Notes under the pieces: model-generated | Seen by the model: the letters and a program-made list of their open reading frames with translations, nothing else | Told to the model about the DNA's origin: nothing | Databases searched by the model: none | Assembly: GCF_000765475.1 (NCBI RefSeq) | Contig: NZ_JRHO01000014.1 | Span: forward strand, 823,687 to 887,686 | Origin: Methanococcoides methylutens | GTDB taxonomy: Archaea; Halobacteriota; Methanosarcinia; Methanosarcinales; Methanosarcinaceae | DNA: 64,000 nucleotides | Reading direction: 5' to 3' | Part shown: piece after piece, positions 1 to 64,000 of the stretch | Layout of the letters: every line of letters begins with the position of its first letter | Position numbering within the stretch: position 1 is the stretch's first letter | Translations under genes and position numbers: made by a program

Positions 1-2
1 TA

Positions 3-950
3 GTAACTGATATTGTGATGATCACTTTTACAAAATCAAAGGTCCCGAAAGACCCTATCTGGCAACAGACAAAAATAACAACAAAAGCCAAGACAAAATT
101 ATACCAGTCCATCCCAATTTCATTTGCAGGCTGTATTATCGTCGCCATAGCTGTCATATTATACGGCAAACTGGAACTGCCTATTGCTGTTGCAGCAGTA
201 ATGACACCACTGGTATATATAGGCCATGTTGCAAAAACAATTGAAAAAGAGATCAAACGTAAGGATGAGAACTATTCCTCGTTCATCAGGTCCCTTGGAA
301 GTTCTGCAGGTGCAAGAGGAGGACTTATCGACGAGGCACTTAAATCATTGCGTATACATGACTTTGGCCCACTTACTGATGATGTTAATGCACTTTTCAA
401 GAGAATAAACACCCGTGTGGACAAAAGTAAGTCATGGGACTTCTTTTCAGCCAGCACCGGAAGCAACCTCATACACCGGTTTAGCGCCATGTTCGTTGAA
501 GCCACCAAACTCGGTGGACAGCCGGAAGTGATCGGTGATATGATCGCCACAAACTTCCACCGCATCGTAAATCTGAGAAAAAAAAGGTACCAGTCTGCTT
601 CCAATCTTGTAGGAGTACTATACGGACTTACAGCAGGAATCGGTTTTACCCTTTATATCTCACTTGGAGTCGTTGACCTTATGCAGGACATGTTCACGAC
701 AATTTCGATGCCAGAAGGGATGGGTATGCGAATGATCCTGAACACGGACATAGGGAGTATAGAACTTCTTTCGGCTATGATATTGTTCATCATGATAGCA
801 CATTCACTCATGTCAGCGCTGCTAATCCGATTTGTTGACGGGGGGCATGTCCTCCGTTCAACGACAGATTTTGTGATTATGACATGGATTTCGGCTTTCA
901 GCGCAGTGTTCACAACATCAGGCGTTGCATCCCTGCTTGGGGCCACGTGA
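3..950 (+). CDS. flaJ: Archaellum/type IV pilus membrane platform protein FlaJ (ArlJ), 5' end outside window
   Basis: This is the C-terminal part of a T2SS-F/TadC-family integral membrane protein, the platform on which the archaellum motor ATPase (FlaI) drives filament assembly. The frame is open from the first bases, and GTG at 15 and ATG at 18 are probably internal because family members are near 550 residues while 311 are visible. Counting from base 15, there are two membrane segments (about residues 33-70), a cytoplasmic T2SSF helical domain (about 80-190) with the typical DFGPLTDD and LGGQPEVIGD stretches, then three or four membrane segments to the C-terminus. The family is clear; assignment to archaellum rather than another pilus rests on these motifs and not on neighbours, since the rest of the operon lies upstream of the window. 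Confidence 0.75.
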   Translation, partial: VTDIVMITFTKSKVPKDPIWQQTKITTKAKTKLYQSIPISFAGCIIVAIAVILYGKLELPIAVAAVMTPLVYIGHVAKTIEKEIKRKDENYSSFIRSLGSSAGARGGLIDEALKSLRIHDFGPLTDDVNALFKRINTRVDKSKSWDFFSASTGSNLIHRFSAMFVEATKLGGQPEVIGDMIATNFHRIVNLRKKRYQSASNLVGVLYGLTAGIGFTLYISLGVVDLMQDMFTTISMPEGMGMRMILNTDIGSIELLSAMILFIMIAHSLMSALLIRFVDGGHVLRSTTDFVIMTWISAFSAVFTTSGVASLLGAT

Positions 951-1080
951 CAGAAACAGAGAGTTAACCTAAGAGATTCAAATTAATGTAGTCAAATCCG
1001 AAAATCGATGGTTTTCAAAATGAGTTGATAAAAACTAAATGAACAAATTATAAAAATAATAAAAAGTCAACCGGATGGGA

Positions 1081-2094
1081 TCATCTATCCAGCATGTCCT
1101 TTATGTAATTTGCAATTGCCCTGCCAACCTCAATGGTACTGGCATCCCCACCAAGGTCAGGAGTAGTTATTTTTTCAAGTATGCTTTTGCCTACAGCCTC
1201 TTCAACGAGGTCTGCTTCTTTCTGATAACCCATCCATTCCAGCATCATCTTCATACTCAGGATAGCTGCTATCGGGTTTGCAATACCTTTACCTGCAATA
1301 TCAGGACCGCTACCATGTACCGGCTCAAAGAAAGCATATTTATCCCCTATGTTCGCACTGGGAGCAAGCCCCAGACTGCCAACAAGTGCTGCTGACATAT
1401 CGCTCAGTATGTCACCAAAGAGATTGGTCGTGACAACAACATCATACCTCTCAGGATATGTCATCAGGCTATATGCCATTGCATCCACCAGCATATCCCT
1501 GTGATCAACTCCTTCTGACCTTGCGGTCTCACGGCAGACATCCAGGAATAACGTATCCGACTTCAGTACATTGGATTTATGAACGATCATAAGATCATTC
1601 CGTCGCTCTTTGGCTAGCTTGCAGGCACTCTTTGCGATCCGCTCGGATCCTTTCCGGGAAACCACCCTTTTCGTATATGCCACATCATCATGAATCTCTT
1701 CGATGGATGAATACATACCTTCGGTATTTTCCCTCACGATCACAAAATCGAAATCACTTTTTCCGGTCACACCTGTTACACCGGGAAGAGGTTTGATCGG
1801 ACGGATGTTCGCATACATGTCAAGCTCTTTGCGTATTGTGAGGAGCACACTCTTGTAATTGGGATCAGCCGGTGTGGTGATCGCTCCAAAAAGAACACAA
1901 TCACAGCTTTTCAGCACATCAAGGTCATCGTCATCGATAGCTACCCCACATTTCTCCCACTTTCCATATCCTAATTCAAGCGGAACCTTTTCGATTGGAA
2001 GACCAAATACATCAAGGACCTCTACGGCCGCAGGGATGACCTCCTTACCGATACCATCACCTTCAACCACTGCAACTCTCATTTTTTCAGACAT
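1081..2094 (-). CDS. aksF: Homoisocitrate dehydrogenase (AksF), isopropylmalate/isocitrate dehydrogenase family
   Basis: A 337-residue NAD(P)-dependent beta-decarboxylating dehydrogenase. The N-terminus has the family EGDGIGKEV motif, the substrate arginine region YANIRPIK (about 93-100), RENTEGMYSSIEE, the catalytic K/D region (VHKSNVLK, VDAMAYSLM), and the metal and NAD-binding end (NLFGDILSDMSAA, EPVHGSGPDIAGKG). Either LeuB or AksF is possible from sequence alone. I favour AksF (oxidation of homoisocitrate and longer homologues during 2-oxosuberate synthesis for coenzyme B) because it is the last gene of an operon whose first gene carries the homoaconitase YLRT loop, while a second leuD-leuB pair lies at 43-44.7 kb. 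Only 3 bp separate it from the preceding gene, so it is co-transcribed. The start is the ATG at 2094. Confidence 0.7.
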   Translation of the reverse strand: MSEKMRVAVVEGDGIGKEVIPAAVEVLDVFGLPIEKVPLELGYGKWEKCGVAIDDDDLDVLKSCDCVLFGAITTPADPNYKSVLLTIRKELDMYANIRPIKPLPGVTGVTGKSDFDFVIVRENTEGMYSSIEEIHDDVAYTKRVVSRKGSERIAKSACKLAKERRNDLMIVHKSNVLKSDTLFLDVCRETARSEGVDHRDMLVDAMAYSLMTYPERYDVVVTTNLFGDILSDMSAALVGSLGLAPSANIGDKYAFFEPVHGSGPDIAGKGIANPIAAILSMKMMLEWMGYQKEADLVEEAVGKSILEKITTPDLGGDASTIEVGRAIANYIKDMLDR

Positions 2095-2097
2095 GAT

Positions 2098-2958
2098 TCA
2101 CTTCCTCTTCTCCGCAAGGTCCAGTGCCAGGTCCCTGACAGCTTCTGCCACAAAGAACTCAGATGCGCCCCAGTGGACCACAACGCCTTCGATACCGTTA
2201 ATGGTAACCCGCCCGGACTTCTCGGAGCGACAGCACCTGGTGATAAAAGGCTTTGTGGGTTCGAAGATATCGGACTTGAAAGGACATATGTTCACCAGTG
2301 AATACTCAACATCCGGGAATCTGGTCTCAAAAAGCTTTTTAGATATCTCGCATCCCACGAGCAGAGTGCCATCCTCTGTTATTGTATCGCAATCAAGGAA
2401 CTTGCCCTTAAGCCCGGAACAGGAACAAGGGAATACCGTCTTAGGACCTTCGAACTGGGAGAGATCTATAACGTTCTCAGTAAAGTGCACTCCGAAGTCC
2501 CCGAATATGCCACTTGCCTCAAGCCTTCGTACCACGTGGGAAAGCCATGAGGGTTCCGGAGGGATCACATCGACGATCTCGATGTCTATGATCTCAGACA
2601 GTGAGGGTTCATGCACGAACGTCACGTGATTGTCCACACCTGTGAATATGACGGTACTGACACCATCCTTGCAGAGGCCTGCAGCGATTTCAATAAGCTG
2701 TGCACGGTCCTTTATGTTCAGTTTTGCGTCATACTTTATGACCTGTTCACCTGATGCAACGAGGTCAAGCTTTTCCACATCACGCAAAAGGTCATCGCCT
2801 TGCTTTGTTACATGATAGATGGAATATTCGATATCATCCTCACCAACTTGGTGCTCAACGACCATGTATTCGGAAAGGAAATAGATGATGTTCTCCTCTG
2901 TATCATCAGGGTGTATCCCGGTCACACCTACATACTTGTATTCATCTGGAAATATCAT
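2098..2958 (-). CDS. Cysteine-rich protein of unknown function between hacB and aksF
   Basis: I do not recognise an enzyme family for this 286-residue protein; it resembles uncharacterised proteins conserved in methanogens. It has no signal peptide or membrane segment and should be cytosolic. The N-terminal half (1-130) looks like a mixed alpha/beta fold. The C-terminal half holds most of its eight cysteines: C96, C178, C180, C190, C203, C225 and the pair C242-C243, in PCSCSG, LDCD, VGCE, NICPF and TRCCRSEKSG. That spacing suggests metal or Fe-S binding or thiol chemistry. It is the middle gene of a three-gene minus-strand operon, 8 bp after hacB and 3 bp before aksF, so a role in coenzyme B (7-mercaptoheptanoylthreonine phosphate) synthesis is a reasonable inference, unproven. 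Confidence 0.85.
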   Translation of the reverse strand: MIFPDEYKYVGVTGIHPDDTEENIIYFLSEYMVVEHQVGEDDIEYSIYHVTKQGDDLLRDVEKLDLVASGEQVIKYDAKLNIKDRAQLIEIAAGLCKDGVSTVIFTGVDNHVTFVHEPSLSEIIDIEIVDVIPPEPSWLSHVVRRLEASGIFGDFGVHFTENVIDLSQFEGPKTVFPCSCSGLKGKFLDCDTITEDGTLLVGCEISKKLFETRFPDVEYSLVNICPFKSDIFEPTKPFITRCCRSEKSGRVTINGIEGVVVHWGASEFFVAEAVRDLALDLAEKRK

Positions 2959-2966
2959 GAGCCACT

Positions 2967-3458
2967 TTATTTGTCCTTTTCTTGTAAAGCCTTGCGATGT
3001 GCCACGAGCCCACCATCTGTGAGGATCTCAAGCAGGAAATCCGGAAGTTTGTTGCCCTTGAAATCTTTCCCGTTGACGCTGACGTTTCCTTCAAGCAGGT
3101 CAACTTCCACAGTGTCCCCTTCCTGACATTCAATGTCAGCTTCCATTAAGGGAAGTCCGACATTGATGGAATTCCGGAAAAAGATGCGCCCGAATGATTT
3201 CGCGACGACACAGGAGACCCCTGCATACTTAAGGGCAAGAGCTGCCTGCTCCCTTGAGGAACCACAGCCAAAGTTGTTCCCGCCGACCACGACGTCGCCC
3301 TTCTCGACCTTTTTAGAAAAATCAGGGTCAATGCCTTCCATCGCATGGTTAGCAAATACCTGCATATCAGTGGTTCGGAGATATTTTCCCGGAATGATAA
3401 CATCCGTGTCAATATCATCGCCAAAAATCCATGCCTTTCCTTTGATCTTACTTTCCAA
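2967..3458 (-). CDS. hacB: Homoaconitase small subunit (HacB), LeuD-like
   Basis: A 163-residue aconitase-swivel (small subunit) protein that pairs with a large Fe-S subunit encoded elsewhere. Visible family motifs are [30 protein letters not shown] and [17 protein letters not shown]. The loop after PGK reads YLRT (residues 26-29). In Methanocaldococcus, YLRT marks homoaconitase (homocitrate to homoisocitrate and longer homologues), while isopropylmalate isomerases carry YLVY- or YLIM-like loops, as does the second copy at 43 kb. The start is chosen as TTG at 3458 because AGGTGA lies 5 nt upstream and the length then equals the family norm. The frame stays open further upstream to an ATG at 3551, but that would add an unconserved tail across the galU terminator. 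An AT-rich box near 3485-3500 could be its promoter. Confidence 0.8.
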
Positions 3459-3499
3459 TGTTGTCACCTGTGATGTAGGTTTTACATGATAATATTTGT

Positions 3500-3552
3500 A
3501 AGTAGCGGAAAAAAGAAAAGAATTGTGTGACCGAAATGGTTCAACGGTCACA
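3500..3552 (-). terminator. Hairpin plus T-tract terminator of galU
   Basis: A perfect 8-bp inverted repeat, TGTGACCG at 3526-3533 and CGGTCACA at 3545-3552 with an 11-nt loop, begins at the galU stop codon. On the minus strand it is followed directly by a T-rich run (ATTCTTTTCTTTTTTCC). This is the form of an intrinsic terminator and would separate galU from the hacB operon. Confidence 0.6.
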
Positions 3553-4414
3553 GGTCCGGAATTGCCTTCAGGTAATCCCTCACCTGAGGACCGAAATCCT
3601 CACTGCAAAGTGCAAAATCGATAACTGCCTGTACATATCCCAACTTATCGCCTGTATCGTATCGTTTGCCTGCGAACTTGTGAGCATAGACCTTCTGTGT
3701 GTCATTGAGCATACGAATACCATCCGTAAGCTGGATCTCTCCACCTACACCTGTTCCTGCATCCCTGATGCAATCGAATATCTCAGGCGTGAACACATAC
3801 CTGCCTATGGCACCTATGTTCGATGGAGCTTCTTCAATGGAAGGCTTTTCCACAATGTCCTCGAGAATGCACAGTGACTCTTCCAGTGGCTTACCCTTTA
3901 TAATACCATAACTGCTGACCTTCTCCATTGGGACCTCTTCAACTGCAATGGTAGAACACCTATATTTCTGGAAGACCTCGATGAGCTGTCGGATACAGGG
4001 AGTGTGATTGACAATGATATCATCACCAAGGAGGACTGCAAAAGGATCTCCACTGATGTGCTTCTCTGCGGTCATAATAGCATCTCCAAGCCCCCTTGGC
4101 TCTTTCTGCCTGATGTAGTGGATATCCACCATGGAAGAGATATCCTCCACCATTTTCAGAAGTTCGTCCTTATGCTTTTCCTTAAGGTGCATCTCCAGCT
4201 CTGGAGAACCATCGAAATAATCTTCAATGGAACGTTTGCTCCTTCCTGTGACAAATATAATGTCGTCGATGCCCGATGCAATAGCCTCCTCCACAACATA
4301 ATGGATCACCGGCTTATCGATTATTGGAAGCATTTCTTTTGGCATGGACTTTGTCACCGGCAGGAACCGGGTCCCAAGACCTGCAGCGGGAATTACAGCT
4401 TTTTTGACATCCAT
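3548..4414 (-). CDS. galU: UTP--glucose-1-phosphate uridylyltransferase
   Basis: A 288-residue nucleotidyltransferase making UDP-glucose from UTP and glucose 1-phosphate. The N-terminal signature [10 protein letters not shown] (10-19) is followed by [10 protein letters not shown] with the catalytic lysine (K26), then LLGDDII (about 127-133), [14 protein letters not shown], the IVEKP motif and GEIQLTDG, all standard GalU features, and the length is typical. It is transcribed toward the hacB operon but ends in its own hairpin terminator. It lies next to aglB and close to the glycan locus, so its UDP-glucose probably feeds surface glycan synthesis together with the epimerase at 27-28 kb. Confidence 0.93.
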
Positions 4415-4497
4415 TTACAACATTCCTTATGACGATCAAACACAGATTCTTATCGATCCTTCAATAAACGTTCATTATTAAATTATAAGAGGTTAAA

Positions 4498-4548
4498 CCA
4501 CCAATAATTAATCCATCATTGGTGGGAAAATGCACAGAAGCTGTGCAT
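4498..4548 (-). terminator. Tandem hairpins after aglB
   Basis: Two perfect inverted repeats follow each other just past the aglB stop. The first is ATGCACAG-AAG-CTGTGCAT (4530-4548), which touches the stop codon. The second is CCACCAAT (4498-4505) with ATTGGTGG (4518-4525). Read on the minus strand, TTTT separates them and TTTAA follows. They most likely form a double terminator or 3'-end stabilising structure. Confidence 0.5.
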
Positions 4549-7010
4549 CATACCTCTATCACATTTCCATCCAGTACGTCCCTTTCACTGACATCCACTT
4601 CTTCCTGAACAGTACCGTAGCTTATCTTGTAAGGTCCAACCGGCATGGTATCGAACTGAGTCTCGCCATCGATCGGACCCTGTGTGGAATATGGTACCGT
4701 AAAGGAGTAAGTGCCATCCGAAACGGTTGACTGTGAGTATACGAAGGTCCTGCCAATGTTGGTCAGAATGGTTACCGAAATTGTCACATCCTCACCTTCA
4801 GGTGCTTCACCAACGATCTGTGCACCCTCGACATACTCGAATATCTTGACATATCCGGTATTTTCCAGAGCGAGGTTTCCTTCAAAGAGCATATTGTAAA
4901 TGTTCTTATAGCCAGTCTCAGCGGAATTACCAGCAGGAGATTCGTGCACCATACGGTATTGTTCCATTCCCCTCGCATCGAAGATATGAAGGCGTGATTC
5001 CATGGAATTGAAATACCTTGGCCCGGGCACGGTCTGCACTCCCTGATCGGTTTGAACAGGAATGTAATAGTCAGCCGTATCAAGCGTCCATGCGCTCATG
5101 GCATAGAACTTACCGGTTGCCATCTCCACATCAGAGACGATGTATCGTGCACCTGCCTTCTCAGGATCAGGATGGACAGCCTCAAGGACCGCTGTGGCCT
5201 CTTCTTCGGACTGTGCTGTGAAGAAAGTGGATGCACCGGGCTTGTTCTCTTCCTCGATGCTGTTCCTTCTGCCACCAACTCCCTGCTGGAACGGATTGGC
5301 GTTCGGGATACGATGTCCAATGACCTCTATCCAGTGACCATAGTCCCACCAGGACATAACACCATATGCAGTATCAGGATACTGGTAGCTCTCACCCTTT
5401 GCCGGAATCTCATAGCTTTCGTAATAATCCAGTCCCGGGTCAGGTGTGTTGGAATTCAGCCACATGGTAGATTCGATCCAGTATCCATTGGGACCACCGG
5501 TGTACTGGGACTGCTGCATTGACATGTCATAGCTTGGATACATGAAAACGAGTAAGATCACCAGAACTGAAAGCACATGCCAGATCTTGATGTTCTTAAT
5601 GTCAAACTTGTCCTTTAATTTGAGATCCTCGAGCAGGTCTTTCCAGCCTGCAAGTTCCAATATCTTGATGCCGACGTAAGCAGAGAGGATCGCAGCGTTT
5701 ACTGAATAATAGTATGCGAAACGGTTCTGCTGGAGCATGGCCCAGATGATCATGAAGGTCCATACCAGCAGGAATGTCCTTTCAGGAGTGTTGTTCTTCT
5801 TGAATGCTTCATAGCCGAGGAAGATTATTGCAATTAGTGAAATGAATCCAAGGGTTGTGAAGTTGCCCCAGAAGGGAGCGATGGAGAACTGGCCGCCTAC
5901 GGAAAGAAGAGGGGATGCTTCGGCGATTGTTAGGCCGCCCCCGGATGTCAGGAAGAAACCGGATATCCGGGTTATCAGAGAATAAACAGAAGGCAAGAGT
6001 AGTTTTGCCATCAAGATCCCTAAAATAGATAACAATAGGATAAAAGCCGGATAGTAATACGCCTTCAAGTCTTTGTTTTTAAATGAAAGAGAGATCCCCG
6101 TAAGTATGGGGAATGCAAAAAAACCAGCGAGCAGTCCTTTGATAGGAAGTGATTTTCCATAGCCACCAAGTTGTGGCGTTATTAAAACAGCTACAAAAGC
6201 AATAGCAAATATGATCATACCGCCAATTGCCAGATAGTCAGTTGACCTGTCGCTCAGATGGTCAATGATGTGCTGGATGGCAATGTATACTCCTATAATG
6301 AAAGCAAAGAAAACTCCGCCTGTCCATGCTGTCATATATGCGCTTAATGCAAGACCTGTAAGAACAAAATAAGGAAGTGTCTTTTTTAATGAAGAAAGTT
6401 CATTGTTTTTTATATCCTCGAAACTAAAGGGATTTTGCCTGGCAGTTTTTAGTGCCAAGATCAGGAACATGGCTGTGATAGTGCTTAAAAGGGTTTCCGA
6501 GATATGGTGGTCATTGAACCCCATCATTGACCTGGACAGGAACTGACCTGGAGCTATTGCAATGAGAATTGCTGCCATCAAGCCGATCTTACGGTCACCA
6601 AAGACCCATTTGGCAGCGAAATAGGTAGGAATTACCACAAAGGCTCCGAGGAATGCAGGGTAATAAACACACACAGTATTGATCAGATCCTGACTTGGTG
6701 ATCCGAGCCCAAGCATCCAGATGATCGTTGCAAGCGTCATATCAAATAGGGGAGCAAATATCTGCTCAGTGCCATATGGATACTGCGTGTATGCATCGAA
6801 CCACAGCATATTTGGGAAGTTATGAAGAATGTTCTCCACATTTCTGAGATGATACCAGGGATCATTTCCTCCAAAGCGTACAAAATCGGAGGTAATAAAA
6901 ACACTTGCATCGGGTATAGTTCGTATATATAATGCTATTATAAAAGCAATAAAGATCCCTGCAAAATAGGGAAGGCTGTTCCTAAATTTCTCATTCATCT
7001 CATTAGCCAT
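4548..7010 (-). CDS. aglB: Dolichyl-phosphooligosaccharide--protein glycotransferase (oligosaccharyltransferase AglB)
   Basis: An 820-residue STT3-family membrane enzyme that moves a glycan from a dolichol carrier to Asn in Asn-X-Ser/Thr sequons outside the cell membrane. About thirteen hydrophobic segments fill residues 10-480. The first external loop has FGGNDPWYHLRNVENI (about 47-62), with a catalytic metal-binding aspartate. The catalytic WWDYG motif appears as SWWDYGHWIEVIG at about residue 552, followed by the soluble C-terminal domain. The last 110 residues form a beta-rich, Ig-like extension. The length is in the usual archaeal range. It lies between galU and the glycosyltransferase cluster, which fits it as the final step for the glycan made by the 7-30 kb genes. 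The start ATG at 7010 has GGTG 6 nt upstream. Confidence 0.95.
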   Translation of the reverse strand: MANEMNEKFRNSLPYFAGIFIAFIIALYIRTIPDASVFITSDFVRFGGNDPWYHLRNVENILHNFPNMLWFDAYTQYPYGTEQIFAPLFDMTLATIIWMLGLGSPSQDLINTVCVYYPAFLGAFVVIPTYFAAKWVFGDRKIGLMAAILIAIAPGQFLSRSMMGFNDHHISETLLSTITAMFLILALKTARQNPFSFEDIKNNELSSLKKTLPYFVLTGLALSAYMTAWTGGVFFAFIIGVYIAIQHIIDHLSDRSTDYLAIGGMIIFAIAFVAVLITPQLGGYGKSLPIKGLLAGFFAFPILTGISLSFKNKDLKAYYYPAFILLLSILGILMAKLLLPSVYSLITRISGFFLTSGGGLTIAEASPLLSVGGQFSIAPFWGNFTTLGFISLIAIIFLGYEAFKKNNTPERTFLLVWTFMIIWAMLQQNRFAYYYSVNAAILSAYVGIKILELAGWKDLLEDLKLKDKFDIKNIKIWHVLSVLVILLVFMYPSYDMSMQQSQYTGGPNGYWIESTMWLNSNTPDPGLDYYESYEIPAKGESYQYPDTAYGVMSWWDYGHWIEVIGHRIPNANPFQQGVGGRRNSIEEENKPGASTFFTAQSEEEATAVLEAVHPDPEKAGARYIVSDVEMATGKFYAMSAWTLDTADYYIPVQTDQGVQTVPGPRYFNSMESRLHIFDARGMEQYRMVHESPAGNSAETGYKNIYNMLFEGNLALENTGYVKIFEYVEGAQIVGEAPEGEDVTISVTILTNIGRTFVYSQSTVSDGTYSFTVPYSTQGPIDGETQFDTMPVGPYKISYGTVQEEVDVSERDVLDGNVIEV

Positions 7011-7156
7011 ATATTACACCTGATATGATCACCATGCATTCATAATTTCCATTTAGGCTTCCAGTTTAGTGATAGTATGATATAAGCATTTTGTAATAAT
7101 TGCCCACACAAATCTAAATTTAACATAAGTTGCAAATAATGCCTCATGCACAACAT

Positions 7157-8311
7157 TTAATCGTTTAAGATCGATCTTTGAAAAAGTTCCATGATCTTAT
7201 CCCATGTCCTGACTGGTGGGTCGTACTTGTCAGTATTACCAAATTGTCTGAGGATCTGTTCCCTTATATCATCAACATTCTGTGGCCTCACAAAAAAAGT
7301 TCCTTTGTAATCAGCCATTGATTCCTTAAGTCCACCTACCTCTGAAACGACCACAGGCTTCCCAAAAGACATTCCGATATGAGCAATCCCACTCTGGGAT
7401 GCCCGAAGGTATGGCAAGACCAGCACATCTGCTGCACTGAAGTAGGTAGGAATCATGTCATCGGACACGTACTCATCAACTAATGTTATCTTTTCTGAAT
7501 AAGGGGATCGTTCTATCTGTTCCAGAAGCTCTTTACGGCCTTCCCAAACCTCACCGACAATTAGCAACCTGCTTTTTTGAGCTATTTCCTCAGGCAGCTC
7601 TTCAAAGGCCTCTATAAGATAAGGTATGCCTTTGTATTTTCTGATCAGGCCAAACGAGAGGATAACAAACTCTTCTTCTATGGAAAGACTTGCTTTTGCA
7701 TCCCTGCTTTCCAAAGGTTCCCCGTACTGGTCATAGAGACCATGGGGAATCACATGGATCTTTTCCATGTCGATGTCATATCTTTCAGCAACCAGTTGCT
7801 GATCTGACCTTGAATGGGTTATGTATGCATCCAGGTCCTTACGGAGACTTTTTCCCATCAATTTAGAGTATAATCGAATTGGCAGAATGGCTTCTTCAAA
7901 GGGATCCACAACTTCGTGAAACTCAATGACCACCTTTGTTTCTTTGCCCAAGCTGGAAAACAGTTTCAGCAAAAGGTGCATATGAGCTACCGAAGATGTC
8001 CACCACTGCAATATTACAACATCAGGATCCTGTTTTTTAAAAAAACGATAAGCTTTGAACCAGGTAAACGGATTATTGTAGTCCATCCCGTCAAAGACCT
8101 CAACATCGGAATTGAAATCCAGGGTGGAAATATCCTTCCCAACGTGTTCCTTTCCCGGAAACAGGAATGTAGGCAGCAATTGCCTGAAGCAGATAACTGA
8201 AACATCATAACGTTCTGACATCGCGTTTGCTAATCTGATCGTATAATAACTGATACCACTGATAAAACGCTTTGAAGGTCCCACAATACATATCTTCTTT
8301 TCAGACCGCAT
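7157..8311 (-). CDS. Glycosyltransferase family 4 (GT-B fold)
   Basis: A 384-residue cytosolic glycosyltransferase. The N-terminal Rossmann domain starts with KKICIVGPSKRFISGISYY, with a glycine/serine donor loop. The C-terminal GT-B domain carries HVIPHGLYDQYG, SFGLIRKYKGIPYLIEAFEE and the nucleotide-sugar site around VLVLPYLRASQSGIAHIGMSFGKPVVVSEVGG (split as read). The donor and acceptor cannot be told from sequence. It is monocistronic between aglB and the divergent gene at 8376, separated from the latter by 64 bp that must hold both promoters. The product probably adds one sugar of the lipid-linked glycan. Confidence 0.88.
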   Translation of the reverse strand: MRSEKKICIVGPSKRFISGISYYTIRLANAMSERYDVSVICFRQLLPTFLFPGKEHVGKDISTLDFNSDVEVFDGMDYNNPFTWFKAYRFFKKQDPDVVILQWWTSSVAHMHLLLKLFSSLGKETKVVIEFHEVVDPFEEAILPIRLYSKLMGKSLRKDLDAYITHSRSDQQLVAERYDIDMEKIHVIPHGLYDQYGEPLESRDAKASLSIEEEFVILSFGLIRKYKGIPYLIEAFEELPEEIAQKSRLLIVGEVWEGRKELLEQIERSPYSEKITLVDEYVSDDMIPTYFSAADVLVLPYLRASQSGIAHIGMSFGKPVVVSEVGGLKESMADYKGTFFVRPQNVDDIREQILRQFGNTDKYDPPVRTWDKIMELFQRSILND

Positions 8312-8375
8312 CTAACCTAAAATTGCATCATCTTTATATTAAACTAATGCATGAATATCCTAAAGAGGTAAAACA

Positions 8376-9452
8376 TTGAAGATTGCACAGATATGTCCCC
8401 GTTATGCTCCAGACATCGGAGGAGTGGAAACTCATGTTAAAGAGATCAGTGAAAGGCTGGCCCAGAAGGGACATTCTGTCGATGTTATCACAACCGACCC
8501 CAGTGGCAAACTGCCAAAAGAAGAGATAATCAATGGTGTAAATGTCATCAGATTCAAGTCATTTGCCCCGGGAAATGCCTATTTCCTTGCTCCACAGGTA
8601 TATTCATATTTAAAATCCCGGGAATATGATGTGGTCCACGCACATAGCTATCATGCATTCCCTGCCTTCTTTGCAGCACTTGCCAAACCCGGAAACAAGT
8701 TCGTTTTCACCCCGCATTACCACCGCAGCGGCCACACTTATTTTAGGAACTTGTTGCACAAACCATACAAATTATTTGGCAGGATGATCTTTACCAGAGC
8801 CGATACAATAATATGCGTATCCGAATTTGAAAAAGGACTTGTAACTGATGATTTCAATGTCAGTGGTAAGATCGAAAAGATTCCCAACGGAATAAATCTT
8901 GCAGAATTTGAGAAACTTAAGCCCCAGAAAGATGAAAGTGATGAAAAGACGCTCCTTTATGTGGGACGCCTGGAAAAATACAAGGGCGTACAGTACATAA
9001 TTCAGGCTTTGCCAGAACTTACCGGATTCAGATTCAGGATAGTTGGAAAAGGACCCTATGAAGACGAACTTCGCAACCTTGCCGATCAAGTTGGTGTTTC
9101 TGATCGCATCGAATGGTTAAAGGGCATCTCAAGGTATGAACTGCTGCAATGCTATGCATCAGCGGATGTTTTTTTGATGCTGTCAAAGCATGAGGCATAC
9201 GGGATAACTGTGGCGGAGGCTCTGGCTTCTGGAACTCCGTGTATTGTGGCAAGGGGGAGTGCGCTGGATGAGTTTGTGGATGGAGGATATTGTGTCGGTG
9301 TAGACATACCAATTTCCAAAGAGAGTTTTAGTGGTGAAATTAAAATGTTAATTTCAAATGTCGACACAAAGAGAGATAGTTCTAAAAAATTAATGGATTG
9401 GGATGAAGTTGCAGAAAAAACAGAAGATGTGTATCAGGTAACACAAGTGTGA
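8376..9452 (+). CDS. Glycosyltransferase family 4, PimA/WfgS-like
   Basis: A 358-residue GT-B glycosyltransferase with KIAQICPRYAPDIGGVETHV at the N-terminus, a VVHAHSYHAFPAFFAAL acceptor-side helix, FTPHYHRSG, IPNGINLAEF, LLYVGRLEKYKGVQYII and the catalytic E-X7-E region MLSKHEAYGITVAEALASGTPC. The start is TTG at 8376, supported by AGAGGT about 7 nt upstream and by homology beginning at this residue. Base composition is ordinary for the chromosome, whereas the next gene is A+T-rich, so the cassette boundary may fall just after this gene. The specific sugar is unknown. Confidence 0.9.
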   Translation: MKIAQICPRYAPDIGGVETHVKEISERLAQKGHSVDVITTDPSGKLPKEEIINGVNVIRFKSFAPGNAYFLAPQVYSYLKSREYDVVHAHSYHAFPAFFAALAKPGNKFVFTPHYHRSGHTYFRNLLHKPYKLFGRMIFTRADTIICVSEFEKGLVTDDFNVSGKIEKIPNGINLAEFEKLKPQKDESDEKTLLYVGRLEKYKGVQYIIQALPELTGFRFRIVGKGPYEDELRNLADQVGVSDRIEWLKGISRYELLQCYASADVFLMLSKHEAYGITVAEALASGTPCIVARGSALDEFVDGGYCVGVDIPISKESFSGEIKMLISNVDTKRDSSKKLMDWDEVAEKTEDVYQVTQV

Positions 9453-9526
9453 TGATATTTGTGGATGTCCAGTCATATTGAGATTAACACGTTAAATTAT
9501 GAAGGGTTCATAGAGGTTAGTTGATA

Positions 9527-10660
9527 ATGAAAATTTTAATTTCAGTACAACATTTTGATCCGCCTGGAGGAGGAGCTGAGCTTTCATTAATGAGTATAGC
9601 TAAAAAATTGGCGGAAAAGCATGAGATCTATGTCCTTCAATCGGGAAAAAATAATGAGATAAAGTATTCAGATGAAATCAAAATTATTGTTAACAAGGTC
9701 CCCGTCTATGACAAGCATTGCTTGTTCCCTATAATTTTACAGGCTAAATATTGGAAAAAAATTCTGGATGAAAAAATCAATGACATTAAACCAGATTTAA
9801 TTTTAACACAACTTAATTTTGCACCACCCACGATCGATATTGCAGTTAAATATAAGATTCCCTCAATTTTCTTTATCAGGAGCTATGAGCACTTCTGCCC
9901 GATAGCATTCATCAATGGAACAAATTGCAACAGACAATGTCAAAATTGTATTCCCCTACAAAACAAGTTACGTTTTCTAAATCTGGATAAATGGTTAGAA
10001 TGGAATATTGATGCAATAAGACATTCAAATCTTGTGATCGCCAATAGCAAATTCGTTGCAAATGTCACAAAAGAATGGTCTGGTATTGAACCATTTGTTA
10101 TGTATCCAAGTATTGATATGTCTAAATATGAAAGTGACAAGCAATCTAAAAAATATATAACTATGATTAAACCAACAAAGATCAAAGGTTTAGATATCTT
10201 CTTAAAGATTGCAAAATCAATCCCTGAAAAAGAATTTCTTGCTGTAGGTGCCGGGAAAAGACTGTTGTGTACAAAAACCATAAACAACATACACAACGTC
10301 AATTCTCTGGGATGGACTAAAAATATGGATGAGGTGTATTCGAACACCAGAATATTGCTTGCTCCTGTCATATGGCCTGAACCATTTGGAAGAACAATTA
10401 TAGAAGCTGGGATAAATGGAATTCCAAGCATTGCCAGCAATCTGGGCGGCCTTCCTGAAGCTGTCGGAGAAGGCGGTATTTTAATCGATGATGTTTACGA
10501 CATTGACCAATGGGTAGAAGCAATTTATTCATTAGATGACAGCTCAGTGTATGATGAACTTTCAAAGAAAGCGGAGTTGCATGCACAAAAGTTTGGGTTT
10601 GATACAAATTTTAACCTTTTTAAAAATAGTGTAAAGGAATCTTTAAATATTAATTTATGA
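9527..10660 (+). CDS. Glycosyltransferase family 4
   Basis: A 377-residue GT-B glycosyltransferase with MKILISVQHFDPPGGGAELS at the N-terminus, a central FIRSYEHFCP, and the C-terminal donor site APVIWPEPFGRTIIEAGING with GGLPEAVGEGG. An unusual cysteine-rich stretch NGTNCNRQCQNC (about 130-141) recalls the cysteine cluster seen in some GT4 enzymes of archaeal and bacterial glycan loci and could bind zinc. The start is ATG at 9527 because AGAGGTTAG lies 6 nt upstream; a TTG at 9521 sits too close to that site. G+C drops sharply here relative to the gene before. Confidence 0.88.
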   Translation: MKILISVQHFDPPGGGAELSLMSIAKKLAEKHEIYVLQSGKNNEIKYSDEIKIIVNKVPVYDKHCLFPIILQAKYWKKILDEKINDIKPDLILTQLNFAPPTIDIAVKYKIPSIFFIRSYEHFCPIAFINGTNCNRQCQNCIPLQNKLRFLNLDKWLEWNIDAIRHSNLVIANSKFVANVTKEWSGIEPFVMYPSIDMSKYESDKQSKKYITMIKPTKIKGLDIFLKIAKSIPEKEFLAVGAGKRLLCTKTINNIHNVNSLGWTKNMDEVYSNTRILLAPVIWPEPFGRTIIEAGINGIPSIASNLGGLPEAVGEGGILIDDVYDIDQWVEAIYSLDDSSVYDELSKKAELHAQKFGFDTNFNLFKNSVKESLNINL

Positions 10661-10779
10661 TATGATGCCAGATTTTAATAGCCAATTATAGATATATTAT
10701 TAAATTTAAAAATATTATTATATTGAAAGAACATCTATTCAATAATTTAAAATTAATATTGAAAACACCCCATAATAGC

Positions 10780-12189
10780 TCAATTTTTTATTTTTGCCAA
10801 GTGGTTTTTTTTCTCAGAGAAAAAATAATCTTCATCATAATATTTAGGTTCAAAGAATTCGATTTGGCACTTTAAATCTTCAACATTAGTTACTTTAGTT
10901 ACTATTTCCTTTTCAATAAGAGAACTCATGTATTCAATTCCTGGTAAGTCAACTAGCAATGTTTTACATTTGAAAGCTAACCCTTCATAGATAGCAGTAG
11001 AAAACACTCCAATTTGATATTCAGATTCAGCAAAATAGTGGTAAAGTTCTTTTTTATTGTCACTAATAACTTCTACATTTTTTAGATGATTTGCTAATAC
11101 TAGTTCATTGTATTCTTTTTCCCATCGGTCATATTCACCAGGATGCAACTTATATACTATATTATATTCATCCAAAACTTGAGCTGCTTCATATACAAAT
11201 TTTGCCAGTTCTTTTCCTATTGCACCTTGAGACAAGAACAATATCTGTTTCTTTTTTTTCATTGCTTTGTTATATTTTTCTTTTCTTGTCCTCATGTATG
11301 GAAATCCATAACAGATAATGTTTTTTTTACATATAGGAAAATTAACAATATCATTCCAATAAGTCCCAAATGAATAAAAAATATCCGGGAAATACGCTAG
11401 CTCTTGATTACAATTTGGGAAATTATAACCTAAATGATAGGGACTAATTGTACCATGCTGTATTTCTATGACCTGAATGTCATTATCTTTGGCTGCAGAT
11501 ATTAGAGGGATGTTATAAGTTCCATATGAAACAACCACAAATATTGTAGAAGGGTTTCTTTTTTGAAGCAACTTCTCGTAGAACTTATAATAGCATTTGA
11601 ACTGAATTATCCATTCGGAAAAAAAATTTTTAAAATTTAAATCAATATTAAAATGACTGTTTATTTCATATTCTAATGAATCTATCCAATTAAGTTCCTT
11701 AGTTGTGAATTTTATATTACTTATTTTTGTATAAAGATAGGATAACAATAACATTCGGTCCAAATATTTGCGGTGCATCTCATTTTTAGAAAAATGTTTA
11801 CTCAAATACGGACTTTCAATGACTTCATATTGACTTGCTTCCAGATCATCTAGAAGATATTTTGTATAAATGTCTATGTATTCACCATCCACTAATATTT
11901 TTCGAGGGTGATCAAATACTAAAACATCTTTTTCATAGTTGCCTGATAAAGGATTTTTTATAATAGCATTGTAGAAATAACTTGGAAAAGCCTTGATATT
12001 ATCTTTTAAACTATCCTTTGTAGTATGAGGTTTTGTAAAAACTCCTGTTTTTTGAGCAATTTCAGAATATATTAGAAATCTTGAAATCTGCCAGACTTTG
12101 ACTCCCTGAATGTCTTTGTGCAATAAACCATATTTATCTTCTAACTCCCAGATTTTTTCACAGATTGTTTTTACAGACATCTCATACAT
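10780..12189 (-). CDS. Capsule/polysialyltransferase-like GT-B glycosyltransferase
   Basis: A 469-residue cytosolic protein not assignable to a numbered family with certainty. The C-terminal half resembles capsular polymer glycosyltransferases and CDP-glycerol-type transferases: VIEIQHGTISPYHLGY (about 230-245), a QILFLSQGAIGKEL beta-strand start, and the histidine-proline motif YKLHPGEYDRWEKEY (about 360-374) that in polysialyltransferase-like enzymes contacts the CMP or nucleotide donor, then STAIYEGLAFKCKTLLVDLPG. The neighbouring divergent operon makes a CMP-activated nonulosonic acid, so a CMP-sugar donor is plausible, as inference. Very A+T-rich codon use matches the cassette. The ATG at 12189 is used; ATG at 12180 is possible. 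Confidence 0.75.
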   Translation of the reverse strand: MYEMSVKTICEKIWELEDKYGLLHKDIQGVKVWQISRFLIYSEIAQKTGVFTKPHTTKDSLKDNIKAFPSYFYNAIIKNPLSGNYEKDVLVFDHPRKILVDGEYIDIYTKYLLDDLEASQYEVIESPYLSKHFSKNEMHRKYLDRMLLLSYLYTKISNIKFTTKELNWIDSLEYEINSHFNIDLNFKNFFSEWIIQFKCYYKFYEKLLQKRNPSTIFVVVSYGTYNIPLISAAKDNDIQVIEIQHGTISPYHLGYNFPNCNQELAYFPDIFYSFGTYWNDIVNFPICKKNIICYGFPYMRTRKEKYNKAMKKKKQILFLSQGAIGKELAKFVYEAAQVLDEYNIVYKLHPGEYDRWEKEYNELVLANHLKNVEVISDNKKELYHYFAESEYQIGVFSTAIYEGLAFKCKTLLVDLPGIEYMSSLIEKEIVTKVTNVEDLKCQIEFFEPKYYDEDYFFSEKKNHLAKIKN

Positions 12190-12390
12190 TACCGAAACTT
12201 CCTTTATTATTTCAATATTTCATAATGCTTCATGTTTTTCTATTTGAATATTCTTGCTGGATAAAAAAACTAATCCCCACTTAAGAATATCCCCTATAGA
12301 TACAAATTGCACTGAATTTTCCCATATAGTATGAAGAACAAGCTGCATTCATCATAACTTTATCTTGAATCAGATAATAGATAGAGAAAA

Positions 12391-12400
12391 TACTATATAA
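12391..12400 (+). promoter_or_regulatory. Probable TATA box for the nonulosonic acid operon
   Basis: TACTATATAA lies about 60 nt upstream of the ATG at 12459 in the 269-bp gap between two divergent genes. It is the best match to an archaeal TATA element in this gap; no clear operator was seen. Confidence 0.4.
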
Positions 12401-12458
12401 GATACATATGCATCATTAACAAAAAGTCTTGACATATACAAAATTTAATGGCCATAAA

Positions 12459-14141
12459 ATGAAACCAAAAATCATTGCAATAATTCCGGCTAGAGGCGGA
12501 AGCAAAGGTATACCACGGAAAAACATAAAATTATTGGCAGGGAAACCTTTAATATCGTATTCAATTCAAAATGCATTAAACTCAAAGTATATTGAAAAAG
12601 TAGTGGTTTCTACAGATGACGATGAAATATCATATGTTTCAGAACTATATGGCGCAGAAGTAATTAAAAGACCAAGAAAACTAGCAGGAGACGACATCAC
12701 ATTAGACCCTGTGATTAATCATGCATTAAATTGCATCGAAAATGTAGAAAAGAAAAAATATGATTTCGCAATTACTCTTCAACCTACATCTCCACTATTA
12801 AAAGCCGAAACGATAGATACAGCAATCGAATTAATATTAAATGAAGAATTCGACACTTTGATAAGTGTGAAAGCAGATCACCACCTATGCTGGACTAAAA
12901 AAGATGGGCATTTTACACCCCTCTACAAAGAAAGAAAGAACAGACAATACCTTGATCCAATTTATAGAGAAACTGGTTCTTTCTTGATATCTAAGAGGAA
13001 TTCTATTTCTGAACACAACCGTATTGGAGAAAAGCTCTCATTATTTGAAGTTCCATCCGAAGAAAGCATAGATATAGATACTTATGAAGATTGGATGATC
13101 GCAGAAAATTCATTAGAAAGAAAAAAGATCGTGTTTCGAGTAGATGGTGATTCTGAAATTGGTTTGGGCCATGTTTATCGAACTATCACCCTTGCAAGCA
13201 GACTTGCTTTCAAAAATGAAGTTCTGTTTTTAATGGATGAGAATAAAAGAGCTGGTGTTGAAAAAGTAAGTTCATCCAACTTTACCATCGTTACTTTTGA
13301 TAATGATGAAAATCTATTTGAAAAGTTAGAACAAATCAATCCTGATATCATCATTAACGATATATTGGATACAAACACAGACTATGTGACTAAATTGAAA
13401 AGTATGGGACACTTCGTTGTCAATTTTGAGGATTTGGGTGAAGGTTCCGAACACGCAAATATTGTTATTAATTCTTTGTATGAACATAGTTACCCTCCTG
13501 AGAATCACTATTTCGGTCATAAATATGTATGCCTAAGAGATGAATTCTATCTTGTGCCTACTAAAAAGACAAACGAATCTGTACAAAATATAATGATCAC
13601 TTTTGGAGGAACTGACCCAAGCAATCTAACCTTGAGAACTCTTAAATCAATAAAATCTCTTAACTTCAAAGATGTGGGTGTAACTGTAATAATGGGTTTG
13701 GGATACGGACCAAAGGAAGAACTTTATGCTTATGTAGACCAGCTCTTAAAAGAAGGGTTCCACATTACTGTCAAAGAAAATGTCAACATGATGGCTAAAG
13801 AGATATTCAATACAGACATTGTACTCACATCCAATGGAAGGACGATCTATGAAATTACAAGCATTGGCACTCCTTTTATTTCAATATCTCAAAATGAAAG
13901 AGAGTCCAGACACCTGTTTGTACATTACCTGAAAGGCATTATGTATCTTGGAATGGAATATGCTGTATCGGAAGCAGATATTGCTTCAGCCATAAAAGAA
14001 TTGATCGAGAACTATGATTTGCGCAAGAAAATAAACGAGAATCTCCTAAAAGCTGATCTAAAAGGAGGCATGGATCGAACTTTAAGATTGATCTTCGACA
14101 AATATAAAGAATGGGATGAAAATGAAAGTATTAAATTTTAA
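12459..14141 (+). CDS. Fused CMP-nonulosonate cytidylyltransferase (NeuA/PseF) and UDP-sugar hydrolase (PseG)
   Basis: A 560-residue fusion. Residues 1-220 are an acylneuraminate cytidylyltransferase: IPARGGSKGIPRKNIKLL, VVVSTDDDEI, LQPTSPLL and the ETGSFLI region, activating a sialic-acid-like sugar with CTP. Residues about 223-560 are PseG/SpsG-like: KIVFRVDGDSEIGLGHVYRT with the catalytic-histidine loop GLGH, ITFGGTDPSN and TSNGRTIYEITSIGTP. PseG removes UDP from the 2,4-diacetamido hexose before condensation with phosphoenolpyruvate, so both activities belong to pseudaminic or legionaminic acid synthesis, two steps before and after NeuB. The ATG at 12459 starts exactly at the family N-terminus; a TTG at 12429 would add an unconserved extension. 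It overlaps the next gene by 26 bp. Confidence 0.88.
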   Translation: MKPKIIAIIPARGGSKGIPRKNIKLLAGKPLISYSIQNALNSKYIEKVVVSTDDDEISYVSELYGAEVIKRPRKLAGDDITLDPVINHALNCIENVEKKKYDFAITLQPTSPLLKAETIDTAIELILNEEFDTLISVKADHHLCWTKKDGHFTPLYKERKNRQYLDPIYRETGSFLISKRNSISEHNRIGEKLSLFEVPSEESIDIDTYEDWMIAENSLERKKIVFRVDGDSEIGLGHVYRTITLASRLAFKNEVLFLMDENKRAGVEKVSSSNFTIVTFDNDENLFEKLEQINPDIIINDILDTNTDYVTKLKSMGHFVVNFEDLGEGSEHANIVINSLYEHSYPPENHYFGHKYVCLRDEFYLVPTKKTNESVQNIMITFGGTDPSNLTLRTLKSIKSLNFKDVGVTVIMGLGYGPKEELYAYVDQLLKEGFHITVKENVNMMAKEIFNTDIVLTSNGRTIYEITSIGTPFISISQNERESRHLFVHYLKGIMYLGMEYAVSEADIASAIKELIENYDLRKKINENLLKADLKGGMDRTLRLIFDKYKEWDENESIKF

Positions 14142-15198
14142 CAATATGGAAATATCAGAAACTTCAAAACCATTCATTATCGCAGAGATTGGTGTCAACT
14201 ATTACGACATTGCAACCAAAGAGGATATAGACACACTCGAAGCAGCTAAACTTATGATAAAAGAAGCTGCTAATGCCGGTGCGGATGCGGTTAAATTCCA
14301 GACATATAAAGCAGAAAAACTTGCTTCAAAAAATTCTCCTGCCTATTGGGATCGAAGTGAAGAAGCAACCGGTTCACAATATGAACTATTTAGCAAATTT
14401 GATAAATTCGGATTGCAGGAATATAAAGAGCTTGCCGATCACTGCCGCACTCAAGGAATAATATTCCTGTCCACACCTTTTGATTTTGAGTCTGCAGATT
14501 ACCTATATGATCTAATGCCACTATACAAGATTTCATCCTCTGATCTGACTAATTTAGCATTTATAGAATATATAGCAAAGAAAGGTAAAGCCATATTGTT
14601 GGCTACCGGAGCATCCACATTGGGCGAGATAGAGGAAGCTGCAAACACTGTGTTAAAGACAGGTAATAAAGAGCTTTGCTTAATGCATTGTGTGTTGGAT
14701 TACCCAACAGACTATGAAGATGCCAATTTGAATATGATCAAACATTTAGAAGCAGTGTTCCCAGACCATCTAATCGGCTACTCAGACCATACACGACCCG
14801 ATGAAACGATGATGACTCTTACTACAGCTTACCTGTATGGTGCAAAAGTAATAGAAAAACACTTTACTCTGGACAAAACACTTCCTGGTAATGACCATTA
14901 CCATGCAATGGATCCTGATGATCTGAAGATGTTTGTTAATAACATCAATCTGCTTCAAAAAATTAGTGGCCAGTACTATAAACATCCATTGGAATGTGAA
15001 AAGGAGTCGAGGAAACAGGCTCGTCGAAGTATTGTAGCTAAAGTCAGTATGAAGAAAGGTGAAATTCTTACTCGAGAGAAAGTTACTTTCAAAAGGCCAG
15101 GGACCGGTATTTCTCCTGCTGATCTGGACAAAGTGTTGGGACGAGAAATTACTAAGGATATTTTAGAAGATGACTTGATTTCCTGGCATAAAGTATAA
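14116..15198 (+). CDS. N-acetylneuraminate/legionaminate/pseudaminate synthase (NeuB family)
   Basis: A 360-residue PEP-condensing nonulosonate synthase. The TIM-barrel part runs from about 15 to 280, with FIIAEIGVNYYDIA, AGADAVKFQTYKAEKL, YKISSSDLTN, GYSDHTRPDE and KVIEKHFTLDKTLPGNDHYHA. The C-terminal antifreeze-like SAF domain (about 290-358) includes RRSIVAKVSMKKGEILTREK and GISPADLDKVLGRE. It condenses a 6-deoxy-diacetamido-hexose or ManNAc with phosphoenolpyruvate; which sugar is not clear. Start choice: ATG at 14116 overlaps the fusion gene, ATG at 14122 or 14146 are alternatives, and no strong ribosome site discriminates. The dehydratase, aminotransferase and acetyltransferase that should precede it are not in the window. 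Confidence 0.9.
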   Translation: MKMKVLNFNNMEISETSKPFIIAEIGVNYYDIATKEDIDTLEAAKLMIKEAANAGADAVKFQTYKAEKLASKNSPAYWDRSEEATGSQYELFSKFDKFGLQEYKELADHCRTQGIIFLSTPFDFESADYLYDLMPLYKISSSDLTNLAFIEYIAKKGKAILLATGASTLGEIEEAANTVLKTGNKELCLMHCVLDYPTDYEDANLNMIKHLEAVFPDHLIGYSDHTRPDETMMTLTTAYLYGAKVIEKHFTLDKTLPGNDHYHAMDPDDLKMFVNNINLLQKISGQYYKHPLECEKESRKQARRSIVAKVSMKKGEILTREKVTFKRPGTGISPADLDKVLGREITKDILEDDLISWHKV

Positions 15199-15223
15199 TT
15201 ATTTAATTTTAATGGAGATTTAT

Positions 15224-16348
15224 ATGTACATCGTGCTGACTGGTGCCAAAAAAAATATAGGCGATTTTTTAATAACTGAGAGATGCAGTCAATTACTAAA
15301 ACACCATAAACCTGAACATGAATTAATTCAACTCCCACACTGGAAATCACTGGAAGAACATATCGATTTAGTAAATGAAAGTTCAGGAATAATTATAAAT
15401 GGTGGGCCTGGTTTTCAACCTCATTTTTATCCAGGGATCTATAAGCTTATGCCCAATCTAAAAGACATTAAGGTCCCTATAATACCAATGGGTTTAGGAT
15501 GGAAAGGTATCCCAGGGGACTACTTAACTTTAAAGAATTATAGCTTCAACCAACAATCATTGAATGCACTAAGCCGCATCAGCAATGAAGTGGAATTCAT
15601 TAGTTGCCGTGATTATTTGACAAAAGAAGCTTTAAAGCGCAATGGAATTAACAACGTTTTGATGACAGGTTGCCCTGTATGGTATGATTTAGATTCGATA
15701 GGCAAGAATATTGAAAGGCCTAAGGAAATTAAAAAACTTGTATTCACCCCTGCCCAAGATCATATTTATAGGATACAGAATGTTAAAATACTAAAAATGC
15801 TAAAAAACTTATTCCCTGATTCGGAATTGTATTGTTCTTTTCACAGAGGAATTGAAGCCGATGAATTTACTTCAAAAGCCGATGAAAAAAATAATATGGC
15901 TATTAAAAGAGAAGCTGATGAATTAGGATATAATGTTGTGGATACTTCATATAATCTAGACAAAATTCAATTTTATGATGATTGTGATTTGCACGTGGGA
16001 TATAGAGTTCATGCCCACCTTTATTTTTTAAGCAAAAGAAAAACATCGATCTTGCTTCACGAGGATGGAAGGGGAAGGGGCGTATCAGAATCCCTTAATG
16101 TCAGGGGAATCGATGCGTTTGAACGTACTTCGGTAGGCTATATAGCCGACAGGTTAAATGTTCCAAAAGTTTCAGAGGCATTGAAAACAATGTTTGAAAA
16201 TATAAGACCTAATAGCTATGCTATCGAAATGCTGGAAGACTATATAACGGAAGAACTAACAACTAACTTTGCTCGATTCGCTGGTGTGGATAAAGTTATA
16301 GATGCCCATTATGATGTTATGAAAAAGTTCATCAAAAGTTTGCCCTGA
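15224..16348 (+). CDS. Polysaccharide pyruvyl transferase family protein
   Basis: A 374-residue member of the polysaccharide pyruvyl transferase family, whose proven members add pyruvate ketals to glycans although many homologues have other roles in glycan modification. The N-terminus MYIVLTGAKKNIGDFLITE contains the usual GxxNIGD element; IIINGGPGFQP follows near 60 and IPMGLGWKG near 90. The C-terminal half has DLHVGYRVHAHLYFLSKRK, the conserved R-x-H motif. The start is ATG at 15224 because GGAG (15214-15217) lies 6 nt upstream; the ATG at 15212 overlaps that ribosome site. It follows neuB by 25 bp and is probably co-transcribed. Confidence 0.85.
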   Translation: MYIVLTGAKKNIGDFLITERCSQLLKHHKPEHELIQLPHWKSLEEHIDLVNESSGIIINGGPGFQPHFYPGIYKLMPNLKDIKVPIIPMGLGWKGIPGDYLTLKNYSFNQQSLNALSRISNEVEFISCRDYLTKEALKRNGINNVLMTGCPVWYDLDSIGKNIERPKEIKKLVFTPAQDHIYRIQNVKILKMLKNLFPDSELYCSFHRGIEADEFTSKADEKNNMAIKREADELGYNVVDTSYNLDKIQFYDDCDLHVGYRVHAHLYFLSKRKTSILLHEDGRGRGVSESLNVRGIDAFERTSVGYIADRLNVPKVSEALKTMFENIRPNSYAIEMLEDYITEELTTNFARFAGVDKVIDAHYDVMKKFIKSLP

Positions 16349-17794
16349 TCAGGGATTAAGCATATTTTTGAAAAACATAATTTCATCTTTTTTAAATCCT
16401 TTTAGTAATCCAAGTAAAACAAAATAAACAACAACACTTACTGCTATTGTTGCTAATACATCAAATGTTCCAGATGGATTAAATTCAATGATTACAAAGC
16501 ACATCACGAGTGAAGCAAATAAACATTTAAATATGTACACAAAGTCTATATTGAATTTAAATAATTTAAAAGAAAAATATGAAGTGGAAGCAAAACAAAC
16601 AGCAAACGCAAATAATGTTGCAACCGCTGCTCCTATAATACCTATATAGGGTATAAGTACAAAATTTAGCCCCAAGTTCAAAGCAGCTGATAAAATCCAT
16701 ATTATACCTGTAATTTTTGTTTTCTTTTCCATGATAATTATTTGGGTAATTATGGAATAAGAACCAGAAAATAGCATACTTACTGCAATAAAAGGCGTTA
16801 TAAGATATCCTTGCTCTGCGATTTCTGATGTAGATAGGATTGTCAATAGTGGTTTTGATAAAAGTGATATACCAAATACAGCTGGGATTGAAAATGTTAG
16901 AAAACATTTAAGAGAATAAGATAGGATTGTTTGCACTTCTCTTAAATTATTATCATCATAGTGTTTAGATAATACCGCAGGAAGTATAAAAGAAAGAGGC
17001 GTTACGAACATACGTATCATGTTTCCAAGAGAATATCCTGGTGAATAATATCCAACAAATGCGGCCCCTAGAAATATTCCTATTACATAACGATCACTGG
17101 AATTTACCACCCAACTTGATAAGTTTCCAGGAATAGTAGGCAATCCAAATATGAGGAATTCTTTTAAATATATAAATCGTGGATATTTGATCCCAATTTC
17201 TAAAACAATACTATAACCGCTAATCAAAAAGATAATAAGTCCTTTTAGCAGTAGACCTATTAATGCGCCAAAGAGACCTGCTCCCATAAATATAAAGAAT
17301 GCAACCAAAATTAAGAAAAGACAAGTTTGTATGAATAACAAGGAAGAATATTTTTTAATCTGTTGTGTTGCTCTGAAGTAATTAAAAAAAAGATTATTCA
17401 AGCATTCAATAAATACAATTAATGAAAGAATTTTTACAATTGCAATGTCTCCATTGAATAAAACTGAGGCCAATGTACTAGAAAATGCATAAATCAGAGT
17501 CGTTGCAACCAAACTTGCTATCAATACTAAAAAAAAGATAGAATAAAATATTTCTTGTTTTTCTTCCCTTTCTTTTGCAGAAGGTAAAAATCGAACCATT
17601 GTATAAGACAAACCCAACATAACAGTTGCAGGCACTATTCCAATTGTAACTAAAACTTGAGCCCAAGCTCCATAGTCCTCTATAGATATATTCTTAGTTA
17701 GAATTGGAAGTAGAATAATTCCACTTAAACCTAAAAGGAGGTTTGTTACACCTACTAATCCGACTCTTTGTGCAAAAAGTTTATGGTTACTCAT
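16349..17794 (-). CDS. Wzx-type polysaccharide flippase (MATE/MOP superfamily)
   Basis: A 481-residue integral membrane protein with about 14 hydrophobic segments, of the polysaccharide biosynthesis protein family that flips lipid-linked oligosaccharides across the membrane. The N-terminal VGVTNLLLGLSGIILLPIL and the region ISIEDYGAWAQV match the start of Wzx proteins, which usually have a YG..A motif between helices 1 and 2. It is convergent with the pyruvyltransferase gene, the two stop codons being adjacent (16348/16349). A second flippase gene lies at 20.5-21.7 kb, so the locus may combine two glycan systems. Confidence 0.9.
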   Translation of the reverse strand: MSNHKLFAQRVGLVGVTNLLLGLSGIILLPILTKNISIEDYGAWAQVLVTIGIVPATVMLGLSYTMVRFLPSAKEREEKQEIFYSIFFLVLIASLVATTLIYAFSSTLASVLFNGDIAIVKILSLIVFIECLNNLFFNYFRATQQIKKYSSLLFIQTCLFLILVAFFIFMGAGLFGALIGLLLKGLIIFLISGYSIVLEIGIKYPRFIYLKEFLIFGLPTIPGNLSSWVVNSSDRYVIGIFLGAAFVGYYSPGYSLGNMIRMFVTPLSFILPAVLSKHYDDNNLREVQTILSYSLKCFLTFSIPAVFGISLLSKPLLTILSTSEIAEQGYLITPFIAVSMLFSGSYSIITQIIIMEKKTKITGIIWILSAALNLGLNFVLIPYIGIIGAAVATLFAFAVCFASTSYFSFKLFKFNIDFVYIFKCLFASLVMCFVIIEFNPSGTFDVLATIAVSVVVYFVLLGLLKGFKKDEIMFFKNMLNP

Positions 17795-17926
17795 TTTTTT
17801 GGATTGATTAATAGTAATATTTTTAATTGAATTATCACAAGTAAACTTCTTATGCTAATTCTTTTTGTTTTTGCTTAATTAAATGTTTTTATTAATTTGT
17901 AGTGACAATATATTTATTATTTTTAA

Positions 17927-19870
17927 TTAAGCTACTTGATAAAGCCATATTTTCCAGGGAGAAGATGTGCTTTCAAATACTTTTAGATACTTTAAATCAT
18001 TTTCCTGATGATTTTTAATTTCAACTGCTGAAAAGATGTATTCTCCACCCATTTCCTTAAATGCTGTTGTATTTAACTGCAAATTTTCTATTGCGGTTGA
18101 TTTATCTTTCGTTACCATGAAATCTCCCTCGGTTTCATTGGCAAATATATAGCACCTACCTCCCCAATTATCAAAACAATCCCTATTAGCCTCATTTTTT
18201 CCAAGCTCTTTTTCAATTATCGCCCTAAATTTATGTTTATACTCTAAGGGGTAATTGCTTTTATAAAAATCTACGGTGTAAAATCCATTGTGTTGACTAA
18301 CACTTGGATGAAAACCGATACTAACAACTCTATAGCTCTCCTGAGGCTTTCCAATGTATGTTGAGATACCATTGAAAAGTTCTTCTGAATAGTATTCCTG
18401 ATAAGTTAGTTGATCACTTCGAATCGCACCTAGACCCGCTACCTGATATGTATCCCCTTCGTCCGAAAGTGTAAATAAATATCCTGCTTGAACCAGAAGC
18501 AAAAGCAAAACGATTGTTTTGCCATATTTTAGATTACCATAAATTATCTTTAATGAAAGTGCGAATATCATATACCACAAAAGTGGATGTAAAGCATTGA
18601 ATCTGCTAAAATTGAATATTGTCAGAACTGTTGAATAACTTTTTATGAGGTCTAATAAATGTGAATTCCACAGACCATAAAATGCAGATATTAAAAGACA
18701 AATGGATACAAAACCAAGTAATAGATTATACTCAGAATCTCTAAACTGTTTCCGTAAAATTTCGAGGATTTCTTCAATTCTTCTATCTACAACTCTTGAG
18801 AGTAAAGATATGAATATTTTTAATAATATCACTCCAAATATACAGATAATTGTTCCCCACATAGCAAGAATAATAGTATTGGTGAACATTGCTATTATTG
18901 GAAATGAAATCGTACTTATGAGTGCCATGTATGAGATAAATGACCAATTCGACTTATATTTTGAATTTGTTTTCATCAGGATAATAAACAAAGATATCAA
19001 TAGTGCTAATCCAATTCCAAGATGATGGACACTATTTGCATGATACTGACCATATATGAAATTATATCCTGATTTCACTAGGAATTCACTAATACCGGCT
19101 GATAGGTCTATGTTCACAAATTTATTAGAGAATTCTACACGTTGTGATGTATAGTTATGGTCAAAAAAGATATTATAGATCAAGTTAGAATTTCTTATTA
19201 GAAATATTGTGTTCATTAGTAATAAAGAGTAAAAGAAGCGTGGATTGAAGTCTTTTTTTGTAATTAGATCAACCATCCATAATATCCCAACGAAAGCCAA
19301 AAAGAATAAGAAACTATGAGTATAAGGTGCATAAAATGGGATTAAAGATATAATCAACCATTCTTTTTTTGATGAATCTTTGTTTCGAATATTCAGAAAT
19401 GCATAAAGTGCAAGGGGTAATCCTGCAATTCTTAATCCATTAAGTGGAAAGAATGGAAGCAGGGAAAATGTGAGAGCTACACCAATATTTATAATCTCAT
19501 CTTTTGACTCAGATAATATATGTCTTGAAAGAAGCAAATACATCCCAAAAAAAGCCACTACATGCACAATAGCGATACTAAACGCATAGGCTGTAAATGG
19601 AGAAAAGAAATAGTATAACCACAGATTTGGAGATACTAAACTTACTGGGTTTATTTCTGAAATACTCTCAGTGATTGGTTTTATATCTTCGTCTGTGGAT
19701 CCAAATACTTGTCCACCATTTACTATTATTTCATTTCTTACCTGTAATGAATCATGGACATCATGGACCAAAATTGGCGATTGTTCGCCTAGAATTACAA
19801 AAGAACTTAAATATGCAGACAATATAATTAAAGCAATAAATATATATTTATTAGCTGTTTCATTTCTCAT
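17927..19870 (-). CDS. Large multi-pass membrane protein, GT-C-like, function unknown
   Basis: A 647-residue protein with an N-terminal anchor, about ten to twelve hydrophobic segments up to residue 465 and a soluble C-terminal domain (about 475-647) outside the membrane. The first external loop has LVHDVHDSLQV (35-45), an acidic pair placed as in GT-C glycosyltransferases that use lipid-phosphate sugars. Overall architecture resembles uncharacterised membrane proteins of the DUF6044/YkoS type, but I am not certain. The C-terminal domain has Asn-rich sequons and WGGRCYIF. Position between two flippase genes suggests glycan transfer on the outer face. It is a strongly A+T-rich single gene with its own 130-bp upstream region. 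Confidence 0.75.
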   Translation of the reverse strand: MRNETANKYIFIALIILSAYLSSFVILGEQSPILVHDVHDSLQVRNEIIVNGGQVFGSTDEDIKPITESISEINPVSLVSPNLWLYYFFSPFTAYAFSIAIVHVVAFFGMYLLLSRHILSESKDEIINIGVALTFSLLPFFPLNGLRIAGLPLALYAFLNIRNKDSSKKEWLIISLIPFYAPYTHSFLFFLAFVGILWMVDLITKKDFNPRFFYSLLLMNTIFLIRNSNLIYNIFFDHNYTSQRVEFSNKFVNIDLSAGISEFLVKSGYNFIYGQYHANSVHHLGIGLALLISLFIILMKTNSKYKSNWSFISYMALISTISFPIIAMFTNTIILAMWGTIICIFGVILLKIFISLLSRVVDRRIEEILEILRKQFRDSEYNLLLGFVSICLLISAFYGLWNSHLLDLIKSYSTVLTIFNFSRFNALHPLLWYMIFALSLKIIYGNLKYGKTIVLLLLLVQAGYLFTLSDEGDTYQVAGLGAIRSDQLTYQEYYSEELFNGISTYIGKPQESYRVVSIGFHPSVSQHNGFYTVDFYKSNYPLEYKHKFRAIIEKELGKNEANRDCFDNWGGRCYIFANETEGDFMVTKDKSTAIENLQLNTTAFKEMGGEYIFSAVEIKNHQENDLKYLKVFESTSSPWKIWLYQVA

Positions 19871-19929
19871 TTGGTGCTATAATTTTCGCAATGTTAAATA
19901 AATATATCCCATTATGGCTTTGTAGCCTA

Positions 19930-19956
19930 ACTTTGACAGTCAACATAAGTCAAAGT
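19930..19956. repeat. 8-bp inverted repeat next to transposase remnant
   Basis: ACTTTGAC at 19930-19937 and GTCAAAGT at 19949-19956 are perfect inverse complements with an 11-nt spacer, 29 bp upstream of the transposase fragment. It may be part of the old insertion-sequence end or its promoter region; no matching copy was found on the right side. Confidence 0.4.
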
Positions 19957-19984
19957 GTTCTTAGTTGTATCTGAATTGACCAAA

Positions 19985-20407
19985 ATGCAAACCAAACTAA
20001 GAGCATACGAAATAGTTCCTAAGACCAATATATCCTTTCCAATTGGAACTATCCTAACCGTTGAAAAACTCTATGATGACCTTGATTTTCTCACTATCTT
20101 TGGTAAACACAAAAAACATGGCATTGACATCAACAGACTATTGAAAGGTCTTGTGAACTATAAACTCACAGACAATTTCAGTATCAAAAGTGGTGCATTT
20201 CATGATAATTTGAGTAAATTAATTGAAACTTCCAAATAGGATTTCCTGGCAAAAAAAGCAAAAATTGGGATGAAAGAGGAGACATTCTCTTTAGAAAAGG
20301 CTCAAAAATGTCAAACTTGGATTGTAGAAAATAGCGGAGAAGAACAACGGCTTGTGACTGCTAACTATTGTATTACTAAAGTAACCCCAACACACTTATC
20401 AAGATGA
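19985..20407 (+). pseudogene. Transposase remnant (IS1634/IS4-like), internally deleted, with in-frame TAG
   Basis: The first 65 codons match the N-terminus of IS1634-type transposases common in Methanosarcina, MQTKLRAYEIVPKTNISFPI then DINRLLKGLVNYKLTDNFSI. The sequence then jumps to a downstream-looking part, and at 20237-20239 a TAG interrupts the frame, which continues without other stops to TGA at 20405-20407 (KKAKIGMKEETFSLEKAQKC and onward). At about 140 codons against roughly 500 for the family, most of the catalytic domain is missing, so it cannot be active. It lies between the membrane protein gene and the second flippase gene and marks past mobile-element activity in the glycan cassette. 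Confidence 0.6.
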
Positions 20408-20467
20408 TTGCTCCAAAATGTTTAAACAGTATCCGATTCTAAAGAATGATTTCAATAAATCAAGGTA

Positions 20468-21727
20468 TTATTTTAAAAATTTTCTTACCTCAATCCAATT
20501 TAAACAAACATAAGGCAAATATGAAATTGATGTTGCTGTTGCAGCCCCAATTGCTCCGTACAGTGGAATTAAGAGGTAATTTAAACCAATGTTTAAGATT
20601 ACACAAATTAACAAATTAAATGCTCTCTTTTTAGCCAAACCTTGATAATCTAAAAATGTACTTAAAAATATTGAAAAAGAATAACTTATTAAATAAACAG
20701 TTAATAATTGTAAGGGCAAAACTGATCCAAGGTATTCAATACCAAAAATTAATGGTATAAAATACCAAGAAAGAAAAATAATCACAAGAGATATCGTTGA
20801 AAATATCAAGGCATTAACCTTAAGCAATTTGTAGAACATTTTTTTTAAAGATTCTTTATTATCTTTGTTTAATTTTGCAAACACAGGCATTGATCCCATT
20901 GCTATTGCTAAACTTATGTGTGGCAGCTTTATTGTGATCTGTTTTGCAACGGAATAAATTCCAACTTCTGTATCTGTTGCAAGCAAACCAAGCATCAAAG
21001 TATCAACTTCTGTTGCAATTAAAAATCCAATACTTATAAAAAACAGTGGAATGCTATATTTAAGAATCTCTTTTGAAAATCCATCTGTTGACTTAGCATT
21101 GTTTCTTTTGAAATATTTTATCCATAATAAATAAAATCCAACTGTTGAAGCTACAAAATATGCAATCGTAAATGAGTTTATAATACTAATTACATCCAAT
21201 GAAAGCTTTAAAGCCAGGAAAACCAATAATAATTTGAGCCCATACTCTATAAAATTTATGATGAAATTATATTTAATTCTATGTAACCCCATGAAGATAG
21301 CTTTTAAAAATTCGACCAATCCCGCCAGCAGAATTAATGGTGCACATAACAAAAAAAAGGATGCAAATTCGGGCCTTCCAACAAGTATTGCTAAAGGTCT
21401 ATGAATAAAAATTATAACAATGCTGAAAAATAAACTGAACATTAGTCTTAATTTTGCTGAACTTTTTAAAATATTATATAACTCAATATCTCTATTATAT
21501 TGAGCAACGTATTTTCGTGCAGAACTATTGATCCCAAAATAAGAAAATAAAAGAACTATAGTTAGAATTGAATAAAAAAATGACCAAGCACCAAATTTTT
21601 CAGCCCCTAAAACCCTAGCAAGATAAATATTTAACAAAAAATATAAGGAGAAAGAAATTCCTTTTGTGGCAAAGCTCCAAAAAGTTTCTTTTAAGAGCTT
21701 TTCTCTTAGAGAAAGAACATTAACCAT
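20468..21727 (-). CDS. Second Wzx-type polysaccharide flippase
   Basis: A 419-residue membrane protein of the oligosaccharide flippase family with about 12 hydrophobic segments. The N-terminal KGISFSLYFLLNIYLARVLG and AEKFGAWSFFYSI are typical of the first two helices of RfbX/Wzx proteins; the C-terminal IPLYGAIGAATATSISYL is the usual late-helix motif. It ends a minus-strand run of genes (pyruvyltransferase, nitroreductase, flippase), only 3 bp after the nitroreductase-like gene, so the three should be translated from one message and act on the same glycan. Confidence 0.9.
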   Translation of the reverse strand: MVNVLSLREKLLKETFWSFATKGISFSLYFLLNIYLARVLGAEKFGAWSFFYSILTIVLLFSYFGINSSARKYVAQYNRDIELYNILKSSAKLRLMFSLFFSIVIIFIHRPLAILVGRPEFASFFLLCAPLILLAGLVEFLKAIFMGLHRIKYNFIINFIEYGLKLLLVFLALKLSLDVISIINSFTIAYFVASTVGFYLLWIKYFKRNNAKSTDGFSKEILKYSIPLFFISIGFLIATEVDTLMLGLLATDTEVGIYSVAKQITIKLPHISLAIAMGSMPVFAKLNKDNKESLKKMFYKLLKVNALIFSTISLVIIFLSWYFIPLIFGIEYLGSVLPLQLLTVYLISYSFSIFLSTFLDYQGLAKKRAFNLLICVILNIGLNYLLIPLYGAIGAATATSISYLPYVCLNWIEVRKFLK

Positions 21728-21730
21728 TGC

Positions 21731-22558
21731 TCATCTCGAAAATATTATCTCATTTGTATCTTTTCTAGCTGGTACAATCGGTGTTCTTTTAGGAACACCT
21801 ACAGGTATTATACTAATTGGAATATAGGTATTATCTACATTAAATCTAGAACAAAATAATTCATATCTGTTTTGCATATCTGCTTGTATTTTAATACCAA
21901 TCCAACATGTTCCCAATCCCTTAGCGTGTAATATTAGTAACAAATTCTGAATAATGGCTCCCATATCTAAATAAGCATAATGTTTCTCATCTTTAGAATA
22001 CTCAGTAATTTTTATAAGAGGGACAATTATAAGAGGAGCCTTATTATAAAATGTTTGTTTTGTAAACATTTTGACAAAATCTTTTTCGTCTTCATTTTCA
22101 AGGATTAAGAACTTCCATAGTTGACGATTACAAGAACATGGAACCCACTTTGCAATATCAATAGCATCAATTAAATCATCTTTAGCTACATCTTTTTCAG
22201 TCCATGATCGAATACTTCGCCTATTTTTGATTGTATCAAATAGACTAGCACTTTCATCTAATTTATTACATCCTTTTTCTGAAATCAAGTCTTCAACAAA
22301 TTCATCATGAAATTTTGCTTCATAAATTAAATACCAAGCCCACCTTGTTATTTCATTTGATTGAATTCTTCGTCTGGCGAATTCATTTAGCAACAATTCT
22401 ACTTCAAAAAGATATGAATCATAATTTTGGTTCTCGGTAAGTGCTTTATCAAGACTATGTCCTCTTTTTGACAATTGAATTTGTAATTTATCATTAGATA
22501 AACTTTTAGTCCTAATTATTAAAAATCGATGATATAGAATTGATTTAATTAATTTCAT
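21731..22558 (-). CDS. Nitroreductase-family flavoprotein in glycan operon
   Basis: A 275-residue protein whose C-terminal 180 residues are a nitroreductase-like FMN domain: the entry motif FDTIKNRRSIRSW (about 105-117), IDIAKWVPCSCNRQLWKFLIL (split across the FMN-binding loop, where the usual PSA.N.QPW appears as PCSCNRQLW), a MGAIIQNLLLILHAKGLGTCWIG helix and IPISIIPVGVPKR. The first 100 residues are a helical extension of unknown role. Similar proteins occur next to polysaccharide pyruvyl transferase genes in bacterial capsule loci, which is the arrangement here. ATG at 22558 overlaps the stop of the upstream gene as ATGA, implying coupled translation. The substrate is unknown. Confidence 0.82.
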   Translation of the reverse strand: MKLIKSILYHRFLIIRTKSLSNDKLQIQLSKRGHSLDKALTENQNYDSYLFEVELLLNEFARRRIQSNEITRWAWYLIYEAKFHDEFVEDLISEKGCNKLDESASLFDTIKNRRSIRSWTEKDVAKDDLIDAIDIAKWVPCSCNRQLWKFLILENEDEKDFVKMFTKQTFYNKAPLIIVPLIKITEYSKDEKHYAYLDMGAIIQNLLLILHAKGLGTCWIGIKIQADMQNRYELFCSRFNVDNTYIPISIIPVGVPKRTPIVPARKDTNEIIFSR

Positions 22559-23724
22559 GAGGACTCCACCATTTTAATTTTATTAATAAATTCATGGCTT
22601 TTATGCTTCATGTCTTCCAATTTACATTCAATATTATATCCATATTCATCATTCCAAGAATTAGATAGTGCTAAACATTTATTAAGGAAATCATCTAACA
22701 TAAAATTTTCAGAGGTAATGTTTGTGTAACAATCTAACATCTCAAAATCTTTCAACAATAAATAGATTTTGCTATTTATTATAGAGTCCATAGAATTTGA
22801 TTCTATACTAACAAAAGGCGTATTATTTTTTAAGCAAAAAATCGTTCCGTGGAAGCGATCAGTTACACAAAATGAAAGATACTTGAATACTTCTGCCCAT
22901 TCAAATGGATCTAATCGATCTCCCAAATTCAAATCAGCAAAAGGATTATACATACTTAATGCTATAATTTGATATCCAATTGACTTGAAATAGTCCGTTA
23001 TACTTTTTGAAAAATTATCCCTATTATAAATCAAAATACCGAGAATCGGTTTGTTTAAATCAATACCTTCTTCGATTAATATTTTGTGAACATTTGTTTT
23101 TTTGATTTCATATAAAAATGTTGGGTCTGGCATTTTCAAAAAAGGAATTTCTGGATTCACACCTAGACTAGAAACAAAATTATGTGTATAATCATCTCTT
23201 ACACCAATAAGATTGAAGTTATTTAAAGAATTACTTAATGATTTATTATATTTTTCAACCAATCTTAAATCAGATTTATAGGAACATACTGCATAAGCAA
23301 CTTTTTTGCTGGCAATCTCATCAGATAACCAATAAATATTTGGAAATTTTGGAAATAATTTGCTATTTGATATTTTCCACACAACATCACTGCCTACAAC
23401 AAGCAAATCATAATTTTGTTTCATAAAAAAATTTAGAGCCCCTTTATAGGTTCTAAAGTTTGGAAAATCTCTATCTAAAAAAATATTACGATTAACACAA
23501 GTTCTAAATTTGAGATACCTCTTTAAGTTATAGAGGGGAGCTTTTTTATAAGTCTTGAATATTTTTAAAATCTCATATAATTCCAGTCTTGGGGATCTAT
23601 AATCAATTATTTTTACATCAAAATCATCGAAAGATTTCTGCAAAGAATTACATAGAGTGTAAGCCTGAAGAAAAGCACCATTATTTGTTACGTGATGAAA
23701 AGTAATTATTCTTATTTTTTTCAT
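22555..23724 (-). CDS. Polysaccharide pyruvyl transferase family protein (second copy)
   Basis: A 389-residue member of the polysaccharide pyruvyl transferase family. The N-terminal KKIRIITFHHVTNNGAFLQA has the family's N-x-GA-x-L-x-A element, YDLLVVGSDVVWKIS follows near 105, and the C-terminal SFCVTDRFHGTIFCLKN holds the conserved D-R-x-H-G. This subgroup differs from the copy at 15.2 kb and is the one usually paired with nitroreductase-like genes. Start ATG at 23724 has GGAG 8 nt upstream; an ATG at 23742 lies before that site. It overlaps the next gene by 4 bp. Confidence 0.87.
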   Translation of the reverse strand: MKKIRIITFHHVTNNGAFLQAYTLCNSLQKSFDDFDVKIIDYRSPRLELYEILKIFKTYKKAPLYNLKRYLKFRTCVNRNIFLDRDFPNFRTYKGALNFFMKQNYDLLVVGSDVVWKISNSKLFPKFPNIYWLSDEIASKKVAYAVCSYKSDLRLVEKYNKSLSNSLNNFNLIGVRDDYTHNFVSSLGVNPEIPFLKMPDPTFLYEIKKTNVHKILIEEGIDLNKPILGILIYNRDNFSKSITDYFKSIGYQIIALSMYNPFADLNLGDRLDPFEWAEVFKYLSFCVTDRFHGTIFCLKNNTPFVSIESNSMDSIINSKIYLLLKDFEMLDCYTNITSENFMLDDFLNKCLALSNSWNDEYGYNIECKLEDMKHKSHEFINKIKMVESS

Positions 23725-23877
23725 GACAATAGCTCCATTCATTCAAAAATGAATCGATCATTTTTCACAGAAAACTTTCTCTAATTGTATAATAATATTA
23801 AAGAATCGTTCCACATATGCATTAATCCCTTAAGATCATATGATATCTTGAATATCAAAGCCACACTAAATAGATGT

Positions 23878-25002
23878 TTACCAAACAGCATTAAATTGAG
23901 TAGTATCTGCCAAATTTAGATAGATACCATTTAATTTACCTAAATATTTAGATAAAGAATGATTAGAAGCATTTTCTAGGCCATTTGAAATTAACTTCAT
24001 ACTTAATTGGTTATTTTCTACAATTAAATTAATTTTTTCTACAATTTCATCGTGATTCATTGCTTCAAATGCTATTCCTGTTTCCATATCTTTGACGATC
24101 TCATTTAATCCATCAATATTACTTGCCATTACTGGTATTCCACATGATTGCGCTTCTAATGCAGTAATACCAAGCGGTTCCCAATGAGAAGGTATGATGA
24201 AACAATCGATACAACTGTAAAATGTTAATATATTATCTATAAAACCAAGATAAAGTACCCGTTCTTCAAGATCATATTTTTGAATCATATGTATCAATTT
24301 CTCCCTATCGGGACCATTTCCTACAATAATTAATTTTAGATTTCTATTTTTTAGTTCATTAATAGCTAATATCAATTCTCTCCAGCCCTTCCTTTCGATA
24401 GTCCTAGCAGCAAATCCAATCACATAATCAATCATATCTATGCCCAATTTACTTCTTTCATTGTTTTTATCATATGAATTAATACTCTGTAAGTTGAAAG
24501 TATCAGTATCTACAAAATTGATGAGTGTATTGCATTTACTAACACATATTTTTGCATCAGTCAATAATTTCTTATTCGTAGCTCCCGATACTGCAATGAA
24601 CATATCTACTTTTTTTTGAGCTAGATTTAAAAATAATGGATATAGTATCCCATTTCTAAATATTTGTCCGTGTTCATGAAATATTAGAAGTATATCTCTA
24701 AAACATAATTTTTTTAATAAATATCCCATAAAAAATGACTTCTGAAGATGGCAGTGCAATATTTTGACATTTTCATTCCGAATTATTTTTTTGAGTTCAA
24801 AAAAAGAAAATACATCATATTTATTATTTGATTTTCTATAAAATATATTACCATTCGATTGAATATTAATTGAAGATTTTCTTAAAACATATAGAAGATG
24901 TTCAGTATCCCCATCCTTTTCAATAATTCCCTTTACAATATTCTGTGCACCACCAAGACCCATATGATCAATAATATGTAAAACTTTCAATTTATCTACC
25001 AT
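23878..25002 (-). CDS. Glycosyltransferase family 4
   Basis: A 374-residue GT-B glycosyltransferase. KVLHIIDHMGLGGAQNIVKG gives the N-terminal donor loop, ILHCHLQKSFFMGYLL and FHEHGQIFRN the acceptor side, GFAARTIERKGWRELI the start of the second domain, and FIIPSHWEPLGITALEAQSCGIPVM (read in two parts) the catalytic E-X7-E motif. The start is ATG at 25002, with TAGGAG 7 nt upstream. It is A+T-rich like the genes downstream, whereas the next gene upstream (25031-26209) has ordinary composition, so the right edge of the exchanged cassette appears to lie between these two. Confidence 0.9.
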   Translation of the reverse strand: MVDKLKVLHIIDHMGLGGAQNIVKGIIEKDGDTEHLLYVLRKSSINIQSNGNIFYRKSNNKYDVFSFFELKKIIRNENVKILHCHLQKSFFMGYLLKKLCFRDILLIFHEHGQIFRNGILYPLFLNLAQKKVDMFIAVSGATNKKLLTDAKICVSKCNTLINFVDTDTFNLQSINSYDKNNERSKLGIDMIDYVIGFAARTIERKGWRELILAINELKNRNLKLIIVGNGPDREKLIHMIQKYDLEERVLYLGFIDNILTFYSCIDCFIIPSHWEPLGITALEAQSCGIPVMASNIDGLNEIVKDMETGIAFEAMNHDEIVEKINLIVENNQLSMKLISNGLENASNHSLSKYLGKLNGIYLNLADTTQFNAVW

Positions 25003-25030
25003 AATCAAACTCCTATAATAAATTCAAACA

Positions 25031-26209
25031 TTACATATTGGAATATTTTATAACCTTATTATGAAGCCCCATAAAATCAAAGGTTTTCTCCAGTCCAAGT
25101 TCTTCGTACAATCTCAAATATTCCCCACCAACTCTCATCCAATCCATATTTTCAGCAATCTTCCTACTCCTAAGCCCCATCTGTCGACGTCCTTCGGAAT
25201 CATCAACTAGCCTAATAATAGCATCTGAAATTGCATCCGAATCACCCATGGGCATAAGCACACCATTTCCGTCCAGAAGCTCTGAAGTCCCACCAGTATC
25301 CGTGACAATAACCGGTAATCCTGCAGCCAAAGCTTCCAGTAGAGCATTGCTCATGCCTTCATTCAGGGATGGTAGAACAAAAATATCGCTGTTTCGATAT
25401 ATTTCAGCGATTTGATCATGGTCCACATAACCTTTAAAGTCCACCTTGTCAGTGATATTCAGATCATCTACTAATTTCCTCAGTTTACCTTCCTGGTTAC
25501 CTTCACCAACAAGAATCAATCGTATCTGTTTATCCTTTAATTTATTAACAGCTTCTATTAGGTAATTGATACCTTTCCTCTCGATCAATCTTGAAACACA
25601 AACAATCCTTATTTCGTCATCACTTGTACTATCAAAATCCGGCTCAAACTCTGAAACATCGATCCCATTGTAGATCACGCCTATTTCCTGAGATGGTGAT
25701 GTGTTTAGGGCAAGTTCCTTTAAGCCCTGACTGTTCGCAACCACCGCTACGGCATCAGTCCAGATCTTTTTGATGAGGGGTTTCAAGAAGATGTATTGAA
25801 AACCGAACCTTTTGTTGAAGCCTGGAACATCAGAGCCCCTTAAAGAAACAATATAAGGTATCTTTTTTCTGAACAGGTAGGCTACTGCACCACATGGAAC
25901 ACTAAAAAAAGCATGACATATATCATATTCTTTTTCCTTCATCAGCTGATCAATGAACTTTTTTGCTTTCCAGCTGTAGCTCATGATCTCACGTTGTGTC
26001 CAGTAGTGAATATCCTTTTTATTAACTGGTAATTTATAAATGGTGACAGTATCACCGATCTTCTCAGTTTCAAATTTGTTGGATGAAGAGGATGTGACTA
26101 GATCTACATCAAGACCCTTATTTGCCATTTCTCTTAAAAGGTACTTGCATGCATTGCTACCACCACCTCCCAAAGGCGGATACTCATAGTTCAGCATCAA
26201 AACTCTCAA
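25031..26209 (-). CDS. Glycosyltransferase family 4
   Basis: A 392-residue GT-B enzyme with RVLMLNYEYPPLGGGGSNAC at the N-terminus, ICHAFFSVPCGAVAYLF, the sugar-recognition loop YIVSLRGSDVPGFN, VIYNGIDVSEFEPD, CVSRLIERKGINYLIEA and the donor site PSLNEGMSNALLEALAAGLP. The start is TTG at 26209, forming a TTGA overlap with the stop of the GT2 gene upstream, so translation is coupled. The pair probably adds consecutive sugars or charges the lipid carrier and then extends it. The sugar specificity is unknown. Confidence 0.9.
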   Translation of the reverse strand: MRVLMLNYEYPPLGGGGSNACKYLLREMANKGLDVDLVTSSSSNKFETEKIGDTVTIYKLPVNKKDIHYWTQREIMSYSWKAKKFIDQLMKEKEYDICHAFFSVPCGAVAYLFRKKIPYIVSLRGSDVPGFNKRFGFQYIFLKPLIKKIWTDAVAVVANSQGLKELALNTSPSQEIGVIYNGIDVSEFEPDFDSTSDDEIRIVCVSRLIERKGINYLIEAVNKLKDKQIRLILVGEGNQEGKLRKLVDDLNITDKVDFKGYVDHDQIAEIYRNSDIFVLPSLNEGMSNALLEALAAGLPVIVTDTGGTSELLDGNGVLMPMGDSDAISDAIIRLVDDSEGRRQMGLRSRKIAENMDWMRVGGEYLRLYEELGLEKTFDFMGLHNKVIKYSNM

Positions 26210-27165
26210 TCGACCAGCCTCTCGACCAGATAATTCTTCCTGCCCTCTCCTCCATAGTAAATCTTGAGCATGATATCAGCCAGAATACCGGAAACAATCA
26301 ACTGTACACCGACCATGATCAACAATATCGCTAGTAGTAATAGAGGACGATCTGAAAGAGCCATCCCAAAGAACAACTTCTGAATACCAAGCCAACCCCC
26401 TATCAGGACACCGGCAAAACAGGATATTAATCCTGCACCTCCGAACATGTGAATCGGTCTGACAGAGTATTTCTGCCAGAAACTTATCACTATAAGGTCT
26501 AGGAATCCCTTGATTACCCTTTTCCAGTTGTACTTGGTGACACCGTAAGCCCTCTGGTGGTGTTGTACCTTCGTCTCACAGATGAGGTAGCCTTTCCAGA
26601 GTAGCATTGCAGGGATGTATCTGTGGGTTTCTCCGTAGAGTTCCAGATCCTTAACACATTCGTTGCGGTATGCTCTAAGGGTACAACCGGAGTCATGAAT
26701 GAACTCACTGGTTATACTTCTTCTGAGCAGGTTGGCGAACTTAGAAGTGATCGTCTTGGAAAGGGGATCTTTTCGGTCGGCTCGCCAGCCGCAGACCACA
26801 TCGCAATCTTCGGTTTCGAGCATCTCCACCAATCTTGGGATGTCTGTAGGATCGTTCTGCAGATCACCATCCATGCTGATTACGATATTCCCTTTTGCAT
26901 GATCGAAACCTGCCTTCATGGATGCACTTTGGCCAAAGTTCTTCCTGAACTTGACTATCTTGATGTTCGGATTTTTCTCATGGGCAGCTTTTAATTCTTT
27001 GAAGGTACCGTCAGTACTGCCATCATCAACGAATACAACCTCATAAGTCCTACCATAATTATCAAGAGCACTTTCAAGAGCTAACACAAGGGGTTGTATA
27101 TTATCTTCCTCATCGAGTAGAGGAATCACGACCGATATATCAATAGGATCCTCCTCAGGATCCAT
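26206..27165 (-). CDS. Family 2 glycosyltransferase, dolichyl-phosphate sugar synthase type (DPM1/GtrB-like)
   Basis: A 319-residue GT-A glycosyltransferase that moves a hexose from a nucleotide sugar onto polyprenyl/dolichyl phosphate. The catalytic domain (1-225) shows VVIPLLDEEDNIQPLV, FVDDGSTDGTF, KNFGQSASMKAGFDHAKG and the DXD-type MDGDLQND, then the acceptor region GWRADRKDP. Two C-terminal membrane helices (about 240-265 and 275-305) anchor it, as in GtrB/DPM3-fused forms. It heads a two-gene overlap with the GT4 gene and lies close to the epimerase and ManC genes that supply nucleotide sugars. Confidence 0.9.
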   Translation of the reverse strand: MDPEEDPIDISVVIPLLDEEDNIQPLVLALESALDNYGRTYEVVFVDDGSTDGTFKELKAAHEKNPNIKIVKFRKNFGQSASMKAGFDHAKGNIVISMDGDLQNDPTDIPRLVEMLETEDCDVVCGWRADRKDPLSKTITSKFANLLRRSITSEFIHDSGCTLRAYRNECVKDLELYGETHRYIPAMLLWKGYLICETKVQHHQRAYGVTKYNWKRVIKGFLDLIVISFWQKYSVRPIHMFGGAGLISCFAGVLIGGWLGIQKLFFGMALSDRPLLLLAILLIMVGVQLIVSGILADIMLKIYYGGEGRKNYLVERLVD

Positions 27166-27217
27166 ATTATTACTATCATTATATAAATAATCAGTAATTC
27201 TTTTCAGTTAGATCACC

Positions 27218-28153
27218 TCATTGGCCCATGGAATCAATATACCACTGCACGTACCGCTTCAATCCTTCTTCCAAACCGATCTTTGGACTATATCCGAGAT
27301 CTCTGGAAGCTTTGTTGACATCAGACCATGTGTGTTCAGCATCGCCTTTCATGGAATCACTGTAGATGATCTCAGATTCACTGGCCGTGATGGAGACGAT
27401 CTTCTCTGCGAGCTCACGGATGCTGATACGCTCTCCACCACCTATGTTATACTCACCTATGCCATTTTTCATTGCACGTATGTTTGCATCGACTACATTA
27501 TCAATAAATGTAAAATCTCTGGTTTTATTTCCATCTCCAAATATCTCGATGGTTTCATTTTTCAGGGCTTTTTTGGTAAAAATGTTGATCGCCAGATCAG
27601 GTCTCATTCTGGGACCAAATACGGTGAAGTACCTGAGGGATATTGTATCAAGGTCATAGAGATCGTTGAAAACACGACAGTAATGCTCAGCAATAAGTTT
27701 CGATGCACCATATGGTGATACAGGTCGATTTGGATGGTTCTCATCGAAGGGTAGATATGAAACCTCCCCATAAACTGAAGACGAAGATGCATTGATCACC
27801 TTGCGTACTCCGGCCTTCACCGCAGTTTCGAGTATGTTCAATGTGCCTGTAGCATTTGCAGAATGTGATTTGGAAGGATAGTCCACAGAGATCCTTACTC
27901 CAGCCTGTGCTGCATTATGGAATACGTAATCCACATCTTCAAAAAGGTCATTTAATAACTGCTTATCAAGTATGCTCCCTTCAACAAGTTCAAAATATGG
28001 AGAATCCATGAGTGATTCGATGTTCTTTCTTTTTACTTGTGGATCATAGTATGGATCAAAGTTATCCAGACATACGACCTTACCCATATCCAATAGCTGT
28101 TTACACAGATGTGATCCGATAAAGCCAGCTCCTCCAGTCACTACACACCGCAT
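27218..28153 (-). CDS. NAD-dependent sugar epimerase/dehydratase (UDP-glucose 4-epimerase type)
   Basis: A 311-residue extended short-chain dehydrogenase. The NAD-binding glycine motif is VTGGAGFIGSHLC (5-17), the catalytic serine/tyrosine/lysine region appears as NASSSSVYGE and SPYGASKLIAEHYC, and RYFTVFGPRMRPD binds the UDP-sugar. Most likely it is a UDP-hexose or UDP-hexuronate 4-epimerase making UDP-Gal, UDP-GalNAc or UDP-GalA from UDP-glucose-type precursors; the exact substrate cannot be read. It is transcribed with, but not overlapping, the GT2 gene (52-bp gap) and complements GalU at 3.5 kb. Confidence 0.88.
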   Translation of the reverse strand: MRCVVTGGAGFIGSHLCKQLLDMGKVVCLDNFDPYYDPQVKRKNIESLMDSPYFELVEGSILDKQLLNDLFEDVDYVFHNAAQAGVRISVDYPSKSHSANATGTLNILETAVKAGVRKVINASSSSVYGEVSYLPFDENHPNRPVSPYGASKLIAEHYCRVFNDLYDLDTISLRYFTVFGPRMRPDLAINIFTKKALKNETIEIFGDGNKTRDFTFIDNVVDANIRAMKNGIGEYNIGGGERISIRELAEKIVSITASESEIIYSDSMKGDAEHTWSDVNKASRDLGYSPKIGLEEGLKRYVQWYIDSMGQ

Positions 28154-28296
28154 GCCCTTTTAGAAATAGATGATTGTATATAACTGTTTTCAAATTGTGT
28201 AAATAGTTAGAAATAATTGCTAATAAAAAATGCAAACCTCTTTACATAGTGAAGGAAACTTAGTTTACTCACACGATGTTAAAAAAACCATAATGG

Positions 28297-29664
28297 TTAT
28301 TTTCGCCCATACTCATCATCGAACCGAACAATGTCATCCTCTCCAACGTACTCCCCAAGCTGCACCTCAATAATTTCAAGCGGCAACTTCCCCTGATTCG
28401 ACAGCCTGTGCCTGATACCAGCCTTGATGAACGTACTCTCGCCCTGTCGTAGGAAATACTTCTCGCCATCATTCTCAACGCAGGCCATTCCTTCAACAAC
28501 GACCCAGTGTTCGCTCCTGTGGTGATGCATTTGAAGACTCAGTTTCTTGTGTGGAAATACAATTATGTTCTTGATCTTATGCCTTTCCGAATTTTCCAGG
28601 ATCGTATATGACCCCCAGGGCCTGTATACAGTCTGGTGTAGCTGTACGCGTTCATCCTCCTCGTCCTTGAGAGCAGATACGACCTCTTTCACCTTCTGGC
28701 TGCTTTCCCTCGGGCAGACAAGCAGTGCGTCCGGAGTGTCCACAACGACCATGTCTTTGACATCGATCATTGAGACGATCTTTTTGGGTTTTGAATAAAC
28801 GAGATTATCAGTAGAATTAACCAGCAGTGCATCGCAGTTGTAGATAGCATTGCCATTTTTATCCTTGTCGAACTCATTGTAGATCGCATCGAAGTTACCA
28901 AGATCGTTCCATCGGTGATCGATCTTTACAGTAGCCACACGGCCTGACTTTTCCATGATCCCATAATCAATTGATATTGAGGGCACCCTGCCATATATCT
29001 CCTGAATATCCTCCGAATTCTCAAATACATCAGACACTTCCGGAGCATGAGCTTTCAGTTCACTAAAGAAAACGTCCGTGTCAAAAAGGAACATACCGCT
29101 GTTCCAGAGACATCCTTCCTTGATGTACTTTTCAGCAGCCTCGAGATCGGGTTTTTCCTTGAACTCCGATACCTTATATCCGACTCCAAGAGGTTCACCG
29201 GGTTTGATGTACCCATAGCCTGTTTGTGGCGATGTCGGGGAAATGCCAAAGGTTATCAGATACTCAGATGCAAGATTTTCTGCGCTTGCAATGGTTTCCA
29301 TCGCCCTGGTGTCGAGAACATGATCCGATGAAAAGATGCCAACGACGGACCTTCCGAACTTCTTAGTGATCTCCTGCATCCCATAACATATCGCGGGAAG
29401 GGTGTTCTTGCCCCGGGGTTCCAGAAGGAGATTTTCAAGAGGAAGCTCAGAACCCAGTTCTTCGACCTGTCCGATAACGAAGAACTTTTGGGATTCATTT
29501 GTCACTACGAATATCTCGGAGATATCGGATACTTCAAGGCATCTGAGGACTGTGTCCTGGAAAAGGGAAGTATCGTTCAACTTTAAGAACTGTTTTGGAT
29601 ATTTTTCGCGGCTTAATGGCCAGAGGCGTGTTCCCGAACCGCCTGCCAGGATGATGGATCTTAT
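28297..29664 (-). CDS. manC: Mannose-1-phosphate guanylyltransferase/mannose-6-phosphate isomerase, apparent ATA start
   Basis: A 455-residue bifunctional enzyme that makes GDP-mannose. The nucleotidyltransferase domain begins with SIILAGGSGTRLWPLSREKY and PKQFLKL; the C-terminal cupin (about 345-455) has KKLSLQMHHHRSEHWVVVEG and ESTFIKAGIRHRLSN. The first ATG/GTG/TTG-type start in frame (29580) would cut off the GGSGTRLWP nucleotide loop, so the gene must begin earlier. Between the upstream in-frame TAA and this loop there is no ATG, GTG or TTG. The best candidate is ATA at 29664-29662, placed exactly at the family N-terminus with GGAG 8 nt upstream. A sequencing error or an inactive start are the alternatives. 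Confidence 0.88.
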   Translation of the reverse strand: MRSIILAGGSGTRLWPLSREKYPKQFLKLNDTSLFQDTVLRCLEVSDISEIFVVTNESQKFFVIGQVEELGSELPLENLLLEPRGKNTLPAICYGMQEITKKFGRSVVGIFSSDHVLDTRAMETIASAENLASEYLITFGISPTSPQTGYGYIKPGEPLGVGYKVSEFKEKPDLEAAEKYIKEGCLWNSGMFLFDTDVFFSELKAHAPEVSDVFENSEDIQEIYGRVPSISIDYGIMEKSGRVATVKIDHRWNDLGNFDAIYNEFDKDKNGNAIYNCDALLVNSTDNLVYSKPKKIVSMIDVKDMVVVDTPDALLVCPRESSQKVKEVVSALKDEEDERVQLHQTVYRPWGSYTILENSERHKIKNIIVFPHKKLSLQMHHHRSEHWVVVEGMACVENDGEKYFLRQGESTFIKAGIRHRLSNQGKLPLEIIEVQLGEYVGEDDIVRFDDEYGRK

Positions 29665-29893
29665 GTTCTCAGCTCCGTGATCGAACCATGTTTGATGGAA
29701 TCGATTTGATTAACATCATAATAGTAAATTTCGTGTTAATTAATAGAATAACACATATTAAGTTCTTTTGTGCTAATCGTCAATTGAGAACAAAAGAATT
29801 CAGTCAAAAATGAGAAGAAAACAGATTCTACAACTGAATTAAAAGGATTTCCAGAAATCAAAAAGGTAATACTGGAGTTCACAACGAAACTTG

Positions 29894-30289
29894 TTACAAC
29901 GACCCGATCCCCAACAACTGCAGGATCCCGAAGTTCCCCCAGATGACCATCAGATTGTTAACAACAAGGAACACACCAACAAAAGTGATAACTCCCCTGA
30001 CCATTGGCCACATCTCGGAAACCTTAGAGTCTGAAGAGGACATGATGTCCTTGTAGAACCAGTATACTACAAAGACAAAAGCAAGCTTCAACACAAAGAA
30101 TGCCCACACCCCGAACTCTGCGATGATCAAAGCCAGGAAACCGTTCTCTTCAACCCCAATATTCAGTGCCTGAGCTGTTGTGATAAAATCACCAAGTACG
30201 TAGAATAGCAGAATATATCTGATATCGTAAAGGAAGCTATTGAACTCCCTGAGAGAATACCAGTTCTGTGTGGAAAACTCCTGCTGCAT
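29894..30289 (-). CDS. Small four-helix membrane protein (DUF5658-like)
   Basis: A 131-residue protein with four predicted membrane helices (about 25-45, 50-80, 95-115 and 112-130) resembling the DUF5658 family of small membrane proteins with no known function. The motif DIRYILLFYVLGDFITTAQA in the first helix, with an acidic residue near the middle of the helix, is typical for that group. It stands alone between manC and the divergent peptidase gene. The 229 bp on its downstream side and 163 bp upstream are A+T-rich and hold no other gene that I can see. Confidence 0.7.
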   Translation of the reverse strand: MQQEFSTQNWYSLREFNSFLYDIRYILLFYVLGDFITTAQALNIGVEENGFLALIIAEFGVWAFFVLKLAFVFVVYWFYKDIMSSSDSKVSEMWPMVRGVITFVGVFLVVNNLMVIWGNFGILQLLGIGSL

Positions 30290-30452
30290 AAATAATAATA
30301 TCTGTGTACATTGTTATGTATGAAATGTCCACATAAATTCGTTTCATGTACACATATAACCTCAAGCCGTCTGTTGGCAACGAGATACAGGAACATCACT
30401 CAAAAAAGAATTGCCATGTAAACTTATGTAGTAGAATAACAAATCCAATTAC

Positions 30453-31628
30453 ATGGAACAAGACAAGAACACGATCGACATTACCTCATCACTTTCTGAT
30501 AACAACTGTGATGCATACCTGATGATAGGGAACTCGAACAATGCAGACATATACTACTCAACACATTTTCTTGCAGGCGACCCTTTTACATATATCCAGA
30601 CAAAACAGGGAGAGGAGATCCTCATAGTATCCACCATGGAGCTGAACAGGGCGAAGATGGAATCCCGGGTAGCCAATGTACAAACCATGCAGGAATACGG
30701 CTATATGGAAAAACTGAAAGCAAGGAAGGACGGGGAGCTTGCATACTGTGACTGTCTTGCCGAGATATTCCAGAAAAAAGGGGTTAAGCACATAATGGTG
30801 CCACATGATTTCCCGCTTTTCACCGCACAGACGCTGAAGGAAGAGGGATTCACAGTGATCCCTGCGAAAAGCCCTTTCAAGGAAATGAGAAAAAGGAAGG
30901 CTTCTGATGAGATCGAGAATATCAGGGCATCACAGCAGGCCTGTGAGAAAGCAATGGAAGATGCCATTGGACTAATCGCTGATGCAACCGTGAAGAACGA
31001 TGTCCTGTACTCCGGCGATGAAGCCCTCACCTCGGAAGCCATCCGTGCGGCAATAGAGCATACCCTTCTTGACCATGGATGTGAGGCTGAAAGCACCATC
31101 GTGGCCTGTGGATTAAAGTCATCGAACCCTCACTGGGAGGGAGAGGGAGAAATTACCGTCGACCAGCCGATTGTCATCGACATATTCCCGCGCAGTAAGA
31201 GGAGCAGGTACTTTGCAGACATGACAAGGACAGTGCTTAAAGGGGATGCTTCGAAGGAACTTATGAATATGTATGAGGCAGTGCATGCTGCACAGGAAGC
31301 AGCTTTTGCAGTACTGAAACCCGGAGCGCTCTATAGCGAGGTCCATAATGCTGTCTGCGATGAGTTCGAAAAGCGAGGTTATGACACCATCAGGAACAAC
31401 TCTGAAGTTGGGTTTATTCACTCCACCGGGCATGGCGTGGGGCTGGACATCCATGAGCAACCTTCTGTGGCCACGCAGGATGGAGAGGTCGAGGTCGGGC
31501 ATGTGGTCACCATTGAACCAGGATTATACTACCCCGAACATGGGGGCATACGCCTTGAGGACATGGTCGTGATCACAGAGGACGGGTTTGAGAATTTAAC
31601 AAAAATGGAAAAGGAATTTGTAGTTTAA
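30453..31628 (+). CDS. M24-family Xaa-Pro aminopeptidase-like peptidase
   Basis: A 391-residue metallopeptidase of the pita-bread fold. Residues 1-150 form a creatinase-type N-terminal domain; the catalytic domain carries the metal ligands in VIDIFPRSKRSRYFADMTRT (first two aspartates), FIHSTGHGVGLDIHEQP (histidine), VVTIEPGLYY and GIRLEDMVV (glutamates), so all five ligands appear present. It should remove N-terminal residues before proline. No Shine-Dalgarno precedes ATG at 30453, suggesting a leaderless message. The next gene, map, is 42 bp downstream and is related, so the two may be one transcript. Confidence 0.88.
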   Translation: MEQDKNTIDITSSLSDNNCDAYLMIGNSNNADIYYSTHFLAGDPFTYIQTKQGEEILIVSTMELNRAKMESRVANVQTMQEYGYMEKLKARKDGELAYCDCLAEIFQKKGVKHIMVPHDFPLFTAQTLKEEGFTVIPAKSPFKEMRKRKASDEIENIRASQQACEKAMEDAIGLIADATVKNDVLYSGDEALTSEAIRAAIEHTLLDHGCEAESTIVACGLKSSNPHWEGEGEITVDQPIVIDIFPRSKRSRYFADMTRTVLKGDASKELMNMYEAVHAAQEAAFAVLKPGALYSEVHNAVCDEFEKRGYDTIRNNSEVGFIHSTGHGVGLDIHEQPSVATQDGEVEVGHVVTIEPGLYYPEHGGIRLEDMVVITEDGFENLTKMEKEFVV

Positions 31629-31670
31629 GTCTACTAAGACCAATCATATATCAAAAGCTGGTGCAGACAT

Positions 31671-32564
31671 ATGGAAAATAAACTTCATGAGATCGAGGAG
31701 ATAATCGGAAAGTACAGGAAAGCCGGAGAGATCCTCTCTACAGTTAGAAGTGAGGCGAAGGATAAGATCAAGGTCGGAGCAAGCCTTCTGGAAGTTGCAG
31801 ATCATGTGGAGCAGAGGACAATCGAACTTGGAGGATTCCCTGCATTCCCATGCAACATTTCAAGAAATGACGAAGCTGCGCATGCAACACCACTTGCAGG
31901 CGATGGAACTGTCTTCGCTGAGGATGTCGTTAAACTTGACCTTGGAGTTCATGTTGACGGTTATATTGCAGATTCTGCCCTTACAGTGGACCTTACGAAT
32001 CAGAATGGAAATCTTGTAAAGGCATCAGAGGCCGCATTATATGCAGCTATCGACACGGTCAGAAGTGGTGTGAACACCGCAGAGCTTGGAGCTGTCATTG
32101 AAGACACCATCCACGAACATGGATTCAAGCCGATAGTCAATCTCACCGGCCACGGGGTCGGACAATACCTGGCACATGTACCACCCAGCATCCCGAACAG
32201 GCATATCAACCACGGGGCAGTACTTGAGACCGGAGACATCATTGCCATTGAGCCTTTTGCCACAGACGGAGCAGGCATAATCTCTGACGGGGCACTGACT
32301 GAGATCTTCTCACTTGTCGGGAAAAAGCCAATACGCTTACCTGCGGCAAGGAAAGTGCTGAAAGAGATCGAACCTTACAGGACGCTTCCTTTCGCAAGAA
32401 GGTGGCTCACTTCAGATAAACTGGACTATTCCCTTATGCAGCTTGAGAAGGCAGGGATCATCACATCATACCCTGTGCTCAAGGAAATTGAGGGCGGTCT
32501 GGTCTCCCAGGCAGAACATACCGTCATTGTCACCGATGACGGCTGTGAGATAACCACTAAATGA
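31671..32564 (+). CDS. map: Methionine aminopeptidase, type II
   Basis: A 297-residue archaeal/eukaryal-type methionine aminopeptidase that removes the initiator methionine from nascent proteins. Metal ligands are visible in VVKLDLGVHVDGYIADSALT (both aspartates), NLTGHGVGQYLAHV (histidine), IAIEPFATDG (glutamate) and near the C-terminus AEHTVIVTDDG (glutamate). The 60-residue helical insert characteristic of type II is present between about 205 and 265. Length agrees with the family (about 295). It follows the Xaa-Pro peptidase gene and precedes a secreted protein gene by 12 bp. Confidence 0.95.
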   Translation: MENKLHEIEEIIGKYRKAGEILSTVRSEAKDKIKVGASLLEVADHVEQRTIELGGFPAFPCNISRNDEAAHATPLAGDGTVFAEDVVKLDLGVHVDGYIADSALTVDLTNQNGNLVKASEAALYAAIDTVRSGVNTAELGAVIEDTIHEHGFKPIVNLTGHGVGQYLAHVPPSIPNRHINHGAVLETGDIIAIEPFATDGAGIISDGALTEIFSLVGKKPIRLPAARKVLKEIEPYRTLPFARRWLTSDKLDYSLMQLEKAGIITSYPVLKEIEGGLVSQAEHTVIVTDDGCEITTK

Positions 32565-32576
32565 AGGACTGGTAAA

Positions 32577-33227
32577 ATGAGATCTGCACTGATACTGGTA
32601 TTGGCAATTGTATGCATCATGGCCGTTGTACCTACCTCATCCGCATATTCATGGACCAATGAGATCGTCCTGGAAGAGGACGGAATGTCATGGGACTACA
32701 CAGAAGGCTACACTGACCAGGTGGCTACATCATACAGAAGCTTTATCGATTCCGAGGTTGGGAATGACGATGACCATGTCAGTGCATGGGAACTCATGAA
32801 AGTAGATCATATCACAAGGAACCGGCTCAAGACATCCCTTATGGAAGAATTGGATATCACATTTGACAGCAGCTCAGAGGACGTACATGTTACAGATGTG
32901 GATGCGGAGATCTCACTGGACGTCCTGGGAAGCACATCCAAGACAGACGGCATCACCAACATTTATTTTGTGACTTACAGTTTTGACAGGAACTTCTTTG
33001 ACATGGGCAGTAGTATGGCCTTTGATGGAGAACCGGAAACAGAGGTCTCCATCACCCTGCCGGCAGATGCAAAACTGCTTTCATACGATGGCATCAAGAT
33101 CAAAACAATTGATACAAAGGACAACAGGACAGTTATCAATGGTTTCTTTGAAGAAGAGGGAAAGGTCACCATCGATTTTACCAGGGACGAAGTTGAAGCT
33201 GAAAACGAGGTTGAAACGAAGCTGTAA
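32577..33227 (+). CDS. Secreted protein of unknown function
   Basis: A 216-residue protein with a clear signal peptide (hydrophobic residues 4-20, likely cleavage after SSA at about 21-23). The mature part is acidic, beta-rich and without cysteines; nothing in it matches a family that I know. The C-terminus ends in charged residues (DEVEAENEVETKL) with no second membrane helix, so it is secreted or loosely bound to the surface. It starts 12 bp after map and probably shares its message. Similar signal-bearing proteins in methanogen genomes are annotated only as hypothetical. Confidence 0.8.
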   Translation: MRSALILVLAIVCIMAVVPTSSAYSWTNEIVLEEDGMSWDYTEGYTDQVATSYRSFIDSEVGNDDDHVSAWELMKVDHITRNRLKTSLMEELDITFDSSSEDVHVTDVDAEISLDVLGSTSKTDGITNIYFVTYSFDRNFFDMGSSMAFDGEPETEVSITLPADAKLLSYDGIKIKTIDTKDNRTVINGFFEEEGKVTIDFTRDEVEAENEVETKL

Positions 33228-33299
33228 CTGAAGTCGATGAAGCAGCCGAATGAGAAAGTCCTGAAAACATTAATATAAAGTGAAAGATTCCTTTTGTTC

Positions 33300-33587
33300 A
33301 TGATAATAGAACAGATACCACTTGAAAATGGCACTGCTATTGGACTGAAGCTTGAGATGCAGAACGCACCCCTTCTCGTCATAAGAGCTGACAAGGGGTT
33401 TGTCATGTGCGGTTACCTCGATACCGAGATGGCAAATAAGCTAGGCGATGTTGCAGCAAAGGTCAGAGGAGTGAATGATCTCGAGGATGTGCTCCACGCT
33501 GAAGTGCTGGATGTCTCAAACCACGCAAAAGCCCTTGGTGTCAAAGCCGGCATGAAGGGACATGAAGCACTTGAAATGATGTTCTGA
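33300..33587 (+). CDS. DUF1805 (YunC-like) protein
   Basis: A 95-residue protein of the DUF1805/YunC family, function unknown. The family pattern is visible in ALKLEM-type strand pairs: NGTAIGLKLEMQNAPLLVIR, followed by KGFVMCGYLDTEMANKLGD with the conserved cysteine in a G-x-L-D context, then VRGVNDLEDVL and the alanine-rich C-terminal helix. It is cytosolic. The ATG at 33300 is used; an upstream TTG at 33294 lacks support. It precedes the tRNA methyltransferase gene by 18 bp and may be co-transcribed. Confidence 0.85.
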   Translation: MIIEQIPLENGTAIGLKLEMQNAPLLVIRADKGFVMCGYLDTEMANKLGDVAAKVRGVNDLEDVLHAEVLDVSNHAKALGVKAGMKGHEALEMMF

Positions 33588-33605
33588 GAACATCTTATTT
33601 TTAAC

Positions 33606-34646
33606 ATGTTATACGCATTTGAACTGTCAGGTGAGCATGAAGACCTGCCACGAGCAGAAGTTCTTGCCTGCCTTGACCTTGTAGAACTTGAATATGAAGA
33701 GAGTGACTACTTTGACCAGTGTCTTGTTGTGGACATTGAAGGCGACCCACAGGAAGTGAGAAGGAAACTCGATTACGTCGCCGAACGTGTTGCAATGGCA
33801 CACCACATCCTGAAGGTCATTGAGGTCGGCCTTGCTGATGTGGATACCATTCTTGAAGTTGCCGAAAAGGCTGATGTATCCGATCACATCAATCAGGACC
33901 AGAAATATGTAGTACGTGCAAAGCGCATCAAGCACAATTCCACCATTGTCTGCGCAGACATGGAAAGAAGTGTTGGCGGTGCCATCTATAGGAAAGGCTT
34001 CAATGCGAACCTGAAAGAACCCGATGTAGAGTTCAGGCTTATCCTTTCCGAAAAATGCGTCTTTGGTTCTGTCATCGCATCCGTGGACCGCAGTGCCTAC
34101 GAAGCACGTGCGCCCCACAAAAAACCATTCTTCTACCCCGGCGTGCTCCGGCCCCGTGTGGCGCGTGCGCTTGTGAACATGGCCATGGTAAAAGAAAAGG
34201 ACATTGTGTTCGATCCGTTCTGTGGCACTGCCGGAATACTTGTGGAAGCAGGTATTGTTGGTGCGAGAGTTATCGGACTGGAGGTTCGCTACAAGATCGC
34301 TGTCGGCGCACATATGAACCTGCAGCACTTTAATACCGACCACACCATGATGCTTGGAGATGCCTGCAGAGTGCCTCTTGTGGACGCGTCGGTCGATGCT
34401 GTCATCGCAGACCCGCCTTACGGGCGCTCAGCAAGGATCGAGGCAGAATCACTTCACCACCTCTACAAGGTCTCTTTTGCTGAGATGTACCGGGTACTGA
34501 AACCAGGCGGCACAACCATAATCGTCTCAGAGATAGATATTGCCGAGTTTGTAGAGGATGCAGGCTTCGTCACTAAAGCTCAGTATTTACAAAGGGTGCA
34601 CAAGAGCCTGACTCGAAAGATCACTGTACTTCAAAAACCCGAATGA
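33606..34646 (+). CDS. tRNA (guanine(10)-N2)-dimethyltransferase (Trm-G10)
   Basis: A 346-residue SAM-dependent RNA methyltransferase that methylates N2 of G10 in tRNA. Residues 1-160 form the N-terminal ferredoxin-like/THUMP RNA-binding region. The catalytic part begins with PHKKPFFYPGVLRPRVARAL, typical of Trm11/TrmG10, then the SAM loop VFDPFCGTAGILVEAGIVGA, and the catalytic DPPYGRS (D269) motif that is diagnostic for this group. The C-terminus ends in the usual methyltransferase strands. It is convergent with the metallopeptidase gene downstream. Confidence 0.93.
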   Translation: MLYAFELSGEHEDLPRAEVLACLDLVELEYEESDYFDQCLVVDIEGDPQEVRRKLDYVAERVAMAHHILKVIEVGLADVDTILEVAEKADVSDHINQDQKYVVRAKRIKHNSTIVCADMERSVGGAIYRKGFNANLKEPDVEFRLILSEKCVFGSVIASVDRSAYEARAPHKKPFFYPGVLRPRVARALVNMAMVKEKDIVFDPFCGTAGILVEAGIVGARVIGLEVRYKIAVGAHMNLQHFNTDHTMMLGDACRVPLVDASVDAVIADPPYGRSARIEAESLHHLYKVSFAEMYRVLKPGGTTIIVSEIDIAEFVEDAGFVTKAQYLQRVHKSLTRKITVLQKPE

Positions 34647-34671
34647 TCGATGAATGGGCATTATGCAAACC

Positions 34672-34696
34672 AAATGATTTCGTGCAAAAATCATTT
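34672..34696. terminator. Inverted repeat between convergent genes
   Basis: AAATGATT at 34672-34679 and AATCATTT at 34689-34696 form a perfect 8-bp inverted repeat with a 9-nt loop, with further A/T runs on both sides. It sits between two convergent genes and could end transcription from either side. Confidence 0.4.
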
Positions 34697-34725
34697 TCAT
34701 ACAAATGATCAATTGCCGTGCACCC

Positions 34726-35295
34726 TCATTTCTGCACAGAATTCTGTATCAGGTGCCAGTAAGCTGAAAGCTCCTTATCATAGTGGCTTCGTTCCCCGAA
34801 CCTGGAATCGATCATCTGCCAGAAGCGTGGGCTGTGCCTTAATTCTATAAGATGTGCCATTTCGTGGAACACCACATACTCGACAAGATCTTCAGGCAGG
34901 TGCATCAAATGCCTGTTGAAGTTCAGCCGGCCAGCGGAACTGCAACTACCCCATTTTGTCTTCATTTTCCGGAAAGTCACTTTCTCAGGGCTAACTCCAA
35001 GCTCATCGGCGATCTTAGTGGTGAAAGAAAGAACAAGTTCCCTAAACTCAGCATCATACCTCCCCACAAGTTTTTTGGAAGCAGCATTCTCAATGGTTGC
35101 CAGTGAATCCGTGTAACGCCTGTATACCCACAGCCTGTGCCGCAGGATAAGTTGTTCATGGTCCGGAAAGCTTTTTGGAACTACGACATTCAGCCGGCCA
35201 GCCCTAAATTCCAGTCTTGCCCGCTTAACCTTGCGATGGCTAAGGGTGTAAGGGACATCAATTCCATTGATACCGATGTGATGGTCTGAGTTCAT
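34726..35295 (-). CDS. YgjP-type (DUF45) zinc metallopeptidase
   Basis: A 189-residue protein of the YgjP/UTP pyrophosphatase-annotated M48-like group. The core KMKTKWGSCSSAGRLNFNRH is followed by the zinc site VVFHEMAHLIELRHSPRFW (HEMAH, with the third histidine at RHS), so the zinc ligands are complete. Length is a little below the family average of about 230 residues, the N-terminal beta-domain being short. Its ATG overlaps the truA stop as ATGA (35292-35295), so the two are translationally coupled. Biological role unknown. Confidence 0.88.
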   Translation of the reverse strand: MNSDHHIGINGIDVPYTLSHRKVKRARLEFRAGRLNVVVPKSFPDHEQLILRHRLWVYRRYTDSLATIENAASKKLVGRYDAEFRELVLSFTTKIADELGVSPEKVTFRKMKTKWGSCSSAGRLNFNRHLMHLPEDLVEYVVFHEMAHLIELRHSPRFWQMIDSRFGERSHYDKELSAYWHLIQNSVQK

Positions 35296-36119
35296 AACTC
35301 ATCGGAAGGCGGAATTATTGGAAGGAGATGCTCCAGTACATCGGCCATGACCCTGTAGCGTACAAGATGGTCGTGCACACGCTCATGAGCCCTGCGTATG
35401 GCATAACCGTCCTCCATCCAGTCAATGGCTATCGGATAGTGCACATCCATGAAAACAAGGCCGTACGCATGTGCAGGTTCCAGGCCTTCCTCATAGGAAT
35501 CAGGGTCAAGCATCTGTTCCAGCCACTCTTCGTCGCGAACTCCGCTTCCCACCATCATTAAGGCAGTTACTATCTTGCGGACCATGTTCCACAGGAAACT
35601 GTTCGCCTCAACATCGATGCGTGTCAGGTTACCACTTACCCTCACATCTATACGTTCAACTTTCCTAACAGTGGTCCTACCTGGAGCGGTAGTACAGAAA
35701 TTAGCAAAATCATGACTTCCGATCAGAAGCTTTGAAGCAGAACGGATCTTTGAGATGTCATATTGCTCCCCGCACATGATGTAACGGTAGCTTCGACTTA
35801 CAGCATGCCTGCGAGGATCGAAATTATCAGGCACCAGTGAATGTGCCCATGCCCAGATGGTTCCCGGGAGCTTTGAGTTGATCACACGGGGTATCGCCAG
35901 ATTGGGCACATCAGTGTCAAAGGCAACTACCTGCCCCATGGCATGCACCCCGGCATCCGTGCGTCCGGAACTGATAAAATTAGCTGACTTTGGATCTTTT
36001 ATGATCTCCAGCTCTATCAATGTTTTGAAAAGCTCACCCTCTATGGTTGGAACGTGTGGCTGGACCTGAGATCCCCTGTAGTTTGATCCGACATATGCAA
36101 TTTTAAGCGCAACCCTCAT
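35292..36119 (-). CDS. truA: tRNA pseudouridine synthase A
   Basis: A 275-residue TruA-family enzyme that converts uridine to pseudouridine at positions 38-40 of tRNA anticodon arms. The catalytic aspartate is D55 in FISSGRTDAGVHAMGQ. Further family motifs are RYIMCGE, GSHDFANFCT and NSFLWNMVRKIV. It is the first gene of a two-gene unit with the metallopeptidase. The 190-bp upstream region is shared with the divergent purP gene and is A+T-rich. Confidence 0.95.
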   Translation of the reverse strand: MRVALKIAYVGSNYRGSQVQPHVPTIEGELFKTLIELEIIKDPKSANFISSGRTDAGVHAMGQVVAFDTDVPNLAIPRVINSKLPGTIWAWAHSLVPDNFDPRRHAVSRSYRYIMCGEQYDISKIRSASKLLIGSHDFANFCTTAPGRTTVRKVERIDVRVSGNLTRIDVEANSFLWNMVRKIVTALMMVGSGVRDEEWLEQMLDPDSYEEGLEPAHAYGLVFMDVHYPIAIDWMEDGYAIRRAHERVHDHLVRYRVMADVLEHLLPIIPPSDEL

Positions 36120-36262
36120 TGAATCACTGATGCAACATATAGACCTCTATCTATAATATGATTACCATAATTCAACACATATTCGAGTACATAGAATAAC
36201 AATCTGAATATATTTTTTTGCTTTTTATAAAAAGAGAAATACTTTAATCTTCATGCCACAAG

Positions 36263-36270
36263 TTTAAATA
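36263..36270 (+). promoter_or_regulatory. TATA box of purP
   Basis: TTTAAATA at 36263-36270, 41 nt before the purP ATG, preceded by purine-rich bases as expected for a BRE. A ribosome site GAGG lies at 36300-36303. The placement fits a start of transcription near 36293-36297. Confidence 0.5.
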
Positions 36271-36310
36271 CCAGATAATACAATCTAATCTAAATTTTTG
36301 AGGCGAAACT

Positions 36311-37381
36311 ATGATATCAAAACAACAGATCTCTGAGATAATAAGCAAGTACGATCAAGAGGATCTTGCTATTGCAACCGTCTGCTCACACTCAAGCCTC
36401 CAGATCTTTGATGGAGCCCGTAAAGAGGGATTAAAGACAATCGGGATCTGTGTAGGCCAGCCTCCGCGTTTTTATGATGCTTTTCCAAAAGCAAAGCCTG
36501 ACGAATATATCGTTGTTGAGAGCTATTCCGACATTCCAAATATCGCACAGGAACTTGTCGATAAAAATGCGATCATAATCCCACACGGTTCTTTTGTAGA
36601 ATACATGGGCGGCAAGAACTTCGCAGAGCTTCCGGTCCCAACCTTTGGTAACCGCGCGGTCCTTGAGTGGGAATCCGACAGGGAAAAAGAGAGGGAATGG
36701 CTTGAGGGTGCAGGCATTCACATGCCAAAAAATATCCCGGACCCAAAGGATATTGACGGAGCTGTGATGGTAAAGTACTACGGCGCAAAGGGAGGAAGAG
36801 GTTTCTTCATCGCCAAGACCTATGAGGAGTTCATGGAGAACATTGACCCCAATGAGAAATTCACCATACAGGAATTCATACTGGGAACAAGATACTATCT
36901 GCACTACTTCTATTCACCACTTGAGAACGAGGGTTACAAGTTGAGTGAGGGAACCCTGGAGATGTTGAGCATGGACAGAAGAGTCGAGTCAAATGCAGAT
37001 GAAATCTTCAGGCTTGGCTCACCAAGAGAACTTGAAGAAGCTGGCATACACCCCACATACGTGGTTACCGGAAACGTACCACTCGTTGCCAGGGAATCTC
37101 TGCTGCCACTGATATTCTCTCTTGGAGAACAAGTGGTCGAAGAATCCATCAAGCTCTTTGGCGGCATGATCGGTCCATTCTGTCTTGAGACAGTTTTCAC
37201 AGACAAACTCGAAATAAAGGTGTTCGAGATATCCGCACGTATCGTTGCCGGAACAAACTTCTACATATCAGGTTCACCATATGCAGACCTTGTAGAATCC
37301 GGACTCTCCACTGGCAAAAGGATAGCTCAGGAGATCAAACAGGCAAAGGCCGCGGGTCAGCTGGATAAGATCTTATCTTGA
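36311..37381 (+). CDS. purP: Formate-dependent AICAR ligase PurP
   Basis: A 356-residue archaeal enzyme of the ATP-grasp superfamily that formylates AICAR to FAICAR with formate and ATP in purine synthesis, replacing the bacterial PurH transformylase step. Visible signatures are the N-terminal IATVCSHSSLQIFDGARKEG, VGQPPRFYDAFP, IPHGSFVEYMG, VMVKYYGAKGGRGFFIAK (ATP-grasp lysine and glycine loop), FILGTRYYLHYFYSP and the C-terminal EISARIVAGTNFY. Length is typical (about 360). It is monogenic with its own promoter. Confidence 0.95.
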   Translation: MISKQQISEIISKYDQEDLAIATVCSHSSLQIFDGARKEGLKTIGICVGQPPRFYDAFPKAKPDEYIVVESYSDIPNIAQELVDKNAIIIPHGSFVEYMGGKNFAELPVPTFGNRAVLEWESDREKEREWLEGAGIHMPKNIPDPKDIDGAVMVKYYGAKGGRGFFIAKTYEEFMENIDPNEKFTIQEFILGTRYYLHYFYSPLENEGYKLSEGTLEMLSMDRRVESNADEIFRLGSPRELEEAGIHPTYVVTGNVPLVARESLLPLIFSLGEQVVEESIKLFGGMIGPFCLETVFTDKLEIKVFEISARIVAGTNFYISGSPYADLVESGLSTGKRIAQEIKQAKAAGQLDKILS

Positions 37382-37809
37382 ACAAGGCTGAAAACCATAG
37401 AATTGCATCGAAATACATGAGATGCACCTGTGGTGACATACAATCAGAAGAGAAATAGACCACTACGATGTGGTCATCCTGGGTGCCGGAGATTTCCCGG
37501 CTCCAACGCTTTTCTAGACATCTCGGAAGCTGCATGAAGTGGAACTTGGGACGGAACAGACATGTTCATTCGATGCCAGGATATTCCAGAAAAAGAACCA
37601 TTGTAACCAATCTATTTGCAACAGAAAACGACAACTGGATTTCAAGGGATAGCGTAAACGTCTCTACCACTGGAATACATACTGGAAGACCGGCAAAGGA
37701 ATATTAGGGACTACCAGAGAATGCTGCTCTGACCTTTCAATCGAGACCCATTACGAAAGAAAAGCCCTCGCACAAACCATAGAACAGGAATGTTGTGGTC
37801 AAATGATGG
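37382..37809. other. 428-bp gap; possible decayed gene with TAG codons
   Basis: No intact gene is visible. On the plus strand, one frame from about 37446 to 37809 has no TAA or TGA and only two TAGs (37515-37517 and 37650-37652). It begins with IDHYDVVILGAG, which looks like the N-terminal nucleotide-binding strand of a flavoprotein, though the glycine motif then breaks down and no start codon is present. The most likely reading is a decayed gene; a chance open frame cannot be excluded. Confidence 0.3.
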
Positions 37810-39294
37810 TCAAACGGCTTCAAAAACTGCTTCAGGGACCACTGCAATAGAGCGCTTCTTTATCAGGAAGATCATAAGGCAAAGTAAGGATGACATCACA
37901 CCTATGATAGTCGAGACTCCCAGCGGCAAGCCGAAACCAATCCCTGCATAGGAGATGTACGTCATGACAACCGCAGTCATAAAGAGTGCAGGAGCCGTTG
38001 CGATCCAGTGGAACTTGCTGTGTTTTGCCAGGTAAGCCGCTGCAGACCAGAGGACGATGGATGCCATGGTCTGGTTAGCCCAACCGAAGTAACGCCAGAT
38101 GATCTCGAAGTCAACCCGGGAAATAAGAAATCCGAGGACGAAGAGAGGGATGGCCAGAGACAAGCGCTTGAGGAACTCTTTCTGAGAGAGGTTAATGATG
38201 TCAGCGATGATCAGGCGAGCACTTCGAAAGGCGGTGTCACCCGAAGAGATAGGCAGGATGATAACCCCGATGATGGCCAGGAGACCACCGAGAGGACCAA
38301 GCAAGGTGGTGGATATTTCGTTCACCACGTAAGCAGGACCGCCTTGCCCCAGAGCTGCATTCAAAGCGCTGGAGCCGTTGTAGAAGGACATGCCCAGAGT
38401 AGCCCAGATCAGGGCGATGATTCCTTCGCCTATCATTGAGCCGTAGAACAGAGGATACCCGTATTTTTCATTGGTGACACAGCGGGCCATCAAGGGCGAT
38501 TGAGTTGCATGAAAACCACTGATGGCGCCACATGCAATGGTGATGAACATCAGAGGCCACATGGGCAGATCTTTCGGGTGTAAGTTCGACAGGGTCAGTT
38601 CGGGGAAGAAACTGTAACCTTTAAAGATCAGGGCGGTGATTAGCCCAATGCCCATAAAGATCAGGACAGCACCGAACAGGGGATAGATGCGGCCTATGAT
38701 TTTGTCCACAGGCAAAATCGTGGCCAGAAAGTAGTAGCAGAAAATGATTGTCACCCAAGCTGAAACAGCCAGACCTGTCAGATTGCCAAGTAACTCGGCG
38801 GGACCGAGGACGAAGACCACACCGACCAGAAGCAGCAGAACAATGGAGAACAGGCGCATAAAATGCTTGAAACCGTTGCCCAGTTCATAGCCAACCACAT
38901 CCGGGATGCTGCGCCCATCGGAACGTATCGAGAGCATTCCGGAAAAATAATCATGGACCGCACCACCAAAAATGGAGCCTATGACAATCCAGATCAGTGC
39001 CGATGGCCCATACAGGGCACCGAGGATCGGGCCGAAAATTGGACCGAGGCCTGCGATGTTCAGTAGCTGAACAAGAAATATCTTTTTAGGAGACATCCCC
39101 ACGTAGTCAACCCCGTCCGCCAGTGTTGTGGCAGGGGTAAGACGGCTAGGTTCAGGTCCAAAGATGCGATCAACTGCCTTTCCGTAGAAGAAATATCCGC
39201 CTACAAGAAGAGCGACGCACGTAAAAAAATATAGCATATTACCTCGATCGACAGTTGATATAGCCATGTTAGATAAAATATTTGATTGTGTCAT
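37810..39294 (-). CDS. cstA: CstA-family carrier (carbon starvation protein)
   Basis: A 494-residue integral membrane protein of the CstA family, whose bacterial members take up pyruvate or peptides. About 14-16 hydrophobic segments fill the whole protein. Family motifs include GVDYVGMSPKKIFLVQLLNI, IAGLGPIFGPILGALYGP, GAVHDYFSGMLSIR and GFHATQSPLMARC. It is shorter than the about 700-residue enterobacterial proteins and matches the compact form found in many anaerobes. Richer G+C and codon choice unlike neighbours suggest acquisition from bacteria. The start is uncertain: ATG at 39294 is used, but ATG at 39237 lies immediately before the first membrane segment. Confidence 0.9.
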   Translation of the reverse strand: MTQSNILSNMAISTVDRGNMLYFFTCVALLVGGYFFYGKAVDRIFGPEPSRLTPATTLADGVDYVGMSPKKIFLVQLLNIAGLGPIFGPILGALYGPSALIWIVIGSIFGGAVHDYFSGMLSIRSDGRSIPDVVGYELGNGFKHFMRLFSIVLLLLVGVVFVLGPAELLGNLTGLAVSAWVTIIFCYYFLATILPVDKIIGRIYPLFGAVLIFMGIGLITALIFKGYSFFPELTLSNLHPKDLPMWPLMFITIACGAISGFHATQSPLMARCVTNEKYGYPLFYGSMIGEGIIALIWATLGMSFYNGSSALNAALGQGGPAYVVNEISTTLLGPLGGLLAIIGVIILPISSGDTAFRSARLIIADIINLSQKEFLKRLSLAIPLFVLGFLISRVDFEIIWRYFGWANQTMASIVLWSAAAYLAKHSKFHWIATAPALFMTAVVMTYISYAGIGFGLPLGVSTIIGVMSSLLCLMIFLIKKRSIAVVPEAVFEAV

Positions 39295-39448
39295 GAGAGG
39301 GCTTCATGCCCCTCATTTTTAACAATAATCGATCTTTTTGATATTGCGGGAATAATCCGTGAGATTTCCCCAATTAATCTGACAAAGCATCTGCAGGATA
39401 CGTTCCTCCCATGTATTGCTACCAGTGGTGTACGGATTTGGAACCCAT

Positions 39449-39937
39449 TCAGGAGGCCTGCTCCGCCATATAGGAGACATCATTGATCAGTTCAGAGGTC
39501 TCATTCATAAGCTCAATGGTCCTTTCGATAGCTTCGAAATCAATTTCCTGAGAATTGGTTTCCACGAACTCACCAAATTCGTACGAACGCTGCAGGAAAT
39601 CTGCATACGTTGTTGCAACAGACTCGACCGAAGGAGACAACGAAAACCCTTCAAGTTCCTCAAGATACCTTTCGGAATCTTCCCTGAGCTTTATCCCGCC
39701 TTCCTCCAGCATGACACCATCCCTTTCAGAAGATGCAACCTTGATAGCTTCATAGTCATCAAGCAGGACCTCAGCAGAATCCGCAGTCCAGCGCAGGAAA
39801 TCAATGTCTTCCATTGTCTGTGATATCGAGCCTTCGATCCCATTTACACCGTTCTCAATATCTTCGCAGCCTGCAACTGACAATGAGAAGAATACCATTA
39901 GCAATACGAGAAGGTTCCGATAAAAAGTTAGTTTCAT
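39449..39937 (-). CDS. Small lipoprotein of unknown function
   Basis: A 162-residue protein with a lipoprotein-type signal: basic start MKLTFYR, hydrophobic core and lipobox SVAGC (C24). The mature region is strongly acidic and mainly helical, with possible coiled-coil stretches from about 28 to 155, and no enzyme motif. It would be held on the outer face of the cell membrane. It is a single gene between cstA and the polyprenol-kinase-like gene. I do not recognise a family. Confidence 0.75.
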   Translation of the reverse strand: MKLTFYRNLLVLLMVFFSLSVAGCEDIENGVNGIEGSISQTMEDIDFLRWTADSAEVLLDDYEAIKVASSERDGVMLEEGGIKLREDSERYLEELEGFSLSPSVESVATTYADFLQRSYEFGEFVETNSQEIDFEAIERTIELMNETSELINDVSYMAEQAS

Positions 39938-39999
39938 GATCTGTTTTCCATCAATTCAATAAATGTACACCATAAAAGAGGTGAATTACAGCAATATAT

Positions 40000-40620
40000 T
40001 CAGGCAGTTATCGATATATAAGTATTGACCAGAAATTGCATAATAAGCATACCCAGAAGAGCTGCAAATGGAACAGCCAGATTGTCAGAACTACCCGATC
40101 TTGCCTCCACATACATACCCGCAACACCACCTGCGATCGCCAGGGTACCTGCAAATGGATAGCTACACAGGACTGCGCCGAGAAGGCCACCAGCAGTCCC
40201 CTCAATTGTCTTTGATGAGTTCCCATAACACTTCTTGCCATGAATGCCTATGATCGTGGCAAGACCATCACCCACTGCAAGCACAACGATGGAAGCATAG
40301 CATATACCCTCATCCAGCCTGTAGGATAACAACAGAAGTACCAGTATTGAGATCAAATAAAGTAAAGGTGCTGAAGCAAATTCGTTGTACTCATTCTTTC
40401 TCCAGAGGATCCTGAAAAGTGAATCCGACCTTATTTTTGGTTTTATCAGCTCAATACCCAGAAAGAGAAAAGTGAGGAACGCCACAATCCCTACTGCGAG
40501 CTCCTTTCCGAAATAGACCGCTATCACCGGAAAAAGAGCACCGGAAATGTGTATCACTTTTCTTAATGGCAGATAGGAGAGGGAGCGTGGGACCGTACAT
40601 GCAAAGTTTTTCAGCACCAT
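40000..40620 (-). CDS. Dolichol kinase/phosphatidate cytidylyltransferase-like membrane protein
   Basis: A 206-residue membrane protein of the SEC59/dolichol kinase-like family. Six hydrophobic segments are visible. The N-terminal RKVIHISGALFPVIA and the cytidine-nucleotide signature VVLAVGDGLATIIG, followed by SKTIEGTAGG, are the hallmark motifs of CTP-dependent polyprenol kinases. In archaea such proteins could re-phosphorylate dolichol for use by the glycosyltransferases and AglB of this window; enzymatic proof for this family in methanogens is lacking, so this is inference. It is divergent from the HerA-like gene with a 49-bp gap. Confidence 0.82.
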   Translation of the reverse strand: MVLKNFACTVPRSLSYLPLRKVIHISGALFPVIAVYFGKELAVGIVAFLTFLFLGIELIKPKIRSDSLFRILWRKNEYNEFASAPLLYLISILVLLLLSYRLDEGICYASIVVLAVGDGLATIIGIHGKKCYGNSSKTIEGTAGGLLGAVLCSYPFAGTLAIAGGVAGMYVEARSGSSDNLAVPFAALLGMLIMQFLVNTYISITA

Positions 40621-40669
40621 TTGTTCACCGGTGAAAAATCATATATGCATAGTTATTGATTAGAACTAA

Positions 40670-41953
40670 ATGATAAACCTAAAGGATGATGTTCAAGCCG
40701 GCGTGGTCAAAAAACGCTATATACTCGGCAGAAGGGACGAGAACGAAGAGGGAGTGCTTCATATTGGCAGATACCTTGCGCTTGACAGGTCTTCAGGCTC
40801 ACATGTCGCCATTGATGCATTAAAACCACATGCCATCCTGATATGCGGGAAAAGAGGGTATGGTAAATCCTATACCATGGGAACCCTCATTGAAGAGATC
40901 ACACTTTTGCCCCGGGAGATCCGGCAGAATGTCGCATCCCTTGTCATCGACACAATGGGAATATTCTGGACACTTGGAAGAGGCAATGATCCCCAGGCAG
41001 AACTGCTGCAAGAATGGAACATGGAACCGACAGGCTTCGATGCAGAGGTCTTTGTGCCTGCAGGCCATGTTGATGAATATAAAGAAAGGCATATCGAAGT
41101 GAAGCCTTTCTCGATACCTGTGGCTCATTTACATGGTTATGACTGGTGTGAACTTTTCAACATAGAAGTAACATCTCCACTGGGAGTGCTACTGGTCAGG
41201 ATAATAGAGGACATGCGGGAAAATGAAGGGAACTTTTCTTTCGGAGATATCATTACCAGGATCAACACGGACGACAGGTCCGATGATGTTACGAAAATGG
41301 CTGCTGAGAACTATCTCAGGACCGCTTCCTCATGGGGAGTCTTTGAGAAGGATGCCTGTGGCATTTCCGAACTTATCAAAAATGGGTGCACATCAGTACT
41401 TGATGTGAGCGCTATCGAGAACAAGATAGTACGCTCTGCGGTTGTAGGCATAATTGCAAGAGACACCTATAACAGAAGGCTGCAGGAGAGGCGTTCTTAT
41501 GAAAGAATGGTCATGGGCGATGAAGAGATCAAACAGAAGATGCCCATGGTCTGGATGTTCATCGACGAAGCTCACCTGTTCGTGCCTTCAAAAGGAGAGA
41601 CACTGGCATCAGACGTCCTTATCAACGAGTGGGTGCGACAGGGAAGGCAACCGGGACTATCAATAATCTTTGCAACCCAGCGACCTGCGGCATTGCATCC
41701 GGACATTATATCCCAGTCCGACATTGTGATATGCCACAGGCTTACTGCAAGAGATGATATTGAGGCACTGGAAGCCATCCGTCCGACATACATGAAAGAG
41801 ACCATAGGGGACGCTATCAGGAAGATGGGACTGGAAAGGGGCATAGCATTCGTTGTGGATGATACGTCAGAGAGCACACACCTTGTGAAGATCAGGCCAA
41901 GATACAGCTGGCACGGCGGGAACGAACCAAGTGCATTGAATGAAAGGAGATGA
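40670..41953 (+). CDS. HerA-like hexameric ATPase
   Basis: A 427-residue P-loop ATPase of the HerA/FtsK superfamily (DUF87). The Walker A motif is ICGKRGYGKSYTMG (about 62-75); Walker B is MVWMFIDEAHLFVPSKGE, and an ATQRPAALHPDIISQSD sensor follows. The N-terminal 55 residues form the beta-barrel HAS domain expected in HerA relatives. Classical HerA works with NurA and Mre11-Rad50 in DNA end resection, but no nurA is next to it; the neighbour is an aminopeptidase-like gene whose start lies 5 bp downstream. The function here is therefore open: DNA translocation or a membrane-linked process. Confidence 0.87.
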   Translation: MINLKDDVQAGVVKKRYILGRRDENEEGVLHIGRYLALDRSSGSHVAIDALKPHAILICGKRGYGKSYTMGTLIEEITLLPREIRQNVASLVIDTMGIFWTLGRGNDPQAELLQEWNMEPTGFDAEVFVPAGHVDEYKERHIEVKPFSIPVAHLHGYDWCELFNIEVTSPLGVLLVRIIEDMRENEGNFSFGDIITRINTDDRSDDVTKMAAENYLRTASSWGVFEKDACGISELIKNGCTSVLDVSAIENKIVRSAVVGIIARDTYNRRLQERRSYERMVMGDEEIKQKMPMVWMFIDEAHLFVPSKGETLASDVLINEWVRQGRQPGLSIIFATQRPAALHPDIISQSDIVICHRLTARDDIEALEAIRPTYMKETIGDAIRKMGLERGIAFVVDDTSESTHLVKIRPRYSWHGGNEPSALNERR

Positions 41954-41958
41954 GAATA

Positions 41959-42900
41959 ATGGATATTAAGAGAAGTGCAGACATGGTGATCAACACCTGC
42001 ATGGGTGCAAAGAAAGGGGAAACTGTGCTTATCGTTACTGATACATGCACTGACGAGAAGATCACAAAGGCACTGTATGCCTCTGCGGTCGAAGCGGGAT
42101 GCGAGGCCCTGATGTTGACAATGGAACCAAGGGAACAACACGGTGCGGAACCACCTGTAATTGTTGAAGAAGCAATGAAAAGCTCTGATGTACTGCTTGC
42201 TCCGGCATCAAAGTCACTTACACATACCCAGGCACGCAAGCATGCATCCGAAAACGGTACAAGAACCGCCACAATGCCGGGAATTACCATCGGCATGATG
42301 AAGGAAGGTGGCTTGAACGCTGATTATGAGAAGATCAACAACTTAGCCGGGGAATTGCTTGAAACTCTCAAGGGATCAAAGGAAGTCCGCATTACCACAG
42401 AACTGGGAACTGACCTTGTCATTGATGTGGATGGAGCAGAGTGGATGGCAGACACAGGCATGTGCCACGAGAAAGGTACGACTACAAACCTGCCTGCAGG
42501 AGAGATGTACATCGCTCCAAAAAATGTGAATGGCAAAGCTGTGATCGATGGGTCCATGGGAGGCATTGGATTGCTTGAAGAGCCACTGGTTATCAATATC
42601 AAAGACAGGAAGGCAGTAAGCTTTGAAGGCGAAGGTGCTGAAAAGCTTGAACGGATGGTGAACGATGTCGGGTCGGACGGGCGTAACATCGCAGAGCTGG
42701 GGATCGGCATCAATCCGGCTGCAATGCTTATCGGAGTCATCCTTGAGGATGAGAAGGTCGGTGGCACGATCCATATAGCACTGGGAGACAATTCCACTTT
42801 TGGAGGGGATGTTACCGTTGACCTCCATCTGGATGGCATTATCACGAAGCCGAAGGTGGTTGTTGACGGCATTGATCTGAATGTCGAACGTTTTGCATAA
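41959..42900 (+). CDS. M29-like aminopeptidase family protein
   Basis: A 313-residue protein related to thermophilic aminopeptidases T/PepS (peptidase family M29) and their dioxygenase-annotated relatives. It starts with a domain containing KKGETVLIVTDTCTDEK and LTMEPREQHGAEPP. The metal-site region includes NLPAGEMYIAPKNVNGKAVI (conserved PxGE), and the C-terminus has GIGINPAAMLIGVILEDEKVGGTIHIALGDN (read in two parts; N-P-x-A and E-D-E-K-x-G-x-x-H-I-A-x-G-x-N). The start is ATG at 41959, with AGGAG 9 nt upstream; an ATG at 41950 abuts the ribosome site. Probably co-transcribed with the HerA-like gene. Confidence 0.85.
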   Translation: MDIKRSADMVINTCMGAKKGETVLIVTDTCTDEKITKALYASAVEAGCEALMLTMEPREQHGAEPPVIVEEAMKSSDVLLAPASKSLTHTQARKHASENGTRTATMPGITIGMMKEGGLNADYEKINNLAGELLETLKGSKEVRITTELGTDLVIDVDGAEWMADTGMCHEKGTTTNLPAGEMYIAPKNVNGKAVIDGSMGGIGLLEEPLVINIKDRKAVSFEGEGAEKLERMVNDVGSDGRNIAELGIGINPAAMLIGVILEDEKVGGTIHIALGDNSTFGGDVTVDLHLDGIITKPKVVVDGIDLNVERFA

Positions 42901-42962
42901 GATCCCCTAATATTGTGCTAAAGTTAGATGTTGACACGGAAATATTATTCCGGTAGAAAGTA

Positions 42963-42970
42963 CTTAAATA
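42963..42970 (+). promoter_or_regulatory. Probable TATA box of leuD-leuB
   Basis: CTTAAATA at 42963-42970 lies 62 nt before the leuD ATG at 43033 in an A+T-rich gap. No second box or operator is evident. Confidence 0.4.
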
Positions 42971-43032
42971 ACTGAAAGATATAATCAGAGCATAGATTTC
43001 ACACTTACTTGAAAATATCACCGGTGATTATA

Positions 43033-43515
43033 ATGAAAGGAAGAGTATGGAAATTCGGAGATGACGTTGACACTGATGCCGTCATCCCTGGAAGATACCT
43101 TATAATGAACACTCCTGAGGAACTGGCGCCGTATACTTTTATCGGAGTACGCCCGGATTTTGCTGAGAACGTTAAGGAAAACGACATTGTTGTTGCAGGC
43201 AACAATTTCGGATGTGGCTCATCAAGAGAACATGCACCAATCGCTCTTAAAGGCTCAAAGGTCGGATGCGTTATCGCAAAGTCATTTGCAAGGATCTTCT
43301 TCAGGAACGCTATCAACATTGGTGTTGCACTTCTGGAGTGCCCTGACACCGACAAGATCGATGATGGAGATGAGATCTCCGTAGACTTTGAATCCGGTAC
43401 TATCGACAACCTCACAAAAGGTGAGAAGTACCAGGCTACACCTTTACCTGATTTTGTCCGCGGTATCGTAGATGCCGGCGGATTAAAGGAATACACAAGG
43501 AAGATCATTGATTGA
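43033..43515 (+). CDS. leuD: 3-isopropylmalate dehydratase small subunit
   Basis: A 160-residue aconitase-swivel subunit. Motifs are [36 protein letters not shown] and AKSFARIFFRNAINIGV. The specificity loop is YLIM (22-25), the isopropylmalate-isomerase form, unlike the YLRT of the homologue at 3 kb. The start is ATG at 43033 because GGTGAT lies 5 nt upstream; the open frame extends 24 bp further to another start that lacks a ribosome site. It is 102 bp upstream of leuB. The large subunit gene is not in the window. Confidence 0.88.
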   Translation: MKGRVWKFGDDVDTDAVIPGRYLIMNTPEELAPYTFIGVRPDFAENVKENDIVVAGNNFGCGSSREHAPIALKGSKVGCVIAKSFARIFFRNAINIGVALLECPDTDKIDDGDEISVDFESGTIDNLTKGEKYQATPLPDFVRGIVDAGGLKEYTRKIID

Positions 43516-43617
43516 TCTTACCTTTCCTTTTTGTTCTTACGTTGATACATATCAACATTCATACTGACTGAATAAAATATGAAAATTTAACCTGGAATAA
43601 CTATTGGAGGAAATTTT

Positions 43618-44745
43618 ATGGCACAATATAAAGTACCAGTCCTGCCTGGTGACGGGATCGGCCCTGAGATCATAGCTGAGGGTAAGAAGGTCATCGATGC
43701 AGCTGGAGAAAAATTCGGATTCGATGTTGACTGGACAGAATACCCACACGGTGCAGACCACTATCTTGAAACAGGTGAGTTAATATCCGAAGATTCACTC
43801 AAAGAGCTTTCAGCCTACGAGGCAATCTACCTCGGTTCTATCGGAGATGACAGGATCGCACCTGGCGTACTTGAGAAAGGTATCCTGCTTGCCGCAAGGT
43901 TCTACTTTGACCAGTACATCAACCTGCGCCCTATCAAGCTTCTTGAAGGCGTATGGTGCCCCCTCAAGGACAAGACCCCTAAAGACATTGATTTCGTTGT
44001 TGTCAGGGAAAACACCGAGGACTTCTACATCGGTATCGGCGGACGTGCACAGACCGGCATGAGCAAGGACCTGCTTGAGGTCAACAGGACACTCTACAAC
44101 GCAAAGTTCGGACTTGACATCGAGACCGACAGCGAGGAGATCGCATACCAGATAGGAATGATCTCAAAGGAAGGTACACAGAGGGTCATGAACTACTCCT
44201 TCGACCTTGCTGAGACCAGGAACAAGCACGTTTCATCAGTCGACAAGGCAAACGTCCTTTCAGACATCTACGGATTCTGGAGAGAGGAATTCAACACAAT
44301 TGCAGCAAACCACCCTGATGTTAAGACCGACTTCAACTTCGTTGACGCTATCACCATGTGGTTCGTCAAGAACCCTGAGTGGTTCGATGTGGTCGTTACC
44401 CCTAACATGTTCGGTGACATCATCACTGACCTTGGAGCAATGGTACAGGGCGGTCTCGGACTCGCTCCTGGTGGAAACATCAACCCTAACGGTACAAGCA
44501 TGTTCGAGCCTATCCACGGTTCAGCACCAAAGTACAAGGGCCAGAACAAGGTCAACCCTATCGCAACCATCTGGGCAGGCGCAATGCTCATCGAACAGCT
44601 CGGTGAGAAGGAAGCTGCAGACTCCATCGTCTCCGCTATCGAGAAGAACATCCTCGAAGCAAAGGTCCAGACCTACGACATGGGCGGCAGCAACACCACA
44701 TCCGATGTTGGTGACGACATCGCAAGGATCCTGCTCGAGATGTAA
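43618..44745 (+). CDS. leuB: 3-isopropylmalate dehydrogenase
   Basis: A 375-residue beta-decarboxylating dehydrogenase of the isopropylmalate/tartrate-dehydrogenase type. The N-terminus [35 protein letters not shown] (substrate arginines), [43 protein letters not shown] and [19 protein letters not shown] are all present. It belongs to a different branch from the enzyme at 1-2 kb and is longer. Linkage to the YLIM-type leuD argues for leucine synthesis. A ribosome site GGAGG lies 6 nt before the ATG, and many favoured codons suggest strong expression. Confidence 0.85.
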
Positions 44746-45047
44746 TTCAGGACCTAACTTTTTCTTTTTTACCTTCACGTCTGAAAAGGCGTGGAGGAAC
44801 TTTGAATTTTGAGATTTCATATTATTGATTGTATCCGGTTAGCTGCAAGTTTAATCTCATCTACCAATTAGTACAACATCAATGTGCAACCATAATACGA
44901 CCAATATAGCATCTGCCACCATCCTTATTTAAATCCCATATCCCAAAAAAGGAAACTATATATGAGCAGGAACAAGATATATTATAATGGGCACAATTCG
45001 TGTGCCATTAATACAAATTGACAAAAGGGACTATCGCGGGGAAGAAC
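44746..45047. other. 302-bp gap between leuB and the defence pair
   Basis: The gap holds the leuB terminator at its left end and A+T-rich promoter-like boxes on the right (TTATTTAAAT around 44932-44941 and ACTATATATG around 44955-44964). No reading frame with a ribosome site was found, and no repeat. Confidence 0.6.
44758..44770 (+). terminator. T-rich terminator after leuB
   Basis: CTTTTTCTTTTTT begins 13 nt past the leuB stop codon. Archaeal RNA polymerase terminates at such U-runs without needing a hairpin. Confidence 0.55.
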
Positions 45048-46403
45048 ATGAAGATCAAGAGAATAGTAGTAAACAACCTTTTTGGGACGTTCGACCATGA
45101 TATCCCGCTGAACATCGATGAACACATAACAATTCTTCATGGACCCAATGGTATCGGTAAGACCGTGCTGCTCCAGATGCTCAATTCCCTTTTCCGTTCT
45201 AACTACTTCGAACTTTATCGCATTCCTTTCAGCAAACTGACAGTTGAATTCAGCGACAGGAGCAAGCTTATTGTGAAGAAAAAGCTGCATCTTGAGGAAA
45301 ATACCCCGCATAGCCCGGAAGATAGCACCTATCGGGAACTGGCATTTGAATTATTAAGACCAGGCAAGAAAAAACAGCGCTACACTGTCAAACCCATTGA
45401 CATAGAGGAAGTGTTCTCATCTTTTAAGGTCGAGCACATGATACCTGAGCTTGAGAGGATCGATGACAACACGTGGGTCCATTTCACAACACAGGAAAAA
45501 CTAACATCTGAAGAAGTGATGAACCTATTCAGCGACCGTTTGCCACAGAAAAGGAAAGACGAACCTGCATGGCTTAAGAATGCACTGGATTCGATCAATA
45601 TCTGCTTCATTAAAACGCAGCGCCTTTTGAGCATCTCATACTCACAACCTGTAGAAACAGAGAGAAAGACATCAGTAACCCCTTCAGTGATCAGTTATTC
45701 CGAAGAGCTGGCAAACCTGATGCAGCATAAACTTGCAGAGTATGCAACACTTTCACAATCCCTTGACCGTACATTCCCAGGTCGAATGCTAAAGAATGGA
45801 GAACACCCTGAAACATCCATAGAAGACCTGAAAGAGGAATTAAAGAACCTGGAGCAGAAACGCAAATGCCTCATCGATGCAGGATTCATTGATACTGAAG
45901 AAGGAATTGACGTTGGTGAGGTCAAGGAAATAGATGAGAAGAACAAGAACTTCCTGCAGCTATACATTAAGGATGTTGAACAAAAGCTCAGTGTCTTTGA
46001 TGAGCTTACCCGGAGGATAGACCTTCTTATCAAGATCATAAATTGCAGATTTTTATACAAGAAATTGTCCGTGAACAAAAAAGACGGTTTCATATTCACG
46101 ACATCAGAGGATATGCGCCTTTCTCCCACCAAACTATCATCCGGAGAACAACAGGAACTTGTATTATTCTATGAGCTGTTGTTCCATGTTGATCCTGAAT
46201 CCCTGATACTCATTGATGAACCTGAGATCTCACTGCATGTTCTCTGGCAGCAGCAATTCCTCAGGGACCTGCAAGCTATCACACAACTGGCAGGCTTCGA
46301 TATTCTCATTGCTACACATTCGCCACAGATCATACATGACCGCTGGGACCTCACCGTCGAACTTCGAGGACGTGACGATGAAGAAATACCTGACAGCCGA
46401 TGA
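45048..46403 (+). CDS. PARIS-type ABC ATPase (AriA-like)
   Basis: A 451-residue ATPase of the AAA_15/AAA_21 (OLD/SMC-like ABC) group. Walker A is HGPNGIGKT (31-39). The middle (about 150-340) is mostly helical with charged, coiled-coil-like stretches. The ABC signature is KLSSGEQQELVLFYEL, followed by Walker B ILIDEPEISLH and the H-loop LIATHSPQII. It overlaps by 26 bp with a DUF4435 gene, the arrangement and sizes of the PARIS anti-phage system, where AriA assembles into a cage, senses an anti-restriction protein and releases the toxin AriB. The start is ATG at 45048 with GGGGA upstream; a TTG at 45018 is rejected. Other overcoming-lysogeny-like ATPase roles cannot be excluded. Confidence 0.8.
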   Translation: MKIKRIVVNNLFGTFDHDIPLNIDEHITILHGPNGIGKTVLLQMLNSLFRSNYFELYRIPFSKLTVEFSDRSKLIVKKKLHLEENTPHSPEDSTYRELAFELLRPGKKKQRYTVKPIDIEEVFSSFKVEHMIPELERIDDNTWVHFTTQEKLTSEEVMNLFSDRLPQKRKDEPAWLKNALDSINICFIKTQRLLSISYSQPVETERKTSVTPSVISYSEELANLMQHKLAEYATLSQSLDRTFPGRMLKNGEHPETSIEDLKEELKNLEQKRKCLIDAGFIDTEEGIDVGEVKEIDEKNKNFLQLYIKDVEQKLSVFDELTRRIDLLIKIINCRFLYKKLSVNKKDGFIFTTSEDMRLSPTKLSSGEQQELVLFYELLFHVDPESLILIDEPEISLHVLWQQQFLRDLQAITQLAGFDILIATHSPQIIHDRWDLTVELRGRDDEEIPDSR

Positions 46404-47229
46404 TATAGCCAACAGCGCCAGAATGATGCGTACCCAGTATCGCGGTAGCATCATGGTAATCGAAGGCAGCACTGACATGAGGCTTTACAAGCGTTTTGTA
46501 GATGACAGGAAATGCAGACTTATCCCTGCCAATGGGAAGGAAAACGCCATAAAGGTCGTCGAAATACTCGAAAGGTCTGATTTTGAAGGCATACTAACGA
46601 TCGTTGATGCTGACTTCTGGCGCCTTGATGGCATCGATTTCGAAGAGAGAAATGTGCTCGTCACCGATACACATGATCTTGAAACAATGCTTATAGCATC
46701 AGAAGCTCTCGACAGGCTTCTGGAAGAGTTCGCAGCACCTTTCAAGCTGCAAAAAATGAGGACACCAGTACGTGAATTGCTTCTTGATGCTGCCATGCCC
46801 ATAGGACTTTTCAGATGGCTTTCATCGTCCTCAAAGGACAAACTCTCACTCAGGTTCAAGGACATGCATTTCGATAATTTCATGCAAAAATTTCCATTAT
46901 CAGTCAATATCAAACACCTGATAAGGGAAGTCAAGGATAACTCGAACGAACACTCCCTGAGTGAAAAGACCATAAAGAGAAAAATGATCACTCTCCTGAA
47001 AGAAGAGCATGATCCCTGGCAGACATGCTCAGGTCACGACATCGTAGAAATACTGGCATTTGGACTGCGTGAGGTTTTCGGGAATTCAGATTCCCGATAT
47101 GTTACCGAAGGCATCATTGACAGAAGTTTAAGGCTTGCTTATGACATCACAATGTTCAGGGAAACCGACCTTTATACTTCGATACAGGAATGGGAAGACA
47201 GAAACCCAACCTTTGTAGTGCTCCAATAA
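46378..47229 (+). CDS. DUF4435 TOPRIM-like effector (AriB-like)
   Basis: A 283-residue DUF4435 protein. The TOPRIM core appears as IMVIEGSTDMRLYKRF with the catalytic glutamate (E29) and LTIVDADFW with the D-x-D pair (D77, D79); a conserved VTDTHDLETML follows, as in DUF4435. The C-terminal half is helical. In PARIS systems AriB is a nuclease toxin that acts on host tRNA once released by AriA. GAGGA 7 nt upstream fixes ATG at 46378, which lies inside the ATPase gene, so the two are translated together. All catalytic acids being present argues for a working effector. Confidence 0.82.
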   Translation: MKKYLTADDIANSARMMRTQYRGSIMVIEGSTDMRLYKRFVDDRKCRLIPANGKENAIKVVEILERSDFEGILTIVDADFWRLDGIDFEERNVLVTDTHDLETMLIASEALDRLLEEFAAPFKLQKMRTPVRELLLDAAMPIGLFRWLSSSSKDKLSLRFKDMHFDNFMQKFPLSVNIKHLIREVKDNSNEHSLSEKTIKRKMITLLKEEHDPWQTCSGHDIVEILAFGLREVFGNSDSRYVTEGIIDRSLRLAYDITMFRETDLYTSIQEWEDRNPTFVVLQ

Positions 47230-47289
47230 AAATATAGAGATGAAATGTAAGCTGAAATACAGTATGAAATGAAAGCATAAATGGAAAGA

Positions 47290-48264
47290 TCAAAGTTTCG
47301 ACATTTCACTATAATCAAGCACCATCGAAACAGGAGATGTGTCAACCGGAATACCTGCTTCCTCGACTGCAGCTACAAGATTCACACCTACGGCCACCAG
47401 AATGCCGGCCATTCCTTCTTCTACAGGAGCGCCGACCATAGCATCTGAAGAGTCACCAATACTCAATACCCCGCCAATACCCGAATCTTCCAGATATTTC
47501 AGCACTTCTTTTGTCTTTTCAACTGCTGAAGAGGGTATGTTTCGCATGTTGGCAAGGATACGGCCATTGCCTGTGTCCAGGACGTCCAGGACCGATGTCT
47601 CATTGCGCATCATGAATATCTTGACAGGGTCTATCGAGGTTCCCGAATATGATATCATATCAAGGAACTGTACCGGATCATTGTGTTCCATCTCTATGAT
47701 GCCGCCATAAGCAGGTTTGATAGGAATACCGCTTTTGAGAAGAAGACCATCGAATGTGATACTGCAAACAGTTGCTATATTAACACACCCAGGAGGCACA
47801 TATATACGTGGATCCGAGTCCTCTTCGAATACCTTTATGTTAGGACTTATGCTGATGTCCCCTGATGATGCGTATTTCATAACATCTATGGCATTATCAA
47901 AATCATCCTTGTCCACAGTGGAAAGGTTCACAATGACATTGCCTTTCTTTGAGAACGGATCGTAGTCGGTCTTATAGATAAGTTCCTCGATCCTCGTAAT
48001 AACAAAGTCAAGTCTGTCCCCTATCAGGGCATCGTCCAGTTCCTTCCTGCCGGAAGTGGTAATGGTACGACCGTTGTAGCCGTGTTTTTCAGTAAATCCC
48101 CTCTCATCAAGGATCCTGAGGTGATAACGAACAGCACGCTCCCCCAGATTGTAACCGCGATTCTGCAACTCATCTGCAATATTCCTCGCACCTATGGGCT
48201 TATCGCTTTCGCTGATAACACGCATTATTTCAATGAGCTTACGTTCTATCTGGGGATCGGTCAT
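47290..48264 (-). CDS. nrpR: NrpR-family nitrogen repressor (winged helix plus one NrpR domain)
   Basis: A 324-residue regulator. Residues 1-75 form a winged-helix domain (IGARNIADELQNRGYNLGER, RAVRYHLRILDERGFTEK). Residues about 80-320 form one NrpR (DUF128) effector domain with YVPPGCVNIATVCSITFDG and PVEEGMAGILVAVGVNLVAA, which senses 2-oxoglutarate. In Methanosarcina NrpRI carries the winged helix and a single domain and needs NrpRII, encoded elsewhere, to repress nitrogen-fixation and ammonium-assimilation genes; the architecture here is that of NrpRI. It is single and convergent with the defence pair. Confidence 0.9.
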   Translation of the reverse strand: MTDPQIERKLIEIMRVISESDKPIGARNIADELQNRGYNLGERAVRYHLRILDERGFTEKHGYNGRTITTSGRKELDDALIGDRLDFVITRIEELIYKTDYDPFSKKGNVIVNLSTVDKDDFDNAIDVMKYASSGDISISPNIKVFEEDSDPRIYVPPGCVNIATVCSITFDGLLLKSGIPIKPAYGGIIEMEHNDPVQFLDMISYSGTSIDPVKIFMMRNETSVLDVLDTGNGRILANMRNIPSSAVEKTKEVLKYLEDSGIGGVLSIGDSSDAMVGAPVEEGMAGILVAVGVNLVAAVEEAGIPVDTSPVSMVLDYSEMSKL

Positions 48265-48376
48265 CTCTCAGCACCTGATATTATCAAAAAATTAATGGTT
48301 TAATTTGGAAATACTGCCTATTCGGAATAAGCAACGTATGTACACCGGATATAAATTTATAATTTGCTATTGCCGG

Positions 48377-50056
48377 TTATATCTTTCCTGTTTTTAGTAT
48401 ATAAAGCATAAGCCATATTCCCATGAATGCAGCTATGACGAATCCCGCAACTCCAAAAAGAGGAACATCGCCAATATAAGGCTGCATCCCAGTCTGGATG
48501 ATAAGAGAAGAACCTAAAATGATAGAAGAGATAATTAAACTGAATGCTAACCGGTTGCTCGCCGCATTGATCTCAGCAACAATACGATCCATTCCATGAT
48601 GTTCGAACTTTAAGTTCAGGTAACCTTTCTCTGCTACTCCCAGTATATGCGAGATCTGCAACGGTGCCTTATGCAACATCCGTGCCGTATACCACATGTC
48701 TGTGTAAAAAGTATCTGCAATATTGCGAGGCTTGAGGCGGTTATGCATGATACCTCTGGCATAAGGCTCAGCAACTACGGTCACATTGAAATCCGGCACC
48801 ATCTGAAGGGCGAAACCACTTACGGTCATTACACCCTTAAAGAGCAATGCGATGTTTGGAGGTATCCTTATCTTGAACTTCCTTAGCAGTGTCATCATTT
48901 CTGCTATCATTAGCGGAGTATCAAGCTGCTTTAATGACCTGCCATAATATTTGTTCAAAATGTGTTCGTAATCGATCTTAAAAGCATGCACATCAATTTC
49001 TGCAGGCACCATTCCGAAGTCTTTCAATACTTCAAGGTACTGGTTCACGTCACCTCTGGTAATAGCGATCAGTGCATCGATCAACAGGTTCCTTATCTCT
49101 TTGGATATATGTCCGACCATACCGAAATCAAGGAGGGCGATCCTGCCATCTTCCAGGATCAGGACATTTCCGGAATGCATATCCGCATGGAAGAATCCAT
49201 CCTCGAATATCTGCTTCATGAAGGCCTCTGTGCCGTATTCTGCGATCTTGTTCCGATTCAGTCCAAGCTCATCGATCTTTTTGAAATTATCACTCTTGAT
49301 ACCATCGATATAATCAAGGGTCAGGACCCTCCGACTGCTGTATTGCCAATAAACACCTGGAATGATGATATTCGGATCGTCCTTGAGATTGGTCTGGAAA
49401 CGCTCGATATTGCGAGCCTCCTGAGTATAATCCATCTCCGCGTATATGGACCTTTGAAGTTCGTCCACTACCTCCACAGGACTGTAAAGCTTTGCTTCCT
49501 CCACGTGCTCTTCCGCAAACCCGGCTATACTATAAAGAATATCGAGATCGGAATCAATAACTTTCCTTATACCGGGCCTCTGGACCTTTACAACAACATC
49601 CGCCCCTCCGTGAAGCTTTGCCCGGTGTACCTGTCCAATAGATGCCGCAGCAATAGGTTCTTTGTCAAATGACAGGAACAGGCTCTCCACCTTAGCACCC
49701 AACTCTTCTTCAATGACCCTTTCAACTTCCGAGCACTCGAATGGCGGTACATCGTTCTGGAGTTTGACAAACTCTTCGGCATACTCTTTTGGGATAAGGT
49801 CCTGGCGCATGCTCATGAGCTGGCCGAACTTAACGTAGGTGGGACCAAGCTCTTCAAGTACCATACGTGCCCTTGCAGGACCAGTTCTGGGCTGGTTCCC
49901 TTTGCCTAAGCGATCCTTGAACCTGGACCTGAAGGACCCAAGGGACCTTATACCCATCTGGTCCACAAAATACCCGAAGCCATACTTGATGAGCGTATCA
50001 ATGATTACCCCATAGCGTTTCACCATGGAATACCTGCGTACTATATTGGAAGCCAT
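48377..50056 (-). CDS. ABC1/UbiB-family atypical protein kinase
   Basis: A 559-residue ABC1/AarF-type kinase-like protein. The KxGQ motif appears as YVKFGQLMSMR, then the alanine-rich nucleotide loop AAASIGQVHRAKL, the catalytic HADMHSGN and the metal-binding LLDFGMVGH. Two hydrophobic helices at the C-terminus (about 505-525 and 533-555) anchor it to the membrane. Members support isoprenoid quinone or lipid metabolism in bacteria and eukaryotes; methanophenazine is the membrane electron carrier in this family of methanogens, so a link to it is possible but inferred. It is probably monocistronic with 98 bp to the next gene. Confidence 0.93.
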   Translation of the reverse strand: MASNIVRRYSMVKRYGVIIDTLIKYGFGYFVDQMGIRSLGSFRSRFKDRLGKGNQPRTGPARARMVLEELGPTYVKFGQLMSMRQDLIPKEYAEEFVKLQNDVPPFECSEVERVIEEELGAKVESLFLSFDKEPIAAASIGQVHRAKLHGGADVVVKVQRPGIRKVIDSDLDILYSIAGFAEEHVEEAKLYSPVEVVDELQRSIYAEMDYTQEARNIERFQTNLKDDPNIIIPGVYWQYSSRRVLTLDYIDGIKSDNFKKIDELGLNRNKIAEYGTEAFMKQIFEDGFFHADMHSGNVLILEDGRIALLDFGMVGHISKEIRNLLIDALIAITRGDVNQYLEVLKDFGMVPAEIDVHAFKIDYEHILNKYYGRSLKQLDTPLMIAEMMTLLRKFKIRIPPNIALLFKGVMTVSGFALQMVPDFNVTVVAEPYARGIMHNRLKPRNIADTFYTDMWYTARMLHKAPLQISHILGVAEKGYLNLKFEHHGMDRIVAEINAASNRLAFSLIISSIILGSSLIIQTGMQPYIGDVPLFGVAGFVIAAFMGIWLMLYILKTGKI

Positions 50057-50154
50057 CCAAAATTCTGCCTGCCATTAAATTCTATATGGCAACCCATGCA
50101 ACAAATAAAACAACTAAGGTATTACAAAAATAAATAGAAGGAAAGATCAAAAGA

Positions 50155-50466
50155 TCATTCTTCTTTGTTCTTTTCCTTTAGCAGCTCTTCCAGATCTTCG
50201 ATCTTTTTTTGAAGGGATTCTATTTCTTCCTTGGTAGCAAGATCAGACTTGCCAAAGACTTCCTGAACCTTTGAAGATATCTTATCGTCCAGATCTTCCT
50301 GCTGTTGCTTTCGCTTTTCGATCATGTCCTCTACAAACTTCTTGCCTTCTTCCTTGTTGAAATCACCATTCTCAACAAGTTCTTTTACATACTCATCGAT
50401 CTTCTCTTCTGTAATAGCGTACATGCCCAGGCCAAAAAGTCCTAACTTCTTCATAGTGTCTATCAT
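50155..50466 (-). CDS. Small coiled-coil protein, phasin-like
   Basis: A 103-residue soluble protein. It begins with a short hydrophobic stretch, KKLGLFGLGMYAITEEKIDE, and continues with amphipathic, highly charged helices, the last 30 residues (KEEIESLQKKIEDLEELLKE) forming a clear coiled coil. This layout is shared with phasin/polyhydroxyalkanoate-granule-associated-like proteins, but granule formation is not implied. ATG at 50466 has GGAGG about 10 nt upstream; the open frame extends to 50559 but that would include untypical sequence. Confidence 0.7.
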   Translation of the reverse strand: MIDTMKKLGLFGLGMYAITEEKIDEYVKELVENGDFNKEEGKKFVEDMIEKRKQQQEDLDDKISSKVQEVFGKSDLATKEEIESLQKKIEDLEELLKEKNKEE

Positions 50467-50574
50467 CAAAATTAAACCTCCCGTAATAGAAGTTAACTTT
50501 TTTAGGATATATACTTTATGAGAAATCATTTCAAAAAAGAATAGCGGAACGGTCTTCATGACCCCCGGTCGAGA

Positions 50575-52302
50575 TCAGTTCACTGATTCTGCGATCTCTT
50601 CGAGAGTATGCTCAAGGTATCTTGCATCACTCATCTCAATGAATTTCTGACAGACATCACGTGCATCGCCATCCATGATAATGGATCCATTATCGAAAAG
50701 AACAGCCCTGTGTGCTACTTCCTTGACGAAGTCCATGTGATGGCTCACAAGCACGATCGTTGTGCCGAAAGTTGCATTGATCCTCTTCAGGGAATTTGTC
50801 ACATCCCTTAATGTTACAGGATCAAGATCACCAAACGGCTCATCCAGCATGAGGATCTCAGGGGATGTTGAGAGTGCAAGTGCTATGTAAGCCCTGACAT
50901 GTTCACCACCGCTTATCTGGTCGGGCTTCTTGTCAAGAATGTCCAATGGAAGGTCAAGTGCCTCAAAGATCGGTATTGCGTATTTGTCCACATCAGTGCT
51001 CAGCACAGATGGGAACAGCTGCGGAAAGATATCCATTGAAAGACGCATTTGGTTAAGTGCCCGTGACCTCTCATCCTCGCCCATATCAGGAAGCTTGTAA
51101 ATGATATCCAGCATCTCGTAGGAGATATCCATTTCCTCTGCTTTCTTTCTTGCATGTTCAATTGCGCCATGCATCTTCATGCTTAACCTGAAACCTATCT
51201 GCTGACGTATGGTAGAGTGAGGGGAAAGGGAGAACTCCTGATGCATTATACTGATCTTTCTCCACAGTTCCAGACGCTGTTTGGTAAAATTGGACATGTC
51301 GACCCATTCACCTTCATGATGGAAGGTAACATAACCCTCTTTTGGAATAGTCAGGCCTTCCATTATTTTCAAAAATGTGGTCTTACCTGCACCTGATGAA
51401 CCGATGAAACTTATGATCTCTCCTTTGTTGATCTCAAGGGATTGGTCTTTGATGTTAAGGACCTCACCTACACGCATCAGGACCAGCCTTTTTGAGATAT
51501 TGGTTGCCCTTATACAAGGCACCTTTTCCTTTAGTTCGGTCAGGTCTACTCTTGGATTCAGGTCTTTGAGGAAGTTCTTCAGAACCACTCTGGGTTCACC
51601 ATCTTCAACTACCTTGGCATCCTCGATATAGATGACACGGTCTGCAAGGTATGCATGGACCTCAGGAAGATGGGATACTACGATGATAGGTATGTTTAGC
51701 CGGTCCTTAAGCTTCAGGATGACATCCATGACCTCCTGCTTGGTATCAGGACCCGTCATGGTAACAGGCTCATCAAGAAGTAAAAGACGTGGCTGGGCTG
51801 CAAGCTGGCGGGCAACGATCAAACGCTGTTTTTCGCCACCGCTCAGAAGGTTAGATGAATGAAGCGCTTTTTTTTCAAGACCCACAAGACGCATATATGC
51901 CATGGACCTCTCGTAAAGTTCGTCATAATTAGGAGCATCCGGCTCAGGAAGAGCTTCATAACCGGTATAATGACTGTTCAGCCTGCGTATAATGTTCTCG
52001 ATCGCCGGACCGTTCCACAGACCGAAATTACGCTGAAGATGAATAGCAGTGCCCCTGCCAAGAATTTTTGAGCCATCAATGCCGGAATCACTGGTGATCA
52101 GTGAACCGTCCAGCTCGATACTACCGCCATTGAAAGGTTCAACCCCCCTTAATATCTTGAGAAGGGTAGTTTTTCCACTACCACTTTTACCCGTGATACC
52201 GAGGATCTCACCATCGGCTACTTCAAAACTTACACCATCCAGAACACGTAAATTGCCTGAACCTGTCTCGTAATCTTTTACAATATCGGAAACCCTGAGC
52301 AT
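50575..52302 (-). CDS. atwA: Methyl-coenzyme M reductase activation component A2 (ABC ATPase)
   Basis: A 575-residue protein with two ABC ATPase domains and no membrane segments. Domain 1 (about 1-240) has GKSGSGKTTLL, LLSGGEKQRLIVAR and LLLLDEPVTM; domain 2 (about 270-575) has SFIGSSGAGKTTFLKI, QISGGEHVRAYIALALS and MLDEPFGDLD. This is component A2 of the ATP-dependent complex that reduces the nickel of cofactor F430 in methyl-coenzyme M reductase to the active Ni(I) state, so it is a marker of methanogenesis. Start ATG at 52302 has GGGGG 7 nt upstream. It lies 27 bp after the GGGP synthase gene and probably shares its transcript. Confidence 0.93.
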   Translation of the reverse strand: MLRVSDIVKDYETGSGNLRVLDGVSFEVADGEILGITGKSGSGKTTLLKILRGVEPFNGGSIELDGSLITSDSGIDGSKILGRGTAIHLQRNFGLWNGPAIENIIRRLNSHYTGYEALPEPDAPNYDELYERSMAYMRLVGLEKKALHSSNLLSGGEKQRLIVARQLAAQPRLLLLDEPVTMTGPDTKQEVMDVILKLKDRLNIPIIVVSHLPEVHAYLADRVIYIEDAKVVEDGEPRVVLKNFLKDLNPRVDLTELKEKVPCIRATNISKRLVLMRVGEVLNIKDQSLEINKGEIISFIGSSGAGKTTFLKIMEGLTIPKEGYVTFHHEGEWVDMSNFTKQRLELWRKISIMHQEFSLSPHSTIRQQIGFRLSMKMHGAIEHARKKAEEMDISYEMLDIIYKLPDMGEDERSRALNQMRLSMDIFPQLFPSVLSTDVDKYAIPIFEALDLPLDILDKKPDQISGGEHVRAYIALALSTSPEILMLDEPFGDLDPVTLRDVTNSLKRINATFGTTIVLVSHHMDFVKEVAHRAVLFDNGSIIMDGDARDVCQKFIEMSDARYLEHTLEEIAESVN

Positions 52303-52329
52303 AACTAAACCCCCAACAGTATCCACGTA

Positions 52330-53073
52330 TTATTTCTTGATAGCTGATACAAGTTCTTCTATCTTATTCCTGACATCATCGGTCTCTTCGACGATCGTAC
52401 CTGTCACGATCATATCAGCACCGGCATCTGCACAGATCTTTGCAGTCTTGCCATCGCGGATACCACCACCGACAATTAGCTTATTGTCTCCGAGAACGTG
52501 TTTTACCGCACCGATCGTAGCGGGAGTCACCGGCTGGTCTGCACCTGAACCGGCTTCAAGATAAGTGTAATGCATTCCCATATATTTTCCCGCAAGGGAA
52601 TATGCCACTGCTAGCTCCGGTTTGTTGCGTGGGATAAGTTTTGCATCGCCTACCCATCCAACAGTACCTCCGGGCTCAGTTATGATATATGCCATGGAAA
52701 TTGGTTCGATCCCGTACTTGTAAACAAGTGGAGCCCCCATTGCCTGATTCGTTGTGACATAATTGATGTCACGTGAATTCAGAAGGCTCATAAAAAGGAC
52801 AGCGTCAGCATAAATGCTTAAACCGCCAGCATTTCCCGGGAAAAGAATAGTAGGAACATCGATATGCTCCTTTATCTTTAACAAGGTCTGATCTAATGCC
52901 AGACCTCCGGCTCCAGTGGAACCACCGATCATGATAGCATCTGTACCCCCATCCACTGCAGCTTTTGCAATATCTGCAGCAGCTTCGGGGGGCTGGGATG
53001 CCGGATCGATTAGGGTTAAGTGAACTGTACCTTCGCGTTCTGCGATCCCGTTGAGGTACTCTTCCACTTTCAT
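52330..53073 (-). CDS. Geranylgeranylglyceryl phosphate synthase
   Basis: A 247-residue TIM-barrel enzyme joining geranylgeranyl diphosphate to sn-glycerol 1-phosphate, the first committed step of archaeal ether lipids. Motifs include HLTLIDPASQ, IMIGGSTGAGG, LFPGNAGGLS, YLEAGSGADQPV and KLIVGGGIRDG with the phosphate-binding glycines near the C-terminus, TGTIVEE. Length is typical (about 245). It lies 7 bp downstream of rpl40e and upstream of atwA in one minus-strand row. Confidence 0.95.
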   Translation of the reverse strand: MKVEEYLNGIAEREGTVHLTLIDPASQPPEAAADIAKAAVDGGTDAIMIGGSTGAGGLALDQTLLKIKEHIDVPTILFPGNAGGLSIYADAVLFMSLLNSRDINYVTTNQAMGAPLVYKYGIEPISMAYIITEPGGTVGWVGDAKLIPRNKPELAVAYSLAGKYMGMHYTYLEAGSGADQPVTPATIGAVKHVLGDNKLIVGGGIRDGKTAKICADAGADMIVTGTIVEETDDVRNKIEELVSAIKK

Positions 53074-53080
53074 ATATAGA

Positions 53081-53230
53081 TCAGCTATTCCTAGCTTCCT
53101 TGGATTTTACACGCAGGTTGCTGTAACCGCACTTTCTGCACCTTGTTGCTCTGATAGCATTTCGTGCACTGCATTTCATACAGATCTTTTTATTAAGGAT
53201 CCTTTCCTCTGCTTCTGGGAATCTTGCCAT
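53081..53230 (-). CDS. rpl40e: 50S ribosomal protein L40e
   Basis: A 49-residue basic protein starting [15 protein letters not shown]. It has a four-cysteine zinc ribbon at C17, C20, C31 and C34 ([20 protein letters not shown]), the standard archaeal L40e pattern, and a basic tail. ATG at 53230 has GGTGA 6 nt upstream. It begins the likely operon rpl40e - GGGP synthase - atwA, with only 7 bp before the second gene. Complete and typical in length (about 48-50). Confidence 0.93.
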
Positions 53231-53792
53231 GTTCTCACCTGATTGATTAATAGTATAATATAATGTGTTATTTGGAACTGATAGTCATCAGTAATACAGG
53301 CTGGCTACATGCATTTCAAAACATATAACTGTTTTGGGATAGGAAATCCACATTTAAAAACGGTTCTAAAAAAGTTAGAACCCCGCTAAAGCAAAAATAA
53401 AGCCGTTGCTTGTCTAAAGTAAATCAAAATGAATAATCGGACAAATAGTAGAACAGTAATTTAAAGGCAGTGATCAGGGATCGATCTGCCGACCTTATTG
53501 GACGACATCTCTTTGGGCGACCCTTACCCCCGATGTCCTCCCCATCTCAGGTCGACCTAAAGGATTTACGAATGCCAGACAAACCTTGAATGGTTATGGG
53601 TTTTTACACCCAATGGCGTTCTACCTTCTGATTCACTACCACACCGTACCATTTATGATACGGTAATAGAGAATATGTTTTAAAACTATTAGTGAATTTT
53701 GATATACAATCTGGTAACAAAAAAGAAGTTCGAAATTTAAAAAGAAAAGTAAGAAAGATAATAAAAAACGAAAAAGGACAAGATCGATGATC
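53231..53792. other. 562-bp non-coding region with a GC-rich structured core
   Basis: No gene fits between rpl40e and gatB. The A+T-rich flanks surround a G+C-rich block at about 53467-53640. Its right side has an imperfect hairpin (ACCGTACCAT at 53643-53652 against ATGATACGGT at 53655-53664). The left part likely contains the rpl40e promoter. No tRNA-type T-arm was found. Confidence 0.6.
53467..53640. ncRNA. Candidate structured non-coding RNA, identity unknown
   Basis: The block can fold into nested stems. CGACCT (53490-53495) pairs with AGGTCG (53549-53554). Inside, GACATC (53504-53509) pairs with GATGTC (53532-53537), and GGG with CCC at the tip. To the left, GGCAG (53466-53470) pairs with CTGCC (53486-53490). 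To the right, TGGGT and ACCCA around 53596-53612 form another hairpin. G+C content far above the flanks is a usual sign of a stable RNA in such genomes. It does not match SRP RNA, RNase P RNA, 5S rRNA or tRNA motifs that I know. A degraded mobile sequence is the alternative, and the strand is unknown. Confidence 0.4.
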
Positions 53793-55214
53793 TTAGTCCT
53801 TAAGAGCAGCAATAAGCAGCTCACGGGCCTGACGTGCATCTGCACGGCCCTTTGTTTTCTTCATGACCTGGCCTACAAGGAAATTGAGAGATTTCTCAGT
53901 TCCTCCAAGGTAGTCCTGAACTGCTTCCTCGTTCTCCGCAATGGTCTCGGAGACTGCCTGTGTCACAATATCCCCTTCGACCTTCAGAAGACCTTTCTCC
54001 TTTACGATATCCATAGGACTTCCACCGACATCAAGGATAGTCCTGATAACATCCACTGCACTCTTTTCGGTGATCTTCTCTTCTACTACAAGACCGATGA
54101 TCTCAATGATGTCCTCGGTGGCAAAGGAAGTGATAGACAGATCCCTGTAATTCAACTCACCCCTGAGCACATCGGAAACCCAGGTCCCTGCTGCATGAGG
54201 ATCGACCTTGGAAGCAACGACCTCGAAGAAGTCCGCCACGCGGATATCCGAGGTGAGTGCCTTTGCGTGCATCTCCGTAATGCCGTATTGTGAAATAAAG
54301 CGCTCACGTTTCGTATCAGGCAGTTCCGGCAACGTTGCTGCAACAGCAGGCACTCGGTCTGCGACCCTCATTGGCATAAGATCAGGTTCCGGGAAATAAC
54401 GATAGTCATTCTCAGTTTCCTTTGTACGCATAGAAAGAGTAACTCCCCTTGCCTCGTCAAAATGCCGGGTTTCCAGAGTGATCTCTCCACCACGGCGGAT
54501 CAGATTTTTCTGCCTCATTATTTCATAGAGAAGAGCTCGCTCAGCTCCCTTAAAAGAGGAAATGTTCTTGACCTCAACGCGCTCACCCATAAAGACAGAA
54601 ACATTAGCATCCACCCTCATAGCGCCCTCAAGATCACCATTAAAAACATCAAGGTAATCAAGAATACTCCTGAGCTTGTCCAGATATCTCCTTGCTTCCT
54701 TTGGACTTCTCATATCCGGTTCACTGACAATTTCGATAAGTGTCATGCCTGAACGGTTGTAATTGATAAGTGTACCCTTTGATTTCTCAATGGTTCCCAT
54801 GTGCATCAGACGACCAGGGTCCTCTTCCATATGCGCACGAGTGATCCTTACCACATGCTCCCCATCCTCGCCCTCAATAACGACCTTTCCTTCACCAGCT
54901 ATTGGAAAATCGTACTGTGTGGTCTGGAACCCCTTTGGAAGATCAGGATAATAGTAATTCTTCCTGTGGAACTGGGTCTGTTCAACAATGTCACAGCCAA
55001 GTGCAAGACCGATCTTCATTGCATACTCCACAGCCTTTTCATTGATAACGGGCAATGCGCCGGGCAACCCCAGACACACAGGACACACGTGAGTGTTCGG
55101 TTCAGAATCATGGTAATCCGTGGAACATCCACAGAAAAGCTTTGTGTTGAGCCTGTTCAACTGAACGTGGACCTCAAGTCCGATCCTTACACCATCAGGA
55201 TTTTCATATACCAT
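53793..55214 (-). CDS. gatB: Aspartyl/glutamyl-tRNA(Asn/Gln) amidotransferase subunit B
   Basis: A 473-residue GatB. It starts with RIGLEVHVQLNRLNTKLFCG, then the zinc-binding region CGCSTDYHDSEPNTHVCPVC (four cysteines), GLPGALPVINEKAVEYA and the kinase core NRSGMTLIEIVSEPDM and EVKNISSFKGAERAL. The C-terminal helical and YqeY-like domains bind tRNA. GatB activates misacylated Asp-tRNA(Asn) (and possibly Glu-tRNA(Gln), which most archaea handle with GatDE) by phosphorylation. It is last in the gatC-gatA-gatB operon, starting immediately after the gatA stop. Confidence 0.95.
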   Translation of the reverse strand: MVYENPDGVRIGLEVHVQLNRLNTKLFCGCSTDYHDSEPNTHVCPVCLGLPGALPVINEKAVEYAMKIGLALGCDIVEQTQFHRKNYYYPDLPKGFQTTQYDFPIAGEGKVVIEGEDGEHVVRITRAHMEEDPGRLMHMGTIEKSKGTLINYNRSGMTLIEIVSEPDMRSPKEARRYLDKLRSILDYLDVFNGDLEGAMRVDANVSVFMGERVEVKNISSFKGAERALLYEIMRQKNLIRRGGEITLETRHFDEARGVTLSMRTKETENDYRYFPEPDLMPMRVADRVPAVAATLPELPDTKRERFISQYGITEMHAKALTSDIRVADFFEVVASKVDPHAAGTWVSDVLRGELNYRDLSITSFATEDIIEIIGLVVEEKITEKSAVDVIRTILDVGGSPMDIVKEKGLLKVEGDIVTQAVSETIAENEEAVQDYLGGTEKSLNFLVGQVMKKTKGRADARQARELLIAALKD

Positions 55215-56642
55215 TTAAGCCACCTCCCCTGGACGTGCTTTATTATGATCGGTATTTTGTTCGAATGCATATGCTGAACGAATGATTGTAGCCTCATCGA
55301 AATGATTTCCTATTATCTGTAAGCCTACCGGCAGACCATCAGAAGAGCCACATGGAACCGAGATACACGGAACTCCTGCAAGATTCATTGGGACAGTGTT
55401 CACATCGGCCAGGTATTGGGACAATGGGTCCTCGATCTTCTCACCGATCTTAAATGCAGGCATTGGCATTGTCGGACCCATCAGGACATCCACATTGGAT
55501 AATGCTTTCTCAAAGTCCTGCTTGACAAGGGTGCGCACTTTCAGTGCCTTGAGATAGTACTTGTCCTGGTATCCGGCAGAGAGAGCGTATGTTCCAAGGA
55601 GGATCCTGCGCTGAACTTCTTTTCCGAAATATTCAGCACGTGTCCTTGATGCCATCACATGCCAGTTCTCACCATCGTTCCTTGGACCATAGCGTGTACC
55701 ATCAAACCTCGCAAGGTTGGATGATGCTTCGCTCATGGCAATAGTATAGTAAGCTGCAAGAGCGTATTTCGTATTGGGCATGGAAACCTTCTCCCATGTT
55801 GCACCCATCTCCTCGTATTTGCTGATAGCATCCCAGACGGATTTCTCAACTCCGCTGTCAACACCTTCCCCGAAGTACTCATCAGGAACACCGATCTTCA
55901 GACCCTTGACATCGTCAACAAGTGCATCGCGATAGCCGATCTCCCTGTTAATGGAAGTACTGTCACGAGGATCGTATCCGCCTATTACATCCATGACAGT
56001 AGCAATATCCTCAACAGATGTTGCCATTGGGCCGATCTGCTCAAGGGAATTTGCATAGGAAATAAGACCGTAACGTGAGACAGCGCCGTATGTTGGCTTG
56101 AGTCCCACAACACCGCAGAATGCGGCAGGGCAGCGAACTGAACCACCTGTGTCAGAACCAAGTGAGATAGGAGCCTCACCTGCTGCCACAACAGCAGCAC
56201 TGCCGCCGGATGAACCTCCGGGCACCCTTTCAAGGTCCCATGGGTTCATTGTGATGCCATAGCAGCTTGACTCAGTTGACGTGCCCATTGCGAACTCATC
56301 CATGTTCGTCTTACCGAGTATGACAGCACCTTCTGCCTTCAACCGCTCGATGACATGTGCATCATAAGGTGGCACATAGCCTTCCAGTATCTTTGAGCTG
56401 CATGTCGTTGCAAGCCCCTTTGTAGAAATGTTATCCTTGATAGCAATAGGTACACCGGCAAGCAGTCCTTCGCCCTCACCCTTATCGGCCATCTTTGCCA
56501 TCTCAAGTGCACCGTCATAGGTGCATGTGTAACCATTTATCCTGCTCTTTCCGATCGTTTCAAGATATGAAGCTGTAACCTCTTCTGCAGAACTCTCGGA
56601 GATCTTCCTTTTAACATCTGATATGCTCAACCATTCAGCCAT
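55215..56642 (-). CDS. gatA: Aspartyl/glutamyl-tRNA(Asn/Gln) amidotransferase subunit A
   Basis: A 475-residue amidase that releases ammonia from glutamine and channels it to GatB. The amidase signature is complete: catalytic lysine in [31 protein letters not shown] and [16 protein letters not shown] carrying the cis-serine and nucleophilic serine, and the [10 protein letters not shown] region. Length is normal. It lies 10 bp downstream of gatC and directly abuts gatB, consistent with equal production of the three subunits. Confidence 0.96.
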
Positions 56643-56652
56643 TCATTCCACC

Positions 56653-56934
56653 TCAAATGATCCTCGGTGCCTTGATGTAACCATCTTTCTCGGCTGCAGT
56701 GTTCTTAAGCACATCCTTCTGGTCAAGGGACGGTGTGACAACATCTTCCCTGAAGACGTTCATGATATCTGCCACATGATAGGTAGGCTCGACACCTTCA
56801 GTGTCCACCTCATCCAGCTGACCGAAATAATCCAATACAGAGCTTAACTTCACAGCGTAGTCCTCGGCGTCCGCATCATCGATCTCGATGCGAGCAAGCC
56901 ACCCTACGTGTTCTACCTCGTCTTTAGTGATCAT
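56653..56934 (-). CDS. gatC: Aspartyl/glutamyl-tRNA(Asn/Gln) amidotransferase subunit C
   Basis: A 93-residue GatC, the small belt-like subunit that wraps GatA and stabilises the GatCAB complex. It begins MITKDEVEHVGWLARIEID, the typical helix, followed by LSSVLDYFGQLDEVDTEGVE and the C-terminal YIKAPRII. ATG at 56934 has GAGG 8 nt upstream and matches the family start; the frame is open to 56967 but the extra part is not conserved. It is the first gene of the gat operon. Confidence 0.94.
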   Translation of the reverse strand: MITKDEVEHVGWLARIEIDDADAEDYAVKLSSVLDYFGQLDEVDTEGVEPTYHVADIMNVFREDVVTPSLDQKDVLKNTAAEKDGYIKAPRII

Positions 56935-56980
56935 TATAGGTTCCTCAGATAATTGGGATAATAACATAGTGTATTCTAAT

Positions 56981-57109
56981 ATGACTGATAGAAATCAAGT
57001 ACTTAATATTAATATGTTGGGTTGTCCGGGCAGCTCAATATGTGCTGGTTGTGGAAAGACAAAGTTAAAGGTAAAAAAGAGAGGGAACTCCACAAGAGAT
57101 AGGAACTGA
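56981..57109 (+). CDS. Possible 42-residue cysteine-containing small protein
   Basis: A short open frame, divergent from gatC, encodes a 42-residue basic peptide with C15, C21 and C24 in MLGCPGSSICAGCGKTKLKV, a spacing compatible with metal binding, and a lysine/arginine-rich tail. ATG at 56981 or at 57014 (31 residues) could start it; neither has a good ribosome site. An A+T-rich box (ACTTAATATTAAT) lies just before the second ATG. It may be a real small protein or a chance frame. Confidence 0.3.
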   Translation: MTDRNQVLNINMLGCPGSSICAGCGKTKLKVKKRGNSTRDRN

Positions 57110-57161
57110 AGTAGAGGGAATGATGGCACCCTTGTGGAGACAGAAAGGAGGAAAATTTGAT

Positions 57162-57566
57162 TTAAAGCAGCTTTTCTCCTGCATTTGGACCCGGGGAGCA
57201 GTCATAGACATCTGTGATCTTCATAACAAGAAGACTTTTTGCCGGAGCCTGTGCCATTTTGGAATGAACGATCTCCTGCATCTTCTCAAACTCCGGTCCG
57301 CTTGTCTTTAATTCGACATCGCCTTTGATCTGGAAAGAGCCTTTTGTCTTTGGGCCCCAGATATATATAGAGACCTTTGGATTCTCCATGACATTTGAAA
57401 GTGATTTTTTCATGAAGTTGTCTGCGATCCAAATAGTACTGTCATCGACCAAGGAGACAAAACCGATCGGAACAACGTTTGGAACTCCCTCTTTTGAGGC
57501 AGTGGCAACAGGAAATACCTGTATTGTGCTGATTGCTTCTTTCATGTCTTCTGTAAGTGTTACCAT
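57162..57566 (-). CDS. Pyridoxamine 5'-phosphate oxidase-like flavin-binding protein
   Basis: A 134-residue split-barrel FMN-binding protein. AISTIQVFPVATASKEGVPN and VVPIGFVSLVDDSTIWIADN form the first strands of the flavin barrel, SNVMENPKVSIYIWGP the FMN-contact strand, and KGSFQIKGDVELKTSG the last. Members of this group bind FMN or F420 and serve as small reductases or stress proteins; the substrate is unknown. ATG at 57566 has GGTGA 6 nt upstream; ATG at 57578 is less likely. The nearest neighbours are on other transcripts. Confidence 0.85.
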   Translation of the reverse strand: MVTLTEDMKEAISTIQVFPVATASKEGVPNVVPIGFVSLVDDSTIWIADNFMKKSLSNVMENPKVSIYIWGPKTKGSFQIKGDVELKTSGPEFEKMQEIVHSKMAQAPAKSLLVMKITDVYDCSPGPNAGEKLL

Positions 57567-57695
57567 GTTGATCACCACAGGTACTTAATACATGCACGTT
57601 AATATAGAAGACCGTTATAAAACTATACTAACATTCATCGAAGTACACATTTCTAACCAGCCACAGAACAGATCCATCCTGGAGAGCATGAAATA

Positions 57696-58457
57696 ATGAG
57701 CGAGCAAAAATTGATAGCAGAAGAGATTACCCTGCTCCATGAAGAAATTGCAGGGCTTCGCAGTGAACTGAGCCGTTTCAGAGGCGAAGTTGCGGGAAGT
57801 CAGACCAATTCACTGTTCAATGAGTTCAGGAACCAATGCGCTGTGGAGATGATCAACGGTTCTTTGGAGAACGCCTACGAGCTCATCGGGAACGAAGAGA
57901 AGGAATGCCCCATGCAGACAAAATGCATTCCACATTTAGTTCATTTTTTTGAGGATCTGTCGGACTATACAAGAAACGGACAGTTGACTGATGACAATAT
58001 CGAAAAGATGCGCAGTAACTTTGATAAAGTGAAGGAACTTGCACCATTCGATCACTGTTCCAACTGTATAGAGAAGGCTGAAGGATACTTCGACCAGCAG
58101 ATAGGGATGCTCCAGACAATAGGGGTATACAAAAATGAGAGCGAAATGCAGTTGCAGGTGCGGGACCTCCATGAAGAACAAGTATCCAACCTGATCGGTG
58201 ATCCGTTAAGCAGCGCAGTACGTGTCAGGATCTTAAAGTCATTATATAAAGAAGGAAGATCATTCACCGAGCTTTCAAAGCTCACCGAACTCCGCGGCGG
58301 AAATCTCCTTTTCCATCTGGAAAAACTGCAGAGTAAGGGGATGATCAGGCAACGCGGTGAACGGGGCGAATACCAGATCAGTGTACAGGGTTATGAGGCA
58401 CTCAATGCAATGGCTGAACTTGTGGGAAAATTAGGTGTCAACTATAGCAAGATATAA
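57696..58457 (+). CDS. Winged-helix transcriptional regulator with N-terminal coiled coil and cysteine pairs
   Basis: A 253-residue regulator. Residues 5-33 are a coiled coil, followed by a helical sensor domain with C48, C71, C77, C121 and C124 (CX5C and CX2C pairs), suited to metal or redox sensing. The C-terminal winged helix (about 178-245) is ArsR-like: SSAVRVRILKSLYKEGRSFT, ELSKLTELRGGNLLFHLEKL and GMIRQRGERGEYQIS. No effector is identified. GGAG stands 11 nt before ATG at 57696. The small-peptide gene about 340 bp downstream is a possible target, as speculation. Confidence 0.85.
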   Translation: MSEQKLIAEEITLLHEEIAGLRSELSRFRGEVAGSQTNSLFNEFRNQCAVEMINGSLENAYELIGNEEKECPMQTKCIPHLVHFFEDLSDYTRNGQLTDDNIEKMRSNFDKVKELAPFDHCSNCIEKAEGYFDQQIGMLQTIGVYKNESEMQLQVRDLHEEQVSNLIGDPLSSAVRVRILKSLYKEGRSFTELSKLTELRGGNLLFHLEKLQSKGMIRQRGERGEYQISVQGYEALNAMAELVGKLGVNYSKI

Positions 58458-58792
58458 TCTGGCTGACCATCTATCAACAAGAGAATTTTTGTGTCAGGGC
58501 AAATTTCACAATTAAAAGGAGAAAAGGGAAAAGAATTGGACCATAATACGTTTTTACAGCAAATATCCTGTCAGTATCCAGATAACACCCTGCTTTTTAG
58601 CTACCTTTTTTGAGATTATCCGGACTTTCATATCCTGTAAAAATCGAGCCCATGAAATACAAATTATACTTGTGCAAATTAAATATAAAGATAAATATAC
58701 ATTATGAGCGAACGTATTTCTTTTTTATTGCGGGTCATATATAAATACAATAATGACCAATTTGTAATTGGGAATAAAAGAAGGTGGTACAA
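58458..58792. other. 335-bp gap with a strong promoter at its right end
   Basis: No gene is seen. A+T-rich boxes are numerous around 58680-58750. The best TATA element is at 58738-58747, and the sequence up to the following small gene includes a good ribosome site. Confidence 0.6.
58738..58747 (+). promoter_or_regulatory. TATA box before the 34-residue peptide gene
   Basis: TATATAAATA lies 45 nt upstream of the ATG at 58793. With transcription starting about 25 nt further on, the leader would be about 20 nt and still hold the AGGTGG ribosome site at 58782-58787. Confidence 0.55.
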
Positions 58793-58897
58793 ATGAGACG
58801 AAGTTCAAACTTCAGGTTGGAACTCTCAAGCTCACCATGGGGAACGATATCAATGGACTTTGTGGAGATTGATGATGATCCCGAAAAGCCCCCATAA
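58793..58897 (+). CDS. Small 34-residue peptide, unknown
   Basis: A short gene with a TATA box and an AGGTGG ribosome site 5 nt before ATG. The predicted peptide starts basic (MRRSSNFRLELSSSPWGTIS) and ends acidic with proline (EIDDDPEKPP). It has no membrane segment and no cysteine. No family is recognised. The signals in front of it are stronger than for most genes here, which argues for real translation. It is the next gene after the winged-helix regulator on the same strand. Confidence 0.5.
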   Translation: MRRSSNFRLELSSSPWGTISMDFVEIDDDPEKPP

Positions 58898-59128
58898 CGA
58901 ATAGTTGTTTTGAAAAGGTCAGCCCGATCAGCAGGTTGGCTAAAGATTTACTCTTTTTCCGCCTCCTTCATTAGATTTTCACGCCATAGCATCTTAAATT
59001 GGTAAAGCTGAAGCTATTCAATATTTACTATAAAATTAAAGATCTAACAAAAAACAGCAAATATATCCATTCAGGGGAGTTCCTGAATGGATGGTTTCAC
59101 AGGATGAATTTTAAAAAGTAATGGAGGT
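58898..59128. other. Non-coding gap between small genes
   Basis: Nothing recognisable is present. A T-rich stretch (ACTCTTTTTCC, about 58950-58960) after the peptide gene may terminate it. An imperfect repeat around 59073-59098 (TTCAGGGGAGTTCCTGAATG) forms a weak hairpin. Confidence 0.5.
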
Positions 59129-59272
59129 TCAGGAATCATCCTGTTTGTTCATACCTAGTGTTAAAAGTTTACTGCTGTCGATCTTGCCATCAGCACCAAT
59201 GCTGATAGAAAATGCAATTGCAGAGGAATCCTCAGCATTTGGCTGTACATAGAGCAAAGTTGTATCTTCCAT
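59129..59272 (-). CDS. Small 47-residue protein, unknown
   Basis: A 47-residue acidic protein (MEDTTLLYVQPNAEDSSAIA at the start, GADGKIDSSKLLTLG further on). GAGGT lies 6 nt before ATG at 59272, so translation is well supported. Its pattern of a short strand, an acidic turn, a hydrophobic FSISIG strand and a D-G-K/T-I turn resembles that of the neighbouring 64-residue protein (VLFKPQKGNDPAVVFSSIVN and DDGTIKRRRLYRI), so the two may be diverged paralogues from a duplication. Confidence 0.55.
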   Translation of the reverse strand: MEDTTLLYVQPNAEDSSAIAFSISIGADGKIDSSKLLTLGMNKQDDS

Positions 59273-59326
59273 TTTTATACCTCATTTATTCCAAATTTTA
59301 TCTTTTAAGCCATCTATCCTGAAATA

Positions 59327-59521
59327 TCAGTTAGCTCGGTTATACCCGTGTCCGGAATATATCCGATAAAGACGCCTTCGTTTGATAGTTCCATCATCAT
59401 TCACTATCGAAGAGAAAACGACAGCAGGGTCATTTCCCTTCTGTGGTTTGAATAAAACCACGTTGTTCAAAAGATATTGATACTTATACGCATCTACCAG
59501 ATTTTCAGGTGTATCTGCCAT
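59327..59521 (-). CDS. Small 64-residue protein, unknown
   Basis: A 64-residue basic protein (MADTPENLVDAYKYQYLLNN at the start). GGGGA lies 8 nt before ATG at 59521; a start five codons further upstream would overlap that site. It contains an N-terminal helix and a beta-type second half, with similarity in pattern to the 47-residue protein 54 bp downstream; the two would be co-transcribed. No membrane segment, no cysteine. No family recognised. Confidence 0.6.
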   Translation of the reverse strand: MADTPENLVDAYKYQYLLNNVVLFKPQKGNDPAVVFSSIVNDDGTIKRRRLYRIYSGHGYNRAN

Positions 59522-59747
59522 ATTCTTAGTCCCCAAATATTACACATTATATTCTTTAAGTCAGACCGATGCATGCCAGCAAATGGAAATCGTTAGTTGA
59601 GAAAAACCAACCGGATCCCACCTGCAACCCCCATACATTGCCCTTGCTACTATGTTGTTATTTTAAGTATAAATAATATTGCATATAGCTAATTTATGTA
59701 ATCATTGTAGCTAACTATAGTTGTTCAGACATTGAAAGCATCAAAGC

Positions 59748-60593
59748 TCACAAAGAGATCAATATAATAGCAGTCAAAGCAAGTAGAACTCCTACCCACT
59801 GCATTGATGAGAGACGTTCTTTCAGGATGATCCATGCAAGTAGAACTGTGCTTCCAGGATACAAAGATGCGATCACTGTCGCAATATCAAGTCGGCCTAC
59901 CTAAGAAGCCAGTGCAAAGAAAAGGTTCCCTGCAGCATCAAGAATTCCTGCAAGTATTATTAAAGGGAGGACTGCCTTCGAAGGCAAAGTTGCTGATTTT
60001 CTGAGCATGGCAAATCCCAGGATAACCACAACAGCAGAGATCTTTGCAACCGTAAGAGGCCAGAAAACTGCCGATTCACTGAAAAGGTCGACAGATATGA
60101 AGAAGATACCAAATCCAACACCTGCCAGCAACGGATAGAACAGGTCCTGTCTTTTGACCTCACCTTTCTCGCCGGTACTGCCGATAAGCCACATGGCTGC
60201 AATAGCCAACACAAAACCTGCGATCTGGTGCCCTGCAGGCAAACCTTCATTGATAGCACCATAGATCACGGGTAAAGCAACGGTCACCACGGCAGATACC
60301 GGGGCTGCGACTCCCATCTTACCCATGGAAAGTGCATGATAGAGTGCCAGAAGACCAAAACTGCCGGCAACACCTGCAACAAATCCCCAGAACATGCCAT
60401 TCATTGGCGGGAACTCTTCTGAGAAAAATAATGCAAGAAATGGCAAAAGAACAAGACCTACTGCCTGTGTTATTATTACAACAGAATAGACACTGGCACG
60501 TTTTGTCGCAAAACCACCACCAAAATCCGCAGCACCCCAGGTTGCAGCTGCTGCAAGGCTGAAGAAGACGACAAGGATCTCAGGAGATATCAT
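59748..60593 (-). CDS. EamA/DMT-family transporter with in-frame TAG at codon 231
   Basis: The 281-codon frame encodes a ten-helix drug/metabolite transporter with two EamA repeats, starting [23 protein letters not shown] at 59901-59903 (codon 231) interrupts it after FALAS, and the frame continues for 50 codons with exactly the expected last two helices, [20 protein letters not shown] then [19 protein letters not shown], to TGA at 59748. The C-terminus without these helices would be incomplete. Either UAG is read as pyrrolysine, or the gene is a recent nonsense mutant; a single change from CAG (Gln) would explain it. GGAG 8 nt before ATG at 60593 supports the start. Confidence 0.8.
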
Positions 60594-60727
60594 ATTGTTT
60601 GCTCCGAAACAAAAATAGGATCATTTTCGGGTAGATTTGTTCATTTCTATAAATAGGTTCTCACGAGGATGAAAACATCACTTCATGAAAACTTTTTTGA
60701 TAGCAAGTATCCAACAAGAAACCGGGG

Positions 60728-60736
60728 ATATATATA
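60728..60736 (+). promoter_or_regulatory. TATA box of hcp
   Basis: ATATATATA follows GGGG at 60724-60727 and lies 77 nt before the hcp ATG, giving a leader of about 50 nt that contains AAGGAGAG immediately before the start codon. Confidence 0.5.
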
Positions 60737-60812
60737 CAAGTATCTTTAATGTACTTAATATCCTAAAGATACCAACCATCCAATCATTACAACAAAAAGG
60801 AGAGATCAAAAA

Positions 60813-62501
60813 ATGTATTGCTATCAATGTGAAGAAACCGTAGGCGTACAGGCATGCACCAAAGCAGGAGCATGTGGTAAGAAACCGGAAGTTGCAGACC
60901 TCCAGGACCAGCTAACCTACATCCTCAAAGGTATTGCATACTACAATGCAAAGGCACGTGACAACGGAATCACCGATGAGAAAGTAGATCAGTTCATTAT
61001 GAACGGGCTTTTCTCAACCATCACTAACGTGAACTTCAGCTCAAAGGACTTCCAGAAATACATCAGGGAAGGACTTGAGATCAGGGATGGCGTCAAGCGC
61101 AACCTTGTTACAAGGAACATCGACCTTGGGGAAGCAAAGGATCTTTCATTCGGCGACAAGGTCAAAGCCACACTCGGCATGTCCGATCCGGAGACCAGAT
61201 TTGAGATCCCAGGTGCTGCGATCGTCACCCCCGAAGTTCTCAGGACCACGAACACAGGCATTCTTGCAACCCAGAACGAAGATATCAGGTCACTCCGGGA
61301 ACTGCTCACCTACGGACTTAAAGGTCTTGCAGCCTATGCACACCATGCTAACGTCCTTGGGTACAGCGATGACAAGATATTTGCATTCACAGAAAGAGCA
61401 CTTGCTGCAACCCTTGACGATACACTTTCAGTTGATGACCTTGTAGGACTGGTCTTGGAATGTGGAGAATACGGTGTAAAGGTCATGGCATTGCTGGATG
61501 AGGCTAACACAACAACCTACGGCAACCCTGAACCAACTGAGGTTTATCTTGGCGTCAAGGACAATCCGGCAATCCTCATCAGTGGACATGACCTCAAGGA
61601 TATGGAACAGCTCCTCAAGCAGACCAAGGGAACAGGCGTTGATGTCTACACCCATGGTGAGATGCTGCCTGCAAACTACTATCCGGCATTTAAGAAATAT
61701 GATAACTTCGTCGGAAACTATGGCGGTTCATGGTGGGCACAGAAGAGCGAGTTCGAAAAGTTCAACGGTCCCATACTGATGACGACAAACTGTATCGTTC
61801 CTCCAAAAGAAAGCTACATTGACAGGATCTATACCACAAGCATTGTCGGTTTTGATGGTGTAAAACACATCGATGCAGATGAGAACGGTGCAAAGGACTT
61901 CTCTGCCCTGATCGAGCAGGCAAAGAAGTGCAAGTCTCCGGAACAACTGGAAGATGGTACCCTGATCGGAGGATTTGCCCACAGTGCAGCTCTATCTGTC
62001 GCAGACAAGATCGTAGAAGCTGTAAAGGGAGGAAAGATCACGCGTTTCGTAGTTATGGCAGGTTGTGACGGAAGGCACAAAGAAAGGGATTACTACACCA
62101 AATTCGCAGAAGCTCTTCCTGAAAGTGCGGTCATCCTGACAGCAGGTTGTGCAAAATACCGCTACAACAAGCTCGACCTTGGAGATATCGATGGAATTCC
62201 AAGAGTACTCGATGCAGGACAGTGTAATGACTCATACTCCCTTGTTGTCATCGCACAGAAGCTTGCCGAAGCTTTCGGACTTGAGGACATCAATGAACTG
62301 CCGGTCTCATACAACATCGCATGGTATGAACAAAAAGCAGTCCTGGTATTGCTCGCACTGCTGCACCTTGGTGTCAAGAACATAACACTTGGACCAACGC
62401 TTCCGGCATTCGTCTCTCCGAATGTCCTGAACGTCCTTGTTGAGAACTTCAACATAGCACCAAATACAACCGTCGACGAGGATCTTGAAAGGCTGCTCTA
62501 A
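60813..62501 (+). CDS. hcp: Hydroxylamine reductase/hybrid cluster protein
   Basis: A 562-residue hybrid cluster protein. The N-terminal proximal-cluster cysteines are C3, C6, C15 and C21 in [20 protein letters not shown] and ACGKK, a CX2CX8CX5C pattern. Ligands of the hybrid Fe-S-O cluster are seen in [61 protein letters not shown] and [12 protein letters not shown], and the [17 protein letters not shown] end is typical. Hcp detoxifies nitric oxide or hydroxylamine and may act as a nitrosylase. AAGGAG lies 9 nt before ATG. It is a single gene with its own promoter, and its length is that of the short-class Hcp. Confidence 0.95.
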
Positions 62502-62506
62502 AGCCT

Positions 62507-62600
62507 TTCCTTCCCCTCCCCTCATCCCCCTTTTTTCCCCACATTTCATCCCCATTCGTTTCATCCATGTGAAACCATTTTTTTTTCTTTTTCCGGTCTG
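62507..62600 (+). terminator. Long pyrimidine-rich terminator after hcp
   Basis: About 90 nt following the hcp stop are nearly all C and T on the plus strand, including CCCCCTTTTTTCCCC and ATTTTTTTTTCTTTTTCC. Several U-runs in series should end transcription efficiently. Confidence 0.5.
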
Positions 62601-62663
62601 GATTCTGACAATAGAACAAGTTGCTAAAAATTCTTTTATAGCATCATCGAACAACATATTATT

Positions 62664-63014
62664 GTGGAATATACAAGGAATGGGGCCAAAGGCGATCAGA
62701 ACAAGGTTTGGAAGATACTGCTTCCAGTTGTAGCAACCATTTTTCTGACAATTGCCGTTTCAATGATAATCTTTTATCAGAATTACTACACCGGGATACT
62801 ATATCTGATCACTTCGATATTGTACTTCAGCTCTGCATATCTTATTACCACTGGCAGGGTCAACATGATGAAAAGCTCATTAAATGAGAAGGGAACTCTG
62901 GCACTGGGTTTTATCCTGCTCGCAATAGCATTGGCCCTGAACGGACTTTTTTGGGGATTGGGATTCGTCCTGTTCCTGGCAGGCATACTCTCGATCCACA
63001 GGAATAGTAATTGA
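62664..63014 (+). CDS. Small multi-pass membrane protein, unknown
   Basis: A 116-residue protein with four hydrophobic helices (about 18-40, 43-63, 78-95 and 95-110), positively charged at the N-terminus and with HRNSN at the end. No family motif is recognised. GTG at 62664 is the only reasonable start in frame, with weak ribosome signals. It is separated from hcp by the pyrimidine-rich terminator and from the radical SAM gene by 122 bp with its own TATA-like box (63049-63062). Confidence 0.6.
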   Translation: MEYTRNGAKGDQNKVWKILLPVVATIFLTIAVSMIIFYQNYYTGILYLITSILYFSSAYLITTGRVNMMKSSLNEKGTLALGFILLAIALALNGLFWGLGFVLFLAGILSIHRNSN

Positions 63015-63136
63015 TCGATCACTGCGAAAGTGGCAAAATATACCGGAAAGAAGCATATATAATAGGCAAATGGTAATTTGTCATCTATACATAATTTAAG
63101 ATCCAAATTGATATCCGGAAAAAGATGGAGATACTG

Positions 63137-64000
63137 ATGAGACCAGAAACAAAAGCCGAGCTTATAGCCGTGGGCAGCCTTGATATAGAACCATCCCTGC
63201 TGGGGAAGATCACAGTTCCGACTGCAGGACCAGGTGCAGGTAAAACAGCGTTCTTCTTCCGCTCCGGCAAACAGAGGGTCAGGCTTGCCCTGAACAAGGA
63301 CTCACCTCTAAAAGCAATTGCAGATGGGGATGAGATCGTCATAATGAGAGATGGCAGGGAGATAGTAAGAGGACAGATCGAGGAAGAGCTTATCCATTGT
63401 CCTGAGCAGGCTTACATAAACATGACAGAGAAGTGTATCTTCGACTGCAAGTTCTGTCCTGTTCCAAAGCTCAACGGCAAGGTCAAGACCATTGAAGAGG
63501 TCCTGGAACTCATAGAAGAAGCAAATGCCACCGGCAAGATGAAGGCCATATCCATTACATCCGGCGTTGATGAATCAGTGGAAAAGGAATTTGAGAGGGC
63601 TATGGAGGTCATCAATGCTGTGAAGAAGTATGGTGTCCCCATCGGTGTTGCAGTTTACCCGACCGCTGACTCCAACAAGCGCATGAAAGAAGCAGGTGTT
63701 GACGAGATCAAGTACAACGTTGAAACAATGGACAGGGAGCTCTACGGGAAGGTCTGTGCCGGGCAGGATATGGAAGAGATATTGAAGGCTCTCAAAGAAG
63801 CTGTTGAGATCTTCGGCAAGAACAAAGTGTGTTCCAACTTCATCATCGGCCTTGGTGAAACGGACGAAGCTGTTGAAAAAGGTATCAGAGAACTGGTATC
63901 CCTGGGAGTGGTACCGATTCTCCGACCTGCAAGCAAGCATCCACTGCGTGAAGGGGAGGTTTTCATTGAAAGGCCTTCAAAAGAAAGGCTGCTTAAGCTT
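63137..64000 (+). CDS. Radical SAM protein, 3' end outside window
   Basis: The visible 288 residues run off the right edge without a stop. Residues 1-90 form a small N-terminal domain that is mostly beta. The radical SAM cluster motif is C100, C104 and C107 in MTEKCIFDCKFCPVP, and the barrel continues with KAISITSGVDES, GVAVYPTADSNKRMKEAGVD, EIKYNVETMDRELYGKVCAG and FIIGLGETDEAVEKGI, which resemble biotin synthase and Elp3/NifB-type enzymes. The specific reaction is not identifiable; methanogens have several related enzymes for cofactor synthesis. GGAG 6 nt before ATG at 63137 fixes the start. Confidence 0.85.
   Translation, partial: MRPETKAELIAVGSLDIEPSLLGKITVPTAGPGAGKTAFFFRSGKQRVRLALNKDSPLKAIADGDEIVIMRDGREIVRGQIEEELIHCPEQAYINMTEKCIFDCKFCPVPKLNGKVKTIEEVLELIEEANATGKMKAISITSGVDESVEKEFERAMEVINAVKKYGVPIGVAVYPTADSNKRMKEAGVDEIKYNVETMDRELYGKVCAGQDMEEILKALKEAVEIFGKNKVCSNFIIGLGETDEAVEKGIRELVSLGVVPILRPASKHPLREGEVFIERPSKERLLKL

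Follow-up and report, generated by a model that had tools for sequence, protein, structure and literature searches.

A predicted pyrrolysine codon in an EamA-family transporter gene of Methanococcoides methylutens

The results indicate that an EamA/DMT-family transporter gene of M. methylutens, a methanogen that lives on methylamines, located on the minus strand at 59748..60593 of the 64,000-nucleotide stretch of DNA analysed here (the window), contains an in-frame TAG codon (codon 231; 59901..59903, minus strand) that is very probably read as pyrrolysine (Pyl), yielding a full-length transporter of 281 residues in which Pyl would have come to occupy residue 231 by near-neutral drift. From the sequence of the gene, the pyl genes, the behaviour of TAG and the constraint on the codons after it, we infer the neutrality of the change, the insertion of Pyl, and the efficiency of that insertion.

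The EamA gene on both sides of the TAG

The reading frame consists of 230 codons, the TAG, 50 stop-free codons (59751..59900, minus strand) as claimed in an earlier note on this DNA, and a TGA terminator (59748..59750, minus strand) that is also a TGA in the five closest relatives, where gene length is equal. Read through the TAG, the product matches Pfam EamA in two stretches (E 1.7e-18), and the second domain (PF00892) spans residues 154-280, crossing the TAG, such that homology continues on both sides of it. The protein has the two EamA repeats and the about ten transmembrane helices that characterise the family. A structure model in which Lys stands in place of Pyl has a mean pLDDT of 89 and about 10 predicted helices, seen as eleven helical segments, with a kink dividing TM9 in two. 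Residue 231 lies at the end of helix 8 of the model, adjoining the turn that precedes helix 9, and the helices after the TAG span residues 235-257 and 263-280. The 50 codons encode the last two transmembrane helices, TM9 and TM10, which termination at the TAG would take away. An internal restart 3' of the TAG was considered and rejected, because a product of 50 residues and two helices could not make up a transporter. A PDB sequence search with the transporter found no relative at E 0.01.

Comparison with 29 relatives shows that the codon at this site is CAG in 19, CAA in one, GAA in eight and CGG in one, in agreement with the proposal of the earlier note that glutamine is frequent here and that the TAG arose from CAG. 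CAG is present in the sister species (G020, with 95% DNA identity to this genome, G000, in the aligned part of 780 kb), in four more congeners, and in M. burtonii-like genomes; other, more distant homologues have Lys, Gln or His at the aligned site; and the TAG is seen in none of the other species compared. Because the sister species and most relatives have CAG, the TAG represents one C-to-T step on the branch of this species, a recent change that postdates the split from the sister species. One homologue listed with a TAG (G044:C102) was set aside, its TAG being just 5' of the start codon and not internal.

The 3' part of the gene, which would be free to decay had the TAG ended its use, has accumulated five synonymous and two nonsynonymous substitutions on the G000 branch, the latter both conservative I/V exchanges, and aligns with five congeners with neither gaps nor stops. 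Approximately 69% of substitutions would be expected to be nonsynonymous if change were random, for which the probability of two or fewer nonsynonymous substitutions of seven is about 0.03. The results provide modest evidence for coding constraint past the TAG, there being seven substitutions, some of them perhaps older than the TAG, and the 3' part shows no decay. Broken EamA homologues were observed in other genera (L127, G035:C2; L125, G063:C15; L126, G052:C3), with frameshift, TGA and many stops among the lesions; ordinary decay is thus seen in the family.

TAG usage and the pyrrolysine machinery of the genome

The window holds 51 plausible genes; TGA is the terminator of 27 and TAA of 23, and the sole TAG is the one inside the EamA gene, as expected from the earlier statement that no gene in the window ends in TAG. 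Comparison with the sister species over 780 kb (31% of the genome), containing 556 conserved coding-like ORFs, extends this pattern: the terminator is TGA for 292 of these ORFs, TAA for 257 and TAG for 7. Five of the seven are recognisable genes interrupted by the TAG (mtbB, mttB, the EamA gene, and genes for a TatD-like hydrolase and a histidine kinase); of the other two, one looks antisense and probably not a real gene, and in the second a TGA follows the TAG by three codons, so that nearly all seven appear not to be true terminators. Orthologous stop codons were swapped between the two species 25 times between TAA and TGA and not once between TAG and either, a result with a probability of about 4e-5 if TAG made up a third of swaps. 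Gene-internal stops present in one of the two species and flanked on either side by coding signal numbered four for TAG and zero for TAA and TGA in the same 780 kb, the final sorting being by hand; with such counts, chance is insufficient as an explanation. The tallies over the 780 kb come from orthologue-based comparisons. A third-position scan for coding signal around stops was dropped, since antisense shadow frames swamped the signal, as was a codon-usage scan, in which TAA and TGA still caught neighbouring same-frame genes; TAG candidates at 650521, 712627 and G020 1861034 are antisense frames by sequence and were set aside. We conclude, on the basis of these comparisons, that TAG appears to act as a sense codon in this genome, nearly absent as a terminator and non-interchangeable with TAA and TGA.

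The genome (2.51 Mb, 99.87% complete) is a draft of 15 contigs, of which the contig containing the window comprises 1.0 Mb. The pyl genes, whose absence would have told against the proposal of the earlier note, are present in this Methanococcoides genome as a complete pylTSBCD cassette: tRNA-Pyl (CUA anticodon), PylS, PylB, PylC, PylD and MtbA form one cluster at C9:281-287 kb, and the matches to PylS, PylB, PylC and PylD all exceed NCBIfam cut-offs. The genome thus has what a host requires to make Pyl proteins, namely tRNA-Pyl(CUA), PylS and PylBCD. The contig containing the window also carries mtbB and mttB, each with a TAG within the known Pyl sequence context. There is one full-length copy of aRF1, together with two weaker matches under the cut-off. 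A search for PYLIS_1 (RF01982) gave no match anywhere in the genome, and the RNA fold 3' of the EamA TAG is nothing unusual, being weaker than those of shuffled sequences (z +1.5); PYLIS-type elements are not required for Pyl.

In-frame TAG in other genes

The histidine kinase gene (G000:C14:806013-808319) and the TatD-like hydrolase gene (G000:C14:309766-310614) each have an in-frame TAG where the sister species has GAG, with 512 codons after the TAG in the former and an open frame in 10 of 10 congeners for the latter. A NUDIX protein gene (G000:C14:768218-768610), in which codon 75 changed from CAG to TAG, is a fifth instance of the gene-internal stops confined to one species that were counted above, with fewer differences by which to judge it. 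In-frame TAG codons were observed, in addition, in genes for a PAS/GAF kinase (G000:C14:772798-774882), a pentapeptide-like protein (G000:C14:255580-256965), and a QueG-like Fe-S protein (G000:C14:232668-233396), the last common to this genome and the sister species.

Two conserved or essential genes outside methylamine metabolism contain in-frame TAG. For an RNA ligase of the Pab1020/Rnl3 type (PF09414 plus the Pab1020 C-terminal region; L135, G000:C14:975811-976986), the same codon is TAG in 9 of 11 Methanococcoides genomes, including this one (L134-L144); the remaining two have Cys (TGC) and Gln (CAG), respectively, and the flanks are well conserved. This codon appears to be a Pyl site long retained outside methylamine metabolism. 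For the DNA polymerase D small subunit, an in-frame TAG is present in the linker region in the sister species (L145), and a TAG is present at a Gln site 5' of the GNHD motif in G023 (L152), G016 (L154) and G017 (L155), three species on the M. burtonii side; the gene of this genome has no in-frame TAG. Because the phosphoesterase motif follows the TAG, and because the protein is a subunit of a replicative polymerase, read-through is very likely needed in these species. Both genes support translation of TAG throughout the genus, whose genes make hardly any use of TAG as a terminator.

We lean towards the broader view that TAG is a full sense codon in Methanococcoides, that some non-methylamine Pyl sites are kept genus-wide, that housekeeping depends on Pyl, and that the EamA gene is a recent case out of, perhaps, a few dozen. 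Were every TAG read in this way, transporters, kinases, and replication or RNA-repair proteins of these methanogens would contain Pyl, and the pyl genes would be tied to more than methylamine growth; this dependence is open to direct testing in the RNA ligase and in the small subunit of DNA polymerase D. Standard annotation truncates such genes at the TAG or labels them pseudogenes.

Pyrrolysine insertion, rival explanations and known systems

According to the reading that we favour, the glutamine codon CAG of an ordinary EamA transporter became TAG after the split from the sister species, Pyl-tRNA(CUA) supplied through pylTSBCD would compete with the single full-length aRF1 at every TAG, and the ribosome would insert Pyl at the EamA TAG, so that position 231 of the full-length transporter would be Pyl. 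With so few genes ending at TAG, reading the codon would cost little. The site holds Gln, Glu, Arg, Lys or His in relatives; it would accommodate a side chain that is long and polar or resembles lysine, and the change would be near neutral. No special role for Pyl in the transporter is expected, and nothing suggests one.

At the EamA gene, a null mutation of very recent date would leave much the same picture. Under that explanation translation ends at the TAG, the cell makes, or degrades, a 230-residue protein without TM9 and TM10, and the interruption is too young for the 3' part to have decayed; the youth of the TAG, absent from the sister species, agrees with this, and loss of the gene might be tolerated given a 60% identical EamA paralogue elsewhere in the genome. 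However, the paralogue occurs also in several congeners whose own EamA gene stays intact, TAG seldom ends genes here, several other intact genes hold a TAG (in one case conserved genus-wide), and in the same 780 kb no real gene turned up with a comparably young interruption by TAA or TGA, leaving a recent pseudogene improbable. The genome does keep an ordinary aRF1, and substrate-dependent reading of UAG has been reported in the bacterium Acetohalobium arabaticum (PMC8211752, PMC4153887), observations compatible with a regulatory switch in which the full-length protein is made when Pyl-tRNA is abundant, during growth on methylamines, and a truncated protein otherwise. We consider such a conditional dual product very unlikely, in view of the near-complete purging of TAG as a terminator, which fits constitutive reading, and of the occurrence of the EamA TAG in no other species, which makes a selected switch unlikely; PMC4153887 argues for constitutive UAG reading in Methanosarcina and in Ca. 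M. alvus. To a sequencing or assembly error we give the least credence of all: the TAG is a one-base difference within a draft assembly, but the contig is long, the genome is nearly complete, the EamA frame is otherwise free of defects, and similar TAGs occur elsewhere in the genome and in single-contig congener genomes.

The favoured reading, Pyl insertion after near-neutral drift, has a counterpart in Thg1 (tRNA-His guanylyltransferase) of Methanosarcina acetivorans, for which Heinemann et al. (2009) reportedly showed Pyl insertion experimentally and proposed its origin by neutral evolution. The EamA gene resembles Thg1 in that a gene outside methylamine metabolism, in a member of the Methanosarcinaceae, carries a lone in-frame TAG restricted to one species, with a sense codon in relatives; it differs in that Thg1 is a soluble enzyme with experimentally shown Pyl, whereas the EamA protein is a membrane transporter with predicted Pyl. 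Kivenson and co-workers (Science 2025) are said to have described an archaeal Pyl code in which all TAG codons specify Pyl, with proteomics support in some archaea, including Methanococcoides; TAG as a sense codon is likewise the pattern in this genome. Passages of PMC2933860 and PMC4153887 cite the Pyl of Thg1, outside methylamine metabolism, as shown earlier, and in PMC3639795 neutral drift is discussed as the source of such Pyl. The earlier note's proposal of Pyl outside methylamine metabolism is thus supported for the EamA gene by the evidence above; the novelty that it implied does not hold, and the EamA gene is a further instance of a known phenomenon.

Ca. Methanomethylophilus alvus, which belongs to another order of methanogens, has sixteen predicted Pyl proteins and a TAG terminator frequency of 1.6% (PMC4153887), and resembles this genome in its few TAG terminators and in the in-frame TAGs scattered over many genes outside methylamine metabolism. 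One of its predicted Pyl proteins, AGI86346.1 (289 aa; 'bacterial/archaeal transporter family protein'; PMC4153887, Table 7), is a transporter, possibly an EamA protein, of a size similar to the EamA gene product. In our reading, the tRNA-Pyl that decodes the TAG of the EamA gene also decodes those of the MtmB, MtbB and MttB methylamine methyltransferases of this genome; in the methyltransferases Pyl is catalytic and conserved, whereas in the EamA protein it would replace a variable residue. One MtmB-family match (L033, G000:C5:118412-119761) is full-length and free of internal stops, TAG included, and may be an MtmB relative that lacks Pyl; several MtmB pieces besides it break off close to the Pyl site or at the end of a contig.
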